Shown: positions 1-52,865 of the stretch, piece after piece
Layout of the letters: every line of letters starts with the position of its first letter
How positions within the stretch are numbered: the first letter of the stretch is position 1
From: an uncultured Ruminiclostridium sp.
GTDB taxonomy: Bacteria; Bacillota; Clostridia; Oscillospirales; Ruminococcaceae
NCBI GenBank assembly: GCA_947630685.1
Contig: CANRII010000003.1
Location: 1-52,865, forward strand
Direction: 5' to 3'
DNA: 52,865 nt
Notes under the pieces: generated by a model
What the model was told of the DNA's origin: nothing
Database searches by the model: none
The model's input: the letters and a program-made list of their open reading frames with translations, nothing else
Translations under genes and position numbers: made by a program

Positions 1-360
1 CCGTAAGTCGCATAGACATGGGTGCCCTCTATCTCGTTTATCAGGAATTTGCCGGTCTTTTCGTCTACTTTACAGTAACGACCTTCATACAGCTTGACCG
101 CCTCGCCGTAAGCGTTCACCGGCAGGCCGTACTCGTTGAGCAGCTCTACCTTGATACCGTTTATGCCGGGATCGTCAGGCTTTCCGTCATAGTCAAGGTC
201 CTGCGTCGCATGATCGAACAGCTTTCTGCTGAATATCGTCTTTTCACCTTCGGGGGTATCAACGGTGACATTTTTAGTGATATATTCGCCCTCGTCGAGC
301 TCGGTATTATAGTTCTCGTCCAGCCAGATATAGCTTCCGATATAGCCTTTATCCGGAGGA
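1..360 (-). other. SdrD-B-like (Cna_B-type) domain within the giant protein
   Basis: Translated motif GYIGSYIWLDENYNTELDEGE ... DYDGKPDDPGINGIKVELLNEYG matches the SdrD B repeat pattern (G-x-x-W-x-D-x-N-x-G/D ... G-I-x-G-I-x-V-x-L). Confidence 0.75.
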
Positions 361-3300
361 GTTACCAATGCTACGCCCGCGGAGGCGGATTTGTTTATTA
401 CCTGACCGTCGGCGGTATCGGCAAAGTTGTTCCAACCGCTGTAATCCTTGACTGCTTCACGCAGATCGGAAGAGGTCATTGTATCTTCATTTACATATGC
501 GGGAGCAGAGGGCAGATTTATCGGAGCGTCCATCTCGTACGTCACCGACAGCTTATGCTGCGGCCGAAGCTCATAACCCTTTTTGGGCTCTACGTACAGC
601 ACCTGGATATTTCTGCGCAGCAGTTCGTAATCGGTGTCGGATAGCTTGCTCTTCATACCGGTAAGCTCGCTGAGCTTTACGTAATTATGAGTGTGCTTCC
701 AATTATCGTTGCCTTGCAGCGGGGTATAGAAACCTGCCTTTTTCGCATCCCAATCGCCGTCCGAAACAGTGGGGACCCTCGGCAGATCTTTAATAGAGTC
801 CATATCCGCTTTTGTGATATTGCCGTTATTATAGTTGAACGGACCTACCCAAATATTAACGTCTGTGCCGTCGACAAGCACTTTTTCTTCACCGTCGCCC
901 GTATCTTTGACCTTTACGCTTTCCGGTCTTAAATAACCGCGCCAGGTCGAACCTTTATCCGTGCCTCTCTTGCCGGTGTCGGTTATATTATCGTCGTCGT
1001 CGTACGGAAGCACATCGTATATGATAGGATTAGTGAATACGTTACTTCTCGACGAATTCGACAGCGCAGATTCAAAGCCGTATACCGTACCCTCCGGTAC
1101 CAGCGACGGGCTGTTGTTGTCTTTTCCTCCCTCTGTACGGCCGTTTCCGTATTCCGAGAACGACAGCTTGCTGTCTTTCATCTGTGCGGATTCTTCAAAG
1201 GTTATACCGCCTACCGTATGCACAATGGTGATCTCACTGTTTGCCATGCCGTTGTCGTTGATATCACGCGTATCGGGAACGTAAGCGTGTACCGAATCCG
1301 ACTCCTCGCTCGGCAGATACGGAGAGAAAGAGCCTTTCTTAAAGCCGTAGCCCTTTGTATTGAGCAGCGCGCTGTTGCCTATCACTCCGGAGGTCCTTAT
1401 AGGCAGCATATATTCAACTACCAGCTTCTGCCCCGGCTTAAGAGTACCCTTGAAGCTCCAGTTCAGCACCTTTAATTCCACGGTGCTGCTGGTAGTTACC
1501 TCGGTCGGCTTGTTATAGGATCTGAATCCGTCAAACGTCAGTTCCGTTTCTTCTACCCTGTTTCCGTCCGAGTCTATGACATACCAAGCCCATTGCATGT
1601 CTTTAAGACTGAAGCTTGATTCTCCGACAAGCTTTCTTGTATAATCTTTATGCAGGAAAGACTCTTCATAATTATCGGAAACATTTGTGAAAAAGTCCTC
1701 GCTGGTATTCAAATTCTGGATATACGGCAACACCACCGAAATTCCCGGATCGGTCGTATTATCCGCTTCCTTATTTTGGAGCCCGACGTTACCCTCTTCT
1801 ATCGCCCTTTCTATATCAGCCTGGGTGAAATTGTGCATGGTCACGCTGTATTTAAGGGTCGGAATGCCGTCGGACGACTTTATGGTAATGTTATCTTTCC
1901 AGCCTCTTTCGGTATCGTTTATCGCGGAGAAGTTCCAGCTGTTTACGTCTATCGCCAAAACCGGGTTCTGGCTGCTGACATAATAGCCCGCGCGCGCCGT
2001 ATCAGCGGAGATAACGCCGCTGTTTTCATCTTCATAGTCGCTGTATTGCGAGTGTACCGACGCAAAATGATTTACATGCAGCTTATCCGGCGCGGTATTG
2101 GTCCTGGTAAGCGCGACAAACGCCGCGTTGCCGCCCGGCTTGCTTACAGTCATATTATCGATGTTGGGCGCAAACTCCGCTTCCGTAGTAACGCTGTCGG
2201 GCAGCGGACGATCTACATTGTGACGGTTGGGGTCCGCCTCGTCCATTTCAACGTCGCTTTCGCGGTCTTCTAATGCTTTATATCCGTTATATCCATCGGC
2301 GTCGATATCCAGCCTGAAACCGCTCGGTACAAGCAGCAGCTCGCCGTCTTTGCCTTTTTCCTCCGCCTCGACGACATACCTAACCTGGTATATGGTCGCG
2401 CGAAGTCTGCCGTCATTTATCGCGATAAAGTGATTTTTGTCTATACTGAATCCGTCTTTAGGCGAAAGCTCTATCCATACCGGAGTTTCGCCGATATTGC
2501 CGGTAATATCATCAATAGTGACGTCGCCGTCGTCGTTTTCCGAAATGATCGCGGTAACGTCGCCGGGCTCGATTTTTTCTCCGCTGTAGTATTCCGGCTC
2601 CAGCAATTCGTTTTCGCCGCCCGGCATTTCGGCGCATTGAACGTATACCCGCAGCTTTAGCTTTTCTTTAAGCTCGGCTATCGTTTCTTCACCAAGGTAA
2701 GAGGGCAGCTCCCACAGACCCGAAGCTATACCGAGTACGGAACCGGGCGTGGGTTTATCTGTAGGCTTTGCGGGATTCAGCGTTGCGCCGCTTGTTCCGC
2801 GGTAAGGTATACGGTAATCTATGGTAAAGGATCTTACCGCGCCGCCGGTATTTACCGCCTGGTCGATGTACATTAACATCTGCTTTGCGCCCTTTACGGA
2901 AACGTCGTCCACTATCTTATAGTCGTCGCCTATATCGGGGTTCACCATTTCCACTCTCGGCTCGGAGGTGTCCACGCGGATACTTGCCGCCGGCTTTAAC
3001 AGCAATACCTTAGCGGTCTTATCCGACGCGTAAATATCGGTATGATCCCCGTCGTCGCCGTAATTAGCGGGATAAATGTATTCAACATTGGTATCATCAT
3101 AGGATACCGTGCCTTTAAGCTCGCCGTCAAGATATTTGCCGTCGGTATCATCCAGCGTTACATAAGTGTCGGCATGGTAATCTCCGTCCCAAACCTTATC
3201 GCCGCCCAGTACAGGGTCTGTGCCGTCGGGAGCCTCCGCACGGTCGATACGCGCGGGTATCCCCACTACCATAACGTCGCCGTTGCCGAAATAGCCCGGC

Positions 3301-6300
3301 AGCTTTTTACCATCTACGAAATCCTGATACTTGGTGATTTGATCGCCCGGAGTGGTTATAGTAAGCTTGACCGTTTCGGTAAGGTCGACTTTGTTTTCCT
3401 TACGCTCTATCTGTACGTCAAAGCCTAATTTTTCCAGCGCGTCCTTAGTTATCCGTATAGGCTCGCCCTCGCTGCCCGCGCGCTTATACAGCAGATAGAA
3501 ATCGCCCTTAACTGCATTATAAGTAACGATTTTCGGCAGCACGAAAGTGACGACTATTTTCGCGTGTGTAACGTCGCCCTGCTGCTCGTATTTTATTAAT
3601 TCTTTAGTATCGCGGACGTTATCGCTGTACTTGTTGTATATCTCGGAGTAATAGTACAGAGTATCCCCGTACTGTACAGACTGTATTCCCTCGACGGTAT
3701 CGTTCGTCTTATCTGTTTTGTCGGTATTTGTATGGTAGTACCGCAAATCCTCTTTGCTGTCCGCGCCCTTATCCTGAGTGTAGCCGCGTCCGCCGAGCCA
3801 GCCGTAATCGCCGAGCCAAGTGCCCGAGCTTGCAAACTTGCTGTCGGTATAATTTGCGGTAGCCTCGTTTACGCTGACAAAGCTGTCGTTTTTAACGCTC
3901 GGGGATTTTATTCTTATACGGTTAGTGGTATATACGCCGGAATCGATGTTGTCGTTTGTAACCTTTTCGCCGTTCAGATTTACGTCTACATGATCGAGGA
4001 TCTCGTCGCCCTGCCAGCTTTCGAGTATTACCTCAGCGCCGGTCTCGTGGTCGCCGTCAGCAACGCCTTCTTCCTCCCAGTAGCGCACATCGCCGCCCTG
4101 CTTACTTTTACTGTCTGCCGCTATATCCGCGGCGTCGATAAGGCTGTAGGTGCGCTCCTTGCCGTTTATCGTCACGCTCCTCTGAATATCGGGGATATTG
4201 CCTATCCTGTCTTCGCGCTGATCATTGATCGGGTTGCCTGCGGTAACGTATGCGGTTTGACCGTATGAGGTCTGCGGCTTATTGCCTACCCAGTACGGGT
4301 TGTCGGCAGCGGCGTCCTTTACCTCGCTGTCGATGATGAATTTGAAGTTTTCCAGCCTGCTGGAAACAAAGGTGTGGTTCTGCTCGTACTGTAACAGCTC
4401 GTCTTCTGTACCCTCGGGCTGGCACTCGGTAAAGAACTTGAACGAGAAGGTCATACTCTCGCCGGACTTAAGCGTTGCCTTGTTCTCATTACGCAAGGTG
4501 ATGTCTTTTGCAAAGAATGTTATCTTAAATCTTTTAAGCTCTTTAAGATACTCTACCTTGTAATCATAAAGCTCCTTAACGCCTTTTGCAAGCTTCCAGT
4601 CAAGCACCTTGTCGACATTCTCGCTGTCGGTTTTTGAGAACAGCGTGCCGTCTACAGCTTTTGGCACGATACCGTAAGGCAGTATATCGGTAACAACGGG
4701 ATAATACAGCGTACCCATGTTTCCGCCGTCGGTGGAATAGGTATGCTCCCACTTGTAATATTTGTTGACCGGAGTACTATTCGGCGTCTTGCCGTCTGAG
4801 TTGTAATTTTGCTCGTGGTTGGGGATATACTTCTGCAAATAGTATTGGTTTTCTACATGGATATTAAGCTCCGAAGTATCTCCGTCGGAGTTTAGATAAT
4901 ACTTATACGGGTCGATCGTATTGTTTTCATCGCCGACCGTAGTCCAGGTACGCAGGAACGGCTTGCGGATATGCGCGCGTGTTCCGGTGGAGGCGTAGGT
5001 GCTGCGAGAACCGTTGCTAAAGCTGTTCTTCGTTTGCATATCTTTATCTTCGGCGGTGGTATAGCAATCGTACATTTCGCGGTTGCCGATATTCATACCG
5101 TTTATATACGGCATGTTCGGCGAACCGTTTACATAACGCGTGAAGAACTGATGATTCTGAGGAACGCTGTTTCTCGTGTCGTCGATATCATTCGTATGAA
5201 GATAACCGTTGTAGATAAAGTCCATTCCGGCGTACTGCGTACTGATGTTTGCGCCGTATGAATCTGTCCTTGCTTCGTTTTTGCAGCTGCCGACGTCTAA
5301 GAGAGTGGCGTCGGTATAGTTGGAGATGTTATTCTCAACAGCATAGTTATAGGTGTTGCCCCAATGGCTGCTTATATCGTATATCTGGTAGTAAAGCTCC
5401 TTTGACGGCTCGGCGGGACGTACCAGCACCTGATCGTACATATACTCGTCGTCCGGCGTTTTATATACGCGCGATGGGATATCCACCAGCATTATATAAC
5501 CGTTGTCGGCTTTCCTGCCAAACCACTTTTTAAGCGGACTTTTTACCGTTATCTTAAGCACCCAAGACGCTTCTTCGGCGTTATAGCCCTGATAAGCATC
5601 AGACTTATCATAGATGTTGCCATAGCTGTCGTCGGTCTTATTCATGTTGGACTTACTAAGCTCCGGATCAAGCATCATATCCGGCGTTTGATATTTTCTG
5701 TCCGTATCGCCGGGCGCCTGCAATATTTCAACCTCTATATCGGCGGTCACAGACTTAAGATCCATATTATTTGAAGGTCCGTTGTTGGTTTTTACCGTGA
5801 TACCGTTTGCTATTTTCGCGGCAAGCTCAGATTTTTTATCTGAAGAGATAACGCCGTCGTATTCTTCGGTAAACGCCGAGGGTTCTACTCCCTCCGGCAT
5901 GATATAGGTAAACTCTATGCCGTTTTCTATATCCCAGTCGCCGTAGTTATATGCGCCGAGCCTTGTGGTAAACTCCTGATAATACTCAAGCGTTGTTATG
6001 CTGTCGTCGTTAAACAGCCGCATACGCTGGTTATAGTCGCGGTAGTCGTAAGTCTGGTTGTCGGTGTTGGTCAGATAATTGTAATCGACGTCATACCTGT
6101 TATTGTAATAGTTGGTAGGCAGGTACTCTTTTCCTGCGGCAGCGCTGTTTTCGCCGATAAGCTGAGAGCTTCCCGCAAGCCATGCGGTCTGCAAATGCAC
6201 TCTCGCCTGCGCCCAGATAAGCGGAGCTTCATGCCCGTCGCTCCAGTCGTCTACGCTGTTCTCGCGCAGCTTCATTAAAAGCGCATAATAATCCCTATCG

Positions 6301-9300
6301 TCTTGGCTTTCCTTAGCCAAAGCATAGTGACGGTTATCCGGCGTGGGCAGCTTGTTATAATCCGCCTCGGTATCTGCAACAGGCTTATAATAGGTCGCCT
6401 GCTGATTATTTCCGGAATTCATATCGTAATCGTCAAGGCGGTTATTATTGCCGTTGCCGTTCTTTGTTGAGCTTGCCTCGCCCTTGCCGTTTGTGCTGGC
6501 GTTTGAATCGCCGCTGCCCGGCATATATACCTCTGCGTCTTTGAGATACTGATATTTGTCGATGTTGGGGTTTATATCGCCGCTTACCGCAACGTCATGG
6601 TACAGATAGTTCATGTCCATGAGATTATTGGCGTTTGCAAACTGCTTTGTATATCCGGTGTAAGTTACATATTTATCGCCGTGATTCCAGCCGATACCGC
6701 CGACATAAGGATAAGAAGCGGTGTCATAATAACCGCCCGCCGCGGTCTGATAATACTCGCCCATCTTGGGGTAGTAATCGACGTAAACGCTGTCGCCTTT
6801 TATATCACTTGAGCCGTTGCGTTTTGTGTACGCCAAGGGCAGGTCATTTTCCCTTGCGATGACCTTGTACTGTATTTCTATACGCTCTCCCGGTTCAAGC
6901 GCCACATCCTCAAACGCTATCTTGTAAACGCTGAATGTACGCTCGGTATTTTCTACATTAGTGCTATCAAGCACGATATCGGCAAACTGCGGGTTTGACG
7001 CCATGCTGTAGCCGTCTTTGTCGTCCTTGGTGACTATCATATCGCCGCCGTAATCGGGAGCGGTATAATCCTTTTTGGTTATCTTGTATTTTATATCCGA
7101 CTTCGGATTGCCGCTTACGTCATACCATACTATGCTGAAATCGCCGGTGCAGCCATTATCCACCGTGGCGCTTTCGGTCTCGGTGATCTCGGCGGTTTGG
7201 ATATACTCTGGTATCTTATCGAATATCACCGGGTTTAATAATCTTCCCTGAAGATCCTTTCCGGTAGTGGTGGCGGGGTTGTTGTTCTTTACCGTGGTCT
7301 TGAACCACATGGTATCGCCGGGACGGTACCCGAGCTTCTGCGTGGCTTTCGGGTCATATACTGTTTTAGCCTCGCTGTCCTTATCGAATATCTGCGTATG
7401 CAGAGTAAGCATCGGCCGCTCGCGCAGGATATCTTCGTCGGTCTTGCCGCTGCCCTCAAGCTCGGTCTTTCCGGTGAATATTTCGGATTTATCGCCCTCC
7501 ACACCGGAAACGGTATTCGTAACGTTTTCGGTATGCTCATGGTAAAATACGACATTAGCGTCCAGCTGCATATTATAGGTGTCTTTGGACTCAACGTTTG
7601 TCGCAGCTCCCGCAGCCTTACGGACGTCGCGGTATCTGCCCACGCCGGTAAGCTCAAACGGCTGCTTTGCCGTTATCTCGGTGACGCTGCCGCTATCATA
7701 GGCGGGCACATCGTAAAACGTCCACCTTACGCCTATCGCGTTGCGGATATAGTAAGGATTGTTCGGGTCGGTGGTGCTTATTTCTCCTTCTTCTTTCCAT
7801 TCCGTCTTATATCCGGAGGAATAAATACCCTCGTCGGTAAAGCTCGAATCGGCTGTCATGAACAGATACCATACGGTGGCTTTTTCGTCCTTAGTCGGAT
7901 GCTTAAAATCTACCGGCTCGGTAAGATCAAAGTCCTTTAAGAAATTACCGTATGTGTCCTTATGACCGAAGTTTACGGTATAGGTGACGGAATCCATGTT
8001 GTGCCGCGCGTCGTTATATATTTTTTTGCTTGACGTTTTGCCGTCCTTTTCCTTGAGGGTGATAGTCATTTCCTGACCATCATATTGATCGGTATTATCG
8101 ACGTATGCGTAATCTATATCAAGGTCATGGCTGTTATAGAAGCTCATTTCATTGTAAATACGGGATATATATGTATTCTCTTTGGTGCTGCCGTAGAATG
8201 CCGATGTGCCGGTGACCTTGCCCCTGAGGAAATGTATCGCCTGATTATCGTATTTGGTATACTCGGTATCTAATTTATAGCTTAGAATCTTGTTGTAAGC
8301 TCTTGTATCGCCGGTGCCGTCGGTACGGTATATCTCATACTGGGAATAGGTATGGGTATGGCGCGCCGCCGCCTCATATCTCGGGTATTGTGACCAGTTA
8401 GAGCCGGAAGCATTCATTATCTTGCTGCCCTCTGTCAGATCACCCTCCGGTATCAGCTGGGTCTTTACCCTAATAACTATTCCTGTGCCGGGCTTTACCG
8501 TCCATTGAGAGTCATCGATAACGTCTTTTCCTGCCAGCGTATCCGGCAGTTCGCCTACCGAGATATCAAGGACTTTATAATTGGTGTCGTTGTCGTCCGC
8601 ATCGAAGTAATATTCCTTACCGGAGAGCAGAATATCCTCGCCTGATCTTGCGGTGATATTGCTGCTTGATATTCCGGTACCGTTGCTTTCGATCGTCCAG
8701 CCGATTATACGCTGACCGTTCGGCGCGGTAAATCTGATATCCGGATGATAAAGCGGGAGCAGAGTATTTTTAGCGTTATCGCCCGCGTTGAGCGTCAGCT
8801 TATACTCGACGTAATCGTAAGGCATAAGGTGGCTTATATCTACGTTAAGCTCATCGTTTTCGCCGCCCTCGGTTTTAGCGTCCATATCAAACGCAAAGGT
8901 ATCATTATTTTCCCCCGCGCCGACGATGTCCATATCTACCTTCATCTCGGCAACGCGGTTGCGCAGATGTACATCCTCGACGGTATCGGACGTCATCGCA
9001 GTAAACTTGCCCGCGTTAAGGTCCGCGGCGGTGACGGTGTTTAGCGTCGGAGTGTCGATGGTGTTGCGGAGGTAATAGCTGGTGTTGTAATAATTGGTAA
9101 CATAGTTGGTAAGGTCAGGGCTGATAGACGACGGCCTGGAATCTATCGTCCATGCGTCTTTTTCTATATCCTCCCTGGTGCGGTCTACAAATATGCCGTC
9201 GTAATAGTACGCGTGACCCTCCGGCATTTTAACGTCTACCTCAAGATTACCGTCCGCGTCATGCGGCAGCTGATCGTTTTCGTCCATAACTATGCCCGAA

Positions 9301-12300
9301 TAATCCGGCTGGGCGGGAGTAAGCCATTGTCCGCCGTCTAAAACGCTTTCATTGGGGACAAACATCTTGTTTTCCCTTAACGGTTTTACGGCGTTAAAGG
9401 ATATTACAAAGCTCTTTACAAATTCTTTATAATAAACCGCTTCGGTATTGTCGGTGGTGTAGGTCGCAAGCTCTCCGAGATTATCTTTAAGAAAATCATT
9501 TACATTAAACGCATAATATTCCTCGTCTTCCGTCAGCTTGAAATATTTGCTGTATTCTCCCTCTTTGAGCTCGGAGAGAGTGAAGCTCTGCGGGGTGTTG
9601 TTTTTGCCGTAATTAAGCGTTATCTCTGTGAGATTGAACCATGTACCCTCTACAAAATCTCTAGGCACATAGATATTTTTCAATCGATAATAGTCGTTAA
9701 GCGTATTAGTAACCTTAACGCCGCTTACATGCGTGGACACGCCCGAACCGTCCAGCGCGCCGGAGCTGTCCTTTACGGTGTTTACGTCGGGACGGTTTTG
9801 TATAGACACCTTGTAAGCCGTGACGCTCGGGTCAAGGTTGTTTATCTGATAATCGTATACTTCGCTGTTAACATCCGCGTTTACATCGTCGCTCTTCTCG
9901 TTGTACTTTTCGAGCTTTACGCCAAGCTGATACGGCAGGCGGTAACCCATATACCTCGCGGTATCGGTCACGGTCTTGTACGCGTCGGTCTTGTCCTCCA
10001 TGAACGACTTGGATTCCATGGTGTTAGTGGCGTTTTTCTTCTCGGTATCGTTGTCCTCGTATATTATGTATACGTCGCCCGCAACATATATATCTCTATC
10101 GGAGCTGCTGTTACCGAAATCGGTGGGCTTGGGCATATTTGTCTGGTTAAGCTCGGAAGCGGATTCGCAGTTGCCGGGCAGATCGGACATATAAATTTTG
10201 TAGCTTTGCAGGAATTTATTTTCGGGCAGCACGAGAGCACCGTCGGGCTTTTTCTCGTCCTCGGTGTAAGCTATAATTATTTCGTAGTAGTCCTCTTTGC
10301 CCTCCTCGCTGCTGAGCTTAAGCTCTTTAATATTATCTTTATCTATAGTGATAACATCGCCGACAGGTTCAAGCTCGGAGATCGAAGTCAATGCGATACT
10401 GCCCGGCTCGGGATCGGGATCGGGCTCCGGTTCGGAGGATCCCGATATTTTACAGTTAGCGAAATTACCGGCGCATACATCGCAGTCTTTATTGTAGGAT
10501 TCCGCAGAGCAGCGTTTTTCACCGGTGCAGGTGCATTCCGGCGGCTTATCGTACTTAAGCTGAAGCTCTATCTTATCAATATAATCATACAGAGCCTTGG
10601 AAATGTATATCTTTCTGGTCAAAAAGCCGTGATACTTCGTTGCGGCGTCGTATTCGATAAGCGGCAGCGTATCGGTAAGCTCCACCGTATCGGTGTAGCC
10701 GTGCTTACCCGTCCAGTCCATAGCATTTTCGTAATGCCAGTTGTTCTTTAATGAGTCTGTAGCCGGATATGTGTCTGTACTATTATAATCGCTGTTACGC
10801 ATACTTTGCTGATAGAACGCCACGGCATATTCATAGCTTTCACCGAAGATGACGTTGTCGTTTGCGTCCGTACCGGATTTTAATGTCCATGTGCCTTTGG
10901 AATTTTTAACGCCCTTAAGTATATTGTTGTATTCGGGATAAACATAGACATATGCGTTAGATACCAGATGCCTTGCATCGTAAACATCAGTAGCCTTATC
11001 GCCCCAATACCAAGAGGTATAGAAAAAGTATTTATCCCAGTACGACCATGAGGATACCGGAGTAGGAGTAGGTGTTCCGCTCTCATCTTCGGGCACGGTC
11101 TGTCCAAACTGTTTTCTTACCTTTGCTTTTGCGCCGTCTCTTTCGGTGTAGCCGGTCACGCATTTATCGCCTACGACAAGGTCAGCGCCGACCGTCGCAT
11201 GGCAATCGCCCTCGTTATAAAACCGTCCGGTGACCTCGAACATAAACTTGGTAGTCTGGTCGTCAGCTTTATACCATGTGCCGTAATCGGGATCAAGCGC
11301 TTTGCCGTCCTTTGCGGCTGCCTTGTTTATATCAAGGTTTATTATTATCTTCGCTATCTGCTGTTGGCTCTTAAGTGCTTCAGAGTAATTTTTAGCGGGC
11401 TGACGATAGTAAAGCTCGTTTTTCTCATCTGCGGGAACGGTTTTGTATCTGTCACCGTCCTTATCTTCATCGTTAAGATTGCCGAGCAGATTTATTCTGA
11501 AGAATTTGTTGTCCCCGTCGCCTTCAACAGAATTATTCTGCCACTCGGATTTATATATCTTATATTCCTTGCCGTCTTTGGTAACAACGGTTATATAGTT
11601 GAAATAATCCTTTGCCCTCGGGTCTACCTTAAGGTAATATGCGTCAAAATTATCGGTAGGCAGAGTGACGGTCATATTGACGTTTGCCGCGGTATTGAAC
11701 GACCGTGACGTAACATAGTTCAAGCTCTGATGTTCCTGAGAGTCCATATTTCCTTTGACCGCAGGGTACGCAATTGGCAAGGTGGCGCCGTATTGCAAAT
11801 ATTGGCGGAAATCCACCATAAACGAGCCTATAGACTTATATCCGATGTCAAGCTCCGAATTGTCGTTAAATGGACCGTTATTGGTAGTTTTCCAGTATCT
11901 TGCTACATGCTCAAGAGAGGTGGAAACCTTATCAAAACGGCCGGATGTTGAGCCGGCGTCACGGTAGCCCGCCACTATCACGGTATCGAAATACATCTTG
12001 CTGACGGTCATCTGCGCCGAGTCGTTTCTATTTATCGTGTAAGTGTCGGCATGAAGCCCGTCAAGGTAGTTATTGCCCTGCACGGTGAGATATCTGTTTT
12101 CGCCGAAATTGCTGTCCGCAAAGCCGTAAAACTCCACCCAGCCGGTGTACGCCTCTTCTTCGGTAACATCCGATTTTTCGCCGGTGTATATCTCGAATTT
12201 TTCGCCCTCAAAAGCTATCCTGCCGAGATTATCTATGCCAAGCTCGATAAGGTCTTTTTCCTCTATGGTAAACAGACCCTTTTCGGCGGTAAACGTTTTG

Positions 12301-15300
12301 TCGCCTGCAGTAAGCGTTCCCGCGTCCTTATCGTAGGTAAACGCAACGCCGCCGTCCATGTCGTCGATATCATAGAATACCACCGACAACACTTTTTCAA
12401 ACTTATCCAAAAGACCCTTATTCAGCACCAGCTTTGTGGTGTGGAATCCGGTGTGCGCCTCGTCGCCTTTAGTGCTGTCGTTTATCGGCAGGTTTATTAT
12501 AAGCTCGCCGTCGTCCAGCACCGATTTTCCACGGTTTACCGCGGTAATGCGGAAATTAAGATCACGGTCGTACGGCACCGCAAACGCGTTTCTGTTCGCG
12601 TCGCTGAGCGTGCTGTCTTTCTGATCTTCACCCTTTTTTCCATAATAGTATATATCCGCCTCTATGCTGAGCGCGGGCTTTTCTACCTTAAGCAGGTTTT
12701 TAAGGGTGAGCTCGCGGCTCTTCATGGATTCGTTGTCCGGGGTGACGGTCATGTTGGCGTACAGATCGCCGTACCCGTCGGAATTACCGGTAAGCTCCAC
12801 CTTGAGCGATTCCTTGCCGTCAACGACAGACTGACCCCTGTAATCCGAGCAGCGGATAACTATGTATTTCAGCTTTTCAATGTCGGTATAGTCGGAAACC
12901 GTGATGGTTATATTGCCGTCCTCGTCCGCTTTGAATGTTACGGGAGTGCCTGTAACGTCCTCGCCCGGCGCGGCGCTGTCCCAGTCATATAAAGTTATGC
13001 TTTCTATATCGGCTATGCCGGAATTGGTAATGGTTATAGTTTTAGTATCAAATCCGGTTATCTTGGTCTTTTCCCCGTCGGTAAGCTGCTCAATACCCGG
13101 CAAAGCGATAAGGATATCAGCCGAACCCATCGGCGCTAACGACTTATTGAGCACCTCGAAATAGTAGCCGGTATCGTCCAGCTTATTAGGCACGGTAAGA
13201 GAATATTCATTGGGCTGCCTATTTCCGCTGCTTATTGTGTTTTCCGATGAGGTTTCTTCGGGATCGGGATTTTTATTAAAGCTGTGTCCGGTGATATGCA
13301 GGTCGATGGTAGTGACGTACATCTTTGCCGAATCTTCGGCGCTGTCGTTAAATTCATTATTGGAATAATCGGTCTTGAAAACGCCTTTAGGGCTGAACGG
13401 AACGGATATGGGATTCTTTTCGTTCTGTCCTCCGGTGACATAGTTCGGCTTACCGTCGAATGCAACGTAAACTTCCTCGGAGATCGGAGTTTTCTTTTCA
13501 AAGGTAGCGAATTTAATATCCGCGCTGAGCAGGTTCTTTCCTTTCCACTTATCTATAGTGTTGGGGAGATATACGCTGCCGTCCTCGCCTTCTACCAGCA
13601 GGTTTTGAAGCTCCGAACCTTTAAGCGTAACGGGAGTTCTTGTATTGTCTTTCGCCGGGAAGTACAGAGTTATCTCGCTTATGTTCTGTTGGCCGTCTAT
13701 CTTTTCCAGCAGCCCTTTTGAGAAGATTATCTTTTCCGTGATAAGGCCGTATTTCAATACGTTTTCCGTGCCGCGCTTGTTAAGAAGATCGCCGGAGCTG
13801 AACACGCCGGGGATAAGGTCGGATATTTCGGACTGGTTTCCGAGCTTATATCTGAATCCGGAATCAGGCATATTTATCGGCACGTCAAGCGCATTTGCGT
13901 ACAATGTACCGCCGTTCACGGTATCGGGAGTATATGCCTCCACTTCTATCAGCGGATCTGCGGGCTCGGTCTCTATGGTCGCTTGCTCTTGCTCAAGGTA
14001 TACCTGAAATTCTCTGTATGTTTCGGCATCCTCGTGCGCCGACTTAGGCACCCATATCTTATGGACATACTGAGTGACAAGCTCGTTGGGATATACGTCG
14101 CCGTCCGGCGCGATACCGTTTATCTCTATCCTGCCGTGCAGCTTTTCTCCCGGCAGTATCTTCTCTTTGAAATGTATGCGGAATTTACCCGTGAACCTTG
14201 CGCCCGGGTTTGAACTGATATATCCGTCTATAAGCGTGTCGACGTCGGTTATAGACCAGGCGGTCTCATAGCTCTTGAGCCCTTCGGTGACGCCGCCGTC
14301 CGTTACCGTTCCGAGCGGTACAAATTCGGACTTGCCGGCGGATTCAAATTGAAATTCTACGGTGTTCTCTTTTCTGAACCAGTCGGTGAACTCAAAGGCT
14401 TCAGCCTCCTCGCCGTCAAGGGGTTCTTCGCCCATGATAAAGGATATGCGCTTAAGCAAAAACTCCGTATCGGAATCCGTCCCGTCCTGGTCAAGGCTGT
14501 CCTCCGCATAAGCGTCGAACAAAGGTATATTGCCCTTGTTCTCAAAATCACCGAGGAAGTAGCTGCCCTCTCCGCGGATAGCCACCGTTTTTTTATCGCT
14601 GATAGTCTCCACGCCGTCGATATCTTCATAGACAAATTTTTTGTGGGAGAATTTATCCACGGCTTTATAGATATTTTCGGGGAAGTTGTATTGCTTCGTC
14701 CAGGTGTAGTTGCCGTCGCCGAAATAAACCGTATCATAAGATTTAGGCACCTGGAAAACCTGGTATTCTCCGAAAGAGTCTTTGCGTTCGGGAGTAACCG
14801 TGATATTTGTGGTATAAGGCACGGCAAATATGTACGTGCGGGAATTTATCTTTGTGGCTGTTTCGCTGTTGTCCGCTTGTATCGGCGTATCGCTGCAGCC
14901 CAGAGTTATCTGACGGTTAGTGTCGATAGTGTAAGGAAGCGTCGGCTGAGTTACATTGCTGAAGCTGACAAGATCCCAGTTTTCGAGATCTTCTTCGCTT
15001 ACATCGGTGACGTCATATATCAATACGCCGCCTTCGTTTATCTTTCCTATAAAAGAACCTTCCAAGCTGTGGTAGTTTTGCATAGACGGGTTGGTATTCT
15101 CTACCGCCTTTCCGTCTATATACTGCCATTTAAGCAGGTCTTCATCCAGCACGCCTCCGCCGCTGATGTTGTCGTCTCTTCCGGCGCATTGAGGGATAAC
15201 GCCGAGTGAAAAGCCCTTTATCAAGCTGTCTTTATCCTTTGAGGTGTTTATGATAGTGGCTTTGTATACGGTATAGTTATACTTATCCCAAAGCACGGTA

Positions 15301-15977
15301 TGAGATATTTGCTGAAATTTGACGTCCCATTGAAGATTTGAACAGATAACGAAATATCTCGCCGCGGTATCGTCCTCAAGCGTTACCTCCGGAGCAGGGT
15401 CAAGCGTTTCCGGGTCGCTTACCTCGGAAGCACAGTACGTAGTATAGCCGCCCGCCACCTTAAACTCGCGGGAGGTATTCTGCTGAACACCGCTGTTAAA
15501 GCACAGCTTTAATTCCAACTCGAACGTGGTGCCGTATGGTGCAGTAATTGAACTGCTGCTGATCTTTAATTTTTGTCCGGCGGTGAATGCGTGGTCTGTT
15601 AACTCTGCTGCACCGGAAAGCGTTTCGCCGTTTTCGACCTCAACCACATATAACGACGGATCTACCAGCTTGAGGTACATATCTTTCGGTACTTCGAGCG
15701 TATAAAACGGATTTGACGCGCTTGAGCCCGCCTGAGTCAGACCGGGATTGAGCGTTACGGTAAAGTTGGCGCATTCTCCGTCACCGTGACCGATGAATAC
15801 TAAATTTCCGTTTTCAACACGTCCGCTTGTCGCATTAAGCGATATCGTGGGATCCGATATTGTCGTCGCGTATGCGATAAGTCCCTCCGGCAGTAATGTA
15901 ACGTCGGAGAATAATATAGCAAACCCCAGCACTAACGCCAGCGCTCTGTTAAAACCTTTCATCAGCCGTTCTTTCAT
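1..15977 (-). CDS. Giant secreted/surface protein, partial (C-terminus beyond left edge), SdrD-B-like domain at the visible C-terminal end
   Basis: Start codon at 15977-15975 (MKERLMKGFNRALALVLGFAILFSDVTLLPEGLIAYATT..., signal peptide) preceded by AGAAAGGAAATCTGTT. The frame at the left edge (..KGYIGSYIWLDENYNTELDEGEYITKN..DDPGINGIKVELLNEYG..) has the same phase as the start. No minus ORF ending in this frame appears in the ORF track, which lists ORFs that have a stop; this implies no in-frame stop over 5,325 codons. Several lines were spot-checked for in-frame tta/cta/tca with none found. Confidence 0.9.
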   Translation of the reverse strand, partial: MKERLMKGFNRALALVLGFAILFSDVTLLPEGLIAYATTISDPTISLNATSGRVENGNLVFIGHGDGECANFTVTLNPGLTQAGSSASNPFYTLEVPKDMYLKLVDPSLYVVEVENGETLSGAAELTDHAFTAGQKLKISSSSITAPYGTTFELELKLCFNSGVQQNTSREFKVAGGYTTYCASEVSDPETLDPAPEVTLEDDTAARYFVICSNLQWDVKFQQISHTVLWDKYNYTVYKATIINTSKDKDSLIKGFSLGVIPQCAGRDDNISGGGVLDEDLLKWQYIDGKAVENTNPSMQNYHSLEGSFIGKINEGGVLIYDVTDVSEEDLENWDLVSFSNVTQPTLPYTIDTNRQITLGCSDTPIQADNSETATKINSRTYIFAVPYTTNITVTPERKDSFGEYQVFQVPKSYDTVYFGDGNYTWTKQYNFPENIYKAVDKFSHKKFVYEDIDGVETISDKKTVAIRGEGSYFLGDFENKGNIPLFDAYAEDSLDQDGTDSDTEFLLKRISFIMGEEPLDGEEAEAFEFTDWFRKENTVEFQFESAGKSEFVPLGTVTDGGVTEGLKSYETAWSITDVDTLIDGYISSNPGARFTGKFRIHFKEKILPGEKLHGRIEINGIAPDGDVYPNELVTQYVHKIWVPKSAHEDAETYREFQVYLEQEQATIETEPADPLIEVEAYTPDTVNGGTLYANALDVPINMPDSGFRYKLGNQSEISDLIPGVFSSGDLLNKRGTENVLKYGLITEKIIFSKGLLEKIDGQQNISEITLYFPAKDNTRTPVTLKGSELQNLLVEGEDGSVYLPNTIDKWKGKNLLSADIKFATFEKKTPISEEVYVAFDGKPNYVTGGQNEKNPISVPFSPKGVFKTDYSNNEFNDSAEDSAKMYVTTIDLHITGHSFNKNPDPEETSSENTISSGNRQPNEYSLTVPNKLDDTGYYFEVLNKSLAPMGSADILIALPGIEQLTDGEKTKITGFDTKTITITNSGIADIESITLYDWDSAAPGEDVTGTPVTFKADEDGNITITVSDYTDIEKLKYIVIRCSDYRGQSVVDGKESLKVELTGNSDGYGDLYANMTVTPDNESMKSRELTLKNLLKVEKPALSIEADIYYYGKKGEDQKDSTLSDANRNAFAVPYDRDLNFRITAVNRGKSVLDDGELIINLPINDSTKGDEAHTGFHTTKLVLNKGLLDKFEKVLSVVFYDIDDMDGGVAFTYDKDAGTLTAGDKTFTAEKGLFTIEEKDLIELGIDNLGRIAFEGEKFEIYTGEKSDVTEEEAYTGWVEFYGFADSNFGENRYLTVQGNNYLDGLHADTYTINRNDSAQMTVSKMYFDTVIVAGYRDAGSTSGRFDKVSTSLEHVARYWKTTNNGPFNDNSELDIGYKSIGSFMVDFRQYLQYGATLPIAYPAVKGNMDSQEHQSLNYVTSRSFNTAANVNMTVTLPTDNFDAYYLKVDPRAKDYFNYITVVTKDGKEYKIYKSEWQNNSVEGDGDNKFFRINLLGNLNDEDKDGDRYKTVPADEKNELYYRQPAKNYSEALKSQQQIAKIIINLDINKAAAKDGKALDPDYGTWYKADDQTTKFMFEVTGRFYNEGDCHATVGADLVVGDKCVTGYTERDGAKAKVRKQFGQTVPEDESGTPTPTPVSSWSYWDKYFFYTSWYWGDKATDVYDARHLVSNAYVYVYPEYNNILKGVKNSKGTWTLKSGTDANDNVIFGESYEYAVAFYQQSMRNSDYNSTDTYPATDSLKNNWHYENAMDWTGKHGYTDTVELTDTLPLIEYDAATKYHGFLTRKIYISKALYDYIDKIELQLKYDKPPECTCTGEKRCSAESYNKDCDVCAGNFANCKISGSSEPEPDPDPEPGSIALTSISELEPVGDVITIDKDNIKELKLSSEEGKEDYYEIIIAYTEDEKKPDGALVLPENKFLQSYKIYMSDLPGNCESASELNQTNMPKPTDFGNSSSDRDIYVAGDVYIIYEDNDTEKKNATNTMESKSFMEDKTDAYKTVTDTARYMGYRLPYQLGVKLEKYNEKSDDVNADVNSEVYDYQINNLDPSVTAYKVSIQNRPDVNTVKDSSGALDGSGVSTHVSGVKVTNTLNDYYRLKNIYVPRDFVEGTWFNLTEITLNYGKNNTPQSFTLSELKEGEYSKYFKLTEDEEYYAFNVNDFLKDNLGELATYTTDNTEAVYYKEFVKSFVISFNAVKPLRENKMFVPNESVLDGGQWLTPAQPDYSGIVMDENDQLPHDADGNLEVDVKMPEGHAYYYDGIFVDRTREDIEKDAWTIDSRPSSISPDLTNYVTNYYNTSYYLRNTIDTPTLNTVTAADLNAGKFTAMTSDTVEDVHLRNRVAEMKVDMDIVGAGENNDTFAFDMDAKTEGGENDELNVDISHLMPYDYVEYKLTLNAGDNAKNTLLPLYHPDIRFTAPNGQRIIGWTIESNGTGISSSNITARSGEDILLSGKEYYFDADDNDTNYKVLDISVGELPDTLAGKDVIDDSQWTVKPGTGIVIRVKTQLIPEGDLTEGSKIMNASGSNWSQYPRYEAAARHTHTYSQYEIYRTDGTGDTRAYNKILSYKLDTEYTKYDNQAIHFLRGKVTGTSAFYGSTKENTYISRIYNEMSFYNSHDLDIDYAYVDNTDQYDGQEMTITLKEKDGKTSSKKIYNDARHNMDSVTYTVNFGHKDTYGNFLKDFDLTEPVDFKHPTKDEKATVWYLFMTADSSFTDEGIYSSGYKTEWKEEGEISTTDPNNPYYIRNAIGVRWTFYDVPAYDSGSVTEITAKQPFELTGVGRYRDVRKAAGAATNVESKDTYNMQLDANVVFYHEHTENVTNTVSGVEGDKSEIFTGKTELEGSGKTDEDILRERPMLTLHTQIFDKDSEAKTVYDPKATQKLGYRPGDTMWFKTTVKNNNPATTTGKDLQGRLLNPVIFDKIPEYIQTAEITETESATVDNGCTGDFSIVWYDVSGNPKSDIKYKITKKDYTAPDYGGDMIVTKDDKDGYSMASNPQFADIVLDSTNVENTERTFSVYKIAFEDVALEPGERIEIQYKVIARENDLPLAYTKRNGSSDIKGDSVYVDYYPKMGEYYQTAAGGYYDTASYPYVGGIGWNHGDKYVTYTGYTKQFANANNLMDMNYLYHDVAVSGDINPNIDKYQYLKDAEVYMPGSGDSNASTNGKGEASSTKNGNGNNNRLDDYDMNSGNNQQATYYKPVADTEADYNKLPTPDNRHYALAKESQDDRDYYALLMKLRENSVDDWSDGHEAPLIWAQARVHLQTAWLAGSSQLIGENSAAAGKEYLPTNYYNNRYDVDYNYLTNTDNQTYDYRDYNQRMRLFNDDSITTLEYYQEFTTRLGAYNYGDWDIENGIEFTYIMPEGVEPSAFTEEYDGVISSDKKSELAAKIANGITVKTNNGPSNNMDLKSVTADIEVEILQAPGDTDRKYQTPDMMLDPELSKSNMNKTDDSYGNIYDKSDAYQGYNAEEASWVLKITVKSPLKKWFGRKADNGYIMLVDIPSRVYKTPDDEYMYDQVLVRPAEPSKELYYQIYDISSHWGNTYNYAVENNISNYTDATLLDVGSCKNEARTDSYGANISTQYAGMDFIYNGYLHTNDIDDTRNSVPQNHQFFTRYVNGSPNMPYINGMNIGNREMYDCYTTAEDKDMQTKNSFSNGSRSTYASTGTRAHIRKPFLRTWTTVGDENNTIDPYKYYLNSDGDTSELNIHVENQYYLQKYIPNHEQNYNSDGKTPNSTPVNKYYKWEHTYSTDGGNMGTLYYPVVTDILPYGIVPKAVDGTLFSKTDSENVDKVLDWKLAKGVKELYDYKVEYLKELKRFKITFFAKDITLRNENKATLKSGESMTFSFKFFTECQPEGTEDELLQYEQNHTFVSSRLENFKFIIDSEVKDAAADNPYWVGNKPQTSYGQTAYVTAGNPINDQREDRIGNIPDIQRSVTINGKERTYSLIDAADIAADSKSKQGGDVRYWEEEGVADGDHETGAEVILESWQGDEILDHVDVNLNGEKVTNDNIDSGVYTTNRIRIKSPSVKNDSFVSVNEATANYTDSKFASSGTWLGDYGWLGGRGYTQDKGADSKEDLRYYHTNTDKTDKTNDTVEGIQSVQYGDTLYYYSEIYNKYSDNVRDTKELIKYEQQGDVTHAKIVVTFVLPKIVTYNAVKGDFYLLYKRAGSEGEPIRITKDALEKLGFDVQIERKENKVDLTETVKLTITTPGDQITKYQDFVDGKKLPGYFGNGDVMVVGIPARIDRAEAPDGTDPVLGGDKVWDGDYHADTYVTLDDTDGKYLDGELKGTVSYDDTNVEYIYPANYGDDGDHTDIYASDKTAKVLLLKPAASIRVDTSEPRVEMVNPDIGDDYKIVDDVSVKGAKQMLMYIDQAVNTGGAVRSFTIDYRIPYRGTSGATLNPAKPTDKPTPGSVLGIASGLWELPSYLGEETIAELKEKLKLRVYVQCAEMPGGENELLEPEYYSGEKIEPGDVTAIISENDDGDVTIDDITGNIGETPVWIELSPKDGFSIDKNHFIAINDGRLRATIYQVRYVVEAEEKGKDGELLLVPSGFRLDIDADGYNGYKALEDRESDVEMDEADPNRHNVDRPLPDSVTTEAEFAPNIDNMTVSKPGGNAAFVALTRTNTAPDKLHVNHFASVHSQYSDYEDENSGVISADTARAGYYVSSQNPVLAIDVNSWNFSAINDTERGWKDNITIKSSDGIPTLKYSVTMHNFTQADIERAIEEGNVGLQNKEADNTTDPGISVVLPYIQNLNTSEDFFTNVSDNYEESFLHKDYTRKLVGESSFSLKDMQWAWYVIDSDGNRVEETELTFDGFRSYNKPTEVTTSSTVELKVLNWSFKGTLKPGQKLVVEYMLPIRTSGVIGNSALLNTKGYGFKKGSFSPYLPSEESDSVHAYVPDTRDINDNGMANSEITIVHTVGGITFEESAQMKDSKLSFSEYGNGRTEGGKDNNSPSLVPEGTVYGFESALSNSSRSNVFTNPIIYDVLPYDDDDNITDTGKRGTDKGSTWRGYLRPESVKVKDTGDGEEKVLVDGTDVNIWVGPFNYNNGNITKADMDSIKDLPRVPTVSDGDWDAKKAGFYTPLQGNDNWKHTHNYVKLSELTGMKSKLSDTDYELLRRNIQVLYVEPKKGYELRPQHKLSVTYEMDAPINLPSAPAYVNEDTMTSSDLREAVKDYSGWNNFADTADGQVINKSASAGVALVTPPDKGYIGSYIWLDENYNTELDEGEYITKNVTVDTPEGEKTIFSRKLFDHATQDLDYDGKPDDPGINGIKVELLNEYGLPVNAYGEAVKLYEGRYCKVDEKTGKFLINEIEGTHVYATY

Positions 15978-16071
15978 AACAGATTTCCTTTCTGCACCCA
16001 TGCAAGATCCATATTTCAGCTTTCATATACACCCAAAAAGTATACAAATGTATAAAGTCGATAATAGAAAT

Positions 16072-16126
16072 GTAAATTTCAACCCTCGTATATGTTATAC
16101 AACATATATGTTTTGTTGAAATTTAC
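16072..16126. repeat. Nested inverted repeats in the giant-gene leader
   Basis: Perfect 12-bp arms GTAAATTTCAAC (16072-16083) / GTTGAAATTTAC (16115-16126) enclosing 8-bp arms TATATGTT (16089-16096) / AACATATA (16101-16108). Confidence 0.85.
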
Positions 16127-16223
16127 GCCATTCTTGAATTTTACTTTTCCCCTGTAAAATCCCGTAGTTAAGTCGAATAACGGTAATCAGTACATATGTA
16201 CTCGTATACGACCCCATGGTATA

Positions 16224-16252
16224 ATTGTATCATATTTTGCCAAAATTGTCAA
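16224..16252 (-). promoter_or_regulatory. Sigma-A-type promoter of the giant gene: TTGACA-17-TACAAT
   Basis: Minus strand TTGACA (16252-16247), 17-bp spacer, TACAAT (16229-16224); implies a ~240-nt leader. Confidence 0.75.
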
Positions 16253-16294
16253 TACTATTGTACAAAAAGTACAAAAAATTAAATTTTGGGATTT

Positions 16295-16364
16295 GGGGGC
16301 GCTGCCCCCAGACCCCCTTTATGGGGCTCCGCCCCAAACCCCCGCAAGGGGGAATGTTTCCCCC
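16295..16364. repeat. Cluster of G/C-run hairpins
   Basis: GGGGGC-GCT-GCCCCC (16295-16309), TGGGGC-TCC-GCCCCA (16322-16336), CCCCC-GCAA-GGGGG (16339-16352), GGGGGAA-TGT-TTCCCCC (16348-16364). Confidence 0.85.
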
Positions 16365-16769
16365 TTGACCCCCTACATGTTTCCAGATATACCGCTGCAT
16401 ACGAAATACAAGGGATAATCCTTATCCGAATTTATCCACCTCCGCTGATTCCTCCGACAGGACACCCAGGATAGGGGAAAGGCGACCTACGGTTCCTTTC
16501 CCCTACCCTCGGTTTCCTTTCGGACTTTTCTTCCTCACCCGACCCCTATCCGTCCCTTTATTCACGTTATAGGCTCTGTCTATCCGCTACGGTTTATCAG
16601 ATTCCGTCCTGGCTGCAATTTCCCTTTAATTGCGCCCCCTATGAAGGGCACTTGAAACTCTGCAATACAGTACGTCCGAAACGTTGCAGCTTTGCATTTG
16701 GCTGCTTGGCGTAAGCATTATAAAGTTCTTTTATTATCTTGTTATCTTTTTGACCGTGCGCTTTTACCC

Positions 16770-16893
16770 TTTGATTTCGGAGAAATCAAAACAACTATCC
16801 GCGCCAGCGGATAGTATGCCCACACCGCCCCATTTGTTTGGGGCTCCGCTCTCGAGAGCAAAGCTATCGACGACTATTCGCGAAGCGGATAGT
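16770..16893. repeat. Cluster of short palindromic repeats including two ACTATYCGC...GCGGATAGT copies
   Basis: TTTGATTTC-GGA-GAAATCAAA (16770-16790), ACTATCCGC-GCCA-GCGGATAGT (16794-16815), GCTCTCGAGAGC (16848-16859), ACTATTCGC-GAA-GCGGATAGT (16873-16893). Confidence 0.8.
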
Positions 16894-17020
16894 TTACAAG
16901 CACCCGATTTTTTATTTTTGTGCTACCGATATACTCATGTTAGCGGACAGTTTATAAACGCGTGCTTTTTTTTGGCGGAACCAAAGCCCTGATCAATCGG
17001 ATTTTACCCCACCTATATAC

Positions 17021-17050
17021 AAAAATATCCCTCCCATTTACGGGAGGGAT
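17021..17050 (-). terminator. Rho-independent terminator of the flavodoxin-fold gene
   Basis: ATCCCTCCC/GGGAGGGAT stem (17027-17035/17042-17050) followed on the minus strand by ATTTTTGT. Confidence 0.8.
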
Positions 17051-17069
17051 TTGAGCAGATGATATGAAA

Positions 17070-17618
17070 TTAAGGATCTATAGAGTTTATCGTTTTGTCC
17101 ATTATCTCCTTTTCGTCAAAGCCGACTACGTCCAGCATCTCCGCCTTTATCAGCTTTACCTCTTTTATACCGAAATAATCGCGGGCAAGCGTGCGGATAT
17201 ATTCATACCCGTACCTATTGTCGAGAGGACCTCCGGCGGTGGTGACAAAGTACAGCTTTTCGGCTTTGCACAGCCCCTGCGGTCTGCCGTCCTCATCGTA
17301 GCGGGAAACTATCCCGGTAATGTAGATGTTTTCTATATACGCCTTGAGCACCGCCGGAAACGAAAGATCCCAAAACGGCGCGGCTATTACGATAGTATCG
17401 GCGGCCGCCCATTGCCTTGCGTACTTAAACTCGGGGTCGCCGTATTCCCCCGAGCTGATAAGCCTTTCCCGCTTTGCCAATCGCTCGGCGTCAAGAAATT
17501 TAAGTCCCTCTTTATAAAGGTAAAGCTCCTCATGCTCGCCCAGTTTTTCAAGCAATGCCTTTGCAAGTATTCGCGTTCTGGAATTTTCCCTGGCGCAGCA
17601 ATCTATATAAAGCGTCAT
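17070..17618 (-). CDS. NAD(P)H-dependent oxidoreductase, flavodoxin-like fold (AzoR-like)
   Basis: 182 aa; APFWDLSFPAVLKAYIENIYITG and TTAGGPLDNRYGYEY motifs of the AzoR/NQO-type FMN reductase family. Confidence 0.8.
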   Translation of the reverse strand: MTLYIDCCARENSRTRILAKALLEKLGEHEELYLYKEGLKFLDAERLAKRERLISSGEYGDPEFKYARQWAAADTIVIAAPFWDLSFPAVLKAYIENIYITGIVSRYDEDGRPQGLCKAEKLYFVTTAGGPLDNRYGYEYIRTLARDYFGIKEVKLIKAEMLDVVGFDEKEIMDKTINSIDP

Positions 17619-17636
17619 TTTTCTCTCCCTTAAACA

Positions 17637-17667
17637 TTCTGCCGAAGGTGTTACGCCTTCGGCAGAA
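17637..17667 (-). terminator. Hairpin downstream of the GH31 gene
   Basis: Perfect 12-bp stem TTCTGCCGAAGG-TGTTACG-CCTTCGGCAGAA; weak T-tract. Confidence 0.65.
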
Positions 17668-17678
17668 ACGAAACGTTG

Positions 17679-19700
17679 TTAGATTTTTTCAAATACCGGC
17701 ATATAATCAATAGGCGCGTCTACTTTTACGGTCTGTCCTCCGGTGAATGTTTCTGAGGTGGAGGTCAGCTTCCAGTTACCCTCGGGTAGATATACCTCTC
17801 TTTCAAACTGATCAAGACTAAAGATAGGAGCTACCAGATACTTCTCACCGAACATATACTGATCGTTGATATCCCAGCATTTCTCGTCGTTCGGGAATTC
17901 GTAGAACATCGCCCTGATAAGCGGCGAGCCGTTGGTATGCGCTTCCTCGTACAGCTTTTTGATATAGTCGTGCATTTCTATGCGGATATCGTAATACTTG
18001 CGCATTATCTTGTAATTATCCTCGCCGTAGCTCCAAAGCTCGTTGGGCTGGCCGGTGTGCAGGTATCCGCCGCCCCAGTCGCGGGTGTCCAGCGGGGGTA
18101 TGTTGTACGGACCTCTGTCGCCGTGCATACGCAGCACCGCCGAGTATACCGCGAACTGATACCATCTGATAAGCAGCTGTCTGAAATCCGGGTCGTTTAC
18201 GTCGTCGGTCATAAAGCCGCCTATATCGGTAGTCCACCACGGTATTCCCGCAAGACCCATATTCAGTCCGCATTGCAGCTGATCCTTGAACGCCTCAAAG
18301 GTTGAGGGCACGTCGCCCGACCATACCACGTTGCCGTATTTCTGCGAGCCTGCCCATGCGCATCTGAGCAGATTCACCACCGGCTTGCCGTCCTTTTTCA
18401 TCTCGTCGTAGAATACGCGGCTGTACATCTGCGGGTACATGTTGCTGACCTCCAGCGCGGGGCCGGCAGAGTATCTGTAATTCTCAAAATCATACACGCC
18501 GTAATCCGGTTCGGAGTTATCCAGCCAGAACGCGTCTATGCCGAGATCGTAGTAATTTTTCTTGCATACTTCCCATACATATTTGCGGGTCTCGGGATTG
18601 AACGGGTCTATCTCCACGCAGTCGCCCTGATAATCGTAGGTCTGCTGCGCGCCGCGCTCCGTTCTTATAAGAAGTCCCTTTTCCATCATGGGATAGAAAT
18701 TCTCGCTCTTTCTGTCCACCGACGGCCATACCGAAACGATGACTTTAATGCCCATGCTGTGCAGCTCGTCCACCATCGCCTTGGGGTCGGGCCAGTATTG
18801 CTTGTCGAATTTCCAGTCGCCCTGAACCGTCCAATGGAAAAAGTCTATCACTATCTGGTCTATCTTTATGCCCTCTTTTTGGTACTGACGTGCGACGGTC
18901 AACACCTCGTCCTGAGTGCGGTATCTCAGCTTGCACTGCCACAATCCCATAAGCTCTTCCGGGAACATATCCGCATGTCCGGTCGCCTTGGTGTAGTTAT
19001 CTATTATCTGCTTGGGAGTATCGGCGGCGGTTATGTAGTAATCCATCTCGCGGGTGGAGCGTGCTATCCATTCGGTGTAGTTCTTACCGAAGGTAACGCG
19101 TCCCACGGCGGGATTGTTCCACAAAAAGCCGTAGCCCAGCGAGGACACCGCGAACGGCACGGATATCTGGGAGTTGCGCTGTGCAAGCTCCAGCCCGCAG
19201 CCCTTAAGGTCAAGGCAGCCGTCCTGATACTGTCCCATGCCGAATATCTTTTCGCTGTCGTTCGGCTCGAATTTTACGTTCAGCGAATATTCAGTACCGC
19301 CGAAAACGCCTTTCCACTCGCGGTTTATCACCTTAAGGCAGCGGCTGCTCTTGGAGATAGTGCCGTCGTACATACGAAAATACTCGCGCAGTATCAGATC
19401 GTCGTCCCTGTAGAATGAGATGATACCCACGAAGTTCACTACCGCCTTTATCCTGCCATTGGTGATAGAGGCGATCTCGCGCTTATCTATATTTCCGTCG
19501 CCTGCCCAATGGTCGATAAGCTCGGTCTTTACCACCGCCTCGGTCTTTTCCGGCGTTTCGGTAAGCGCCCAATCATTGCCGGTGAATTTTCCGAGCATGG
19601 TGCTGCGCACTCTGAAAGAATCCTTGCCCCATGCTTCTATGCGGAGCATTTCGCCGTTATTATAACATACCAATGCCCCGTTATCGTTTTCAAATCTCAT
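17679..19700 (-). CDS. Glycoside hydrolase family 31 protein (alpha-glucosidase/alpha-xylosidase type)
   Basis: 673 aa; IDQIVIDFFHWTVQGDWKFDKQYWPDP and DAFWLDNSEPD are GH31 signatures. Confidence 0.9.
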   Translation of the reverse strand: MRFENDNGALVCYNNGEMLRIEAWGKDSFRVRSTMLGKFTGNDWALTETPEKTEAVVKTELIDHWAGDGNIDKREIASITNGRIKAVVNFVGIISFYRDDDLILREYFRMYDGTISKSSRCLKVINREWKGVFGGTEYSLNVKFEPNDSEKIFGMGQYQDGCLDLKGCGLELAQRNSQISVPFAVSSLGYGFLWNNPAVGRVTFGKNYTEWIARSTREMDYYITAADTPKQIIDNYTKATGHADMFPEELMGLWQCKLRYRTQDEVLTVARQYQKEGIKIDQIVIDFFHWTVQGDWKFDKQYWPDPKAMVDELHSMGIKVIVSVWPSVDRKSENFYPMMEKGLLIRTERGAQQTYDYQGDCVEIDPFNPETRKYVWEVCKKNYYDLGIDAFWLDNSEPDYGVYDFENYRYSAGPALEVSNMYPQMYSRVFYDEMKKDGKPVVNLLRCAWAGSQKYGNVVWSGDVPSTFEAFKDQLQCGLNMGLAGIPWWTTDIGGFMTDDVNDPDFRQLLIRWYQFAVYSAVLRMHGDRGPYNIPPLDTRDWGGGYLHTGQPNELWSYGEDNYKIMRKYYDIRIEMHDYIKKLYEEAHTNGSPLIRAMFYEFPNDEKCWDINDQYMFGEKYLVAPIFSLDQFEREVYLPEGNWKLTSTSETFTGGQTVKVDAPIDYMPVFEKI

Positions 19701-19742
19701 AAAGCTCCTCCTGTATCAAAAGCTTACGTTAATGATAAGTCC

Positions 19743-19771
19743 ATTATACTATAAAACCGCCTGTTTGTCAA
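19743..19771 (-). promoter_or_regulatory. Consensus promoter of the GH31 gene: TTGACA-17-TATAAT
   Basis: Minus strand TTGACA AACAGGCGGTTTTATAG TATAAT. Confidence 0.85.
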
Positions 19772-19783
19772 TCAGCAAACCTC

Positions 19784-19812
19784 TTGGCTTTTTTATAAAA
19801 ATATGCTAAAAT
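19784..19812 (+). promoter_or_regulatory. Putative promoter of the LytTR regulator gene: TTGGCT-17-TAAAAT
   Basis: Lies in a 37-bp segment matching 23059-23095 at 35/37 positions. Confidence 0.6.
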
Positions 19813-19894
19813 AATATCGGCAGAACAATCTTGCATTACAGCAATAAAGCGGCGGACAAATCAAGGCCTTGTGATAATTAAAGCGGGTGAGGAT

Positions 19895-20596
19895 ATGATA
19901 CGAATAGCGGTCGTTGACGACGAAAAAGAGTGTATCGAAAAGATAAAGCGGTATTTTGACGGCATGAGCGAATATAAGGCGGAGACCTTTTATTCCGACA
20001 GCGCCGAGCTGCTGCTGAAAAAATACGACAATGGCGAAAGATACGATATAATTTTTCTTGACATCGAGATGAACGGGATAAACGGCATAGACGCGGCAAA
20101 GCGTATCTGCGCCGCCGGCGGAAGCCCTCTTATAATTTTTACGACGGCTCATAAAAAATATGTGAACGAGGCGTTTTACGTCAACGCGTTCCAGTATATG
20201 TTCAAGCCTATAGAATACAGCGATCTGCGCTATGAGCTGGACAGGGCGGTAAAGACGATAGCTTTTAGACAAAGCGCCTTTGAGATAAATTACGGGCATG
20301 AAAAGGTGATATTAAAGTCCTCCGACATAATTTATATAGAAACGCGCGGCAGGCATCTTTCGGTAAAGACCGCCGACAATGAATATCTGTACAACGATAC
20401 CGTAAAGGAAGCGGAAAAGAAGCTGTCAAAGCTGGGCTTTTCCAAAATAGAGCAAGGCATTATCGTGAACCTCTGCCATGTAAGGCGCGTTACTCCCACC
20501 GCCGTGGAATTAGACAACGGAGAAACAAAATATATCAGCAGACGCGCGTACAAGACATTTTTATCGGAGCTTAACCGGTATCTTTCGGGGGTATGA
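19895..20596 (+). CDS. LytTR-family response regulator (AgrA/LytR type)
   Basis: MIRIAVVDDEKECIEKI..IIFLDIEMNGINGIDAAKRI receiver; C-terminal LytTR domain (YIETRGRHLSVKTADNEYLYNDTVKEAEKKL..SRRAYKTFLSEL). The track start is an upstream GTG; the ATG at 19895 after GGTGAGG is preferred. Confidence 0.9.
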   Translation: MIRIAVVDDEKECIEKIKRYFDGMSEYKAETFYSDSAELLLKKYDNGERYDIIFLDIEMNGINGIDAAKRICAAGGSPLIIFTTAHKKYVNEAFYVNAFQYMFKPIEYSDLRYELDRAVKTIAFRQSAFEINYGHEKVILKSSDIIYIETRGRHLSVKTADNEYLYNDTVKEAEKKLSKLGFSKIEQGIIVNLCHVRRVTPTAVELDNGETKYISRRAYKTFLSELNRYLSGV

Positions 20597-20597
20597 C

Positions 20598-21890
20598 ATG
20601 GATATCTTACGTATCATCACGAGCGTTGCGGGCTGTGCCGCGGAGGTCTATATATATTCGCTGTTTTTCAGTATTTTTACAACGCCGAAAAACGACCGCC
20701 GTCTTAAAATAATATTAAACTGCGCGGCGTTCGTTCTGTTGTCGGTAAACTCGCTGTTTATAGACATATTCCCGCTGAGAGCCGGTATCAGCATACTCGC
20801 CATTATAATAATATCATATTGTAACGACTGCGGACTGCTTAAAAGATCATATACCGCGCTGATAGCCTTTATACTGATGTGCGCCGCGGAAATAATCACC
20901 GGTGCGGCGACCGCCGCGCTGCTCGGTATGAACGTCGGCAGCATAATAGGAACGGATATGACGTATATCATCGACATAGTTATAAGCAAGCTGACGGCCT
21001 TTATCGCGGTAAAGCTGTTCGTCAATGCGAAAAAGCCGCACGGGGAGTTTGACAGCGGCTTTTCGGCGGCGCTGCTGATAATTTTTGTATTGATAATATT
21101 CTATATGGTCTTTATGATAGACGGTATGTTCACGGGGAATGAGCAGAACAACGCTTTCCTGTCGGTGATCGCTATAGTGATAATGGCGGCGGCGGTGATA
21201 TCCGTGTTTATCCTCAACGACCGTCAGATAAAATACAAGGAATACCAAAGGCGGCTCAAAGACCTTGAACTGCAATACAAGCTCAAGGTCAAGGAGTACG
21301 AGAATATCAGGGACAACGCAAGGCTCGCGGGCAAAAATATCCACGACGTAAAAAATTTCTCGCTGGCGATAAACTCTTATCTTGAACAGGGCAAAATAGC
21401 GCAGGCACAGCAAAAGCTGCGGGAGTACACCGAGAAAACGGTCGGCCCCGTCGGACGTTCTTCCGGCATACCGACGGTGGACGCTCTGCTTAAAGCAAAG
21501 CTGGAAGAAATAAACGAGCTTTGCGGCAGCAGATACGTTTCGGTGGTGCTGGACAGCCTCGGCGGGATAGATGAAATAGATTTCTGCATACTGCTCGGCA
21601 ACGCGGCGGATAACGCTATAGAAGAATGTCGCCGCATAGAGGACAAAAAAGACCGCGTAATAGAAATACGCGTTCTACCGATAGCGGGCGGTATCTCGAT
21701 CTTTGTAAAAAACAAGACCTCCGGCAAAGCGAAAAAAGGCGTAAGCTCGAAGGACAACGACCTTTTACACGGCTTCGGCATCGAAAATATGAGGGCGATA
21801 TGCGAAAAATACGGCGGCGATATGATCACCTCGGAGCAGGACGGATATTTTGAGCTCAGCATATTCTTACCGAATATCCAAGCTGATTGA
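20598..21890 (+). CDS. GHKL-domain sensor histidine kinase (AgrC-like)
   Basis: N-terminal multi-TM region, H-box NIHDVKNFSLAINSYLEQGK, N-box LLGNAADNAIEEC, G-box GFGIENMRAICEKYGG; directly follows the LytTR gene. Confidence 0.9.
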   Translation: MDILRIITSVAGCAAEVYIYSLFFSIFTTPKNDRRLKIILNCAAFVLLSVNSLFIDIFPLRAGISILAIIIISYCNDCGLLKRSYTALIAFILMCAAEIITGAATAALLGMNVGSIIGTDMTYIIDIVISKLTAFIAVKLFVNAKKPHGEFDSGFSAALLIIFVLIIFYMVFMIDGMFTGNEQNNAFLSVIAIVIMAAAVISVFILNDRQIKYKEYQRRLKDLELQYKLKVKEYENIRDNARLAGKNIHDVKNFSLAINSYLEQGKIAQAQQKLREYTEKTVGPVGRSSGIPTVDALLKAKLEEINELCGSRYVSVVLDSLGGIDEIDFCILLGNAADNAIEECRRIEDKKDRVIEIRVLPIAGGISIFVKNKTSGKAKKGVSSKDNDLLHGFGIENMRAICEKYGGDMITSEQDGYFELSIFLPNIQAD

Positions 21891-21902
21891 CCGAATATCC
21901 AA
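21869..21902 (+). promoter_or_regulatory. Two 13-bp direct repeats (ACCGAATATCCAA) with 21-bp period; candidate LytTR operator
   Basis: Identical copies at 21869-21881 and 21890-21902, 6 bp upstream of TTGACC (21909-21914). Confidence 0.6.
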
Positions 21903-21908
21903 AACCCC

Positions 21909-21938
21909 TTGACCCTGCCGCTTTGCGTGTGTTATTAT
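21909..21938 (+). promoter_or_regulatory. Putative promoter of the lipoprotein gene: TTGACC-18-TATTAT
   Basis: TTGACC 21909-21914, TATTAT 21933-21938; start codon ATG at 21971 with GGGAGG upstream. Confidence 0.65.
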
Positions 21939-21970
21939 CTTCTTACAAAATTTTGCGGGAGGATAAAACC

Positions 21971-22762
21971 ATGAGATCAAGATCATATTCTCTGCTTGCG
22001 GCGGCGCTTTGCGGCATTATCTGCCTTAATATATGCGCGTGCTCCGAAAGCAAAAACACCGGCGGCTCGGCTGTAAATTCCGAAAGCGGCGTACAGTCAG
22101 CTTCCGACAATAAGACCGAGGAAAGCAGTCAGGAAAGCAGCGCAGAAAGCAATACCGAGGAAAGCAGCGAAGAAAGCAACACCGAGGAAAGCAGCGAAGA
22201 AAGCAAATCCGAAAGTGCGGCAAACGCCGACGATGATCAGTACACCGACCCGTACTCCCCCGCTCCCTTGGGCGAGTGGATAAAGTCGATGGCATACAAT
22301 CCGGAGTCGGAAAAGCAGGAGGTCATTTACTGGCGCATAGTAAATGTAGATCCCGACGCACAAGCATCGGTAGACGCATACAACGACGGCAATAATTTCT
22401 GGATATTAGAGCAGCCGGACGAGGATTTTATCAAATTTTACGAGGTGGATTATGAGATAAAATACCCGGAGGATTACACCGCGTCGGACTTCGGCATAAC
22501 CTCAAGCAGCTTGTCGCTCTCTGCGGAAAAGCCGAACGGAAGAGGCTTTGAAAAGGACGGCACTTTGTATTTAGGAGTAGGCTCCACCACCGACGTTACC
22601 AAGGATACTCTCGGCAAAGCAGAGGGATATCCGCAGCCCGGCGACACCGTAAAATTCCGGTCGGTCTATACCATGATAGAGGGCGAAACCGATTACGTGT
22701 TCTGCCTGGAATACAAAGACCTTAACGACCAGCGCGTAAGCTCATACGCCGCGAGCCATTAA
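21971..22762 (+). CDS. Predicted lipoprotein with Ser/Glu-rich stalk
   Basis: MRSRSYSLLAAALCGIICLNICAC|SES signal peptide/lipobox, then TEESSQESSAESNTEESSEESNTEESSEESKSE; unknown C-terminal domain. The track start at 21887 is an upstream extension. Confidence 0.8.
   Translation: MRSRSYSLLAAALCGIICLNICACSESKNTGGSAVNSESGVQSASDNKTEESSQESSAESNTEESSEESNTEESSEESKSESAANADDDQYTDPYSPAPLGEWIKSMAYNPESEKQEVIYWRIVNVDPDAQASVDAYNDGNNFWILEQPDEDFIKFYEVDYEIKYPEDYTASDFGITSSSLSLSAEKPNGRGFEKDGTLYLGVGSTTDVTKDTLGKAEGYPQPGDTVKFRSVYTMIEGETDYVFCLEYKDLNDQRVSSYAASH
22148..22201 (+). repeat. 27-bp tandem duplication encoding SNTEESSEE x2
   Basis: AGCAAyACCGAGGAAAGCAGCGAAGAA at 22148-22174 and 22175-22201, one mismatch. 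Confidence 0.85.
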
Positions 22763-22767
22763 GCTTA

Positions 22768-23042
22768 GGCATGCGGGAACCGAACCCGAGCCGCCTCACG
22801 ACGATTCTTTTGGGCTATTTTTGCCCCTTGCTCCTTGACAGGCGCCAGCCTGCCTGCGTCGCAAGGAACAAAACTATCTCCAAAATCTCTCGCCGTGAGG
22901 TGCACAGCAGTTTTTACGGAGCAGATTTTCGTCAAGACAAGGAAACCGAACGAAGGCATACTCGCGTATGTCGAGCGAGGTTGACGCAGTATTGGCGGAA
23001 AGATGCCCGTAAAAACCGGCTCGGGTTCGATTCCCGCATGCC
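22768..23042 (+). mobile_element. 275-bp repeated element with ~26-bp terminal inverted repeats, copy 1 (MITE-like, unclassified)
   Basis: Ends GGCATGCGGGAACCGAACCCGAGCCG ... CGGCTCGGGTTCGATTCCCGCATGCC (one mismatch between arms); ~97% identical to the reverse complement of 43507-43781, same length. Confidence 0.85.
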
Positions 23043-23063
23043 TAGCCCCGAGAACACGACCTC

Positions 23064-23092
23064 TTGGCTTTTTTATAAAAATATGCTATTAT
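23064..23092 (+). promoter_or_regulatory. Putative promoter of the phosphatase gene: TTGGCT-17-TATTAT
   Basis: Within the 37-bp segment near-identical to the one upstream of the LytTR gene. Confidence 0.6.
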
Positions 23093-23127
23093 AATAAAAA
23101 ACGATATTTTCTTAAAGGGGCGTAAAA

Positions 23128-23595
23128 ATGTTCAGGGTAATGTTTGTATGTCACGGCAATATCTGCCGTTCGCCGATGGCGGAATATATTTTGCGGGATA
23201 TGCTTTGCAAAAAGGGCAAGGCGGAAAATTTTGTCATAAGCTCCTCTGCGACCAGCAGCGAGGAAATTTACGGCGGGCGCGGGAACCCGGTCTACCCTCC
23301 CGCTAAAGAGCAATTGCGCCGTCACGGTATAGACTGCTCCGGTAAACGCGCGGTGCAGCTTACAAAAAGCGATTATGGCAAATACGACATGTTTATCGGC
23401 ATGGACGGCATGAATATCCGCAATATGAATAGGATATTCGGCTCCGACCCCGAAAGCAAGATACACAAGCTCAAGGACTTTACGACCGGCGGCGACGTGT
23501 CCGACCCGTGGTACAGCGGCGATTTTGAGACCGCGTACAACGAGATATACGACGGCTGCAAGGCTATAGCCGAGATGATAATATCCAAGCGGTAA
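23128..23595 (+). CDS. Low molecular weight protein-tyrosine phosphatase
   Basis: MFRVMFVCHGNICRSPMAEYIL active-site loop (CxGNICRSP), DPWYSGDFETAYNEIYDGC. Confidence 0.92.
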   Translation: MFRVMFVCHGNICRSPMAEYILRDMLCKKGKAENFVISSSATSSEEIYGGRGNPVYPPAKEQLRRHGIDCSGKRAVQLTKSDYGKYDMFIGMDGMNIRNMNRIFGSDPESKIHKLKDFTTGGDVSDPWYSGDFETAYNEIYDGCKAIAEMIISKR

Positions 23596-23599
23596 AAAA

Positions 23600-23631
23600 C
23601 CCCTGCCGGCTTTAATTTGAGTCGGCAGGGG
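23600..23631. terminator. Hairpin between convergent genes (overlaps the 3' end of the CDF gene)
   Basis: CCCCTGCCGGC ... GTCGGCAGGGG stem with flanking A-run on the left. Confidence 0.7.
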
Positions 23632-24562
23632 AATTATCTTGAGCTTGTTTTACCGGGTCCATGTGTATAGACATATCTATATTGAGCCGCTGTTTTATCA
23701 GCTGTTCGATGTTATCGGCATGTTCATGCACGAATGCAAAGCTCTCGTCCGCGTTAAACTCCACATGGCAGCTGCCTATCGATTTAGCGGGGCCGTAGGT
23801 GTGTATCATTATATCATGCACTCCTACCGCCGCTTCGTCGCTTTGTACGATGGTCTTTATCTCCTCTATCACCTCGGGGCTTGCCGCTTTTCCGAGTATC
23901 TCGTCTACTATCGCGCTTATCATGTCCGAGCCGGACTTAATTATGAACAGCGATACCAGCGTACCCGCTATCCCGTCGAACGGGAAAGTAAGAAAGCAGG
24001 ACAGTATCACCGACAGCAAAGCCGCGCCGGTGGATATTGCGTCGCTGCGGCTGTCCTTTGCGGCGGCGATAAGCACGGTGGAATCTATCTTCTTGCCGAG
24101 GATATTGTTAAATAAATACATTCTCAGCTTTATAAAGACCGATACCGCCAGCAAAATTATAATGACAGGGTCGATATTCATCGGCTCCGGCAGGAATATC
24201 TTTTCCACCGAGGACTTAAACAGCACCAGTCCCATCGACAGTATCACTACCGATATAGTCAGGGAGGCTATATATTCCGCCCGTCCGTGACCGTAAGGGT
24301 GCGCCTTGTCCGCGGGCTTAGAGGCTATCCGGCAGCCAAGCAAGGTGACTATGCAGTTTGCGCAGTCGGAAAGGTTGTTGAACGCGTCGGAGCAGATCGC
24401 CGTGGAGTTTGCGAATACTCCGGCGATAATTTTTACAAGAAATAACGTCAGATTACAGCAGATCCCGCATATACCGCTGAGAGAGCCGTACTCTCTGCGC
24501 GTGGCGGGATCGTTTATTTTCTCCGGCTCACGGACAAAGCGGTCTATCAATCGTCTTTCCAA
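23612..24562 (-). CDS. Cation diffusion facilitator family transporter
   Basis: 316 aa; AICSDAFNNLSDCANCIVTLLG and KDSRSDAISTGAALLS motifs typical of CDF/ZT_dimer proteins. Confidence 0.9.
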   Translation of the reverse strand: MERRLIDRFVREPEKINDPATRREYGSLSGICGICCNLTLFLVKIIAGVFANSTAICSDAFNNLSDCANCIVTLLGCRIASKPADKAHPYGHGRAEYIASLTISVVILSMGLVLFKSSVEKIFLPEPMNIDPVIIILLAVSVFIKLRMYLFNNILGKKIDSTVLIAAAKDSRSDAISTGAALLSVILSCFLTFPFDGIAGTLVSLFIIKSGSDMISAIVDEILGKAASPEVIEEIKTIVQSDEAAVGVHDIMIHTYGPAKSIGSCHVEFNADESFAFVHEHADNIEQLIKQRLNIDMSIHMDPVKQAQDNSPADSN

Positions 24563-24662
24563 AAAATTGTTTTTTATAACTATCAGCCCCTTGAAGTATC
24601 AGGTGTAAGATCGGACTTATATATTTATATTCGCTTTGTTATATTGTATGAATTTTTTACAA

Positions 24663-24706
24663 ATCGACCGTTCCGCATATCTACATGCCTAAGCGGAACG
24701 GTCGAT
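24663..24706 (-). terminator. Terminator of the cation:proton antiporter gene
   Basis: 14-bp perfect stem ATCGACCGTTCCGC (24663-24676) / GCGGAACGGTCGAT (24693-24706), T-run beyond on the minus strand. Confidence 0.8.
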
Positions 24707-24709
24707 AAT

Positions 24710-25930
24710 TTATTCAGTCGTCGCGGCGGGCTGTTCTTTAGGAAGCTCCTTTTTCTTTTTATCCTTGAACGCCAATTTTAACAGCACCGGCGTGATTATC
24801 GTGGTCACCATTACCATAATTACTATCGGGCCGAACACCGAGGAGCTGAGCAGTCCGAGCGACAAGCCCTTGTCCGCTACTATAAGCGCGACCTCTCCGC
24901 GGGATATCATGCCTATTCCTATTTGTATCGATTCCGAGGTGGTATAGCGGCACAGCTTTGCGCCGAGCCCGCAGCCTATTATCTTTGTAATTACCGCCAC
25001 TACCAGCAATACCAGCGAGAATATCAATATAGTCGCCGACATTTCCGGCAGCGTCACTTTAAGTCCTATGCTTGCGAAGAATATCGGCGACAGCAGCATA
25101 TAAGACAGCGTGTTTATCCTGCGCTCGATGTAATTCGTCTTGGATACGCCGGATATTACCAGACCCGCGACGAACGCGCCGGTGATATTAGCCACGCCGA
25201 ACACCTCTTCCGCAACATAGGCGAAGATAAGGCACAATGCAAAACTTACTATCGCGTATCTGCGAAGATTGTAGGTAGTGCGTTTCATCCAGATATTGAG
25301 TATATAGTGCAGCAGTATTCCTACCAGCACCGCGAAAACGAAGAACAGCAGTATCTTGAGCAATGTAAGCCCGATATTTACATTCGGGTCGGCAAGGCTG
25401 GTTATGATAGTCAGCGCGATTATTCCCAGCACGTCGTCTATCAGCGCCGCGCCTAATATCGCGTTGCCCGCGCGGGTGGAGAGCTTGCCCATCTCCTTAA
25501 GAGTTTCCACCGTTATACTTACCGAGGTAGCGGTGAGGATAACGCCGACGAATATATCCTGTAGTAACGTTCCCGCCGCTAAATTCGGGTCGGATACGCC
25601 GAAGCATGCCGCCACTATCGCACCTCCGCCGAGCGGGACGAGCACGCCGCACAGCGCGATTATAGTGCTGGCAAGTCCGCACTTTTTCATTTCGCCTATA
25701 TCCGTTTCCAGTCCGGCGGAGAACATCAATACTACCACGCCTATTTCGGACAGCGCCGACAGCACCGGCTGATTTTCAAGTGAGATAATGTTCAAAGCTA
25801 CCGGACCTAATACGATACCGGCGAGCAAAGCGCCCACTACCTGCGGCAATCGCACCTTGCCGGATACCAGTCCTAAAAACTTCGTCAGCAGTAATATTAT
25901 AGCTATCGATAAAAGATATGAATAATCCAT
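24710..25930 (-). CDS. Cation:proton antiporter, CPA2 family (Na+/H+ exchanger)
   Basis: 406 aa, multi-TM; LPQVVGALLAGIVLGP, MFSAGLETD, ALIDDVLGIIAL, MISRGEVALI. Confidence 0.88.
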   Translation of the reverse strand: MDYSYLLSIAIILLLTKFLGLVSGKVRLPQVVGALLAGIVLGPVALNIISLENQPVLSALSEIGVVVLMFSAGLETDIGEMKKCGLASTIIALCGVLVPLGGGAIVAACFGVSDPNLAAGTLLQDIFVGVILTATSVSITVETLKEMGKLSTRAGNAILGAALIDDVLGIIALTIITSLADPNVNIGLTLLKILLFFVFAVLVGILLHYILNIWMKRTTYNLRRYAIVSFALCLIFAYVAEEVFGVANITGAFVAGLVISGVSKTNYIERRINTLSYMLLSPIFFASIGLKVTLPEMSATILIFSLVLLVVAVITKIIGCGLGAKLCRYTTSESIQIGIGMISRGEVALIVADKGLSLGLLSSSVFGPIVIMVMVTTIITPVLLKLAFKDKKKKELPKEQPAATTE

Positions 25931-26146
25931 CTTTCTTTCCCTCCGCTGTTTGTTCCGTATATATAAAAATAAGTGTTCTTTTTTGCCACCTAATATTTTA
26001 TCACTTATTAAAAATATGTCAACGACGATTTTTACTTCCGTTAAAAATTTTTCGTTAAATTGGGTCTTTTGAACAAAAGGATAAACCCCGGGTCAAGTTT
26101 TATTGTGATTTTTTTAATTTAATAAAGTTAATTATTTACCGCTCAA

Positions 26147-26175
26147 TTGACAAGTATCTTCTTTTATAGTATAAT
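26147..26175 (+). promoter_or_regulatory. Perfect consensus promoter TTGACA-17-TATAAT for the ior-agu operon
   Basis: TTGACA 26147-26152, 17-bp spacer, TATAAT 26170-26175. Confidence 0.88.
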
Positions 26176-26237
26176 TGAATAAAACCGACAGTGACCCAAG
26201 CCGTCCCGCGTATGAGGCGGCGGAAAGGATATTTATT

Positions 26238-27971
26238 ATGTCAAAGCTGATGTTAGGCAATCAGGCGGTCGCAAGAGGATTGTACGAGGCGGGAGTATCC
26301 GTCATATCCTCCTATCCCGGCACGCCGAGCACGGAGATAACCGAATTTGCGTCAAAATACCCCTCGGATAAAATTTACTGCGAATGGGCGCCGAACGAAA
26401 AGGTCGCCTGCGAGACCGCAGTAGGCGCTAGCATTTCCGGCGCGCGCAGCTTTTGCGCGATGAAGCACGTCGGGCTGAACGTAGCGGCCGACCCGCTGTT
26501 CACCGCCTCCTATACCGGGGTAAACGGCGGTATGGTGATAGCGGTAGCGGACGATCCGGGCATGCACAGCTCCCAAAACGAGCAGGATTCCCGCCATTAC
26601 GCGATAGGCGCAAAGGTACCCTGCCTTGAGCCGTCCGACTCGAAAGAATGTAAAGACTTTACATTGACAGCATACGACATATCGGAAAAATTCGACACAC
26701 CGGTAATTTTAAGGCTTACCACCCGCGTAAGTCATTCCCAGTCCGAGGTCGAGGAGCTCGAGCCGACGGAATACGCCTTAAAGGATTATAACAAGGATAT
26801 CGCAAAATACGTCATGACCCCGGCGAACGCCATTAAAAAGCACGTGCTGGTAGAACAGCGCACCGCCGCTCTTACCGAGTACGCCGAAAGCTGCGCGCTG
26901 AACGTTGTCGAGGACACAGGCTCTGATATCGGCGTGATAACCTCAGGTATCTGTTATCAATACGCTAAAGAGGCGCTGGGGGATAAGGCGAATTATCTTA
27001 AGCTCGGCATGGTAAACCCCTTGCCGGTAAAGCTGATAAAGGATTTTGCCGCTAAGTGCAAAACGGTATATGTGATAGAAGAGCTGGACGACGTTATCGA
27101 AACTCATTGCCGCAGTATCGGAGTAGACGTAGTCGGCAAGGAGAAATTCACCTATCTCGGGGAATATTTCCAAAGCACGATAAAGAAGGTCATACTCGGC
27201 GAAACGGACAGTTTTAAGGAATTTCCCGAGCCGATACCGGTGCGGCCTCCGGTGCTTTGCGCGGGCTGCCCGCACAGGGGTATCTTCTACATACTTAAAA
27301 AGCTCGGCGTTACGGTGAGCGGCGATATAGGCTGCTATACCTTAGGCTCCGCCGCGCCGCTTTCGGCGATGGATACCACGGTATGTATGGGCGCGTCGGT
27401 CAGCGGGCTGCACGGCTTTAACAAAGGCAGACGCGGCGAATATGAGGGCAAGGCGGTCGCGGTGATAGGCGACAGCACCTTTATCCACAGCGGCGTTACC
27501 GGTCTTATAAATATCGCCTACAACCGCAGCAATTCCACCGTGATAATACTGGATAACAGCATAACCGGCATGACCGGCCACCAGAACAATCCCGCGAACG
27601 GAAAGAACATTTACGGCGATCCCGCCGCGGCGGTAGACCTTGAGGCGCTCGCAAGGGCGGTAGGTATAAACAGCGTCAGGGTGGTAGACCCTAACGACCT
27701 TGCCGCCGTCGAACAGGCGGTAAAGGAAGAGCTTGCAAAGCCGGAGCCGTCGGTGATAATCGCACGCAGACCCTGCGCTTTGCTCAAAACCGTAAAGCAC
27801 AAGCCGCCGTTTAAGATAAACGCGGATAAATGCAAAAACTGCAAGTCGTGCATGAGGATAGGCTGTCCGGCTATCTGCTGGGGAGAAAAGCACGTTACGA
27901 TAGATCAGACGTTGTGCGTAGGCTGCGGATTATGTACCCAGCTTTGCAAATTCGGCGCGATAGAAGAATAA
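26238..27971 (+). CDS. iorA: Indolepyruvate ferredoxin oxidoreductase, alpha subunit
   Basis: MSKLMLGNQAVARGLYEAGVSVISSYPGTPSTEI..; CAGCPHRGIFY; C-terminal 2x[4Fe-4S] CKNCKSCMRIGCPAI / CVGCGLCTQLC. The track start at 26175 is an upstream extension. Confidence 0.93.
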   Translation: MSKLMLGNQAVARGLYEAGVSVISSYPGTPSTEITEFASKYPSDKIYCEWAPNEKVACETAVGASISGARSFCAMKHVGLNVAADPLFTASYTGVNGGMVIAVADDPGMHSSQNEQDSRHYAIGAKVPCLEPSDSKECKDFTLTAYDISEKFDTPVILRLTTRVSHSQSEVEELEPTEYALKDYNKDIAKYVMTPANAIKKHVLVEQRTAALTEYAESCALNVVEDTGSDIGVITSGICYQYAKEALGDKANYLKLGMVNPLPVKLIKDFAAKCKTVYVIEELDDVIETHCRSIGVDVVGKEKFTYLGEYFQSTIKKVILGETDSFKEFPEPIPVRPPVLCAGCPHRGIFYILKKLGVTVSGDIGCYTLGSAAPLSAMDTTVCMGASVSGLHGFNKGRRGEYEGKAVAVIGDSTFIHSGVTGLINIAYNRSNSTVIILDNSITGMTGHQNNPANGKNIYGDPAAAVDLEALARAVGINSVRVVDPNDLAAVEQAVKEELAKPEPSVIIARRPCALLKTVKHKPPFKINADKCKNCKSCMRIGCPAICWGEKHVTIDQTLCVGCGLCTQLCKFGAIEE

Positions 27972-27984
27972 AGGCGGTGTTGAT

Positions 27985-28560
27985 ATGAACAAAGCTATAA
28001 TGATAGTAGGAGTCGGCGGACAGGGAACATTGCTTGCCAGCCGTATACTCGGGAATGTGCTTATAAGCTCCGGCAAGCAGGTAAAGGTGAGCGAGGTACA
28101 CGGAATGAGCCAGCGCGGCGGCTCGGTAGTGACTTATATAAAATACGGCGACGAGGTATACAGCCCGGTTATCGAAAAAGGACAGGCGGATATAATAATC
28201 AGCTTTGAGCTACTGGAGGCGGCTCGCTGGATGTCCTATCTTAAAGAGGGCGGCGAGCTTATCACCAACACTCAGCGCATTTCACCGATGCCGGTAATAA
28301 CCGGAGCGCAGAGCTATCCCGAAAATATCGAGGATAAGATACGCGCGGCGGGGGTAAAGCTGACGGCGGTGGACGCTTTGGCGGCGGCGGAAAAGGCGGG
28401 CAGCTCCCGCTCGGTAAACGTCGTGCTGATGGGCGTGCTCTCAAAGCTGCACAATGATTTTGATAAAGAGCTGTGGGAAAAAGCCGTCGAGCAATGCGTT
28501 CCCACTAAAGTGCTGGAGATAAATCAAAAGGCGTTTGCCCTCGGCCGAGAGCTGGTATAA
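27985..28560 (+). CDS. iorB: Indolepyruvate oxidoreductase, beta subunit
   Basis: MIVGVGGQGTLLASRILG..SEVHGMSQRGGSVVTYIKYG; immediately follows iorA. Confidence 0.92.
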   Translation: MNKAIMIVGVGGQGTLLASRILGNVLISSGKQVKVSEVHGMSQRGGSVVTYIKYGDEVYSPVIEKGQADIIISFELLEAARWMSYLKEGGELITNTQRISPMPVITGAQSYPENIEDKIRAAGVKLTAVDALAAAEKAGSSRSVNVVLMGVLSKLHNDFDKELWEKAVEQCVPTKVLEINQKAFALGRELV

Positions 28561-28561
28561 A

Positions 28562-29677
28562 ATGAGAGTGCTTAAAGGCTGCGCGGCAAAGGACGGCTTT
28601 TATCTGCCGGCGGAATTTGAGCGGCAGGCGGGCTGTATCATGATATTCCCCGAACGGGCGGATTCCTGGCAGTATGGGGCGGTAAAGGCGCGTCAGGCGT
28701 TCGCCGCTGTCGCCTCGGAGATAGCAAAGTGCGAAAGCGTCACGGTATTAGCAAGCGCGGCGCAATATAAAAACGCGCGGAGGATAATGCCGGAGTCGGT
28801 CAGAGTAGTGGAAATGTCCACCGACGACGCATGGGCAAGGGATATATCGCCGGAATTTCTAACCGACGGAAAAGGGACTTTGCGCGGGGCGAGCTTCGGC
28901 TTTAACGCGTGGGGCGGACTGTACGACGGGCTGTATTTTCCGTGGGACAAGGACGACGCGGCTTCCGAAAAGCTGTGCGATCTGTTTGACGTCGATATGT
29001 ACGACTGTCACGATTTTATCCTTGAGGGCGGAAGTATCAGCTGCAACGGCAAGGGCACGCTGCTTACCACCGAGGAATGCCTGCTCAGCAAGGGCAGAAA
29101 CTCCTCTCTTACCAAACAGCAGATAGAGCAAAAGCTGTGCGAATTTCTGGGCGTTAAAAAGGTCATATGGTTAAAGCACGGGCTTATCGGCGACGAAACT
29201 AACGGTCATGTGGATAATATCTGCGTATTCTGCGCCGAGGACGAGGTCATACTGTCGTGGGACGAGGATGAAAACAGCGCGCAGCACGCTGTTTGTCGGG
29301 AATGCTCGGAAATCCTCGAAAATTCCACCACCGCCGACGGCAGACCGATAAAGGTGCATAAGATACCCATGCCCTCCCCGGTTTTCATGACCGAAGAGGA
29401 ATGTGCGGGACTGGATTATTTTAACGGAGCGCCCACCCGCTCGGCGGATATACCGCTCGGCGCGAGCTACGTAAATTTGTTTATCGCAAACGACCGCGTG
29501 GTAATGCCGTTTTTCGGTGGGGAGAACGCCGAGGCGGATATTCGAGCTAAAGAGCTTTTGCAAAAAATATTCCCCGACCGAAAAGTGACGGGGATATACG
29601 CGCGGGATATTCTTATAGGCGGCGGGAATATCCATTGTATAACGCATCAGATACCGGAAAGGCGGTGCCGAAATTGA
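28562..29677 (+). CDS. aguA: Agmatine deiminase
   Basis: MRVLKGCAAKDGFYLPAEFERQAGCIMIFPERADSW.. and GGGNIHCITHQIP (catalytic Cys region). Confidence 0.92.
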   Translation: MRVLKGCAAKDGFYLPAEFERQAGCIMIFPERADSWQYGAVKARQAFAAVASEIAKCESVTVLASAAQYKNARRIMPESVRVVEMSTDDAWARDISPEFLTDGKGTLRGASFGFNAWGGLYDGLYFPWDKDDAASEKLCDLFDVDMYDCHDFILEGGSISCNGKGTLLTTEECLLSKGRNSSLTKQQIEQKLCEFLGVKKVIWLKHGLIGDETNGHVDNICVFCAEDEVILSWDEDENSAQHAVCRECSEILENSTTADGRPIKVHKIPMPSPVFMTEEECAGLDYFNGAPTRSADIPLGASYVNLFIANDRVVMPFFGGENAEADIRAKELLQKIFPDRKVTGIYARDILIGGGNIHCITHQIPERRCRN

Positions 29678-30552
29678 AAAAACTTACCTTGGCGGCGGTC
29701 CAGATGTCCTGCTGTGAGGAGCGGGAGGAAAACATTGAAAAGGCGGTCGGCTTTGTTTATGAGGCGGCGGACAAAGGCGCGGATATAATACTGCTGCCGG
29801 AGCTGTTTGAAACGCCGTATTTCTGCCAGCAGAGAAATTACGATTTTTACTACATGGCGGAAAAGACCGAGGACAACCCCGCGGTAAAGCGGCTGTGCGC
29901 GGCTGCGCGGCAGACCGGCGCGGTGATACCGGTCAGTTTTTATGAAAAATGCGGGAACACCGCTTTTAATTCCGTTGCCGTGATAGACGCGGACGGTACT
30001 GTGCTCGGAGTGTACCGCAAAAGTCATATCCCGGACGACCATTTCTATCAGGAGAAATTTTACTTTTCGCCCGGCGACACCGGATTTAAGGTATGGGATA
30101 CCAAATTCGGGAAAATAGGCGTGGGTATATGCTGGGATCAATGGTTCCCGGAGGCGGCGCGCTGCATGGCGCTTATGGGCGCGCAGCTGTTATTATATCC
30201 CACCGCGATAGGCAGCGAGCCGATACTTGAATGCGACTCTATGCCGCATTGGCGCAGAGCTATGCAGGGTCACGCGGCGGCGAATCTCGTTCCGGTAGCG
30301 GCGGCGAACCGCATAGGCACCGAGTACGTTTATCCTTCTGAGGAAAATCAGCGGCAAAGCTCCTCGCTGACGTTCTACGGCTCGTCGTTCATCACCGACG
30401 CGACCGGAAAAATAATAGCCGGAGCCGACCGCAAAACGGAGGGGATAATAACGGCAGAGTTAAATCCCGACGCGAACGAGGAATTACGGCAAAGCTGGGG
30501 AGTTTTCCGCGACCGCCGTCCGGAGCTTTACGGGAGATTGTTACAATACTGA
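29674..30552 (+). CDS. aguB: N-carbamoylputrescine amidase (TTG start overlapping the aguA stop)
   Basis: Nitrilase-fold: LLPELFETPYFCQ, GVGICWDQWFPEAARCMALMGAQLLLYPTAIGSEP; TTGA overlap with the aguA stop. Confidence 0.92.
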   Translation: MKKLTLAAVQMSCCEEREENIEKAVGFVYEAADKGADIILLPELFETPYFCQQRNYDFYYMAEKTEDNPAVKRLCAAARQTGAVIPVSFYEKCGNTAFNSVAVIDADGTVLGVYRKSHIPDDHFYQEKFYFSPGDTGFKVWDTKFGKIGVGICWDQWFPEAARCMALMGAQLLLYPTAIGSEPILECDSMPHWRRAMQGHAAANLVPVAAANRIGTEYVYPSEENQRQSSSLTFYGSSFITDATGKIIAGADRKTEGIITAELNPDANEELRQSWGVFRDRRPELYGRLLQY

Positions 30553-30556
30553 ATCT

Positions 30557-30585
30557 AAAAAGTCCGTTTTCAAAGCGGACTTTTT
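30557..30585. terminator. Bidirectional terminator between aguB and sigF
   Basis: AAAAAGTCCG-TTTTCAAAG-CGGACTTTTT. Confidence 0.88.
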
Positions 30586-31247
30586 TAATATATAAGTTCT
30601 TTTCTAAGCTGCTCGAGTATCTTCTTTTCTCTGCGGGAGACCTGAACCTGCGTCATACCGAGCAGCTCGGCGGTCCTGCTTTGGGTGAGCTCCTCTCCGT
30701 AACGCAGCCAGATAAGTCTGCGGTCGTCGGCGTTCAGTCTGTCCAGCGACTGGCGCAGCGCTATTTTCTCCACCGATAAGGCTTGCGGCGGCTCTACCGC
30801 TATATCCGCCTGCTTTCCCTCGTCGTCATCGTCGTAAACGGTGAGCGACAACGCGGGCTGTGACGCCGAAAGCGCCATCGCCGCCTGCTCGCAGCTTATC
30901 CCCAATCGGTCGGCAAGCTCGCTGAGTCTTGGTTCCTGTCCCTCCTTTTGCAGTTCCTCCTTAAGCCGATATATTTTGATAGAAAGCTCCTTTAACGGCC
31001 GGCTCACCTTGACCGCGCCGCTGTCGCGGAATAATTGCTTTATCTCTCCGAGTATCACCGGTACGGCGTAGGTGGAGAATTTCAGCCCGCGTTCCGGCTC
31101 GAAGCGGTTGCCGGCTTTCACAAGACCCATAAGTCCCGCGGAATAAAGCTCCTCGTAATCTATGCCGCGCCCGCGGAATTTTCCCGCCAGAGAATGTACC
31201 AGCGCTATATGCTCGGTGATGAAAGAATTGTCGTGCTCTGCGCTCAT
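30585..31247 (-). CDS. sigF: RNA polymerase sporulation sigma factor F
   Basis: SigB/F/G-family sigma-70 protein downstream of spoIIAA-spoIIAB. Confidence 0.92.
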   Translation of the reverse strand: MSAEHDNSFITEHIALVHSLAGKFRGRGIDYEELYSAGLMGLVKAGNRFEPERGLKFSTYAVPVILGEIKQLFRDSGAVKVSRPLKELSIKIYRLKEELQKEGQEPRLSELADRLGISCEQAAMALSASQPALSLTVYDDDDEGKQADIAVEPPQALSVEKIALRQSLDRLNADDRRLIWLRYGEELTQSRTAELLGMTQVQVSRREKKILEQLRKELIY

Positions 31248-31681
31248 TTTTTGCCTAGCTTCTTTTCCATTATTACGGTAGTTCCGCGCCCCGGAGAGGA
31301 GGATACTTTCAGCCGGTCGGTAAAGCTCTCCATCACCGAAAAGCCCAGCCCCGCGCTCTCCCCGTACTGCGACGTGGTGAACAGCGGGGTCATAGCCTGC
31401 TTTATGTCCTCTATGCCGCAGCCCTTGTCCCGCACCTTTATGTAAATACCGCCGTCATACAGCCGCGCGGTCAGCTCTATTTCTCCGACGGTATCGGGGT
31501 AGGCGTGCACTATGCAGTTTGTCACCGCCTCGGACACCGCCGAGCGCAGGTCGCTGAGCTCCTCCACCGTCGGGTCAAGCTGCGCGGCAAACGCCGCCAC
31601 CGCAGAGCGCGCAAAGCTCTCGTTTCGGGACAACGCGGGTATTTTCAGCTTAAAGCTGTTGTTGTATTGTTTTTTCGACAT
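31244..31681 (-). CDS. spoIIAB: Anti-sigma F factor
   Basis: SEAVTNCIVHAYPDTVGEIEL, VRDKGCGIEDIKQAMTPLFTT, SAGLGFSVMESFTD (HATPase_c); operon context. Confidence 0.92.
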   Translation of the reverse strand: MSKKQYNNSFKLKIPALSRNESFARSAVAAFAAQLDPTVEELSDLRSAVSEAVTNCIVHAYPDTVGEIELTARLYDGGIYIKVRDKGCGIEDIKQAMTPLFTTSQYGESAGLGFSVMESFTDRLKVSSSPGRGTTVIMEKKLGKK

Positions 31682-31682
31682 T

Positions 31683-32006
31683 TTATTTTGCTCCTTTTCG
31701 GTCGTCGTTTATGATAAGTCGGGTAAGTCCCGCCAGCATAAGCAGCTTTCGCACCGGAGGGGAGGGATTTTTCACCGCCAGCCCGCCGCCGAGCGATTCC
31801 ATAAGGCGCTGCCTGCCTAAGATAAGCCCTATGCCGGAGCTGTCGCAGAATTCTACCCCGGACAATTCCATTATCAGCATGGAGGGCATACTGCGTTCTA
31901 TCTCGCCGTCTAAGCGTATCCGTATTTCGGAGGCGGTGTGGTGGTCGATATCGCCGCCTATCGCCGCACAAAGATATTTGTCGCCGTGAGTAATGTTCAG
32001 CTTCAT
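31683..32006 (-). CDS. spoIIAA: Anti-sigma F factor antagonist
   Basis: STAS domain; MELSGVEFCDSSGIGLILGRQRLM; operon context. Confidence 0.92.
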   Translation of the reverse strand: MKLNITHGDKYLCAAIGGDIDHHTASEIRIRLDGEIERSMPSMLIMELSGVEFCDSSGIGLILGRQRLMESLGGGLAVKNPSPPVRKLLMLAGLTRLIINDDRKGAK

Positions 32007-32094
32007 AATGCCTGTCCTTTCTTTTTATGACATTGTAGCATAATGTTTTTGAAAAAACGCTCGAAAAAAGGGAACGAAAAAATTTTTTCATAAA

Positions 32095-32130
32095 AATAAG
32101 ACTGCCGCTTTTACCGGCGGCAGCCTTATT
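32095..32130 (-). terminator. Terminator of the LicD-fusion gene
   Basis: AATAAG.CTGCCGC...GCGGCAG.CTTATT stem-loop followed on the minus strand by TTATTTTTATG. Confidence 0.8.
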
Positions 32131-32131
32131 A

Positions 32132-34111
32132 TCATTCCGTCTTATCGGTTTTCATCTTTTCATACAGCTCTCCGCGAAAGTCCATCTGATGGAAATCGCC
32201 GTTTTCGGTTTCCCGAAAAAGCTTATCTCCGAGGTCTATGCGGATAACGTCATGGACGGAGTTTCTGTCGGAGAACGGCAGCAGCTCCATGTACTTTTCC
32301 CCGTACCAATGCTTAAGATAATCGTCGTACCTTTTAAGCACCGGCAGCGAATGCCCGCAAAAATCTTTATAGGTTATCTCGTCGAACCATTCCGACGGGA
32401 ACGCGCCGACCTTCTTAAGATTGAACCCACTGCCGTCTATACGGAAATGCGTATCCTTTTTTTCGTACTGCTCCAGCAGCCTTATATATAAATGTCTGAA
32501 AAACGTGGTGGGGAACAGCCGCATTATCGGCAGCATTACCAGCGAGAAATAATAATGTATATGCTTTCTCGGACGATTTACCCACCTCATGCCCAGCACG
32601 CGGCGCATTATCTGTATCTTGCGGATATGGCGCGCCTGCTTTTTCGGCTTGTCGGAGGTCTTGTAATATACGAAAATGTCGATATATACGCCGTTGTGCA
32701 TTTTGAACTGATTTGCGTAAGAGGTGGAGAACACGGTGTTTTCAACGCGTATTTTATCGTGGATATAAAGGCTCTCCGGCTCAAGGTCGGTGGTCTGATA
32801 GAAATAATTATGAGTAAGCTCCGGCGGGCAGACCTTTACGAATTTTTTGTAATCCTCCGGCAGCATTCCTATATCCATATCGTCGTCCCACGGGATAAAG
32901 CCGCCGTGCCGCAAAGCGCCGAGCATGCTTCCTCCGGCGAGAAAATACTTTATATCATGCTTTTTGCATATCTCGTCTACCTGAAGGATAAGCTCCAGCT
33001 CTAACTGCCTTATGCGGTCTATCTTGCCGTAATAAACGTCTATTTTTCTGGTGACGTAATGCTCGTTGTCCTCTAACGCGGAGAGCGCGGTGGCGTGTAT
33101 CGATTCTCTTAAATTAGTGGACATCGCCTTGGACTTCTTCGCGCCGACTATGAATTTTATCTTGCGGGGATTAAGCACGTGATAGCGCATGATATCGCTG
33201 GGTTCGCCCTCGGTCTTAAGCTCTATTTTAAGGTGAGTGAACAGCGTATACAGATCGTAGATAAGCTCGAACAGGGAAAAATGCCAAGAGCTTATCTGGT
33301 ATATGTTGCCGTTTATGTCCGCGACGGCGACTATCATTGTCTTTATCACCGCGTCTTTGATATATGAAGCCGACCAGTATTCCACCCTGGCGTCGGCAGG
33401 CGCGGTTATCGAACCCGAATTTTTTATCTCGGAAATAAATTTCTGCAAGGTAACTCCGCTGTCGTCCGGTATATGCGGGCCTATCAGCGTATCTATGCGT
33501 ATCGCGTTTATTTTGAGCGTTTCGGCGTAGCCGCGGCATACCTCCTCTAACCTAAGCAATGTATGCGGCGCGCTGCCCGGCTCGGCGTTGCGGTAAACCA
33601 CCTCGTATTCTCTTTCAGAAATGCCGTATAACCCCTCCGGCAGGGTATCTATAGGGGGTATATATACCGCGTGCAAAAATACGCAGCCGTCGATTCCCGA
33701 GGCATAATCAAGATAGCTTTTCAGCAGTTCGCAGCGCTTGTCCGCGTCGGTAGGCTTGCGAAGATTTGTAAAGAAAACTATCAGCGTCTTTGTTTTATCG
33801 TCAAGTCCCGCGTCGATGATCTTTGCGGGAGCATCCTCTTTAAGCTGTGCCAGCGCGTCGTATCTTGTCACTATATCAGGAAATTTGTCGTTTATAAACC
33901 GCTCAAAAAAGTCGTCTTTTCCTCCGTCCTCATAGACAAGGCTTATCACGGCGGGCTTTTCCTCCGTAACATTTCGCGCCAAAGCGGCGGCGAGGTAATA
34001 GGAATAAGGGTGCCCGTCGCAAACGATGACGCAGTTATTGAATTTCATCATGCCAAGCGAGGATATCTGTTTTCCCGCGCTGTTTACTATATCATATACA
34101 TATTCGCTCAT
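32132..34111 (-). CDS. LicD family protein with N-terminal epimerase-like (extended SDR) domain
   Basis: C-terminal half: KYFLAGGSMLGALRHGGFIPWDDDMDIGM (LicD nucleotidyltransferase signature). N-terminal half resembles a degenerate SDR/epimerase (SEREYEVVYRNAE..LRLEEVCRGYAETLKINAIRIDTLIGPHIPDD). Confidence 0.85.
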   Translation of the reverse strand: MSEYVYDIVNSAGKQISSLGMMKFNNCVIVCDGHPYSYYLAAALARNVTEEKPAVISLVYEDGGKDDFFERFINDKFPDIVTRYDALAQLKEDAPAKIIDAGLDDKTKTLIVFFTNLRKPTDADKRCELLKSYLDYASGIDGCVFLHAVYIPPIDTLPEGLYGISEREYEVVYRNAEPGSAPHTLLRLEEVCRGYAETLKINAIRIDTLIGPHIPDDSGVTLQKFISEIKNSGSITAPADARVEYWSASYIKDAVIKTMIVAVADINGNIYQISSWHFSLFELIYDLYTLFTHLKIELKTEGEPSDIMRYHVLNPRKIKFIVGAKKSKAMSTNLRESIHATALSALEDNEHYVTRKIDVYYGKIDRIRQLELELILQVDEICKKHDIKYFLAGGSMLGALRHGGFIPWDDDMDIGMLPEDYKKFVKVCPPELTHNYFYQTTDLEPESLYIHDKIRVENTVFSTSYANQFKMHNGVYIDIFVYYKTSDKPKKQARHIRKIQIMRRVLGMRWVNRPRKHIHYYFSLVMLPIMRLFPTTFFRHLYIRLLEQYEKKDTHFRIDGSGFNLKKVGAFPSEWFDEITYKDFCGHSLPVLKRYDDYLKHWYGEKYMELLPFSDRNSVHDVIRIDLGDKLFRETENGDFHQMDFRGELYEKMKTDKTE

Positions 34112-34153
34112 ATTTGTTTCGCGCCGCGGCGCATTTTCTCCTTAAGGTAATTT

Positions 34154-35191
34154 TCAGCGCATGCTTTCGGTCATTTTTTCAAGGCCGGTGCGCAGATCGA
34201 CCTTTTCCGTCCAGCCCAGACCTTTGAGCTTTTTATTGGACAGTACCGAATCCTTTATCGGTGAGAACTTGCTTTTTTCCTCCTCGGTAGGCAGGTCAAA
34301 GCGGAGCGTCACGCCCTCGTCCTTATATATATCCTCCAGCGTTTTGCCGATATTTGCGATAGTGGTAGTGCAAAGCGACGAGGCGATATTATACGCCTGC
34401 CTGTCCTCGCCCGATAGCAGCACGGTAAGCAGTCCCGAAACAGCGTCGGATATATAGGTGTAGGAGCGAAGCTGCTCGCCCTTGCTTTTAAGCGCCATTT
34501 CCCCGCGCTGTGCGGCGGCTCTTGTAAGTATAGCCACCACCTTGGAATCGTCCTTTTTTATCCCCGCGCCGAAGATGTAGCTGAGTCTTCCGATAGAAAC
34601 GTTCAGCCCGTACTGGGCGGAAAAGCACACCGCCGCCGTTTCGCACGCCTTTTTGCTGATAGGATAGCAAGAGCGGAGATTTACCGCGTCTATCCTACCG
34701 TATTTATCCTCCGGCGTTTCTCCCCCGTCGGTATTGCCGTATATCTCTATAGTGGAAACGTACAGGAATTTTTCGGCGTTGCAGCGCTTTGCAAGCTCCA
34801 GCATATTAAAAGTACCGTAAAAGTTGGTCTTCATCGTGCCGACGGGATCCGCGGCGTATTCTTTAGGCGCGGCGTTGCTGGCGCAATGTATCACATAATC
34901 AGCGCCGCCGCCGTAATTTATCCCGTCGGTAACGTCGCCCTGTACAAACTCCATAAGTCCGGTATTTGAATACTGCCGGAACATTTCCGCTGCGCGCGGT
35001 ACATTCCTTACCAAAGCGGCTATTTTTATCTTTTCGCCGTAATTCATGCTTCTGTACATAAGCGCGCGGATAAGGCAGGAGCCGATAAAGCCGGTCGCTC
35101 CGGTGATGAACACAGTCTTTCCGTCAAGCCGTTTCCAGTCGATAAAGCCGCTTTCTGCGACCTGCTGTGCGTCCTGTTGTAAAATATCCAT
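34154..35191 (-). CDS. NAD-dependent epimerase/dehydratase
   Basis: VFITGATGFIGSCLIRAL, VIHCASNAAP, YVSTIEIYG, YPISKKACE. Confidence 0.92.
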   Translation of the reverse strand: MDILQQDAQQVAESGFIDWKRLDGKTVFITGATGFIGSCLIRALMYRSMNYGEKIKIAALVRNVPRAAEMFRQYSNTGLMEFVQGDVTDGINYGGGADYVIHCASNAAPKEYAADPVGTMKTNFYGTFNMLELAKRCNAEKFLYVSTIEIYGNTDGGETPEDKYGRIDAVNLRSCYPISKKACETAAVCFSAQYGLNVSIGRLSYIFGAGIKKDDSKVVAILTRAAAQRGEMALKSKGEQLRSYTYISDAVSGLLTVLLSGEDRQAYNIASSLCTTTIANIGKTLEDIYKDEGVTLRFDLPTEEEKSKFSPIKDSVLSNKKLKGLGWTEKVDLRTGLEKMTESMR

Positions 35192-35201
35192 ATATCCTCC
35201 G

Positions 35202-35909
35202 TCAGCCGTTTTCTCTTTCCATCTGAGTGAGGTACGCCTCTAAAAGCGCGATATCCTCCGCGGTGGTTATCTTGAAATTGGAGTTCTGTCCCAGCACGAA
35301 ATGCACCGTTTCTCCCAGTTCCACTAACAGCGTGCAGGTAGCGACGGTGTCGGTTATCCCGCGCTTTTTCGCTTCCTCATGCGCCCAGATAAACTTGCCG
35401 AGCCTTAAGCTCTGCGGGGTCTGAGTACGCCAGATAAGGCTTCTGTCCACCACCTTGCTTGAGGTCTCCTTATCCTCGCTGTACAGCAGCGCTTCCGTTG
35501 CGGGGATACTGGTTATCGCGGTGCCGAATTCCACCACGCCCGCGATATTTGCGTGGATTATATCGTCGGACAGCAGCGGGCGCACCGCGTCGTGGATAAC
35601 GATTATATCGTCCTCGTCGCAGTCGGCTCTGAGCGCCTCCATGCCGTTTCTGAGAGATTCCATTCCGGTCTTGCCGCCGGGTATTATCCATTTCAGCTTG
35701 GTTATACCGTAACGCTGAACGTACTTTCTGAGTATATCCTCCCAGCCTTTAAGACATACCACCGCGATAGCGTCTATCGAGGAATTTTTCTGGAACGCCT
35801 CCAGCGTATAGATTATAATAGGCTTGCCCTTTACCACTATAAACTGCTTGGGCGTGGTATTGTTCATTCTTGCGCCGACTCCTCCGGCTATGACCAGTCC
35901 GATGTTCAT
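35202..35909 (-). CDS. IspD/TarI-family cytidylyltransferase
   Basis: VIAGGVGARMNNTTPKQFIVVKGKPIIIYTLEAF, VIHDAVRPLLSDDII, RTQTPQSLRL; context suggests a surface-polymer role. Confidence 0.88.
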   Translation of the reverse strand: MNIGLVIAGGVGARMNNTTPKQFIVVKGKPIIIYTLEAFQKNSSIDAIAVVCLKGWEDILRKYVQRYGITKLKWIIPGGKTGMESLRNGMEALRADCDEDDIIVIHDAVRPLLSDDIIHANIAGVVEFGTAITSIPATEALLYSEDKETSSKVVDRSLIWRTQTPQSLRLGKFIWAHEEAKKRGITDTVATCTLLVELGETVHFVLGQNSNFKITTAEDIALLEAYLTQMERENG

Positions 35910-35935
35910 ATTGTTTCCTTTCCCGCACGCGATAA

Positions 35936-35951
35936 TGTTACACGTGGAACA
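35936..35951. promoter_or_regulatory. parS-like 16-mer TGTTACACGTGGAACA
   Basis: One mismatch to the Firmicutes ParB-site consensus TGTTNCACGTGAAACA; lies in the intergenic gap between 35909 and 35955. Confidence 0.5.
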
Positions 35952-35954
35952 TTT

Positions 35955-37103
35955 TTAAGAGATGTGCTTTTTACTCTCTGCCATTATTGTATCATAAATG
36001 CGCCGGGTAGCCTGTCCGTCGCAGCCGGACATATATTCCCTCTTAAAGCGGCGCATTTTTTCCCTGTCGAAGTTTTCGTACTCCTCCTTAACGGCTGCGG
36101 CAAGCTCGTTCTTATCGGTCACTATCCTGCCGGGAAGAGCTTTGTAATCGATATAAAAACCCCTCCTGCTGCCGTAGGTATCATAATCCGGCGCAAACAG
36201 CACCAGCGGCTTTTCAAAAAGCGAATATTCAAATATCACCGTGGAATAATCGGATATAAGCAGGTCGGCTGTCGGCAGCAGCTCCTCCGTCGGTATCTCG
36301 CAGCTTATCTCCTTATCGTGAAAATGCGGGTGCAGCCGTATAAGAAGATACCAGTCCTCCCCTAACAGCCCGCGCAGCTTTAACACGTCCTCTTTGCCCT
36401 CAAGGTAAGGAAGCGCGGCGTTTCCTCTGAATGTGGGAGCCCATACCGCGAGCTTTTTGCCCCGCGCATCGGGATACAGCCGGTACAGCTTTTCTTTGCA
36501 TTTCGCAATATAATTTTCATCAAAATAGATGTCGGTGCGGCTTACCCCGAGCGGCCTTACTATCCCGTCCGGCAATTGCATTGCGCGGGAATATACCGGC
36601 ACGCAGGCGGGCGAGCTTACCGTAACAAGGTCGTAATTTTTAATGACCCTGCCTTTGTAATAGGAGGGTATGTCGTCTTCCGCCTCGTATGCGAACCGCT
36701 TGAAGATACCGCAGGCGTGCCACAGCTGCACCACTACGGTTTCCGGCTTTTTCCTTGCGGCGGATACCGGAAGAAAATAGTCGCAGATAACAACAAACCC
36801 CGCCTTAGCGTACAGCTTTTCAAAGCGCAGCATGTTCTTAAGAGTGGTAAACGCGCCGTCATGGCCGTAATCGCTGAACAGCTCGGCTACATTATACCCG
36901 TTTTCTATAAATTTCTCGCTGAGCAATTTCATACTGTATGGCATTTCATGATGGTGCGCGTCGGCAAATATCACTAAGCTCTTGTCCGTTTCCTTATGCC
37001 GATAAATGTTATAGCACAACGGCAAAAGCACCGCTTGCGAAAACATTTTTATAAGCTGTTTTATAAAAAATCCCGCTTTTTTCATAATCACGACCATACT
37101 CAC
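35955..37103 (-). CDS. CDP-glycerol glycerophosphotransferase family protein (TagB/TagF-like)
   Basis: VVQLWHACGIFKRFAYE, WAPTFRG, LLISDYSTVIFEYSLFEKPLVLFAPD. Confidence 0.88.
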   Translation of the reverse strand: MSMVVIMKKAGFFIKQLIKMFSQAVLLPLCYNIYRHKETDKSLVIFADAHHHEMPYSMKLLSEKFIENGYNVAELFSDYGHDGAFTTLKNMLRFEKLYAKAGFVVICDYFLPVSAARKKPETVVVQLWHACGIFKRFAYEAEDDIPSYYKGRVIKNYDLVTVSSPACVPVYSRAMQLPDGIVRPLGVSRTDIYFDENYIAKCKEKLYRLYPDARGKKLAVWAPTFRGNAALPYLEGKEDVLKLRGLLGEDWYLLIRLHPHFHDKEISCEIPTEELLPTADLLISDYSTVIFEYSLFEKPLVLFAPDYDTYGSRRGFYIDYKALPGRIVTDKNELAAAVKEEYENFDREKMRRFKREYMSGCDGQATRRIYDTIMAESKKHIS

Positions 37104-37185
37104 AGTTTGAATTATCCCGAAAAATCACACTAGATAAGTATACCACAGTATACCTTGTTTGTCAATTAACAGCTAGGCAGCCGCC

Positions 37186-38562
37186 TTATTTTCCTACGCA
37201 AAAGCGGCGGAACACCCCGTCTATTATTTCTTCTCCCGCTTCCCTGCCGTCAAGCTCGTAAAGGCAGGATAACGCCGCCTCAAGCTCCACGCCCGCCGCG
37301 TCCGCGGTCATGCCGTTACAAAGCGCGTTATATGCGGCGTCGGCGTGAGCTTTCGCCCTTAACGCGCAGTCGCGCTGGCGTTCGTTCGCCAAAAAGCCCT
37401 CCGACGGGTCGAAATTCTTGACCCCGCAAAGCATAGCGACGGCGTTTGTAAATTCCTCCAGCCCGCCGCCGTTTTTCGCGGATATTATTACAGGCTCGCC
37501 GAGTTTTTTGGCTAAATCGAAAACCTCCTCGCACAGCGTAAGATCGGATTTATTTATCACCGGTAAAACGGTCTTGCCGCCGTCAAGCAAAAGAGCTGCC
37601 AGCCGCCTGTCCTCGTCGGAGGCGGGACGCGAGCCGTCGAACACCGCGATCACAAGCCGCGCGGTATCTATGCGGGACAGCATTTTTTCTATCCCTATCT
37701 CCTCCGCCTTGTCGGACGCCGTGCGAAGTCCCGCGCAGTCCGCAAGCCTTAGCAGCACATCGCCGATATTTACAGTTTCCTCTATCACGTCGCGGGTAGT
37801 ACCCTCTATATCGGTAACTATGCTGGTATCGCTGCCGGAAAGCAGATTCATCAGCGTGGATTTTCCGGCGTTGGGCTTTCCGACTATCGCGGCGGATATG
37901 CCCTCTCTTAACACCTTGCCGTCCTCAAAGCCTTTGATAAGCCCGTCAAGCTCACGGCATATCTTCCCGGTGCGGGCTTTCCAGTCGGCGTTTGTTATCT
38001 CGTCCTCGTCCATAGCCTCGTCGGGGTAATCTATCCACGCGGTTATTTCCTCCGCGGCACAGCGTATATCATCGCATAAACGCTCCGTCCTTTTATGAAG
38101 CGCGCCGTCACGCTGAGCCTTTGCCGCCGCTATAGAACCGTCGCTCTCCGCGTTGATAAGGTCTATCACCGCCTCCGCTTCAGTAAGAGAAAGCTTGCCG
38201 CTAAGCAGCGCGCGTTTGGTAAACTCTCCGGCGGCCGCGGGTCTTGCTCCGGATTCTATACAAGCCGAAAGCACCCGCCTTGTCACCAATATCCCGCCGT
38301 GACAGGTTATCTCCGCGACGTTCTCCCCGGTATAGCTGTGCGGTGCGCGGAATACCGTAAGTATCCCGTCGTCCAATCTGCGCCCGTTCTTTATTATCTC
38401 GCCGTATGCCGCGGAATATCCCGGCATATCCTTTATGCTTTTTACGGGATATTTCGGGAAGAACACCTTTTCGGCCAACGTCAAGGCGTCGGACCCGGAT
38501 ATCCTTATCATAGACACGCCGCCCCGCGCGGGAGGAGTGGATATTGCCGCTATGCAGTCCAT
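37186..38562 (-). CDS. mnmE: tRNA uridine-5-carboxymethylaminomethyl modification GTPase MnmE
   Basis: MDCIAAISTPPARGGVSMIRISG, GKPNAGKSTLMNLLSG, C-terminal FCVGK. The track start at 38583 is a short upstream extension. Confidence 0.95.
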   Translation of the reverse strand: MDCIAAISTPPARGGVSMIRISGSDALTLAEKVFFPKYPVKSIKDMPGYSAAYGEIIKNGRRLDDGILTVFRAPHSYTGENVAEITCHGGILVTRRVLSACIESGARPAAAGEFTKRALLSGKLSLTEAEAVIDLINAESDGSIAAAKAQRDGALHKRTERLCDDIRCAAEEITAWIDYPDEAMDEDEITNADWKARTGKICRELDGLIKGFEDGKVLREGISAAIVGKPNAGKSTLMNLLSGSDTSIVTDIEGTTRDVIEETVNIGDVLLRLADCAGLRTASDKAEEIGIEKMLSRIDTARLVIAVFDGSRPASDEDRRLAALLLDGGKTVLPVINKSDLTLCEEVFDLAKKLGEPVIISAKNGGGLEEFTNAVAMLCGVKNFDPSEGFLANERQRDCALRAKAHADAAYNALCNGMTADAAGVELEAALSCLYELDGREAGEEIIDGVFRRFCVGK

Positions 38563-38579
38563 ATGATTTCCTTTCAAGC

Positions 38580-40922
38580 TCACTTTTTGCCGAACAGTCT
38601 GCCGAAAAATCCTTTCTTTTCAGGCTGAACGGGCGACGGGTCTAATACGCTCGGCGCTGTTTGTTCGTCGGTATCATCATCGGAATAGTCGTGATCGTAA
38701 TACTCATCCAATTCGTTTTCCTGTAAAGCGGTTTCTATAAAGCTCTTTTTAAGCAGCTCCTCGCCGCTTTCGTTAAGCACGTAAGTCCAAAGCGCGATAG
38801 GCTCGTTTATCTTAAAGCTGTCGATATCGGAAAGCTCGTTCAGCTGTTCTAAACGCTCTCTCATATCGTCTATAAGCTGCTGCTCCATACCCGCGAAAAA
38901 TTCCTCGCAGGCGATGTTATACTCGTCGGCGGGATTTTTTCCCGCTATTCGGGTAAGGTGTATGCCGTCCCTTAAATACGAGGTGTAATCGAGGTAATCG
39001 CTCCAAAATTCGTTTATCACCGATAATATCAGCTTGCGCTGGAGCTCGTCGACCTTTTCCTTCCCAAACTTGTCCGCCACTTGCTCGTACTCATCCGGAA
39101 AATTGTTCTGCCATACGGTAACGTCTTTTTCCCCGGTCAAAAACGCCTTGCGCCGATCGAACACGATGTCACGGTGCTTTTCCCCTATCATCGTGAATTT
39201 AAGCAGTCTGCGCCGTAGTTCTAACGTATCGCCCTGCGCTATTCTTTGGATACGGTCGGTCTCTCTTAAGATCACCCTGTCAGTTATCGGCATGCCGTTT
39301 TCGTCCTCCGGCGACGGATAATGACGTTTGGGTATCAGGGACTTAAGATCGTATTTTATCATTATATCGTCCTCGAGAGAGGCGTAAAATCTGCTCTCGC
39401 CGGGGTCGCCCTGTCTGCCGGAACGGCCGCGCAGCTGTTTATCGCCGCGCGTATTCTCGCTTAAATAAGTGCCTATTATCAGCAGACCGCCCGCCTGCTT
39501 TGCCTGTTCACACTCCGAGCCGTCCGCTCCGCCTAGGCGTATATCCACGCCTCTGCCGGACATGTTCGCCGATACGGTGACCGCTCCGGGCTTGCCCGCG
39601 TCCTTGATTATCTGCGCCTCCAGCTCGTCGTTTTTCGCATTGAGTACCGTTGCCTCTATCCCTTTTTCCTTAAGGGCGTTATACAGCTCCTCGCTCGCGT
39701 CTATGCTGGAAGTGCCTATCAGCACCGGCTGACCTTTTTCATGAGCCGAAACAATGCGCTCTATTATCGCCTTTTTCTTTGCGGCGGCGGTAATATATAT
39801 CTCGTTGGGATAGTCCTTTCTTATGCAGGGAAGATGAGTGTCTATCACGCTGACTTTTAAGTCGTAAAGCTGGTAAAACTCGTCCTCGGAGCTTTTCGCC
39901 GTGCCGGTCATGCCGGACAAATGCTTATACTGCCTTACAAAAAACTGTATCGGCACTATCCCCATGATAACGCCCCGGCTGGTGCTTTCTATCCCCTCTT
40001 TTATCTCCACTGCCGCCTGCAAAGAACCGGGATAGCGGCGGTTTTGCGCGGCGCGTCCGGTAAATTCGTCTATTATCTTTATCCCGCCGTCCTTGACGAT
40101 GTAATCTACGTCCTTTTTAAGCAAAAACCTTGCGCGCAGACAGTCGGTTATCTTAGTCAGCAGCGCGTTATTTTCCTCGTCGTAAAGGCCGCTGCCGTTT
40201 GTGAATATCCGCTCGCACTCGTCCTCGCCGGTCGGGGTAAGATAGATAGTTTCCAGCTCGTCGTTTATCTCGTACATGGAGGAAGAAAAGCCGCTCACCG
40301 CCGCGTAGATGTCCTTAAGGTCCGCGTCGGGGGTGACCATTGTTTCTCCCGCTATCACCAAAGGCACTCTGCCCTCGTCGATAAGTATGCTGTCCGCCTC
40401 GTCCACTATCGCGCAGTCAAAGCCGCGATGTACGCAGTCGTCCGGCGTTTTAGCGACGAAATCCCGCAAAAAGTCAAAGCCGCACTCTCTCGCCGTAACG
40501 TATGTTACCTGCGCCGAGTACGCCTTTTTTCTTTCCTCTTTATCCATGTCCTGAGAAATATATCCTACAGATATACCGCAAAGGTCGTAGATAGGCTTCA
40601 TCCAGTTATAGTCGCGCTTTGCCAGATAATCGTTAAAGGTCAGCACATGGACAAAATGCCCCTGCCGCGCCTGATAACAAGCGGCAAACACCGCCGCTAA
40701 CGTCTTGCCCTCACCGGTCGCCATTTCGATTATTTTGCCGTCTAAAAGAATAGAGGCGGCGGCAAGCTGTTCATCGTAAGGGGTAATTTCCAGCGTCTGC
40801 TGCGCCGCGGTGCTGCACGCGGCAAACACCGATGATACTTCGCCCTCTTCCATTAAAGCGGGAATATCGCCGCCCTCCAGCTTACGCACGTTTTTACATA
40901 GCTCAATAAGTTTTGTATCCAT
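38580..40922 (-). CDS. secA2: SecA-family translocase ATPase, SecA2-like (short, no C-terminal Zn/Cys motif)
   Basis: 780 aa; EMATGEGKTLAAVFAA, VDEADSILIDEGRVPL, GRSGRQGDPGESRFY; C-terminus EKKGFFGRLFGKK without the Cys-rich SecB-binding motif. Confidence 0.8.
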   Translation of the reverse strand: MDTKLIELCKNVRKLEGGDIPALMEEGEVSSVFAACSTAAQQTLEITPYDEQLAAASILLDGKIIEMATGEGKTLAAVFAACYQARQGHFVHVLTFNDYLAKRDYNWMKPIYDLCGISVGYISQDMDKEERKKAYSAQVTYVTARECGFDFLRDFVAKTPDDCVHRGFDCAIVDEADSILIDEGRVPLVIAGETMVTPDADLKDIYAAVSGFSSSMYEINDELETIYLTPTGEDECERIFTNGSGLYDEENNALLTKITDCLRARFLLKKDVDYIVKDGGIKIIDEFTGRAAQNRRYPGSLQAAVEIKEGIESTSRGVIMGIVPIQFFVRQYKHLSGMTGTAKSSEDEFYQLYDLKVSVIDTHLPCIRKDYPNEIYITAAAKKKAIIERIVSAHEKGQPVLIGTSSIDASEELYNALKEKGIEATVLNAKNDELEAQIIKDAGKPGAVTVSANMSGRGVDIRLGGADGSECEQAKQAGGLLIIGTYLSENTRGDKQLRGRSGRQGDPGESRFYASLEDDIMIKYDLKSLIPKRHYPSPEDENGMPITDRVILRETDRIQRIAQGDTLELRRRLLKFTMIGEKHRDIVFDRRKAFLTGEKDVTVWQNNFPDEYEQVADKFGKEKVDELQRKLILSVINEFWSDYLDYTSYLRDGIHLTRIAGKNPADEYNIACEEFFAGMEQQLIDDMRERLEQLNELSDIDSFKINEPIALWTYVLNESGEELLKKSFIETALQENELDEYYDHDYSDDDTDEQTAPSVLDPSPVQPEKKGFFGRLFGKK

Positions 40923-40970
40923 TATATTTTCCTTTGCGTGTAATATCCGTACTTTTCTGTATCATGTTTA

Positions 40971-41015
40971 GGCATACGGGATCAAAGCCCTACTCGGTTT
41001 TATTTCCCATATGCC
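40971..41015. repeat. Possible remnant/solo form of the 275-bp TIR element
   Basis: GGCATACGGG ... CCCATATGCC, 9/10 arm pairing, resembling the element termini GGCATGCGGG ... CCCGCATGCC. Confidence 0.4.
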
Positions 41016-41044
41016 ATGTCCGCCGACTTATGACCGGCGGACAT
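41016..41044 (-). terminator. Hairpin downstream of gpmI
   Basis: ATGTCCGCCG-ACTTATGAC-CGGCGGACAT. Confidence 0.7.
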
Positions 41045-41066
41045 ATAGGGTAATATTTTTGATAAA

Positions 41067-42638
41067 TTATATCATGCTGTCTTTCCAGCAGTCGGGAGCG
41101 GTCAGACCGAACATTTTAACTACAGTAGGAGCAACGTTCGCCAGTCCGTAATTTCCCTCTTTGATAGCGTACTTTACGTCCTTGTCATAGATTATGAACG
41201 GTACCGGGTTGAGCGAATGCGCGGTGCGCACCTGTATCTCGCCTTTCTTGTTCTTTTCTAACATCTCGTCCGCGTTGCCGTGATCGGCGGTCACCAGCAA
41301 AGTAACGCCGTACTCGTCGCAGACCTTCATAAGTCTTGCAAGACCAAGGTCCACCGACTCAACGCCTACAATGGTAGCGTCAAGGCTGCCGGTATGTCCC
41401 ACCATATCACCGTTGGGGAAGTTGCAGCGGATAAAGTCGTACTTTTTGGATTTTATCGCCTCGATAACGTCGTCGGTTATCTCTGCGGACTTCATCCAGG
41501 GGCGCTCGTCAAATGAAACGTTGTCGGAGGGTATCTCCTTAAACGTTTCCAGCTCCTCGCTGAATTTGCCGCTGCGGTTGCCGTTCCAGAAATAAGTAAC
41601 GTGGCCGTACTTCTGCGTTTCGCTTACCGCGTACTGATTAAGTCCTGCGGCTACCAGCACCTCTGAAAGCGTGTTGGTTATCTCCGGCGGGTTTACAAGA
41701 AAACGCTTAGGCAGCTTTAAGTCGCCGTCATACTGTAACATTCCGGCAAAGCATACGTCCGGCTTTGCCCCTCTGTCGAAATGGTCGAATTCGTCGTTGT
41801 CGAACGCCATGGATATCTCTATCGCGCGGTCGCCTCTGAAATTGTAGAGGATAACGCTGTCCTTAGGCTGTATCTTTCCGACCGGCTCGCCGTTTTCGGC
41901 GATAACGAACGCGGGAAGATCCTGGTCGATAACGCCGTCTATCTCGGCGCGGTAGGTGTTTATCGCGTCCATAGCGCAGGCAAACTGTCTGCCCTCGCCC
42001 TTGACGTGAGTTTTCCAGCCCAGCTCTACCATGCCCCAGTCCGCCTGGTATCTGTCCATAGTGACTTTCATACGTCCGCCGCCGGAAGCTATCCTGCCGT
42101 CAAAATCCCCGTCGTTAAGCTCGGCAAGTTTATTTTCAAGCTGCTCAACATATATCGGCGCGGAGGTAGCGGGAACATCTCTGCCGTCCAGCAATACATG
42201 CACGCGCGCTTTCTTTATTCCCTCTTTCTTCGCCTGTTCGAGCATATTAAACAGGTGGGAAATGTTGGAGTGTACGTTTCCGTCGGACAGCAGCCCTATA
42301 AAGTGCAGAGCGCTGCCGTTCGCCTTGCAGTTGGCGATTATCTCGGTCCATGCCTCGGAGCTGTACATCTTGCCGCTTTCTATCGACTCGTTTACGAGCT
42401 TTGCGCCCTGCGAGTAAATTTGTCCGCAGCCCAGCGCGTTATGACCTACCTCGGAATTTCCCATATCGTCGTCGCTGGGAAGTCCTACCGCGTCGCCGTG
42501 CGCTTTAAGTCTGGTGTTCGGGCAGTTTTTGAGCAGCCAGTCCAAAGTAGGGGTATTAGCCTCGGTAACAGCGTCGCCGAGTCCGGTCTTGGAAAAGCCC
42601 ACACCGTCCATTACTACCAGTAAAACAGGTTTTGCCAT
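41067..42638 (-). CDS. gpmI: 2,3-bisphosphoglycerate-independent phosphoglycerate mutase
   Basis: MAKPVLLVVMDGVGFS, SDDDMGNSEVGHNALGCGQIYSQGAKLV, TADHGNADEM. Confidence 0.95.
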   Translation of the reverse strand: MAKPVLLVVMDGVGFSKTGLGDAVTEANTPTLDWLLKNCPNTRLKAHGDAVGLPSDDDMGNSEVGHNALGCGQIYSQGAKLVNESIESGKMYSSEAWTEIIANCKANGSALHFIGLLSDGNVHSNISHLFNMLEQAKKEGIKKARVHVLLDGRDVPATSAPIYVEQLENKLAELNDGDFDGRIASGGGRMKVTMDRYQADWGMVELGWKTHVKGEGRQFACAMDAINTYRAEIDGVIDQDLPAFVIAENGEPVGKIQPKDSVILYNFRGDRAIEISMAFDNDEFDHFDRGAKPDVCFAGMLQYDGDLKLPKRFLVNPPEITNTLSEVLVAAGLNQYAVSETQKYGHVTYFWNGNRSGKFSEELETFKEIPSDNVSFDERPWMKSAEITDDVIEAIKSKKYDFIRCNFPNGDMVGHTGSLDATIVGVESVDLGLARLMKVCDEYGVTLLVTADHGNADEMLEKNKKGEIQVRTAHSLNPVPFIIYDKDVKYAIKEGNYGLANVAPTVVKMFGLTAPDCWKDSMI

Positions 42639-42703
42639 ATCTTATCTTTCCTTTCTTATTCGGTTTTTGGATAAAACGCCTCCGATATTACTATAGCTTT
42701 TTA

Positions 42704-43477
42704 TCAGCCGTTTTCCGCAGCCTTTACTATAGCGGTAAAGTCGGGAGCCTTAAGGCTTGCGCCGCCGATAAGTCCGCCGTCTACGTCAACCTTGGATACA
42801 AGCTCGGCAGCGTTGCCGGCGTTCATAGAGCCGCCGTACTGGATAGTAACAGCCTCTGCAACGTCCTCGCCGTACTGCTTTGCAAGGCAGCCGCGGATAA
42901 ACGCGCAGACCTCCTGCGCCTGCTCGGCGGTGGCGGTCTTGCCGGTGCCTATAGCCCATACCGGCTCATAAGCGATAACGCACTTCTTTATATCCTCCGA
43001 GGTAAGGCTGTAGAAATCCAGCTTTATCTGGCGCGCGATGACCTCTTCGGTGATGTCGCACTCACGCTCCCACAAAAGCTCGCCTACGCATACTATCGGC
43101 TTTAATCCCGCCGCTAAAGCCGCCTTGGTGCGCTTGTTCACGGTTTCGTCGGTCTCGCCGAAATACTGTCTGCGCTCGCTGTGACCGAGTACGACGTACT
43201 CAACGCCCATTTCAACCAGCATATCCGCGGAGATCTCACCGGTGAACGCGCCGGACTTTTCAAAGTGGCAGTTCTGCGCGCCTATCTTTATATTCGTGCC
43301 CTTAGCCGCCTCGATAGCGGTCTCAAGGTTGGTGAACGGAACGCAGGCAATGACCTCAACGTCTTTTACGTCCGCTACCATAGGAGCAAGCTCGGTAAGC
43401 AGAGCCTTAGCCTCCGGCCTTGTCTTGTTCATCTTCCAGTTTCCGGCGATTATCGCCTTTCTGACATTCTTCTTCAT
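42704..43477 (-). CDS. tpiA: Triose-phosphate isomerase
   Basis: MKKNVRKAIIAGNWKMNKTRPEA, YVVLGHSERRQYFGE, AYEPVWAIGTGKTA. Start assigned at 43477 (AAGGAGAAAAGATATG); the track start at 43546 runs toward the repeat element. Confidence 0.95.
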   Translation of the reverse strand: MKKNVRKAIIAGNWKMNKTRPEAKALLTELAPMVADVKDVEVIACVPFTNLETAIEAAKGTNIKIGAQNCHFEKSGAFTGEISADMLVEMGVEYVVLGHSERRQYFGETDETVNKRTKAALAAGLKPIVCVGELLWERECDITEEVIARQIKLDFYSLTSEDIKKCVIAYEPVWAIGTGKTATAEQAQEVCAFIRGCLAKQYGEDVAEAVTIQYGGSMNAGNAAELVSKVDVDGGLIGGASLKAPDFTAIVKAAENG

Positions 43478-43506
43478 ATCTTTTCTCCTTTTTCGGATTT
43501 TAATTA

Positions 43507-43781
43507 GGCATGCGGGAGTCGAACCCAAGTCGGTTTTTACGGGCATCTTTCCGCCAATACTGCGTCAACCTCGCTCGACATACGCAAGTATGCCTTCGTT
43601 CGGTTTCCTTGTCTTGACGAAAATCTGCTCCGTAAAAACTGCTTTGCACCTCACGGCGAGAGGTTTTGGAGATAGTTTTGTTCCTTGCGACGCAGGCAGG
43701 CTGGCGCCTGTCAAGGAGCAAGGGGCAAAAATAGCCCAAAAGAATCGTCGTGAGGCGGCTCGGGCTCGGCTCCCGCATGCC
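43507..43781 (-). mobile_element. 275-bp TIR element, copy 2 (inverted relative to copy 1), between pgk and tpiA
   Basis: Reverse complement matches 22768-23042 with about 8 substitutions and no indels; ends GGCATGCGGGA.../...TCCCGCATGCC. Confidence 0.85.
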
Positions 43782-43812
43782 CAAGCCCGGAAGAATCCGA
43801 GCTTAATCTATT

Positions 43813-45033
43813 TTACTTATCCTGAATTACGTCTATTCCGGGGAGCACCTTACCCTCGAGGTATTCAAGGGACGCGCCGCCGCCGGTGGAAATATGGCTC
43901 ATCTTGTCCGCAAAACCGAGCTGAGTAACAGCAGCTGCGCTGTCGCCGCCGCCGATAATGGTGGTAGCGTCGGTCTCGGCAAGAGCTTCGGCTACCGCGA
44001 TAGTACCCTTAGCGAGCACGGGGTTTTCAAATACGCCCATAGGTCCGTTCCATACGACGGTCTTGGCGTTCTTTGCCTCTGCCGCGAACAGCTCCATGGT
44101 CTTAGGTCCTATATCAAGACCCATATAATCCGCGGGCATATTGTCCGCGTCAAACATCTCAACGTCGATAGCCGCGTCGATAGGATCGGGGAATGCCTTT
44201 GCCGCCGCGGTATCAACGGGCAGCAGCAGCTTCTTGCCGTTAGCCTGAGCCTTAGCTATCATTTCCTTGCAATAATCCAGCTTTTCATCGTCAACCAGCG
44301 ACTTTCCTACTTCGCAGCCCTTAGCCTTAAGGAATGTATAAGCCATGCCGCCGCCGATTATCAGCGTATCGCACTTTTCAAGCAGGTTGGAGATAACGTT
44401 GAGCTTGTCTGCGACCTTTGCGCCGCCGAGTATAGCTACGAACGGGCGAACCGGATTTTCTACCGCGTTGCCGAGGAATTCTATCTCCTTGTTCATAAGA
44501 TAGCCTACCGCGGTCTGCTTAACATACTTGGTAACGCCTGCGGTGGATGCGTGCGCTCTGTGCGCCGAACCGAACGCGTCCATAACGAATATCTCGTCGT
44601 CTACCAGATCGGCAAGCTCTTTTGCGAAGTCGTCGCCGTTCTTGGTCTCCTCCGCGCCGCGGAAACGTGTGTTCTCCAGTACGACGATCTCGCCGTCGTT
44701 CATCTCGGCTACCGCTTTCTTAGCGTTCTCGCCTACTACGGTATCGTCCTTTGCAAAAATGACCTTTGTATCTACGAGCTGTGCCAGTCTTTCTGCCGCG
44801 GGAGCGAGGGAGAATTTATCCTCCGGTCCGTTCTTCGGCTTGCCCAGATGGGAGCAAAGCACGATCTTAGCGCCGTTTTCTACCAGCTTATTGATGGTGG
44901 GGAGCGCGGCGACGATCCTGTTGTCGTTGGTGATCTTGCCGTCCTTCAGCGGTACGTTGAAGTCAACGCGTACTAATACCTTCTTGCCCTTAACGTCAAG
45001 ATCCTCTACGTTCTTTTTGTTTAACTTGCTCAT
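43813..45033 (-). CDS. pgk: Phosphoglycerate kinase
   Basis: [70 protein letters not shown]. Confidence 0.95.
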
Positions 45034-45089
45034 AACTCTTTTCCTTTCGATTTTTTTGCTTTCATTTGCCGAAAGCCTATCTATTATCT

Positions 45090-45118
45090 ATTTTACCAAA
45101 AATACGGATAAATTGCAA
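45090..45118 (-). promoter_or_regulatory. Putative promoter of pgk: TTGCAA-17-TAAAAT
   Basis: Minus-strand TTGCAA TTTATCCGTATTTTTGG TAAAAT. Confidence 0.65.
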
Positions 45119-45206
45119 GCGGTTTTTTGCAATTTGCGTAAAAACTTGAACGGTTTTTGAGAAGAGTCCCGCTTCGCTGTATAATACTCATAAACAGGTA
45201 CAAAAT

Positions 45207-45234
45207 TATCCCGCCTTTTTATGTCGGCGGGATA
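45207..45234 (-). terminator. Terminator of the ADP-ribosylglycohydrolase-like gene
   Basis: TATCCCGCC/GGCGGGATA stem, minus strand continues ATTTTGT. Confidence 0.75.
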
Positions 45235-45256
45235 GCTTTATATTATTCATGGAGTA

Positions 45257-46330
45257 TTATATCTTTTTCGGAGCGGAGCGGCTGAGCTGCAAGGCGTATT
45301 CTTTGATAGTGGCGGTGAGCTGCACCTCGTTTATCCATTTAGGGGGCAATGCGTTATAGCCGAGATACGCGCCTTTAAGCGCTCCCGCTATAGCGGCGCA
45401 GGCGTCGGAGTTTCCGTCCTGATTTGCGGCAAGCTGCACGGCGCTTTCAAAATCGTAATGCACCGCCGCGCAGTATATCCCTATCGCCAATGCGCTGTCC
45501 GCAGTGTTGCCCGTACCGAGCTCGCTCACCGCGGTAAGGGGTGAGGTGTCCTCGTCCTCGATAAGCTCCAACGCGCGGTTTATCGCGGTATATACCTCGT
45601 CGTAGCCCTCGTAATCGGTAAGCAGCTTCATACAGCCGAGCGCGGCTTTTTCTATCGTTTCGCCGCCTATTATATACGCTATCATCGCGGCAAAGCAGCC
45701 CGCCGCAAGATAGCCGGTAGGATTTCCGTGGGTTATCGCGGCGAAAAGGCAGCCGGTCTTGAACGCCAGCGTCGCGTCGCAGGAGAAGAACAATCCCGCC
45801 GGAGCCGTCCTCGGCACGCAGTCGAACAGCTTATTGTCGTTTATATGCGCTCCCGGTCTGCCGTAATTCATAGAGGTCTGAGAGGTCAACGTCTGTATCA
45901 ATGTACGGGTAGGCCCGCGCTTTTTATATAATGCGTCCAGATCTAAAAGCGCGCAGGGATATTCCGCGTTTTCGGAATCCAGTATGCTGTCATAGGTAGG
46001 GCTTGCGGTATTGCCTGTCTGGGTGTACAGCCACTGCTGCAGCGCGAGAAATACGCTGTTGGTGTAATCCGACGCGGTAGTCCCTCCGGTAGCGCAGGTC
46101 CAGAGTATCCCGTGCGCGGTGAACAGCATGAGCTGCGTTTCGTCCGAGATAAGAGCGGACTTTGCCTGCTTGGACTTCGGCGGCTTCATCACGCCTTTTT
46201 TGCCGTACTCCTTTTTTATTTGCTTGTAGCTTTTGCCCTTGACCTCATACCCCAGCGAATCGCCGAGAGCCAGCCCCAGCATACAGCCTGCGAAGCGTTC
46301 TTTTTTACTGAGCTTGTTTTTCTTTGCCAT
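45257..46330 (-). CDS. ADP-ribosylglycohydrolase (DraG/ARH) family protein, atypical active-site motifs
   Basis: AGCMLGLALGDSLGYEVKGKS, SDETQLMLFTAHG, NQDGNSDACAAIAGALKGAYLG. Confidence 0.85.
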   Translation of the reverse strand: MAKKNKLSKKERFAGCMLGLALGDSLGYEVKGKSYKQIKKEYGKKGVMKPPKSKQAKSALISDETQLMLFTAHGILWTCATGGTTASDYTNSVFLALQQWLYTQTGNTASPTYDSILDSENAEYPCALLDLDALYKKRGPTRTLIQTLTSQTSMNYGRPGAHINDNKLFDCVPRTAPAGLFFSCDATLAFKTGCLFAAITHGNPTGYLAAGCFAAMIAYIIGGETIEKAALGCMKLLTDYEGYDEVYTAINRALELIEDEDTSPLTAVSELGTGNTADSALAIGIYCAAVHYDFESAVQLAANQDGNSDACAAIAGALKGAYLGYNALPPKWINEVQLTATIKEYALQLSRSAPKKI

Positions 46331-46349
46331 CAGATGTCCCTTTCTTTTG

Positions 46350-47519
46350 TTATGCCGCGATGTTCATTTTATAATCATATATCATAAGATCCACGAATCT
46401 GCCGTACGAGCGGGTGCCGTCCGACTGCCCCTGTGATACCAGGTAGCTGTTATTTACGCTTTCCGCCGCGTCGGCGACCGGAGTATTATACTTTTCCCAA
46501 TATTCGTTATTCGCGGCAAATTCCGCCTTTACCTGCGGGCAGATATAAGAATACAGCTCGGCGTATACCGCGTCGCTCGCCACCGTGCGAAACGCGTTCA
46601 AAGCGTAAAGCAGCGCGTCGGTATATGCGCTGTAGCAAAGCAGGTCGTTGCCGCTGTCACGGCAGGCAAGATACGCTATGAAGTTCGCCTCGTCCTCCCG
46701 CATAAAGCCTTTAAGGTGGGAAAGCTCATGACAGATAGTCAGCGGCCGCGCAAAATACGGGCTGTTTTGGTTGTAATTTGCCTCCACCGTGAACGGGTCA
46801 TATATCCCCAAAATGCGGGTAAGGCTCATAAACTCCGAGAACGCCACGCCCTTTGCCTGCGGATAAAATCCCGCTAAAGAGCCGTACCGCGCGCCTAACC
46901 TTTCCATTGCCTTTATGCAGTCCGCCGCCAGCTCCTCGCCGTTATCGGTCAGCACCGTGTCGGAGTCGGGGTTCAGCTTATCCGCGTAGGTGTTAGCTCC
47001 CTGTACAAGGTATACGCAAAGGTCGGCGAGCTCCTGCGCGGTATACTTTTCCCCGGTGGGAAGTCCGCTTTTTACTGAAAACGGCTCGCGGAAGTAATTT
47101 ATACCGCAGTTTAAGGTAAATATGCTCATCACGACCGACGCCGCGCATAATATCGAGGCGAACAGCCTCGCAAGATACGCCCCTCGCGATTTAGGGGTGC
47201 GAACGATCTTTACTATCCCGTATATCAGCAGGATTACCGCCGCCGCGATAACTATATACAGCAGCCATTCTCCCGCCGCGAACGGGAACGATCCGAACAG
47301 CCGCCCCACCGTGTTTACTATTATAGGATAAACGCTAGACGCATACCACTCGGCGAAGCCGTCTACGTGCCGCGCAAGTAAGCTCAGTCCCACCGACAGC
47401 AATATAAGTATCCCCGCCGTGATAAACGCCGCTTTTATCCCTCTGCCGCTGCTTTCCTTGCCGGACGACCACGCCCGGCTTCTCGCCCTGCGGCTCGCTT
47501 TACTGTAATATCCCCGCAT
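46350..47519 (-). CDS. DUF3810 domain-containing membrane protein (putative zinc-peptidase-like)
   Basis: N-terminal TM segments; CHELSHLKGFMREDEANFIAYLACRDSGN. Confidence 0.8.
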   Translation of the reverse strand: MRGYYSKASRRARSRAWSSGKESSGRGIKAAFITAGILILLSVGLSLLARHVDGFAEWYASSVYPIIVNTVGRLFGSFPFAAGEWLLYIVIAAAVILLIYGIVKIVRTPKSRGAYLARLFASILCAASVVMSIFTLNCGINYFREPFSVKSGLPTGEKYTAQELADLCVYLVQGANTYADKLNPDSDTVLTDNGEELAADCIKAMERLGARYGSLAGFYPQAKGVAFSEFMSLTRILGIYDPFTVEANYNQNSPYFARPLTICHELSHLKGFMREDEANFIAYLACRDSGNDLLCYSAYTDALLYALNAFRTVASDAVYAELYSYICPQVKAEFAANNEYWEKYNTPVADAAESVNNSYLVSQGQSDGTRSYGRFVDLMIYDYKMNIAA

Positions 47520-47531
47520 TTTACCGTACCT

Positions 47532-48521
47532 TTACTTGTTTTCCTCCAATACCGAAGCCGCCTCGTCTATCTGCGCCTTATACGCCTGTTTAAGGCTGTC
47601 CGGTCCTAATATCCGCGCCTTTTTGCCGAACTGGAACATCCAGCCGAAAAAGGTCGGGCTGACGTTTACGTCCACAGTTATATGAAAATTATCGCCGTCC
47701 AGCTTTTTTATGCTGACGTTCTGCCCGAATTTGTCCATAACGACGCTGATAAGCGACTTATCGAATTTAAGATCCGCCTTTACTACCTCTCCGGTGAACA
47801 TGCCGAACACCTTGCGGCTGTACTCGGTCACGTTAAAGCCGACGTGCTTTTGCGCCGGAGCGTCGGTAAGCTGTATATCCTCCATTCTGTCCACGCGGAA
47901 GCTGCTCACCTTGCCGTACTTTTCATACCAGCCGACGCAGTAATAGTTTTCATCCTCCCACGCTAACGTATAGGGCGACATTTCATAACGTGCGCCGTCG
48001 GAGCGGTAGACTTTTTTCTTGTTCATGTCATAGCCGAAGTAGAGAAAGCTTATTTTTACTTTCTTTGCTATCGCGTCATGCAGGGTTTGGATATTGTAGT
48101 ATATCTTCTCGTTTATCGCCTTGACGCGGTTAGCTACGATGACCGTGCGGTTAAGCGAGCTTTCCTGGTGTCGGCTCGCCAGCATTTCTATCTTTTTTAT
48201 CAGCTCGCGGGACTTTTTCTCGGTGATGAATTTTGAGCACGCCACCGCGTCCACCAGCAATTGCAGCTCCGCAAGCTGGAAGTCCCTTTCGCCCAGATAA
48301 TATTTTGTAGCGTTGGAGCCGCCCACCCGACAGACGTCCATACCGTAGATCGACAGCGTTTCAAGGTCGTTGTAAAGAGACTTTCTCTCGGCCTCTATCC
48401 CGCGCTCCTCTAACATGACGGTTATATCCTTAAGCGCGAGCGGGTGCTGCTCGTCGCTCTCGCGGAGCAGTATATCGGCTAGATACAGCAGCTTCATTTT
48501 CTGATTGGCAGAACGCGGCAT
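47532..48521 (-). CDS. WYL domain-containing transcriptional regulator
   Basis: N-terminal HTH; KKVKISFLYFGYDMNKKKVYR..YEMSPYTLAWEDENYYCVGWYEKYGKVSSFRVDRM. Confidence 0.88.
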   Translation of the reverse strand: MPRSANQKMKLLYLADILLRESDEQHPLALKDITVMLEERGIEAERKSLYNDLETLSIYGMDVCRVGGSNATKYYLGERDFQLAELQLLVDAVACSKFITEKKSRELIKKIEMLASRHQESSLNRTVIVANRVKAINEKIYYNIQTLHDAIAKKVKISFLYFGYDMNKKKVYRSDGARYEMSPYTLAWEDENYYCVGWYEKYGKVSSFRVDRMEDIQLTDAPAQKHVGFNVTEYSRKVFGMFTGEVVKADLKFDKSLISVVMDKFGQNVSIKKLDGDNFHITVDVNVSPTFFGWMFQFGKKARILGPDSLKQAYKAQIDEAASVLEENK

Positions 48522-48533
48522 ATTTCCTCCTTA

Positions 48534-50726
48534 TCACACCTTGACAAAATACGCTATATACGAACGGAAATCTCCCCAAAGCGACGGGATATCGAACCCG
48601 CTGTTTATCAGCACCTCGGCGGAATATACCCTGCCCGTCTGCTCGCAGCGGTAATAGCCGCCCTTTTCCAGGCCTTTGAGCCGTACTCTGTGCAAAAATA
48701 CGCTGGGCTCTTTAAGCACCTGTACATATTCTAACAGCGCCTCGCTTTTATCCTTTGATACAAATTCCCACGCGTCGTACCTGTCATTTGCGAACGGGTC
48801 GCCTATGCGGTAGTAGTCGCCGTTTCTCACTAAGGGATTATATTTATCAAATTCGGCTATCTGCCCCTTTATCGCCTGCTTATCGTCGTCTGACAGCTTG
48901 GTGACGTCCAGCTCATAGCCGAACGTGCCGGGCAGCGCGACGTGTCCCCTCGTTTCAAACGGGGTGATACGCCCTACACAATGATTGGGGCTTGCCGATA
49001 CATGAGAGCCGAAGCAGGAACACGGATAGCAAAGCGAAGTGCCGTGCTGTATCTTCAGCCGCTCGATAGCGTCGGTATCGTCGCTTGTCCAGATCTGCGG
49101 CGAATAGTACAGCATACCCGCGTCGAAGCGTGAGCCGCCGCCCGCGCAGTTTTCCAGCAGCAGGTCGGGAAAATCGGTTATCAGCCGCTCCTGCATTTCA
49201 TATACGCCGAGCACATACCTATGCCATATCTCGCGCTGGCGCTCGGGCGGCAATATCTCGTTGCCCACCTCGGAAAGCTGGCGGTTCATATCCCACTTGA
49301 CATACTCGATATTAGCGCTTGAAAGTATCTCCTTTATCCTGCCGTAGATATAATCTCTTACGTCTTTACGGGAGAAATCCAGCACCAGCTGACTGCGTAC
49401 TAACGTGCGGTGTCTTCCGGGTATATGCAGGCACCAGTCGGGGTGCCGCTTATAAAGCTCGCTGTCCGGGCTTATCATCTCCGGCTCTACCCAGATACCG
49501 AATTTGAGCCCTATCTTGTTGACCTCGTCCACCAGCTTTTTAAGTCCGCCCTTAAGCTTGTTTTCGTTTACGAACCAGTCGCCGAGGGAGGACTTATCGT
49601 CGTTGCGGTGGCCGAACCAGCCGTCATCCATTACCAGCATTTCTATGCCGGCCTTTTTCGCCTCTTTAGCTATCTCTATCAGCTTATCGGAATCGAAATC
49701 GAAGTAGGTGGCCTCCCAGTTGTTGATAAGTATCGGGCGGCGGATATTTTTCCATTTTCCTCTGATAAGGTTATTGCGCATAACGTCGTGGAGGTTCCTT
49801 GACATCTGCCCTATTCCCGTACCGGAATAGGTGAAAATGACCTCCGGCGCCTGAAAGCTCTCGCCGGGCTGCAGTTCCCAGGCAAAATCATACGGGTTTA
49901 TACCCATCAGCACGCGGGTCTTTTCGTACTGGCTGACCTCCGCCATAGCCAAGAACGAACCGGAATAGCACAGCGCGAAGCCGTAAGCCTCGCCGAAGTC
50001 CTCCGTCGCGGTATGGTCGCATATCGCGATAAAATTATTATGCGCGTGGCTGGTGCTGCCTCGGTTGGAATCCACCGACTGCTTGCCGAATCTCAGCGGA
50101 AAGCGCTGCACGTGGCGTTCTCTCGCCCAGGTGCCGTACAAGGTTATCATATCGTAATCCATTCTGTCCAGCTCTACGCAGCAGGACAGCAGACGGCGCA
50201 GCTGTATATTATCCTTACCGCCGTTTTTTACCCTGACCGAGCGGGTGATAACGTCGCAGTATTCAAACACACCGTACTGCAATACTATCTCCATGCCGTT
50301 CGCGGGGTCGGCGCAGTAAAGCTCCAATGTCTGAGCGTCGCCGTCGTTGGAATAGGTCGCGGGCAGGCCCTCGAGCCTCGGCTTGCCGTTTATTATCTCA
50401 TATTTTCCGGTATATACGCATTCGCAGGCGGACATGCCGTTTTTATCCATAAGCTGAAAGCAGGGCTCTCTGAAATCCGCAACGCCGGAGGTGGGAAATT
50501 CGATAGGCGCGCAGTCGTAGCTGAGCGGCCCCATCGCGTCATGGTCGCTGGGGATAAACGGCTCGTCGTTCGGTATACGCAGCATGTGGGTGATATCGGT
50601 CTCGGGGATCTTTCCGCCGTAATACAGGTGAAGTATCCTGTTATCCGGCGTGATATGGAAAGCGTAGCTGGAATTTTTTGTATCCAGCTTGAACACGTGT
50701 TTTTTTTCGTCATACGTTACAGACAT
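48534..50726 (-). CDS. Alpha-galactosidase, GH36
   Basis: MLVMDDGWFGHRNDDKSSLGDWFVNENKL, YVKWDMNRQLSEVG, ENCAGGGSRFDAGMLYYSPQIWTSDDTDAIERL. Confidence 0.93.
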   Translation of the reverse strand: MSVTYDEKKHVFKLDTKNSSYAFHITPDNRILHLYYGGKIPETDITHMLRIPNDEPFIPSDHDAMGPLSYDCAPIEFPTSGVADFREPCFQLMDKNGMSACECVYTGKYEIINGKPRLEGLPATYSNDGDAQTLELYCADPANGMEIVLQYGVFEYCDVITRSVRVKNGGKDNIQLRRLLSCCVELDRMDYDMITLYGTWARERHVQRFPLRFGKQSVDSNRGSTSHAHNNFIAICDHTATEDFGEAYGFALCYSGSFLAMAEVSQYEKTRVLMGINPYDFAWELQPGESFQAPEVIFTYSGTGIGQMSRNLHDVMRNNLIRGKWKNIRRPILINNWEATYFDFDSDKLIEIAKEAKKAGIEMLVMDDGWFGHRNDDKSSLGDWFVNENKLKGGLKKLVDEVNKIGLKFGIWVEPEMISPDSELYKRHPDWCLHIPGRHRTLVRSQLVLDFSRKDVRDYIYGRIKEILSSANIEYVKWDMNRQLSEVGNEILPPERQREIWHRYVLGVYEMQERLITDFPDLLLENCAGGGSRFDAGMLYYSPQIWTSDDTDAIERLKIQHGTSLCYPCSCFGSHVSASPNHCVGRITPFETRGHVALPGTFGYELDVTKLSDDDKQAIKGQIAEFDKYNPLVRNGDYYRIGDPFANDRYDAWEFVSKDKSEALLEYVQVLKEPSVFLHRVRLKGLEKGGYYRCEQTGRVYSAEVLINSGFDIPSLWGDFRSYIAYFVKV

Positions 50727-50788
50727 TTTGTTATCCGTCCTTATAAGGTTTTAAGGCGATAAACGCCCATATATATCTAATATACCAC

Positions 50789-50824
50789 AAATTTCCCGTT
50801 TGTTCAACAGTAAACGGGAAATTT
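50789..50824. promoter_or_regulatory. 13-bp perfect inverted repeat overlapping the alpha-galactosidase promoter
   Basis: AAATTTCCCGTTT (50789-50801) / AAACGGGAAATTT (50812-50824); minus-strand TTGAAC-17-TATATT overlaps the repeat. Confidence 0.75.
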
Positions 50825-50866
50825 TTTCACGGTTTATGAAATTATCTTTCAAAACGACTCGGCGAC

Positions 50867-51916
50867 TTATCTTGATACGGAGCTGTCGAAAAAGTCCGCC
50901 GCCATATTCATAAGATCGAAGTCCAATTCATGGTACAGCCTTTTGTCGGCATGTTCCTCGTAGAACATTACCCGCTGTCTTGGCGTTCCCCTGCCGTGAT
51001 ATTCCTCGATAAACCGGTGATCCAGCCGCTTTCTGTACTTCACCGCATCTTCGCTGCAAAGAGGATTATGCCCCTTGTTCTTCACCGCTACAAAGGTGAT
51101 ATTATCATTCTTCACGACGTTTGAAAGCACGCTGTTCTTAAGGCTTATAACGTCGTCGTCGGTGCTGTGCAGTATCATCATTCTTGCGCCGCGCTCGGTA
51201 GCGGCTTTCGCGCCCGCGGAGGCGGTCAGCTTCGCCGTATCGCCGAATTTTAATTTCTCGTACAGCCTTATATACGGCACTATCGCTTTGACGATGCCCC
51301 CGTACATGCGGGAGCCCTCCTCGATAAGCATGTCCATGCTGCGCTCAAACCCGCTTTGCACGAATATCCCCTTTATATCATGCTCGGCATACGCGCTTAA
51401 AGCAGATACCGCGAATCCTCCCCAGCTGTGGCCGAACAGCAGCAGCGGCAGAGTATTGTCCCGCTCTATGTATTTTAACGCGTTGTCAAGATCTATCACC
51501 GACTGCGGCAGCCCGCGCAGGCTTTTCCCACCGCTTAAATGGCTGCCGGTGTTGTCAAAACCGAATACCTTGTACCCCCTCGCGGCAAAAAACGCTATCT
51601 CGGGCAGGTAGCTCAAATGCCCGTCGAATATCCCGTGGGAAAATACGATAAGCCCTTTGTACTCTTTGTAATTTCTGTCAAAATAATAACAGCCGGTATA
51701 TTTATATTTCTTCAAGGAGGGGAATGTCACCGGCTCGCTCAGCAGGTCGGGATAGTCGTTAGCGTCGGGCAAAAGCGGCGTTTCGTATATCTCGTACCGC
51801 TGGCCGAATATGCTCTCGTACATGATCGCGGCTACCGCCATGCCTATCAGGAATATCAGTACCGGCACGGCGATTATTATGGCTATGGTGATGATAGTCA
51901 TCGTTACCCAGTCCAT
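50867..51916 (-). CDS. Alpha/beta hydrolase (membrane-anchored)
   Basis: N-terminal TM; GLIVFSHGIFDGHLSYL, LLFGHSWGGFAVSAL, HSTDDDVI. Confidence 0.88.
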   Translation of the reverse strand: MDWVTMTIITIAIIIAVPVLIFLIGMAVAAIMYESIFGQRYEIYETPLLPDANDYPDLLSEPVTFPSLKKYKYTGCYYFDRNYKEYKGLIVFSHGIFDGHLSYLPEIAFFAARGYKVFGFDNTGSHLSGGKSLRGLPQSVIDLDNALKYIERDNTLPLLLFGHSWGGFAVSALSAYAEHDIKGIFVQSGFERSMDMLIEEGSRMYGGIVKAIVPYIRLYEKLKFGDTAKLTASAGAKAATERGARMMILHSTDDDVISLKNSVLSNVVKNDNITFVAVKNKGHNPLCSEDAVKYRKRLDHRFIEEYHGRGTPRQRVMFYEEHADKRLYHELDFDLMNMAADFFDSSVSR

Positions 51917-51957
51917 ATAACAAGCCCCCTCCTTTCGATCGGAAATTTATTTTAGGG

Positions 51958-52865
51958 TCACGCTTTTCTTTTGCGGCGGCTGTTCTTTTCCCAATGCTCG
52001 ATTATACGGGTGTGACCGCGCTCTACTGCAAGAGAATCCGGCGGTACGTCCTTGGTTATCGTGCTGCCCGCGGCGGTGGTCGCGTTTTCTCCCACCGTCA
52101 CCGGAGCAATAAGATTGGTATTGCAGCCGATAAAGGCATGGTCGCCTATCACGGTACGGAATTTATCTATGCCGTCATAATTAGCGGTGACGCAGCCGCA
52201 GCCGAAATTCACGTCCTTACCAACCGTGCTGTCGCCGACGTATGTAAGATGCGCTATGCTGGTGCTGACGCCGATATCCGAGTTCTTGACCTCGACAAAA
52301 TCCCCTATCTTCACCTTGCTTTGAAGATGGGTGCCGGGTCTTAAATGCACAAACGGCCCTACCGTTACCTCGTCGTCTATGACTGAACCGGCAGCGTGTA
52401 CGTTGTTGAGCGTGACGTTATTTCCTATCTTGCAGCTTTCTATATAGGAGTTAGGACCTATCACGCAGCCGCTGCCTATTACGGTATCGCCTTTTATTAT
52501 CGTATTCGGAAGTATCACGGTGTCATGTCCTATCGAAACGCCGGACGCTATCATTATCCCGTCGGAAATAGGGATATCCACCCCGTCGTCCATAAGGCTT
52601 TCCAATACTTTATCCCTTGCGATACGGTTAAGCTCGGCGAGCTGACGGCGGGAGTTCGCCCCAAGCACCACTTCGGCGTTTCCGGTGGGGTATATACCGC
52701 GCTTTTCAAGCAGCGCCGCCGCGTCGGTAAGGTAATATTCCCCTCCGGCGTTGTCGGAGGTTATTTTATCAAGGCAGCCGAGCAATGCGGAGGGCGAGAA
52801 CCAGTACAGCCCGGAATTTACCTCTTTTATCCCGCGCTGGACCGGCGTGCAGTCCTTTTCCTCGA
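51958..52865 (-). CDS. glmU: Bifunctional GlmU, partial (N-terminus beyond right edge)
   Basis: Frame open to the window edge (..EKDCTPVQRGIKEVNSGLYWFSPSALLGCLDKITSDNAGGEYYLTDAAALL..) followed by left-handed beta-helix hexapeptides and HLTYVGDSTVGKDVNFGCGCVTANYDG. Confidence 0.92.
   Translation of the reverse strand, partial: EEKDCTPVQRGIKEVNSGLYWFSPSALLGCLDKITSDNAGGEYYLTDAAALLEKRGIYPTGNAEVVLGANSRRQLAELNRIARDKVLESLMDDGVDIPISDGIMIASGVSIGHDTVILPNTIIKGDTVIGSGCVIGPNSYIESCKIGNNVTLNNVHAAGSVIDDEVTVGPFVHLRPGTHLQSKVKIGDFVEVKNSDIGVSTSIAHLTYVGDSTVGKDVNFGCGCVTANYDGIDKFRTVIGDHAFIGCNTNLIAPVTVGENATTAAGSTITKDVPPDSLAVERGHTRIIEHWEKNSRRKRKA

Follow-up and report, generated by a model that had tools for sequence, protein, structure and literature searches.

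What does a gene encode that is so long that its contig ends before its reading frame does, and how far does it continue? The window examined here (the whole stretch of DNA analysed, 52,865 nucleotides) is the entire contig C3 of the genome of an uncultured gut-type bacterium, assembled into 174 contigs (2.25 Mb). On its minus strand, a frame beginning with ATG at position 15977 continues down to window base 3, giving 5,325 codons with zero stops in the translation of the window, as the original prediction had stated. Since contig C3 ends at window base 1, the gene is truncated by the assembly, and it is missing from the ORF track, as had also been noticed, only because default lists skip frames that leave a contig end. 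A chance open frame is ruled out by orthology over the whole length: nine genomes are collinear across about 5,000 residues with 30-49% identity. The frame (3..15977, minus strand), open at the contig edge, thus represents the 5′ part of a giant surface-protein gene with orthologues in eight other genomes.

A further in-frame ATG, at 16001, would lengthen the protein by 8 residues. We prefer the ATG at 15977, judging from the better ribosome site AAAGGAAA just upstream and the signal-peptide-like sequence directly after it. About 240 nt upstream of this start codon lies a strong promoter-like site, TTGACA-17-TACAAT, its second hexamer preceded by TG (16224..16252, minus strand); it agrees with 11 of 12 consensus positions and is a consensus match only. 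The same holds for a terminator-like hairpin (17027..17050, minus strand) that follows the upstream flavodoxin-like gene and suggests that the giant gene has a transcript of its own. AT-rich inverted repeats, e.g. TATATGTTATACAACATATA, occupy window positions 16040-16215, in the interval that separates the start codon from the promoter-like site, and are possibly operator-like. Elsewhere in the window, short tandem repeats at 22117-22212, within the ORF 21887-22762, encode a low-complexity stretch. A GC-rich repeat at 16280-16390, also upstream of the giant gene, has 14 matching places in the genome, itself included; several copies lie no more than about 150 bases from where a contig begins, and the repeat may thus itself break the assembly. 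Gene-internal breaks are no rarity here; rpoB, for one, is likewise split over two contigs.

The missing 3′ end had to be sought beyond the left edge, as the original prediction proposed, and this led both to a sorting signal and to an intact orthologue. A SdrD_B search of the window's own genome found contig C56, whose first base lies within an open frame 1,234 residues long; this frame contains several SdrD_B domains and terminates with NPDTG, a hydrophobic stretch and RNKNKKK. In G009, a genome of the same genus (JAFLRX010000009.1, Eubacterium sp. HAN012), the orthologue is intact, a single frame of 11,643 aa. Residues 1-5,325 from the window align with residues 1-6,234 of this orthologue, the C56 piece aligns with residues ~10,390-11,640, and the gene following the C56 frame is homologous (44% identity) to the gene following the G009 giant. 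Orthology and gene order thus indicate that C3 and C56 are probably the two ends of one gene whose middle piece was left unassembled. Direct joining of C3 to C56 was rejected because neither piece contains the remainder of the first SdrD_B domain, which every inspected relative conserves.

Two separate genes, the one in the window ending soon past the contig edge, would fit the lack of a joining sequence, the absence of overlap between the contigs and the missing stretch. Yet in G009 a single intact gene is matched by the window piece at its beginning and by the C56 piece at its end, each piece is cut by a contig end and oriented as expected, and the partner gene behind C56 is the same as in six relatives. 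Moreover, a search of the own genome with the C56 tail, intended to recover the missing middle, yielded no other contig bearing a second candidate tail, and we regard separate genes as very improbable. With one gene as the preferred reading, and since tails in relatives measure 1,812-5,557 aa, the window protein probably reaches about 7,000-10,700 aa.

To collect relatives, 85,462 species genomes were scanned with two short peptide patterns, which miss distant members; six loci were retrieved, G009 included, and two more, G204 and G249, came from a family-level sample. Besides the window species and G009, seven genomes therefore carry relatives of 6,686-8,301 aa, two of which are cut by contig ends. 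Measured from the chosen start, the open lengths are 11,643 residues in G009, 8,201 in G354, 7,929 in G355, 6,686 in G204, 7,303 in G357 and 7,910 in G358, with 8,301 and 7,715 in the contig-cut G356 and G249. All follow one layout: a collinear head of 4.9-6.1 kaa, a SdrD_B stalk of variable length and, where it is seen, a sortase-type end. Intact relatives of up to 11,643 residues with the same partner gene point to a little-known family of huge, probably adhesive, wall-anchored proteins.

The original prediction also described a surface protein with a signal peptide. Signal-like N-termini can indeed be read from the sequences of the window protein and its relatives, and in the window the putative signal peptide covers approximately residues 1-37 (MKERLMKGFNRALALVLGFAILFSDVTLLPEGLIAYA; 15867..15977, minus strand). 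The conserved head that follows (approximately residues 38-5,210; 348..15866, minus strand) has no family above cut-off in Pfam, NCBIfam or PHROGs. PHROGs yielded only a weak match of unknown function, located in the stalk, and NCBIfam nothing credible; a phage origin is therefore without support. No known adhesive Pfam domain was detected in the window part or in the C56 piece, and searching PDB sequences with two head alignments gave no match. The head is largely non-repetitive, and its best blocks contain 20-28 invariant positions per 150 residues. The extracellular region had been called modular. This is borne out for three degenerate repeats of about 200 aa (residues 664-848, 882-1070 and 1115-1303; 12069..13988, minus strand), the sole internal set revealed by profile self-comparison, but not for the rest of the head, where repeats are not detectable. 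A cysteine-rich stretch at approximately residues 1814-1842 (10452..10538, minus strand) is shared with G009, and a weak PF14283 match below cut-off is found nearby.

The repeats are predicted to adopt a beta-sandwich, Ig-like fold. The AlphaFold2 model of residues 650-1,500, built with nine sequences, has a mean pLDDT of 75.5 and consists mostly of beta strands. Its best Foldseek match is the Ig-like region of the PrgB adhesin (E 5e-13), followed lower down by antigen I/II and ClfB, with integrins also present; given long alignments with low TM-scores, these matches support the domain class, not a binding function or a particular relative. The model of the conserved core (residues 2,840-3,900; pLDDT 45) was too poor to interpret, and its integrin and CBM3 matches were set aside.

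The stalk begins at residue 5,211 with a first SdrD_B-type domain truncated by the contig edge (3..347, minus strand). The proposal of an SdrD-B-like domain at the visible distal end is upheld because it aligns with the domain that opens the stalk in the relatives, the match being weak alone (E 0.0012, below cut-off); in the C56 piece SdrD_B is found in three stretches (E 3.9e-24). Relatives have 5-16 repeat motifs, the number varying between species, and across the family the head extends over 4,875-6,087 residues (5,211 in the window) before the first such domain. Sorting signals are mostly non-canonical: NPDTG on C56, LPKTG in G204, and VNTG, IQTG or PKTS in other relatives. Provided that the C3-C56 link holds, the window gene would have a sorting-signal C-terminus with motif, hydrophobic stretch and positive tail.

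The giant gene is accompanied. In all seven genomes where its 3′ end is assembled, a SBP_bac_5-like gene is found 36-62 nt downstream, encoding a protein of 457-517 residues with an N-terminal hydrophobic segment. G354 alone displays a possible lipobox (VSAC) in this partner, whose anchoring may differ from that of the others. Among 199 genomes of the taxonomic family, the full-length partner type occurs only in the two that bear the giant (633 and 515 bits), and the next-best matches are partial and reach at most 81 bits. The only third gene common to more than two genomes is a sortase, present in G354, G355 and G358 (by Pfam for the first two, by homology for G358), and the window's own genome has three sortases, as PF04203 matches on contig C39. 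Remaining neighbours occupy shared positions only in the closely related G354 and G358. In G354 a gene for a sigma-70-family factor (L037 6165-6947) is divergent and just upstream of the giant, with a matching gene in G358. Downstream of the giant's tail, L003 2547-6832 encodes two adjacent secreted DHHW/AlgX-like proteins, one of them confirmed by Pfam, and a HAD-type protein; this trio is perhaps a surface-glycan acylation set.

Could the partner be a true solute-binding receptor, the giant trapping or tethering food polymers or peptides and the partner catching the solute set free, for a transporter encoded elsewhere? All seven partners match SBP_bac_5 (PF00496; best E 2.1e-30), and the head-core model weakly resembles CBM3 modules of cellulosome scaffoldins. 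However, those CBM3 matches derive from a low-confidence model, the profile is covered only in part in the window species (positions 13-234 of 368), and among annotated neighbours no conserved permease or transporter gene stands beside the pair. We therefore consider a feeding receptor unlikely. Because a conserved transporter gene was not seen among those neighbours and the full-length partner type accompanies the giant, a helper role is favored.

The family is rare: one of 59 other genomes of the genus carries it, two others were found among 299 genomes of the taxonomic family, and the order sample contained only G009. Class and phylum samples gave no convincing giant match, and the match in class member G652 was rejected as chance, a 49-aa frame with a stop. 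Head divergence does not follow rpoB. Identities in rpoB and in the head are respectively 98% vs 49% for G354/G358, 87% vs 44% for G355/G356 and 96% vs 48% for the window species and G009. G357 shares only about 65% rpoB identity with the others, yet its head is 45-46% identical to those of the G354-G358 group; its NCBI label, Candidatus Stoquefichus of the class Erysipelotrichia, fits the distant rpoB, and labels of MAGs can err. The head tree rejects G355 and G356 as sisters (AU p 2.4e-5) and also separation of the window species, G009, G354, G358, G204 and G249 from the rest (p 1.8e-54). Horizontal transfer is the simplest reading of this conflict, and hidden paralogy followed by loss is a possible source. 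For G354 and G358, whose sisterhood the head tree does not reject (p 0.17), DNA identity is 76-79% in the flanks and ~65-68% in the cassette. Replacement of the cassette at one site was considered here; on these identities and the sisterhood result, fast divergence in place is possible. The patchy and apparently transferred distribution suggests a niche-specific advantage.

Great length, divergence as fast as in the G354/G358 heads and patchy spread would also suit a surface antigen under pressure, in which case the giant would serve chiefly as a shield or spacer, forming an armour layer that protects from phages, predators or immune factors, instead of as an adhesin. Such a role seems to us improbable: a collinear head of 5,000 residues, with the density of invariant positions observed in its best blocks, resembles a specific structure, not filler, and the closest bacterial folds are adhesin domains.

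Taken together, our results favour, with a probability of roughly 0.7, the view that these giants form a new family of fibrillar surface proteins that are anchored by sortase and have a membrane partner dedicated to them; adhesion and the role of the partner are inferred. The giant protein would pass through Sec and be fixed to the peptidoglycan by sortase; the SdrD_B stalk would project the beta-domain head well away from the wall, to a position from which it may bind another surface, be it host mucus, food particles or other bacteria. The SBP_bac_5-like membrane protein would serve not a feeding transporter but a single client, the giant, in its export, folding or anchoring. A bolder version, which we put forward tentatively and would not yet favour, is that of a horizontally moving surface cassette of two or three genes, comprising the giant, a dedicated SBP-like export or assembly factor and sometimes its own sortase. 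The SBP fold would there act as a client-specific chaperone, and one architecture of about 5,000 residues would have spread across distant gut Bacillota.

Giant surface proteins are already a known kind (PMC8286594, PMC9210967, PMC12863079, PMC11573180), and huge proteins in general are covered by PMC11573180. In the open-access papers searched, we found no description of the present family or of its pairing with an SBP-like protein. Genes for giant surface proteins are easily lost from fragmented metagenome assemblies, as the one in the window, cut in two, illustrates.

A close parallel is with Gram-positive fibrillar adhesins, which combine a signal peptide, an N-terminal head, a stalk of repeated domains and a C-terminal sortase anchor, the signal peptide and the anchor being predicted ones in the window family, and in which SdrD_B is treated as a stalk domain (PMC8286594, PMC9210967). 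The positive training set of fibrillar adhesins has a mean of 1,196 residues (PMC9210967), whereas the window family measures 6,686-11,643 aa, its head of some 5,000 aa is mostly free of repeats and contains no known adhesive family, and it is associated with a fixed partner gene. Giant1-5 of Apilactobacillus kunkeei are extracellular proteins of 3,000-8,000 aa with long internal repeats, encoded by five consecutive genes, Giant1-4 having an N-terminal beta-solenoid (PMC12863079). They too are extracellular and very large, and for them too, in a gut symbiont belonging to the Bacillota, exchange of sequences between genera has been inferred; unlike in the window family, an SBP partner is not mentioned in the parts of that description consulted (PMC12863079).

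With staphylococcal SdrD-type proteins, the window family shares the SdrD_B (PF17210) stalk only, its head having no above-threshold match in Pfam, NCBIfam or PHROGs. Ebh of Staphylococcus aureus is composed largely of helical modules in repeat, has a membrane segment at its C-terminus and is not known to carry an SdrD_B stalk; by description the window family is set apart from it. Both are giant surface proteins, Ebh being almost 10,000 aa long and reported to bind the host matrix protein fibronectin (PMC11573180). The present family prompts two questions: by what means cells export, fold and anchor chains that can reach 11,600 residues, and whether this task involves an SBP-like protein. It also lends itself to comparison in a way that single giant genes do not, with nine genomes in which the head and the partner stay constant and the stalk varies.

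Follow-up and report, generated by a model that had tools for sequence, protein, structure and literature searches.

Analysis of the window, the whole stretch of 52,865 nt, identified the 275-bp element at 22768-23042 (+; GGCATGC...GCATGCC, with + as the core strand) as a MITE that is non-autonomous, mobile, polymorphic between sister species and without coding capacity. Its interior carries a strand-specific hairpin core common to this element and the Correia elements of Neisseria. These data make it likely that the element is a non-autonomous, double-core MITE of the Correia/NEMIS type, moved in trans and probably acting as RNA; both the mobiliser and the function of the core are what we infer.

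The ends of the element were defined by comparison of inverted repeats and of copies. As a sequence-only reading had described, the terminal inverted repeats (TIRs) were 26 bp with one mismatch; together with the flanking TA they formed 28-nt inverted ends, 96% complementary. The TIR sequence was GGCATGCGGGA.., giving the element TAGGCATGCGGGA ends. The ends proposed in that reading were exact, as homology among 59 aligned copies stopped at the junctions of TA with GGCATG and of CATGCC with TA, and an empty site was found for the window copy. Between the TIRs lay arm A, a mini-hairpin linker and arm B, in that order (Table 1), and the nested interior repeats that had been noted were located in the two arms. 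The predicted folding energy was -145.5 kcal/mol, whereas shuffled sequences gave -88.9 +/- 4.9 (+ strand, z = -11.6); the - strand gave z = -11.4. No ORF resembling a transposase was found inside the element, and ARAGORN found no tRNA, both in agreement with the earlier reading. The Rfam search that it proposed matched no family; neither gathering nor relaxed thresholds gave a relevant hit for the element, the whole window, the related loci or Correia itself.

Table 1. Positions of the element, its parts and related repeats in the window
Feature	Position	Strand	Evidence or remark
Window copy 1, MITE	22768..23042	+	TIRs, copies, homology limits, empty site
Duplicated TA target, left copy	22766..22767		single TA at G438 empty site
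Duplicated TA target, right copy	23043..23044		single TA at G438 empty site
Left TIR	22768..22793		inverted-repeat comparison
Right TIR, holding T-loop-like GGTTCGATTCC	23017..23042		inverted-repeat comparison
Arm A hairpin, constrained as - strand fold	22794..22900	-	G-U 96 vs A-C 4 (- strand)
Arm A core motif, short form, opposite strand	22818..22873	-	L001 1556-1611 (-), 27.1 bits, E 5.5e-4
Mini-hairpin TGC-NNN-GCA in conserved linker GGTGCNNNGCAGTTTT	22901..22909		alignment; partly missing in some copies
Arm B hairpin, constrained as + strand fold	22910..23016	+	G-U 103 vs A-C 3 (+ strand)
Arm B core motif, Correia-type	22926..23002	+	91.8 bits with model R1
Copy 2, between pgk and tpiA, 97% identical	43507..43781 (repeat match 43505-43786)	-	core 43547-43623 (-)
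45-bp remnant, both ends without arms	40971..41015		repeat comparison

The element's own genome (G000), a draft of 2.25 Mb in 174 contigs, contained 11 complete copies along with many fragments at contig ends, and core matches numbered 30 in the sister species G438 and 26 in the sister species G434. TA flanked both ends in 34 of the 59 aligned copies, and the rest mostly departed from it by one or two bases. Empty sites were sought by searching joined flanks in relatives. The site of the window copy read CTTAGCCCCG in G438, with one TA, against CT[TA]GGCATG..CATGCC[TA]GCCCCG here. Single-TA empty sites were found for the window copy (L001), L002, L004 and L229, and these indicate that the element inserted by TA duplication. 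The empty site of copy 2, likewise with one TA, was the pgk-tpiA gap, the left TA of copy 2 now being TG; several further empty sites were less clean, with small indels. Deletion derivatives, with TIRs only or a single arm, also exist. The TIRs, the target duplication with empty sites and the many copies lacking a transposase are those of a MITE. The copy count and empty-site comparison proposed in the sequence-only reading thus bear out its view of a non-autonomous mobile element.

The core of arm B, AGACAAGGAAA..CGNAGGC-hairpin-GTCNAGG..TTGACGCAGTAT, was also present in otherwise different elements. A covariance model, R1, was built from 12 cores, mainly clostridial, and gave 95 matches among the loci gathered, in 80 distinct rows. 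In these rows 97.1% of cells were paired and two-sided compensatory changes occurred at 23/23 core pairs; the 80-row alignment was fitted to R1, and the unfitted alignment of 12 sequences already showed such changes at 21/23 pairs. The covariation score was 0.591, compared with 0.165 after shuffling and no more than 0.108 when partners were slid. Unpaired core positions and bulges were kept across phyla.

Wobble pairs were used to assign the folded strand. Over the core as a whole, G-U outnumbered A-C by 177 to 10, and G-U was the commonest state at several pairs. Among full elements the G-U:A-C ratio was 103:3 for arm B on the + strand, while for arm A it was 96:4 on the - strand and 21:11 on the + strand. 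The TIRs, at 35:27 and 55:20, were far less polarised than the arms. These ratios are inflated, since they count sequences rather than events and since structure prediction permitted G-U pairs, and the telling part of the data is the reversal between arm A and arm B. The opposite-strand excess of G-U indicates that each arm, as modelled, is under constraint as a folded single strand, with opposite polarity in the two arms, and that this applies far less to the TIR. The earlier suggestion of a structured RNA element is favoured in part by this strand-specific covariation, which nevertheless falls on opposite strands in the two arms. Gene orientation around 57 copies, based on a simple ORF rule for gene calling, was flat (++16, --16, +-13, -+12) and showed no visible selection for a particular direction of reading.

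For decades, work on Correia repeats has treated them as a speciality of Neisseria. Short Neisseria Correia elements aligned to R1 along its full 77 positions, at 29.5 bits (E 9e-7) and 26.3 bits (E 7e-6), with the evidence drawn from copies in two gonococcal records filed among plasmids and 96-99% identical to the query. The 155-bp Correia form, which carries a 50-bp insert (PMC2229807), gave no match to R1. R1 gave 21.3 bits for an element of Cupriavidus metallidurans that has a TIR of its own, and BLASTN of the Correia short form against Cupriavidus gave 85% over 53 nt (E 3e-6). A second Psychrobacter element (L117 6582-6660) was an intermediate, bridging sequence, scoring 28.1 bits with R1 and sharing 57 of 78 aligned bases with Correia. 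TA termini, RNase III and mobility are part of known Correia biology (PMC2649163, PMC2229807, PMC10969869), the TA termini of CREE being described in PMC2229807; the repeat is found in Neisseria only, and its mobilising mechanism is called undetermined, according to PMC2649163. Two Neisseria gonorrhoeae records of ~2.17 Mb, NZ_CP119140.1 and NZ_CP119142.1, are filed as plasmids and are apparently chromosomes.

The window element and CREE/NEMIS are both non-autonomous, with TIRs of ~24-26 bp, TA duplication, many copies and the same core motif, GACAAGG..CGCAG..hairpin..CAAGG..AACGCnGTA, under R1 (26.3-29.5 bits on short CREE). Their TIRs differ in sequence: the Correia TIR, TATAGTGGATTAA.., was not matched by the TIR here. 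CREE/NEMIS have one core in 105 or 155 bp and live in Neisseria, whereas the clostridial element has two cores on opposite strands in 275 bp and, unlike them, no IHF insert. As the core is shared but the TIR differs, the element is Correia-type by its core but falls outside CREE as strictly defined. The earlier remark that it was not recognised as a named family stands for the TIRs, which are unnamed, but not for the core, which is that of Correia/NEMIS.

The core was widespread beyond its own genome. The exact core pattern occurred in 51 stretches of named genomes, mainly Oscillospirales MAGs but also Psychrobacter coccoides and two Holophagaceae, and at E <= 1e-4 R1 detected the core in 39 of the 196 Clostridia genomes sampled, representing 33 of 132 genera, at up to 24 copies each. 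The densest load found was in a MAG, Ruminococcus sp. RGIG5027 (G448, the genome of L149), with 121 core matches in ~2.7 Mb. Searching the class with a strict conserved pattern matched the element's own genome only, and no match came from viral contigs. R1 also matched elements with different TIRs in Cupriavidus, Psychrobacter, Moraxella and Holophagaceae. Two builds could be distinguished: single hairpins of ~160-175 bp, with the TIR GAACCTGT.. or, in Psychrobacter, GGGYGTGTC.., and double-arm elements of ~275-280 bp with several TIRs, which include the window element. The GAACCTGT elements had a 3-bp TNA duplication, with identical triplets in 8 of 16. A Vescimonas homologue (L049) had the same interior and unrelated ends.

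Candidates for a mobiliser were sought in the genomes themselves. IS630/mariner was rejected because DDE_3 was absent from six copy-bearing or related genomes (G000, G018, G434, G438, G009 and G014), and a Y1 transposase (RAYT) because none was found in the copy-rich G000, G018 and G434. No TIR pair with IS-like spacing or flanking a gene, such as an autonomous parent (desirable though not essential for a MITE) would have, was found in five genomes, whose assemblies are fragmented. In Psychrobacter coccoides, an IS630-type transposase in two overlapping frames (L317 711-1471) lay beside a core-bearing MITE end across a run of Ns; it is a candidate mobiliser of that MITE, the Ns leaving the link between them unestablished. 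Comparable small repeats are known. RUP of Streptococcus pneumoniae is likewise a small MITE at TA, but is attributed to IS630-Spn1 (PMC2229807), and no IS630-type gene was found in the six genomes above. ERIC/IRU and REPIN/BIME are also palindromes, repeated between genes, that may have effects at the RNA level, and the paired inverted hairpins here recall REPIN; the window element has, by comparison, longer TIRs, TA duplication and the Correia core, and the REPIN/BIME partner gene, RAYT (Y1), was absent as above. RUP and ERIC were set apart by description.

The preferred reading was weighed against three others. The core might instead act as folded single-stranded DNA, with a host or element recombinase or transposase recognising a one-strand hairpin during replication and the opposite-strand cores marking the two ends. 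Each strand has its own core near the 3' end, the core is kept while TIRs and target duplications differ (TA or TNA), and no bias relative to gene direction was seen, all as this would have it. We nevertheless consider it unlikely, because the G-U pairs that predominate at several core positions are better tolerated by RNA than by DNA, and no HUH/Y1 enzyme was found in three copy-rich genomes. Compensatory changes in long palindromes can also arise through template switching. The arms could then be the neutral filler of an ordinary MITE, their Correia likeness and compensatory changes being products of template-switch palindrome repair, to which palindromes are prone, and the TIR-only and single-arm derivatives do indicate that arms are dispensable for the persistence of some copies. 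This seems improbable, given that template switching would erase the unpaired positions and bulges conserved across phyla, that the wobble asymmetry is strand-specific and that the core recurs with unrelated TIRs.

It is least probable, and very much so, that the element derives from a tRNA gene or is a structured RNA resembling a tRNA, with a functional T-arm/acceptor-like end (RNase P, EF-Tu, CCA enzyme). The motif behind this idea does recur: several TIR families (L001, L111, L135, L123, L142) have GTTCRANTCC 12 nt ahead of the terminal TA, its purine R varying as in T-loops. T-stem pairing, however, was broken in L135, L142 and L116, and neither a cloverleaf nor a conserved T-stem was found, nor any tRNA. 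The TIRs pair with one another over 26 bp, in a helix that would be expected to outcompete the T-stem, and their wobble ratios show far less polarity than those of the arms. As stem pairing is not always kept and the ends of the Vescimonas homologue are quite different, the likeness was treated as a TIR motif that probably either binds a protein or is a relic, rather than a working tRNA mimic. The tRNA-mimicking end of the sequence-only reading thus found little support.

In the preferred reading, of a Correia-type MITE moved in trans, a putative transposase, perhaps lost or in an assembly gap, would cut at the TIRs and insert at TA. With the core on opposite strands in arms A and B, read-through in either direction would put one correctly folded core in RNA, enclosed by a long duplex of the paired TIRs. 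By analogy with reports for Correia transcripts, RNase III may bind this RNA or cut it, and such action would process or insulate flanking messages. That one core occurs in Clostridia, other Proteobacteria and Acidobacteriota, on MITEs whose ends differ, indicates that the core and not the TIR is the conserved unit. More tentatively, the Correia core may be a portable folded module recognised, as RNA or as single-stranded DNA, by a widespread host factor. Such recognition would account for its conservation in at least three bacterial phyla and its presence on MITEs whose TIRs are unrelated and whose target duplications differ; in this family it would have been duplicated in inverted form to work either way. 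The literature searched, which took in few subscription papers, held no description of a Correia core from any host other than Neisseria; the spread of the core over several phyla is thus unreported there, and the element here is read as a Correia-type variant in which the core is duplicated and inverted. The many independent copies, conserved loop positions and covariance model provide a means to test what binds the core.

Several observations concern the surroundings of individual copies. Copy 2 was inserted within the 3' half of an apparent pgk terminator hairpin (window 43786-43830; G438 empty site AAATTAAGCTCGGAT..CCGAGCTTAATT). Immediately left of L004 was a diverged second TIR-like head (AGGCGTAAGGGAACAGAACCCTAGCCCCCTCACGATAACGCC), a nested or neighbouring insertion. 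In G434, L205, L208 and L209 had other outer ends (CAGACGTTGCGGAG..CTCCGCAACGTCTA) and near-identical flanks, suggesting that a larger repeated unit surrounds the element. A 38-nt sequence (ACCTCTTGGCTTTTTTATAAAAATATGCTA..) occurred at window 19779-19816 and 23059-23096 with 95% identity, the first lying upstream of an ORF at 19871 that resembles a response regulator and the second upstream of a low-molecular-weight phosphatase-like ORF at 23128. It appears to be a duplicated promoter, and part of it was also found at G438:C22:2802.
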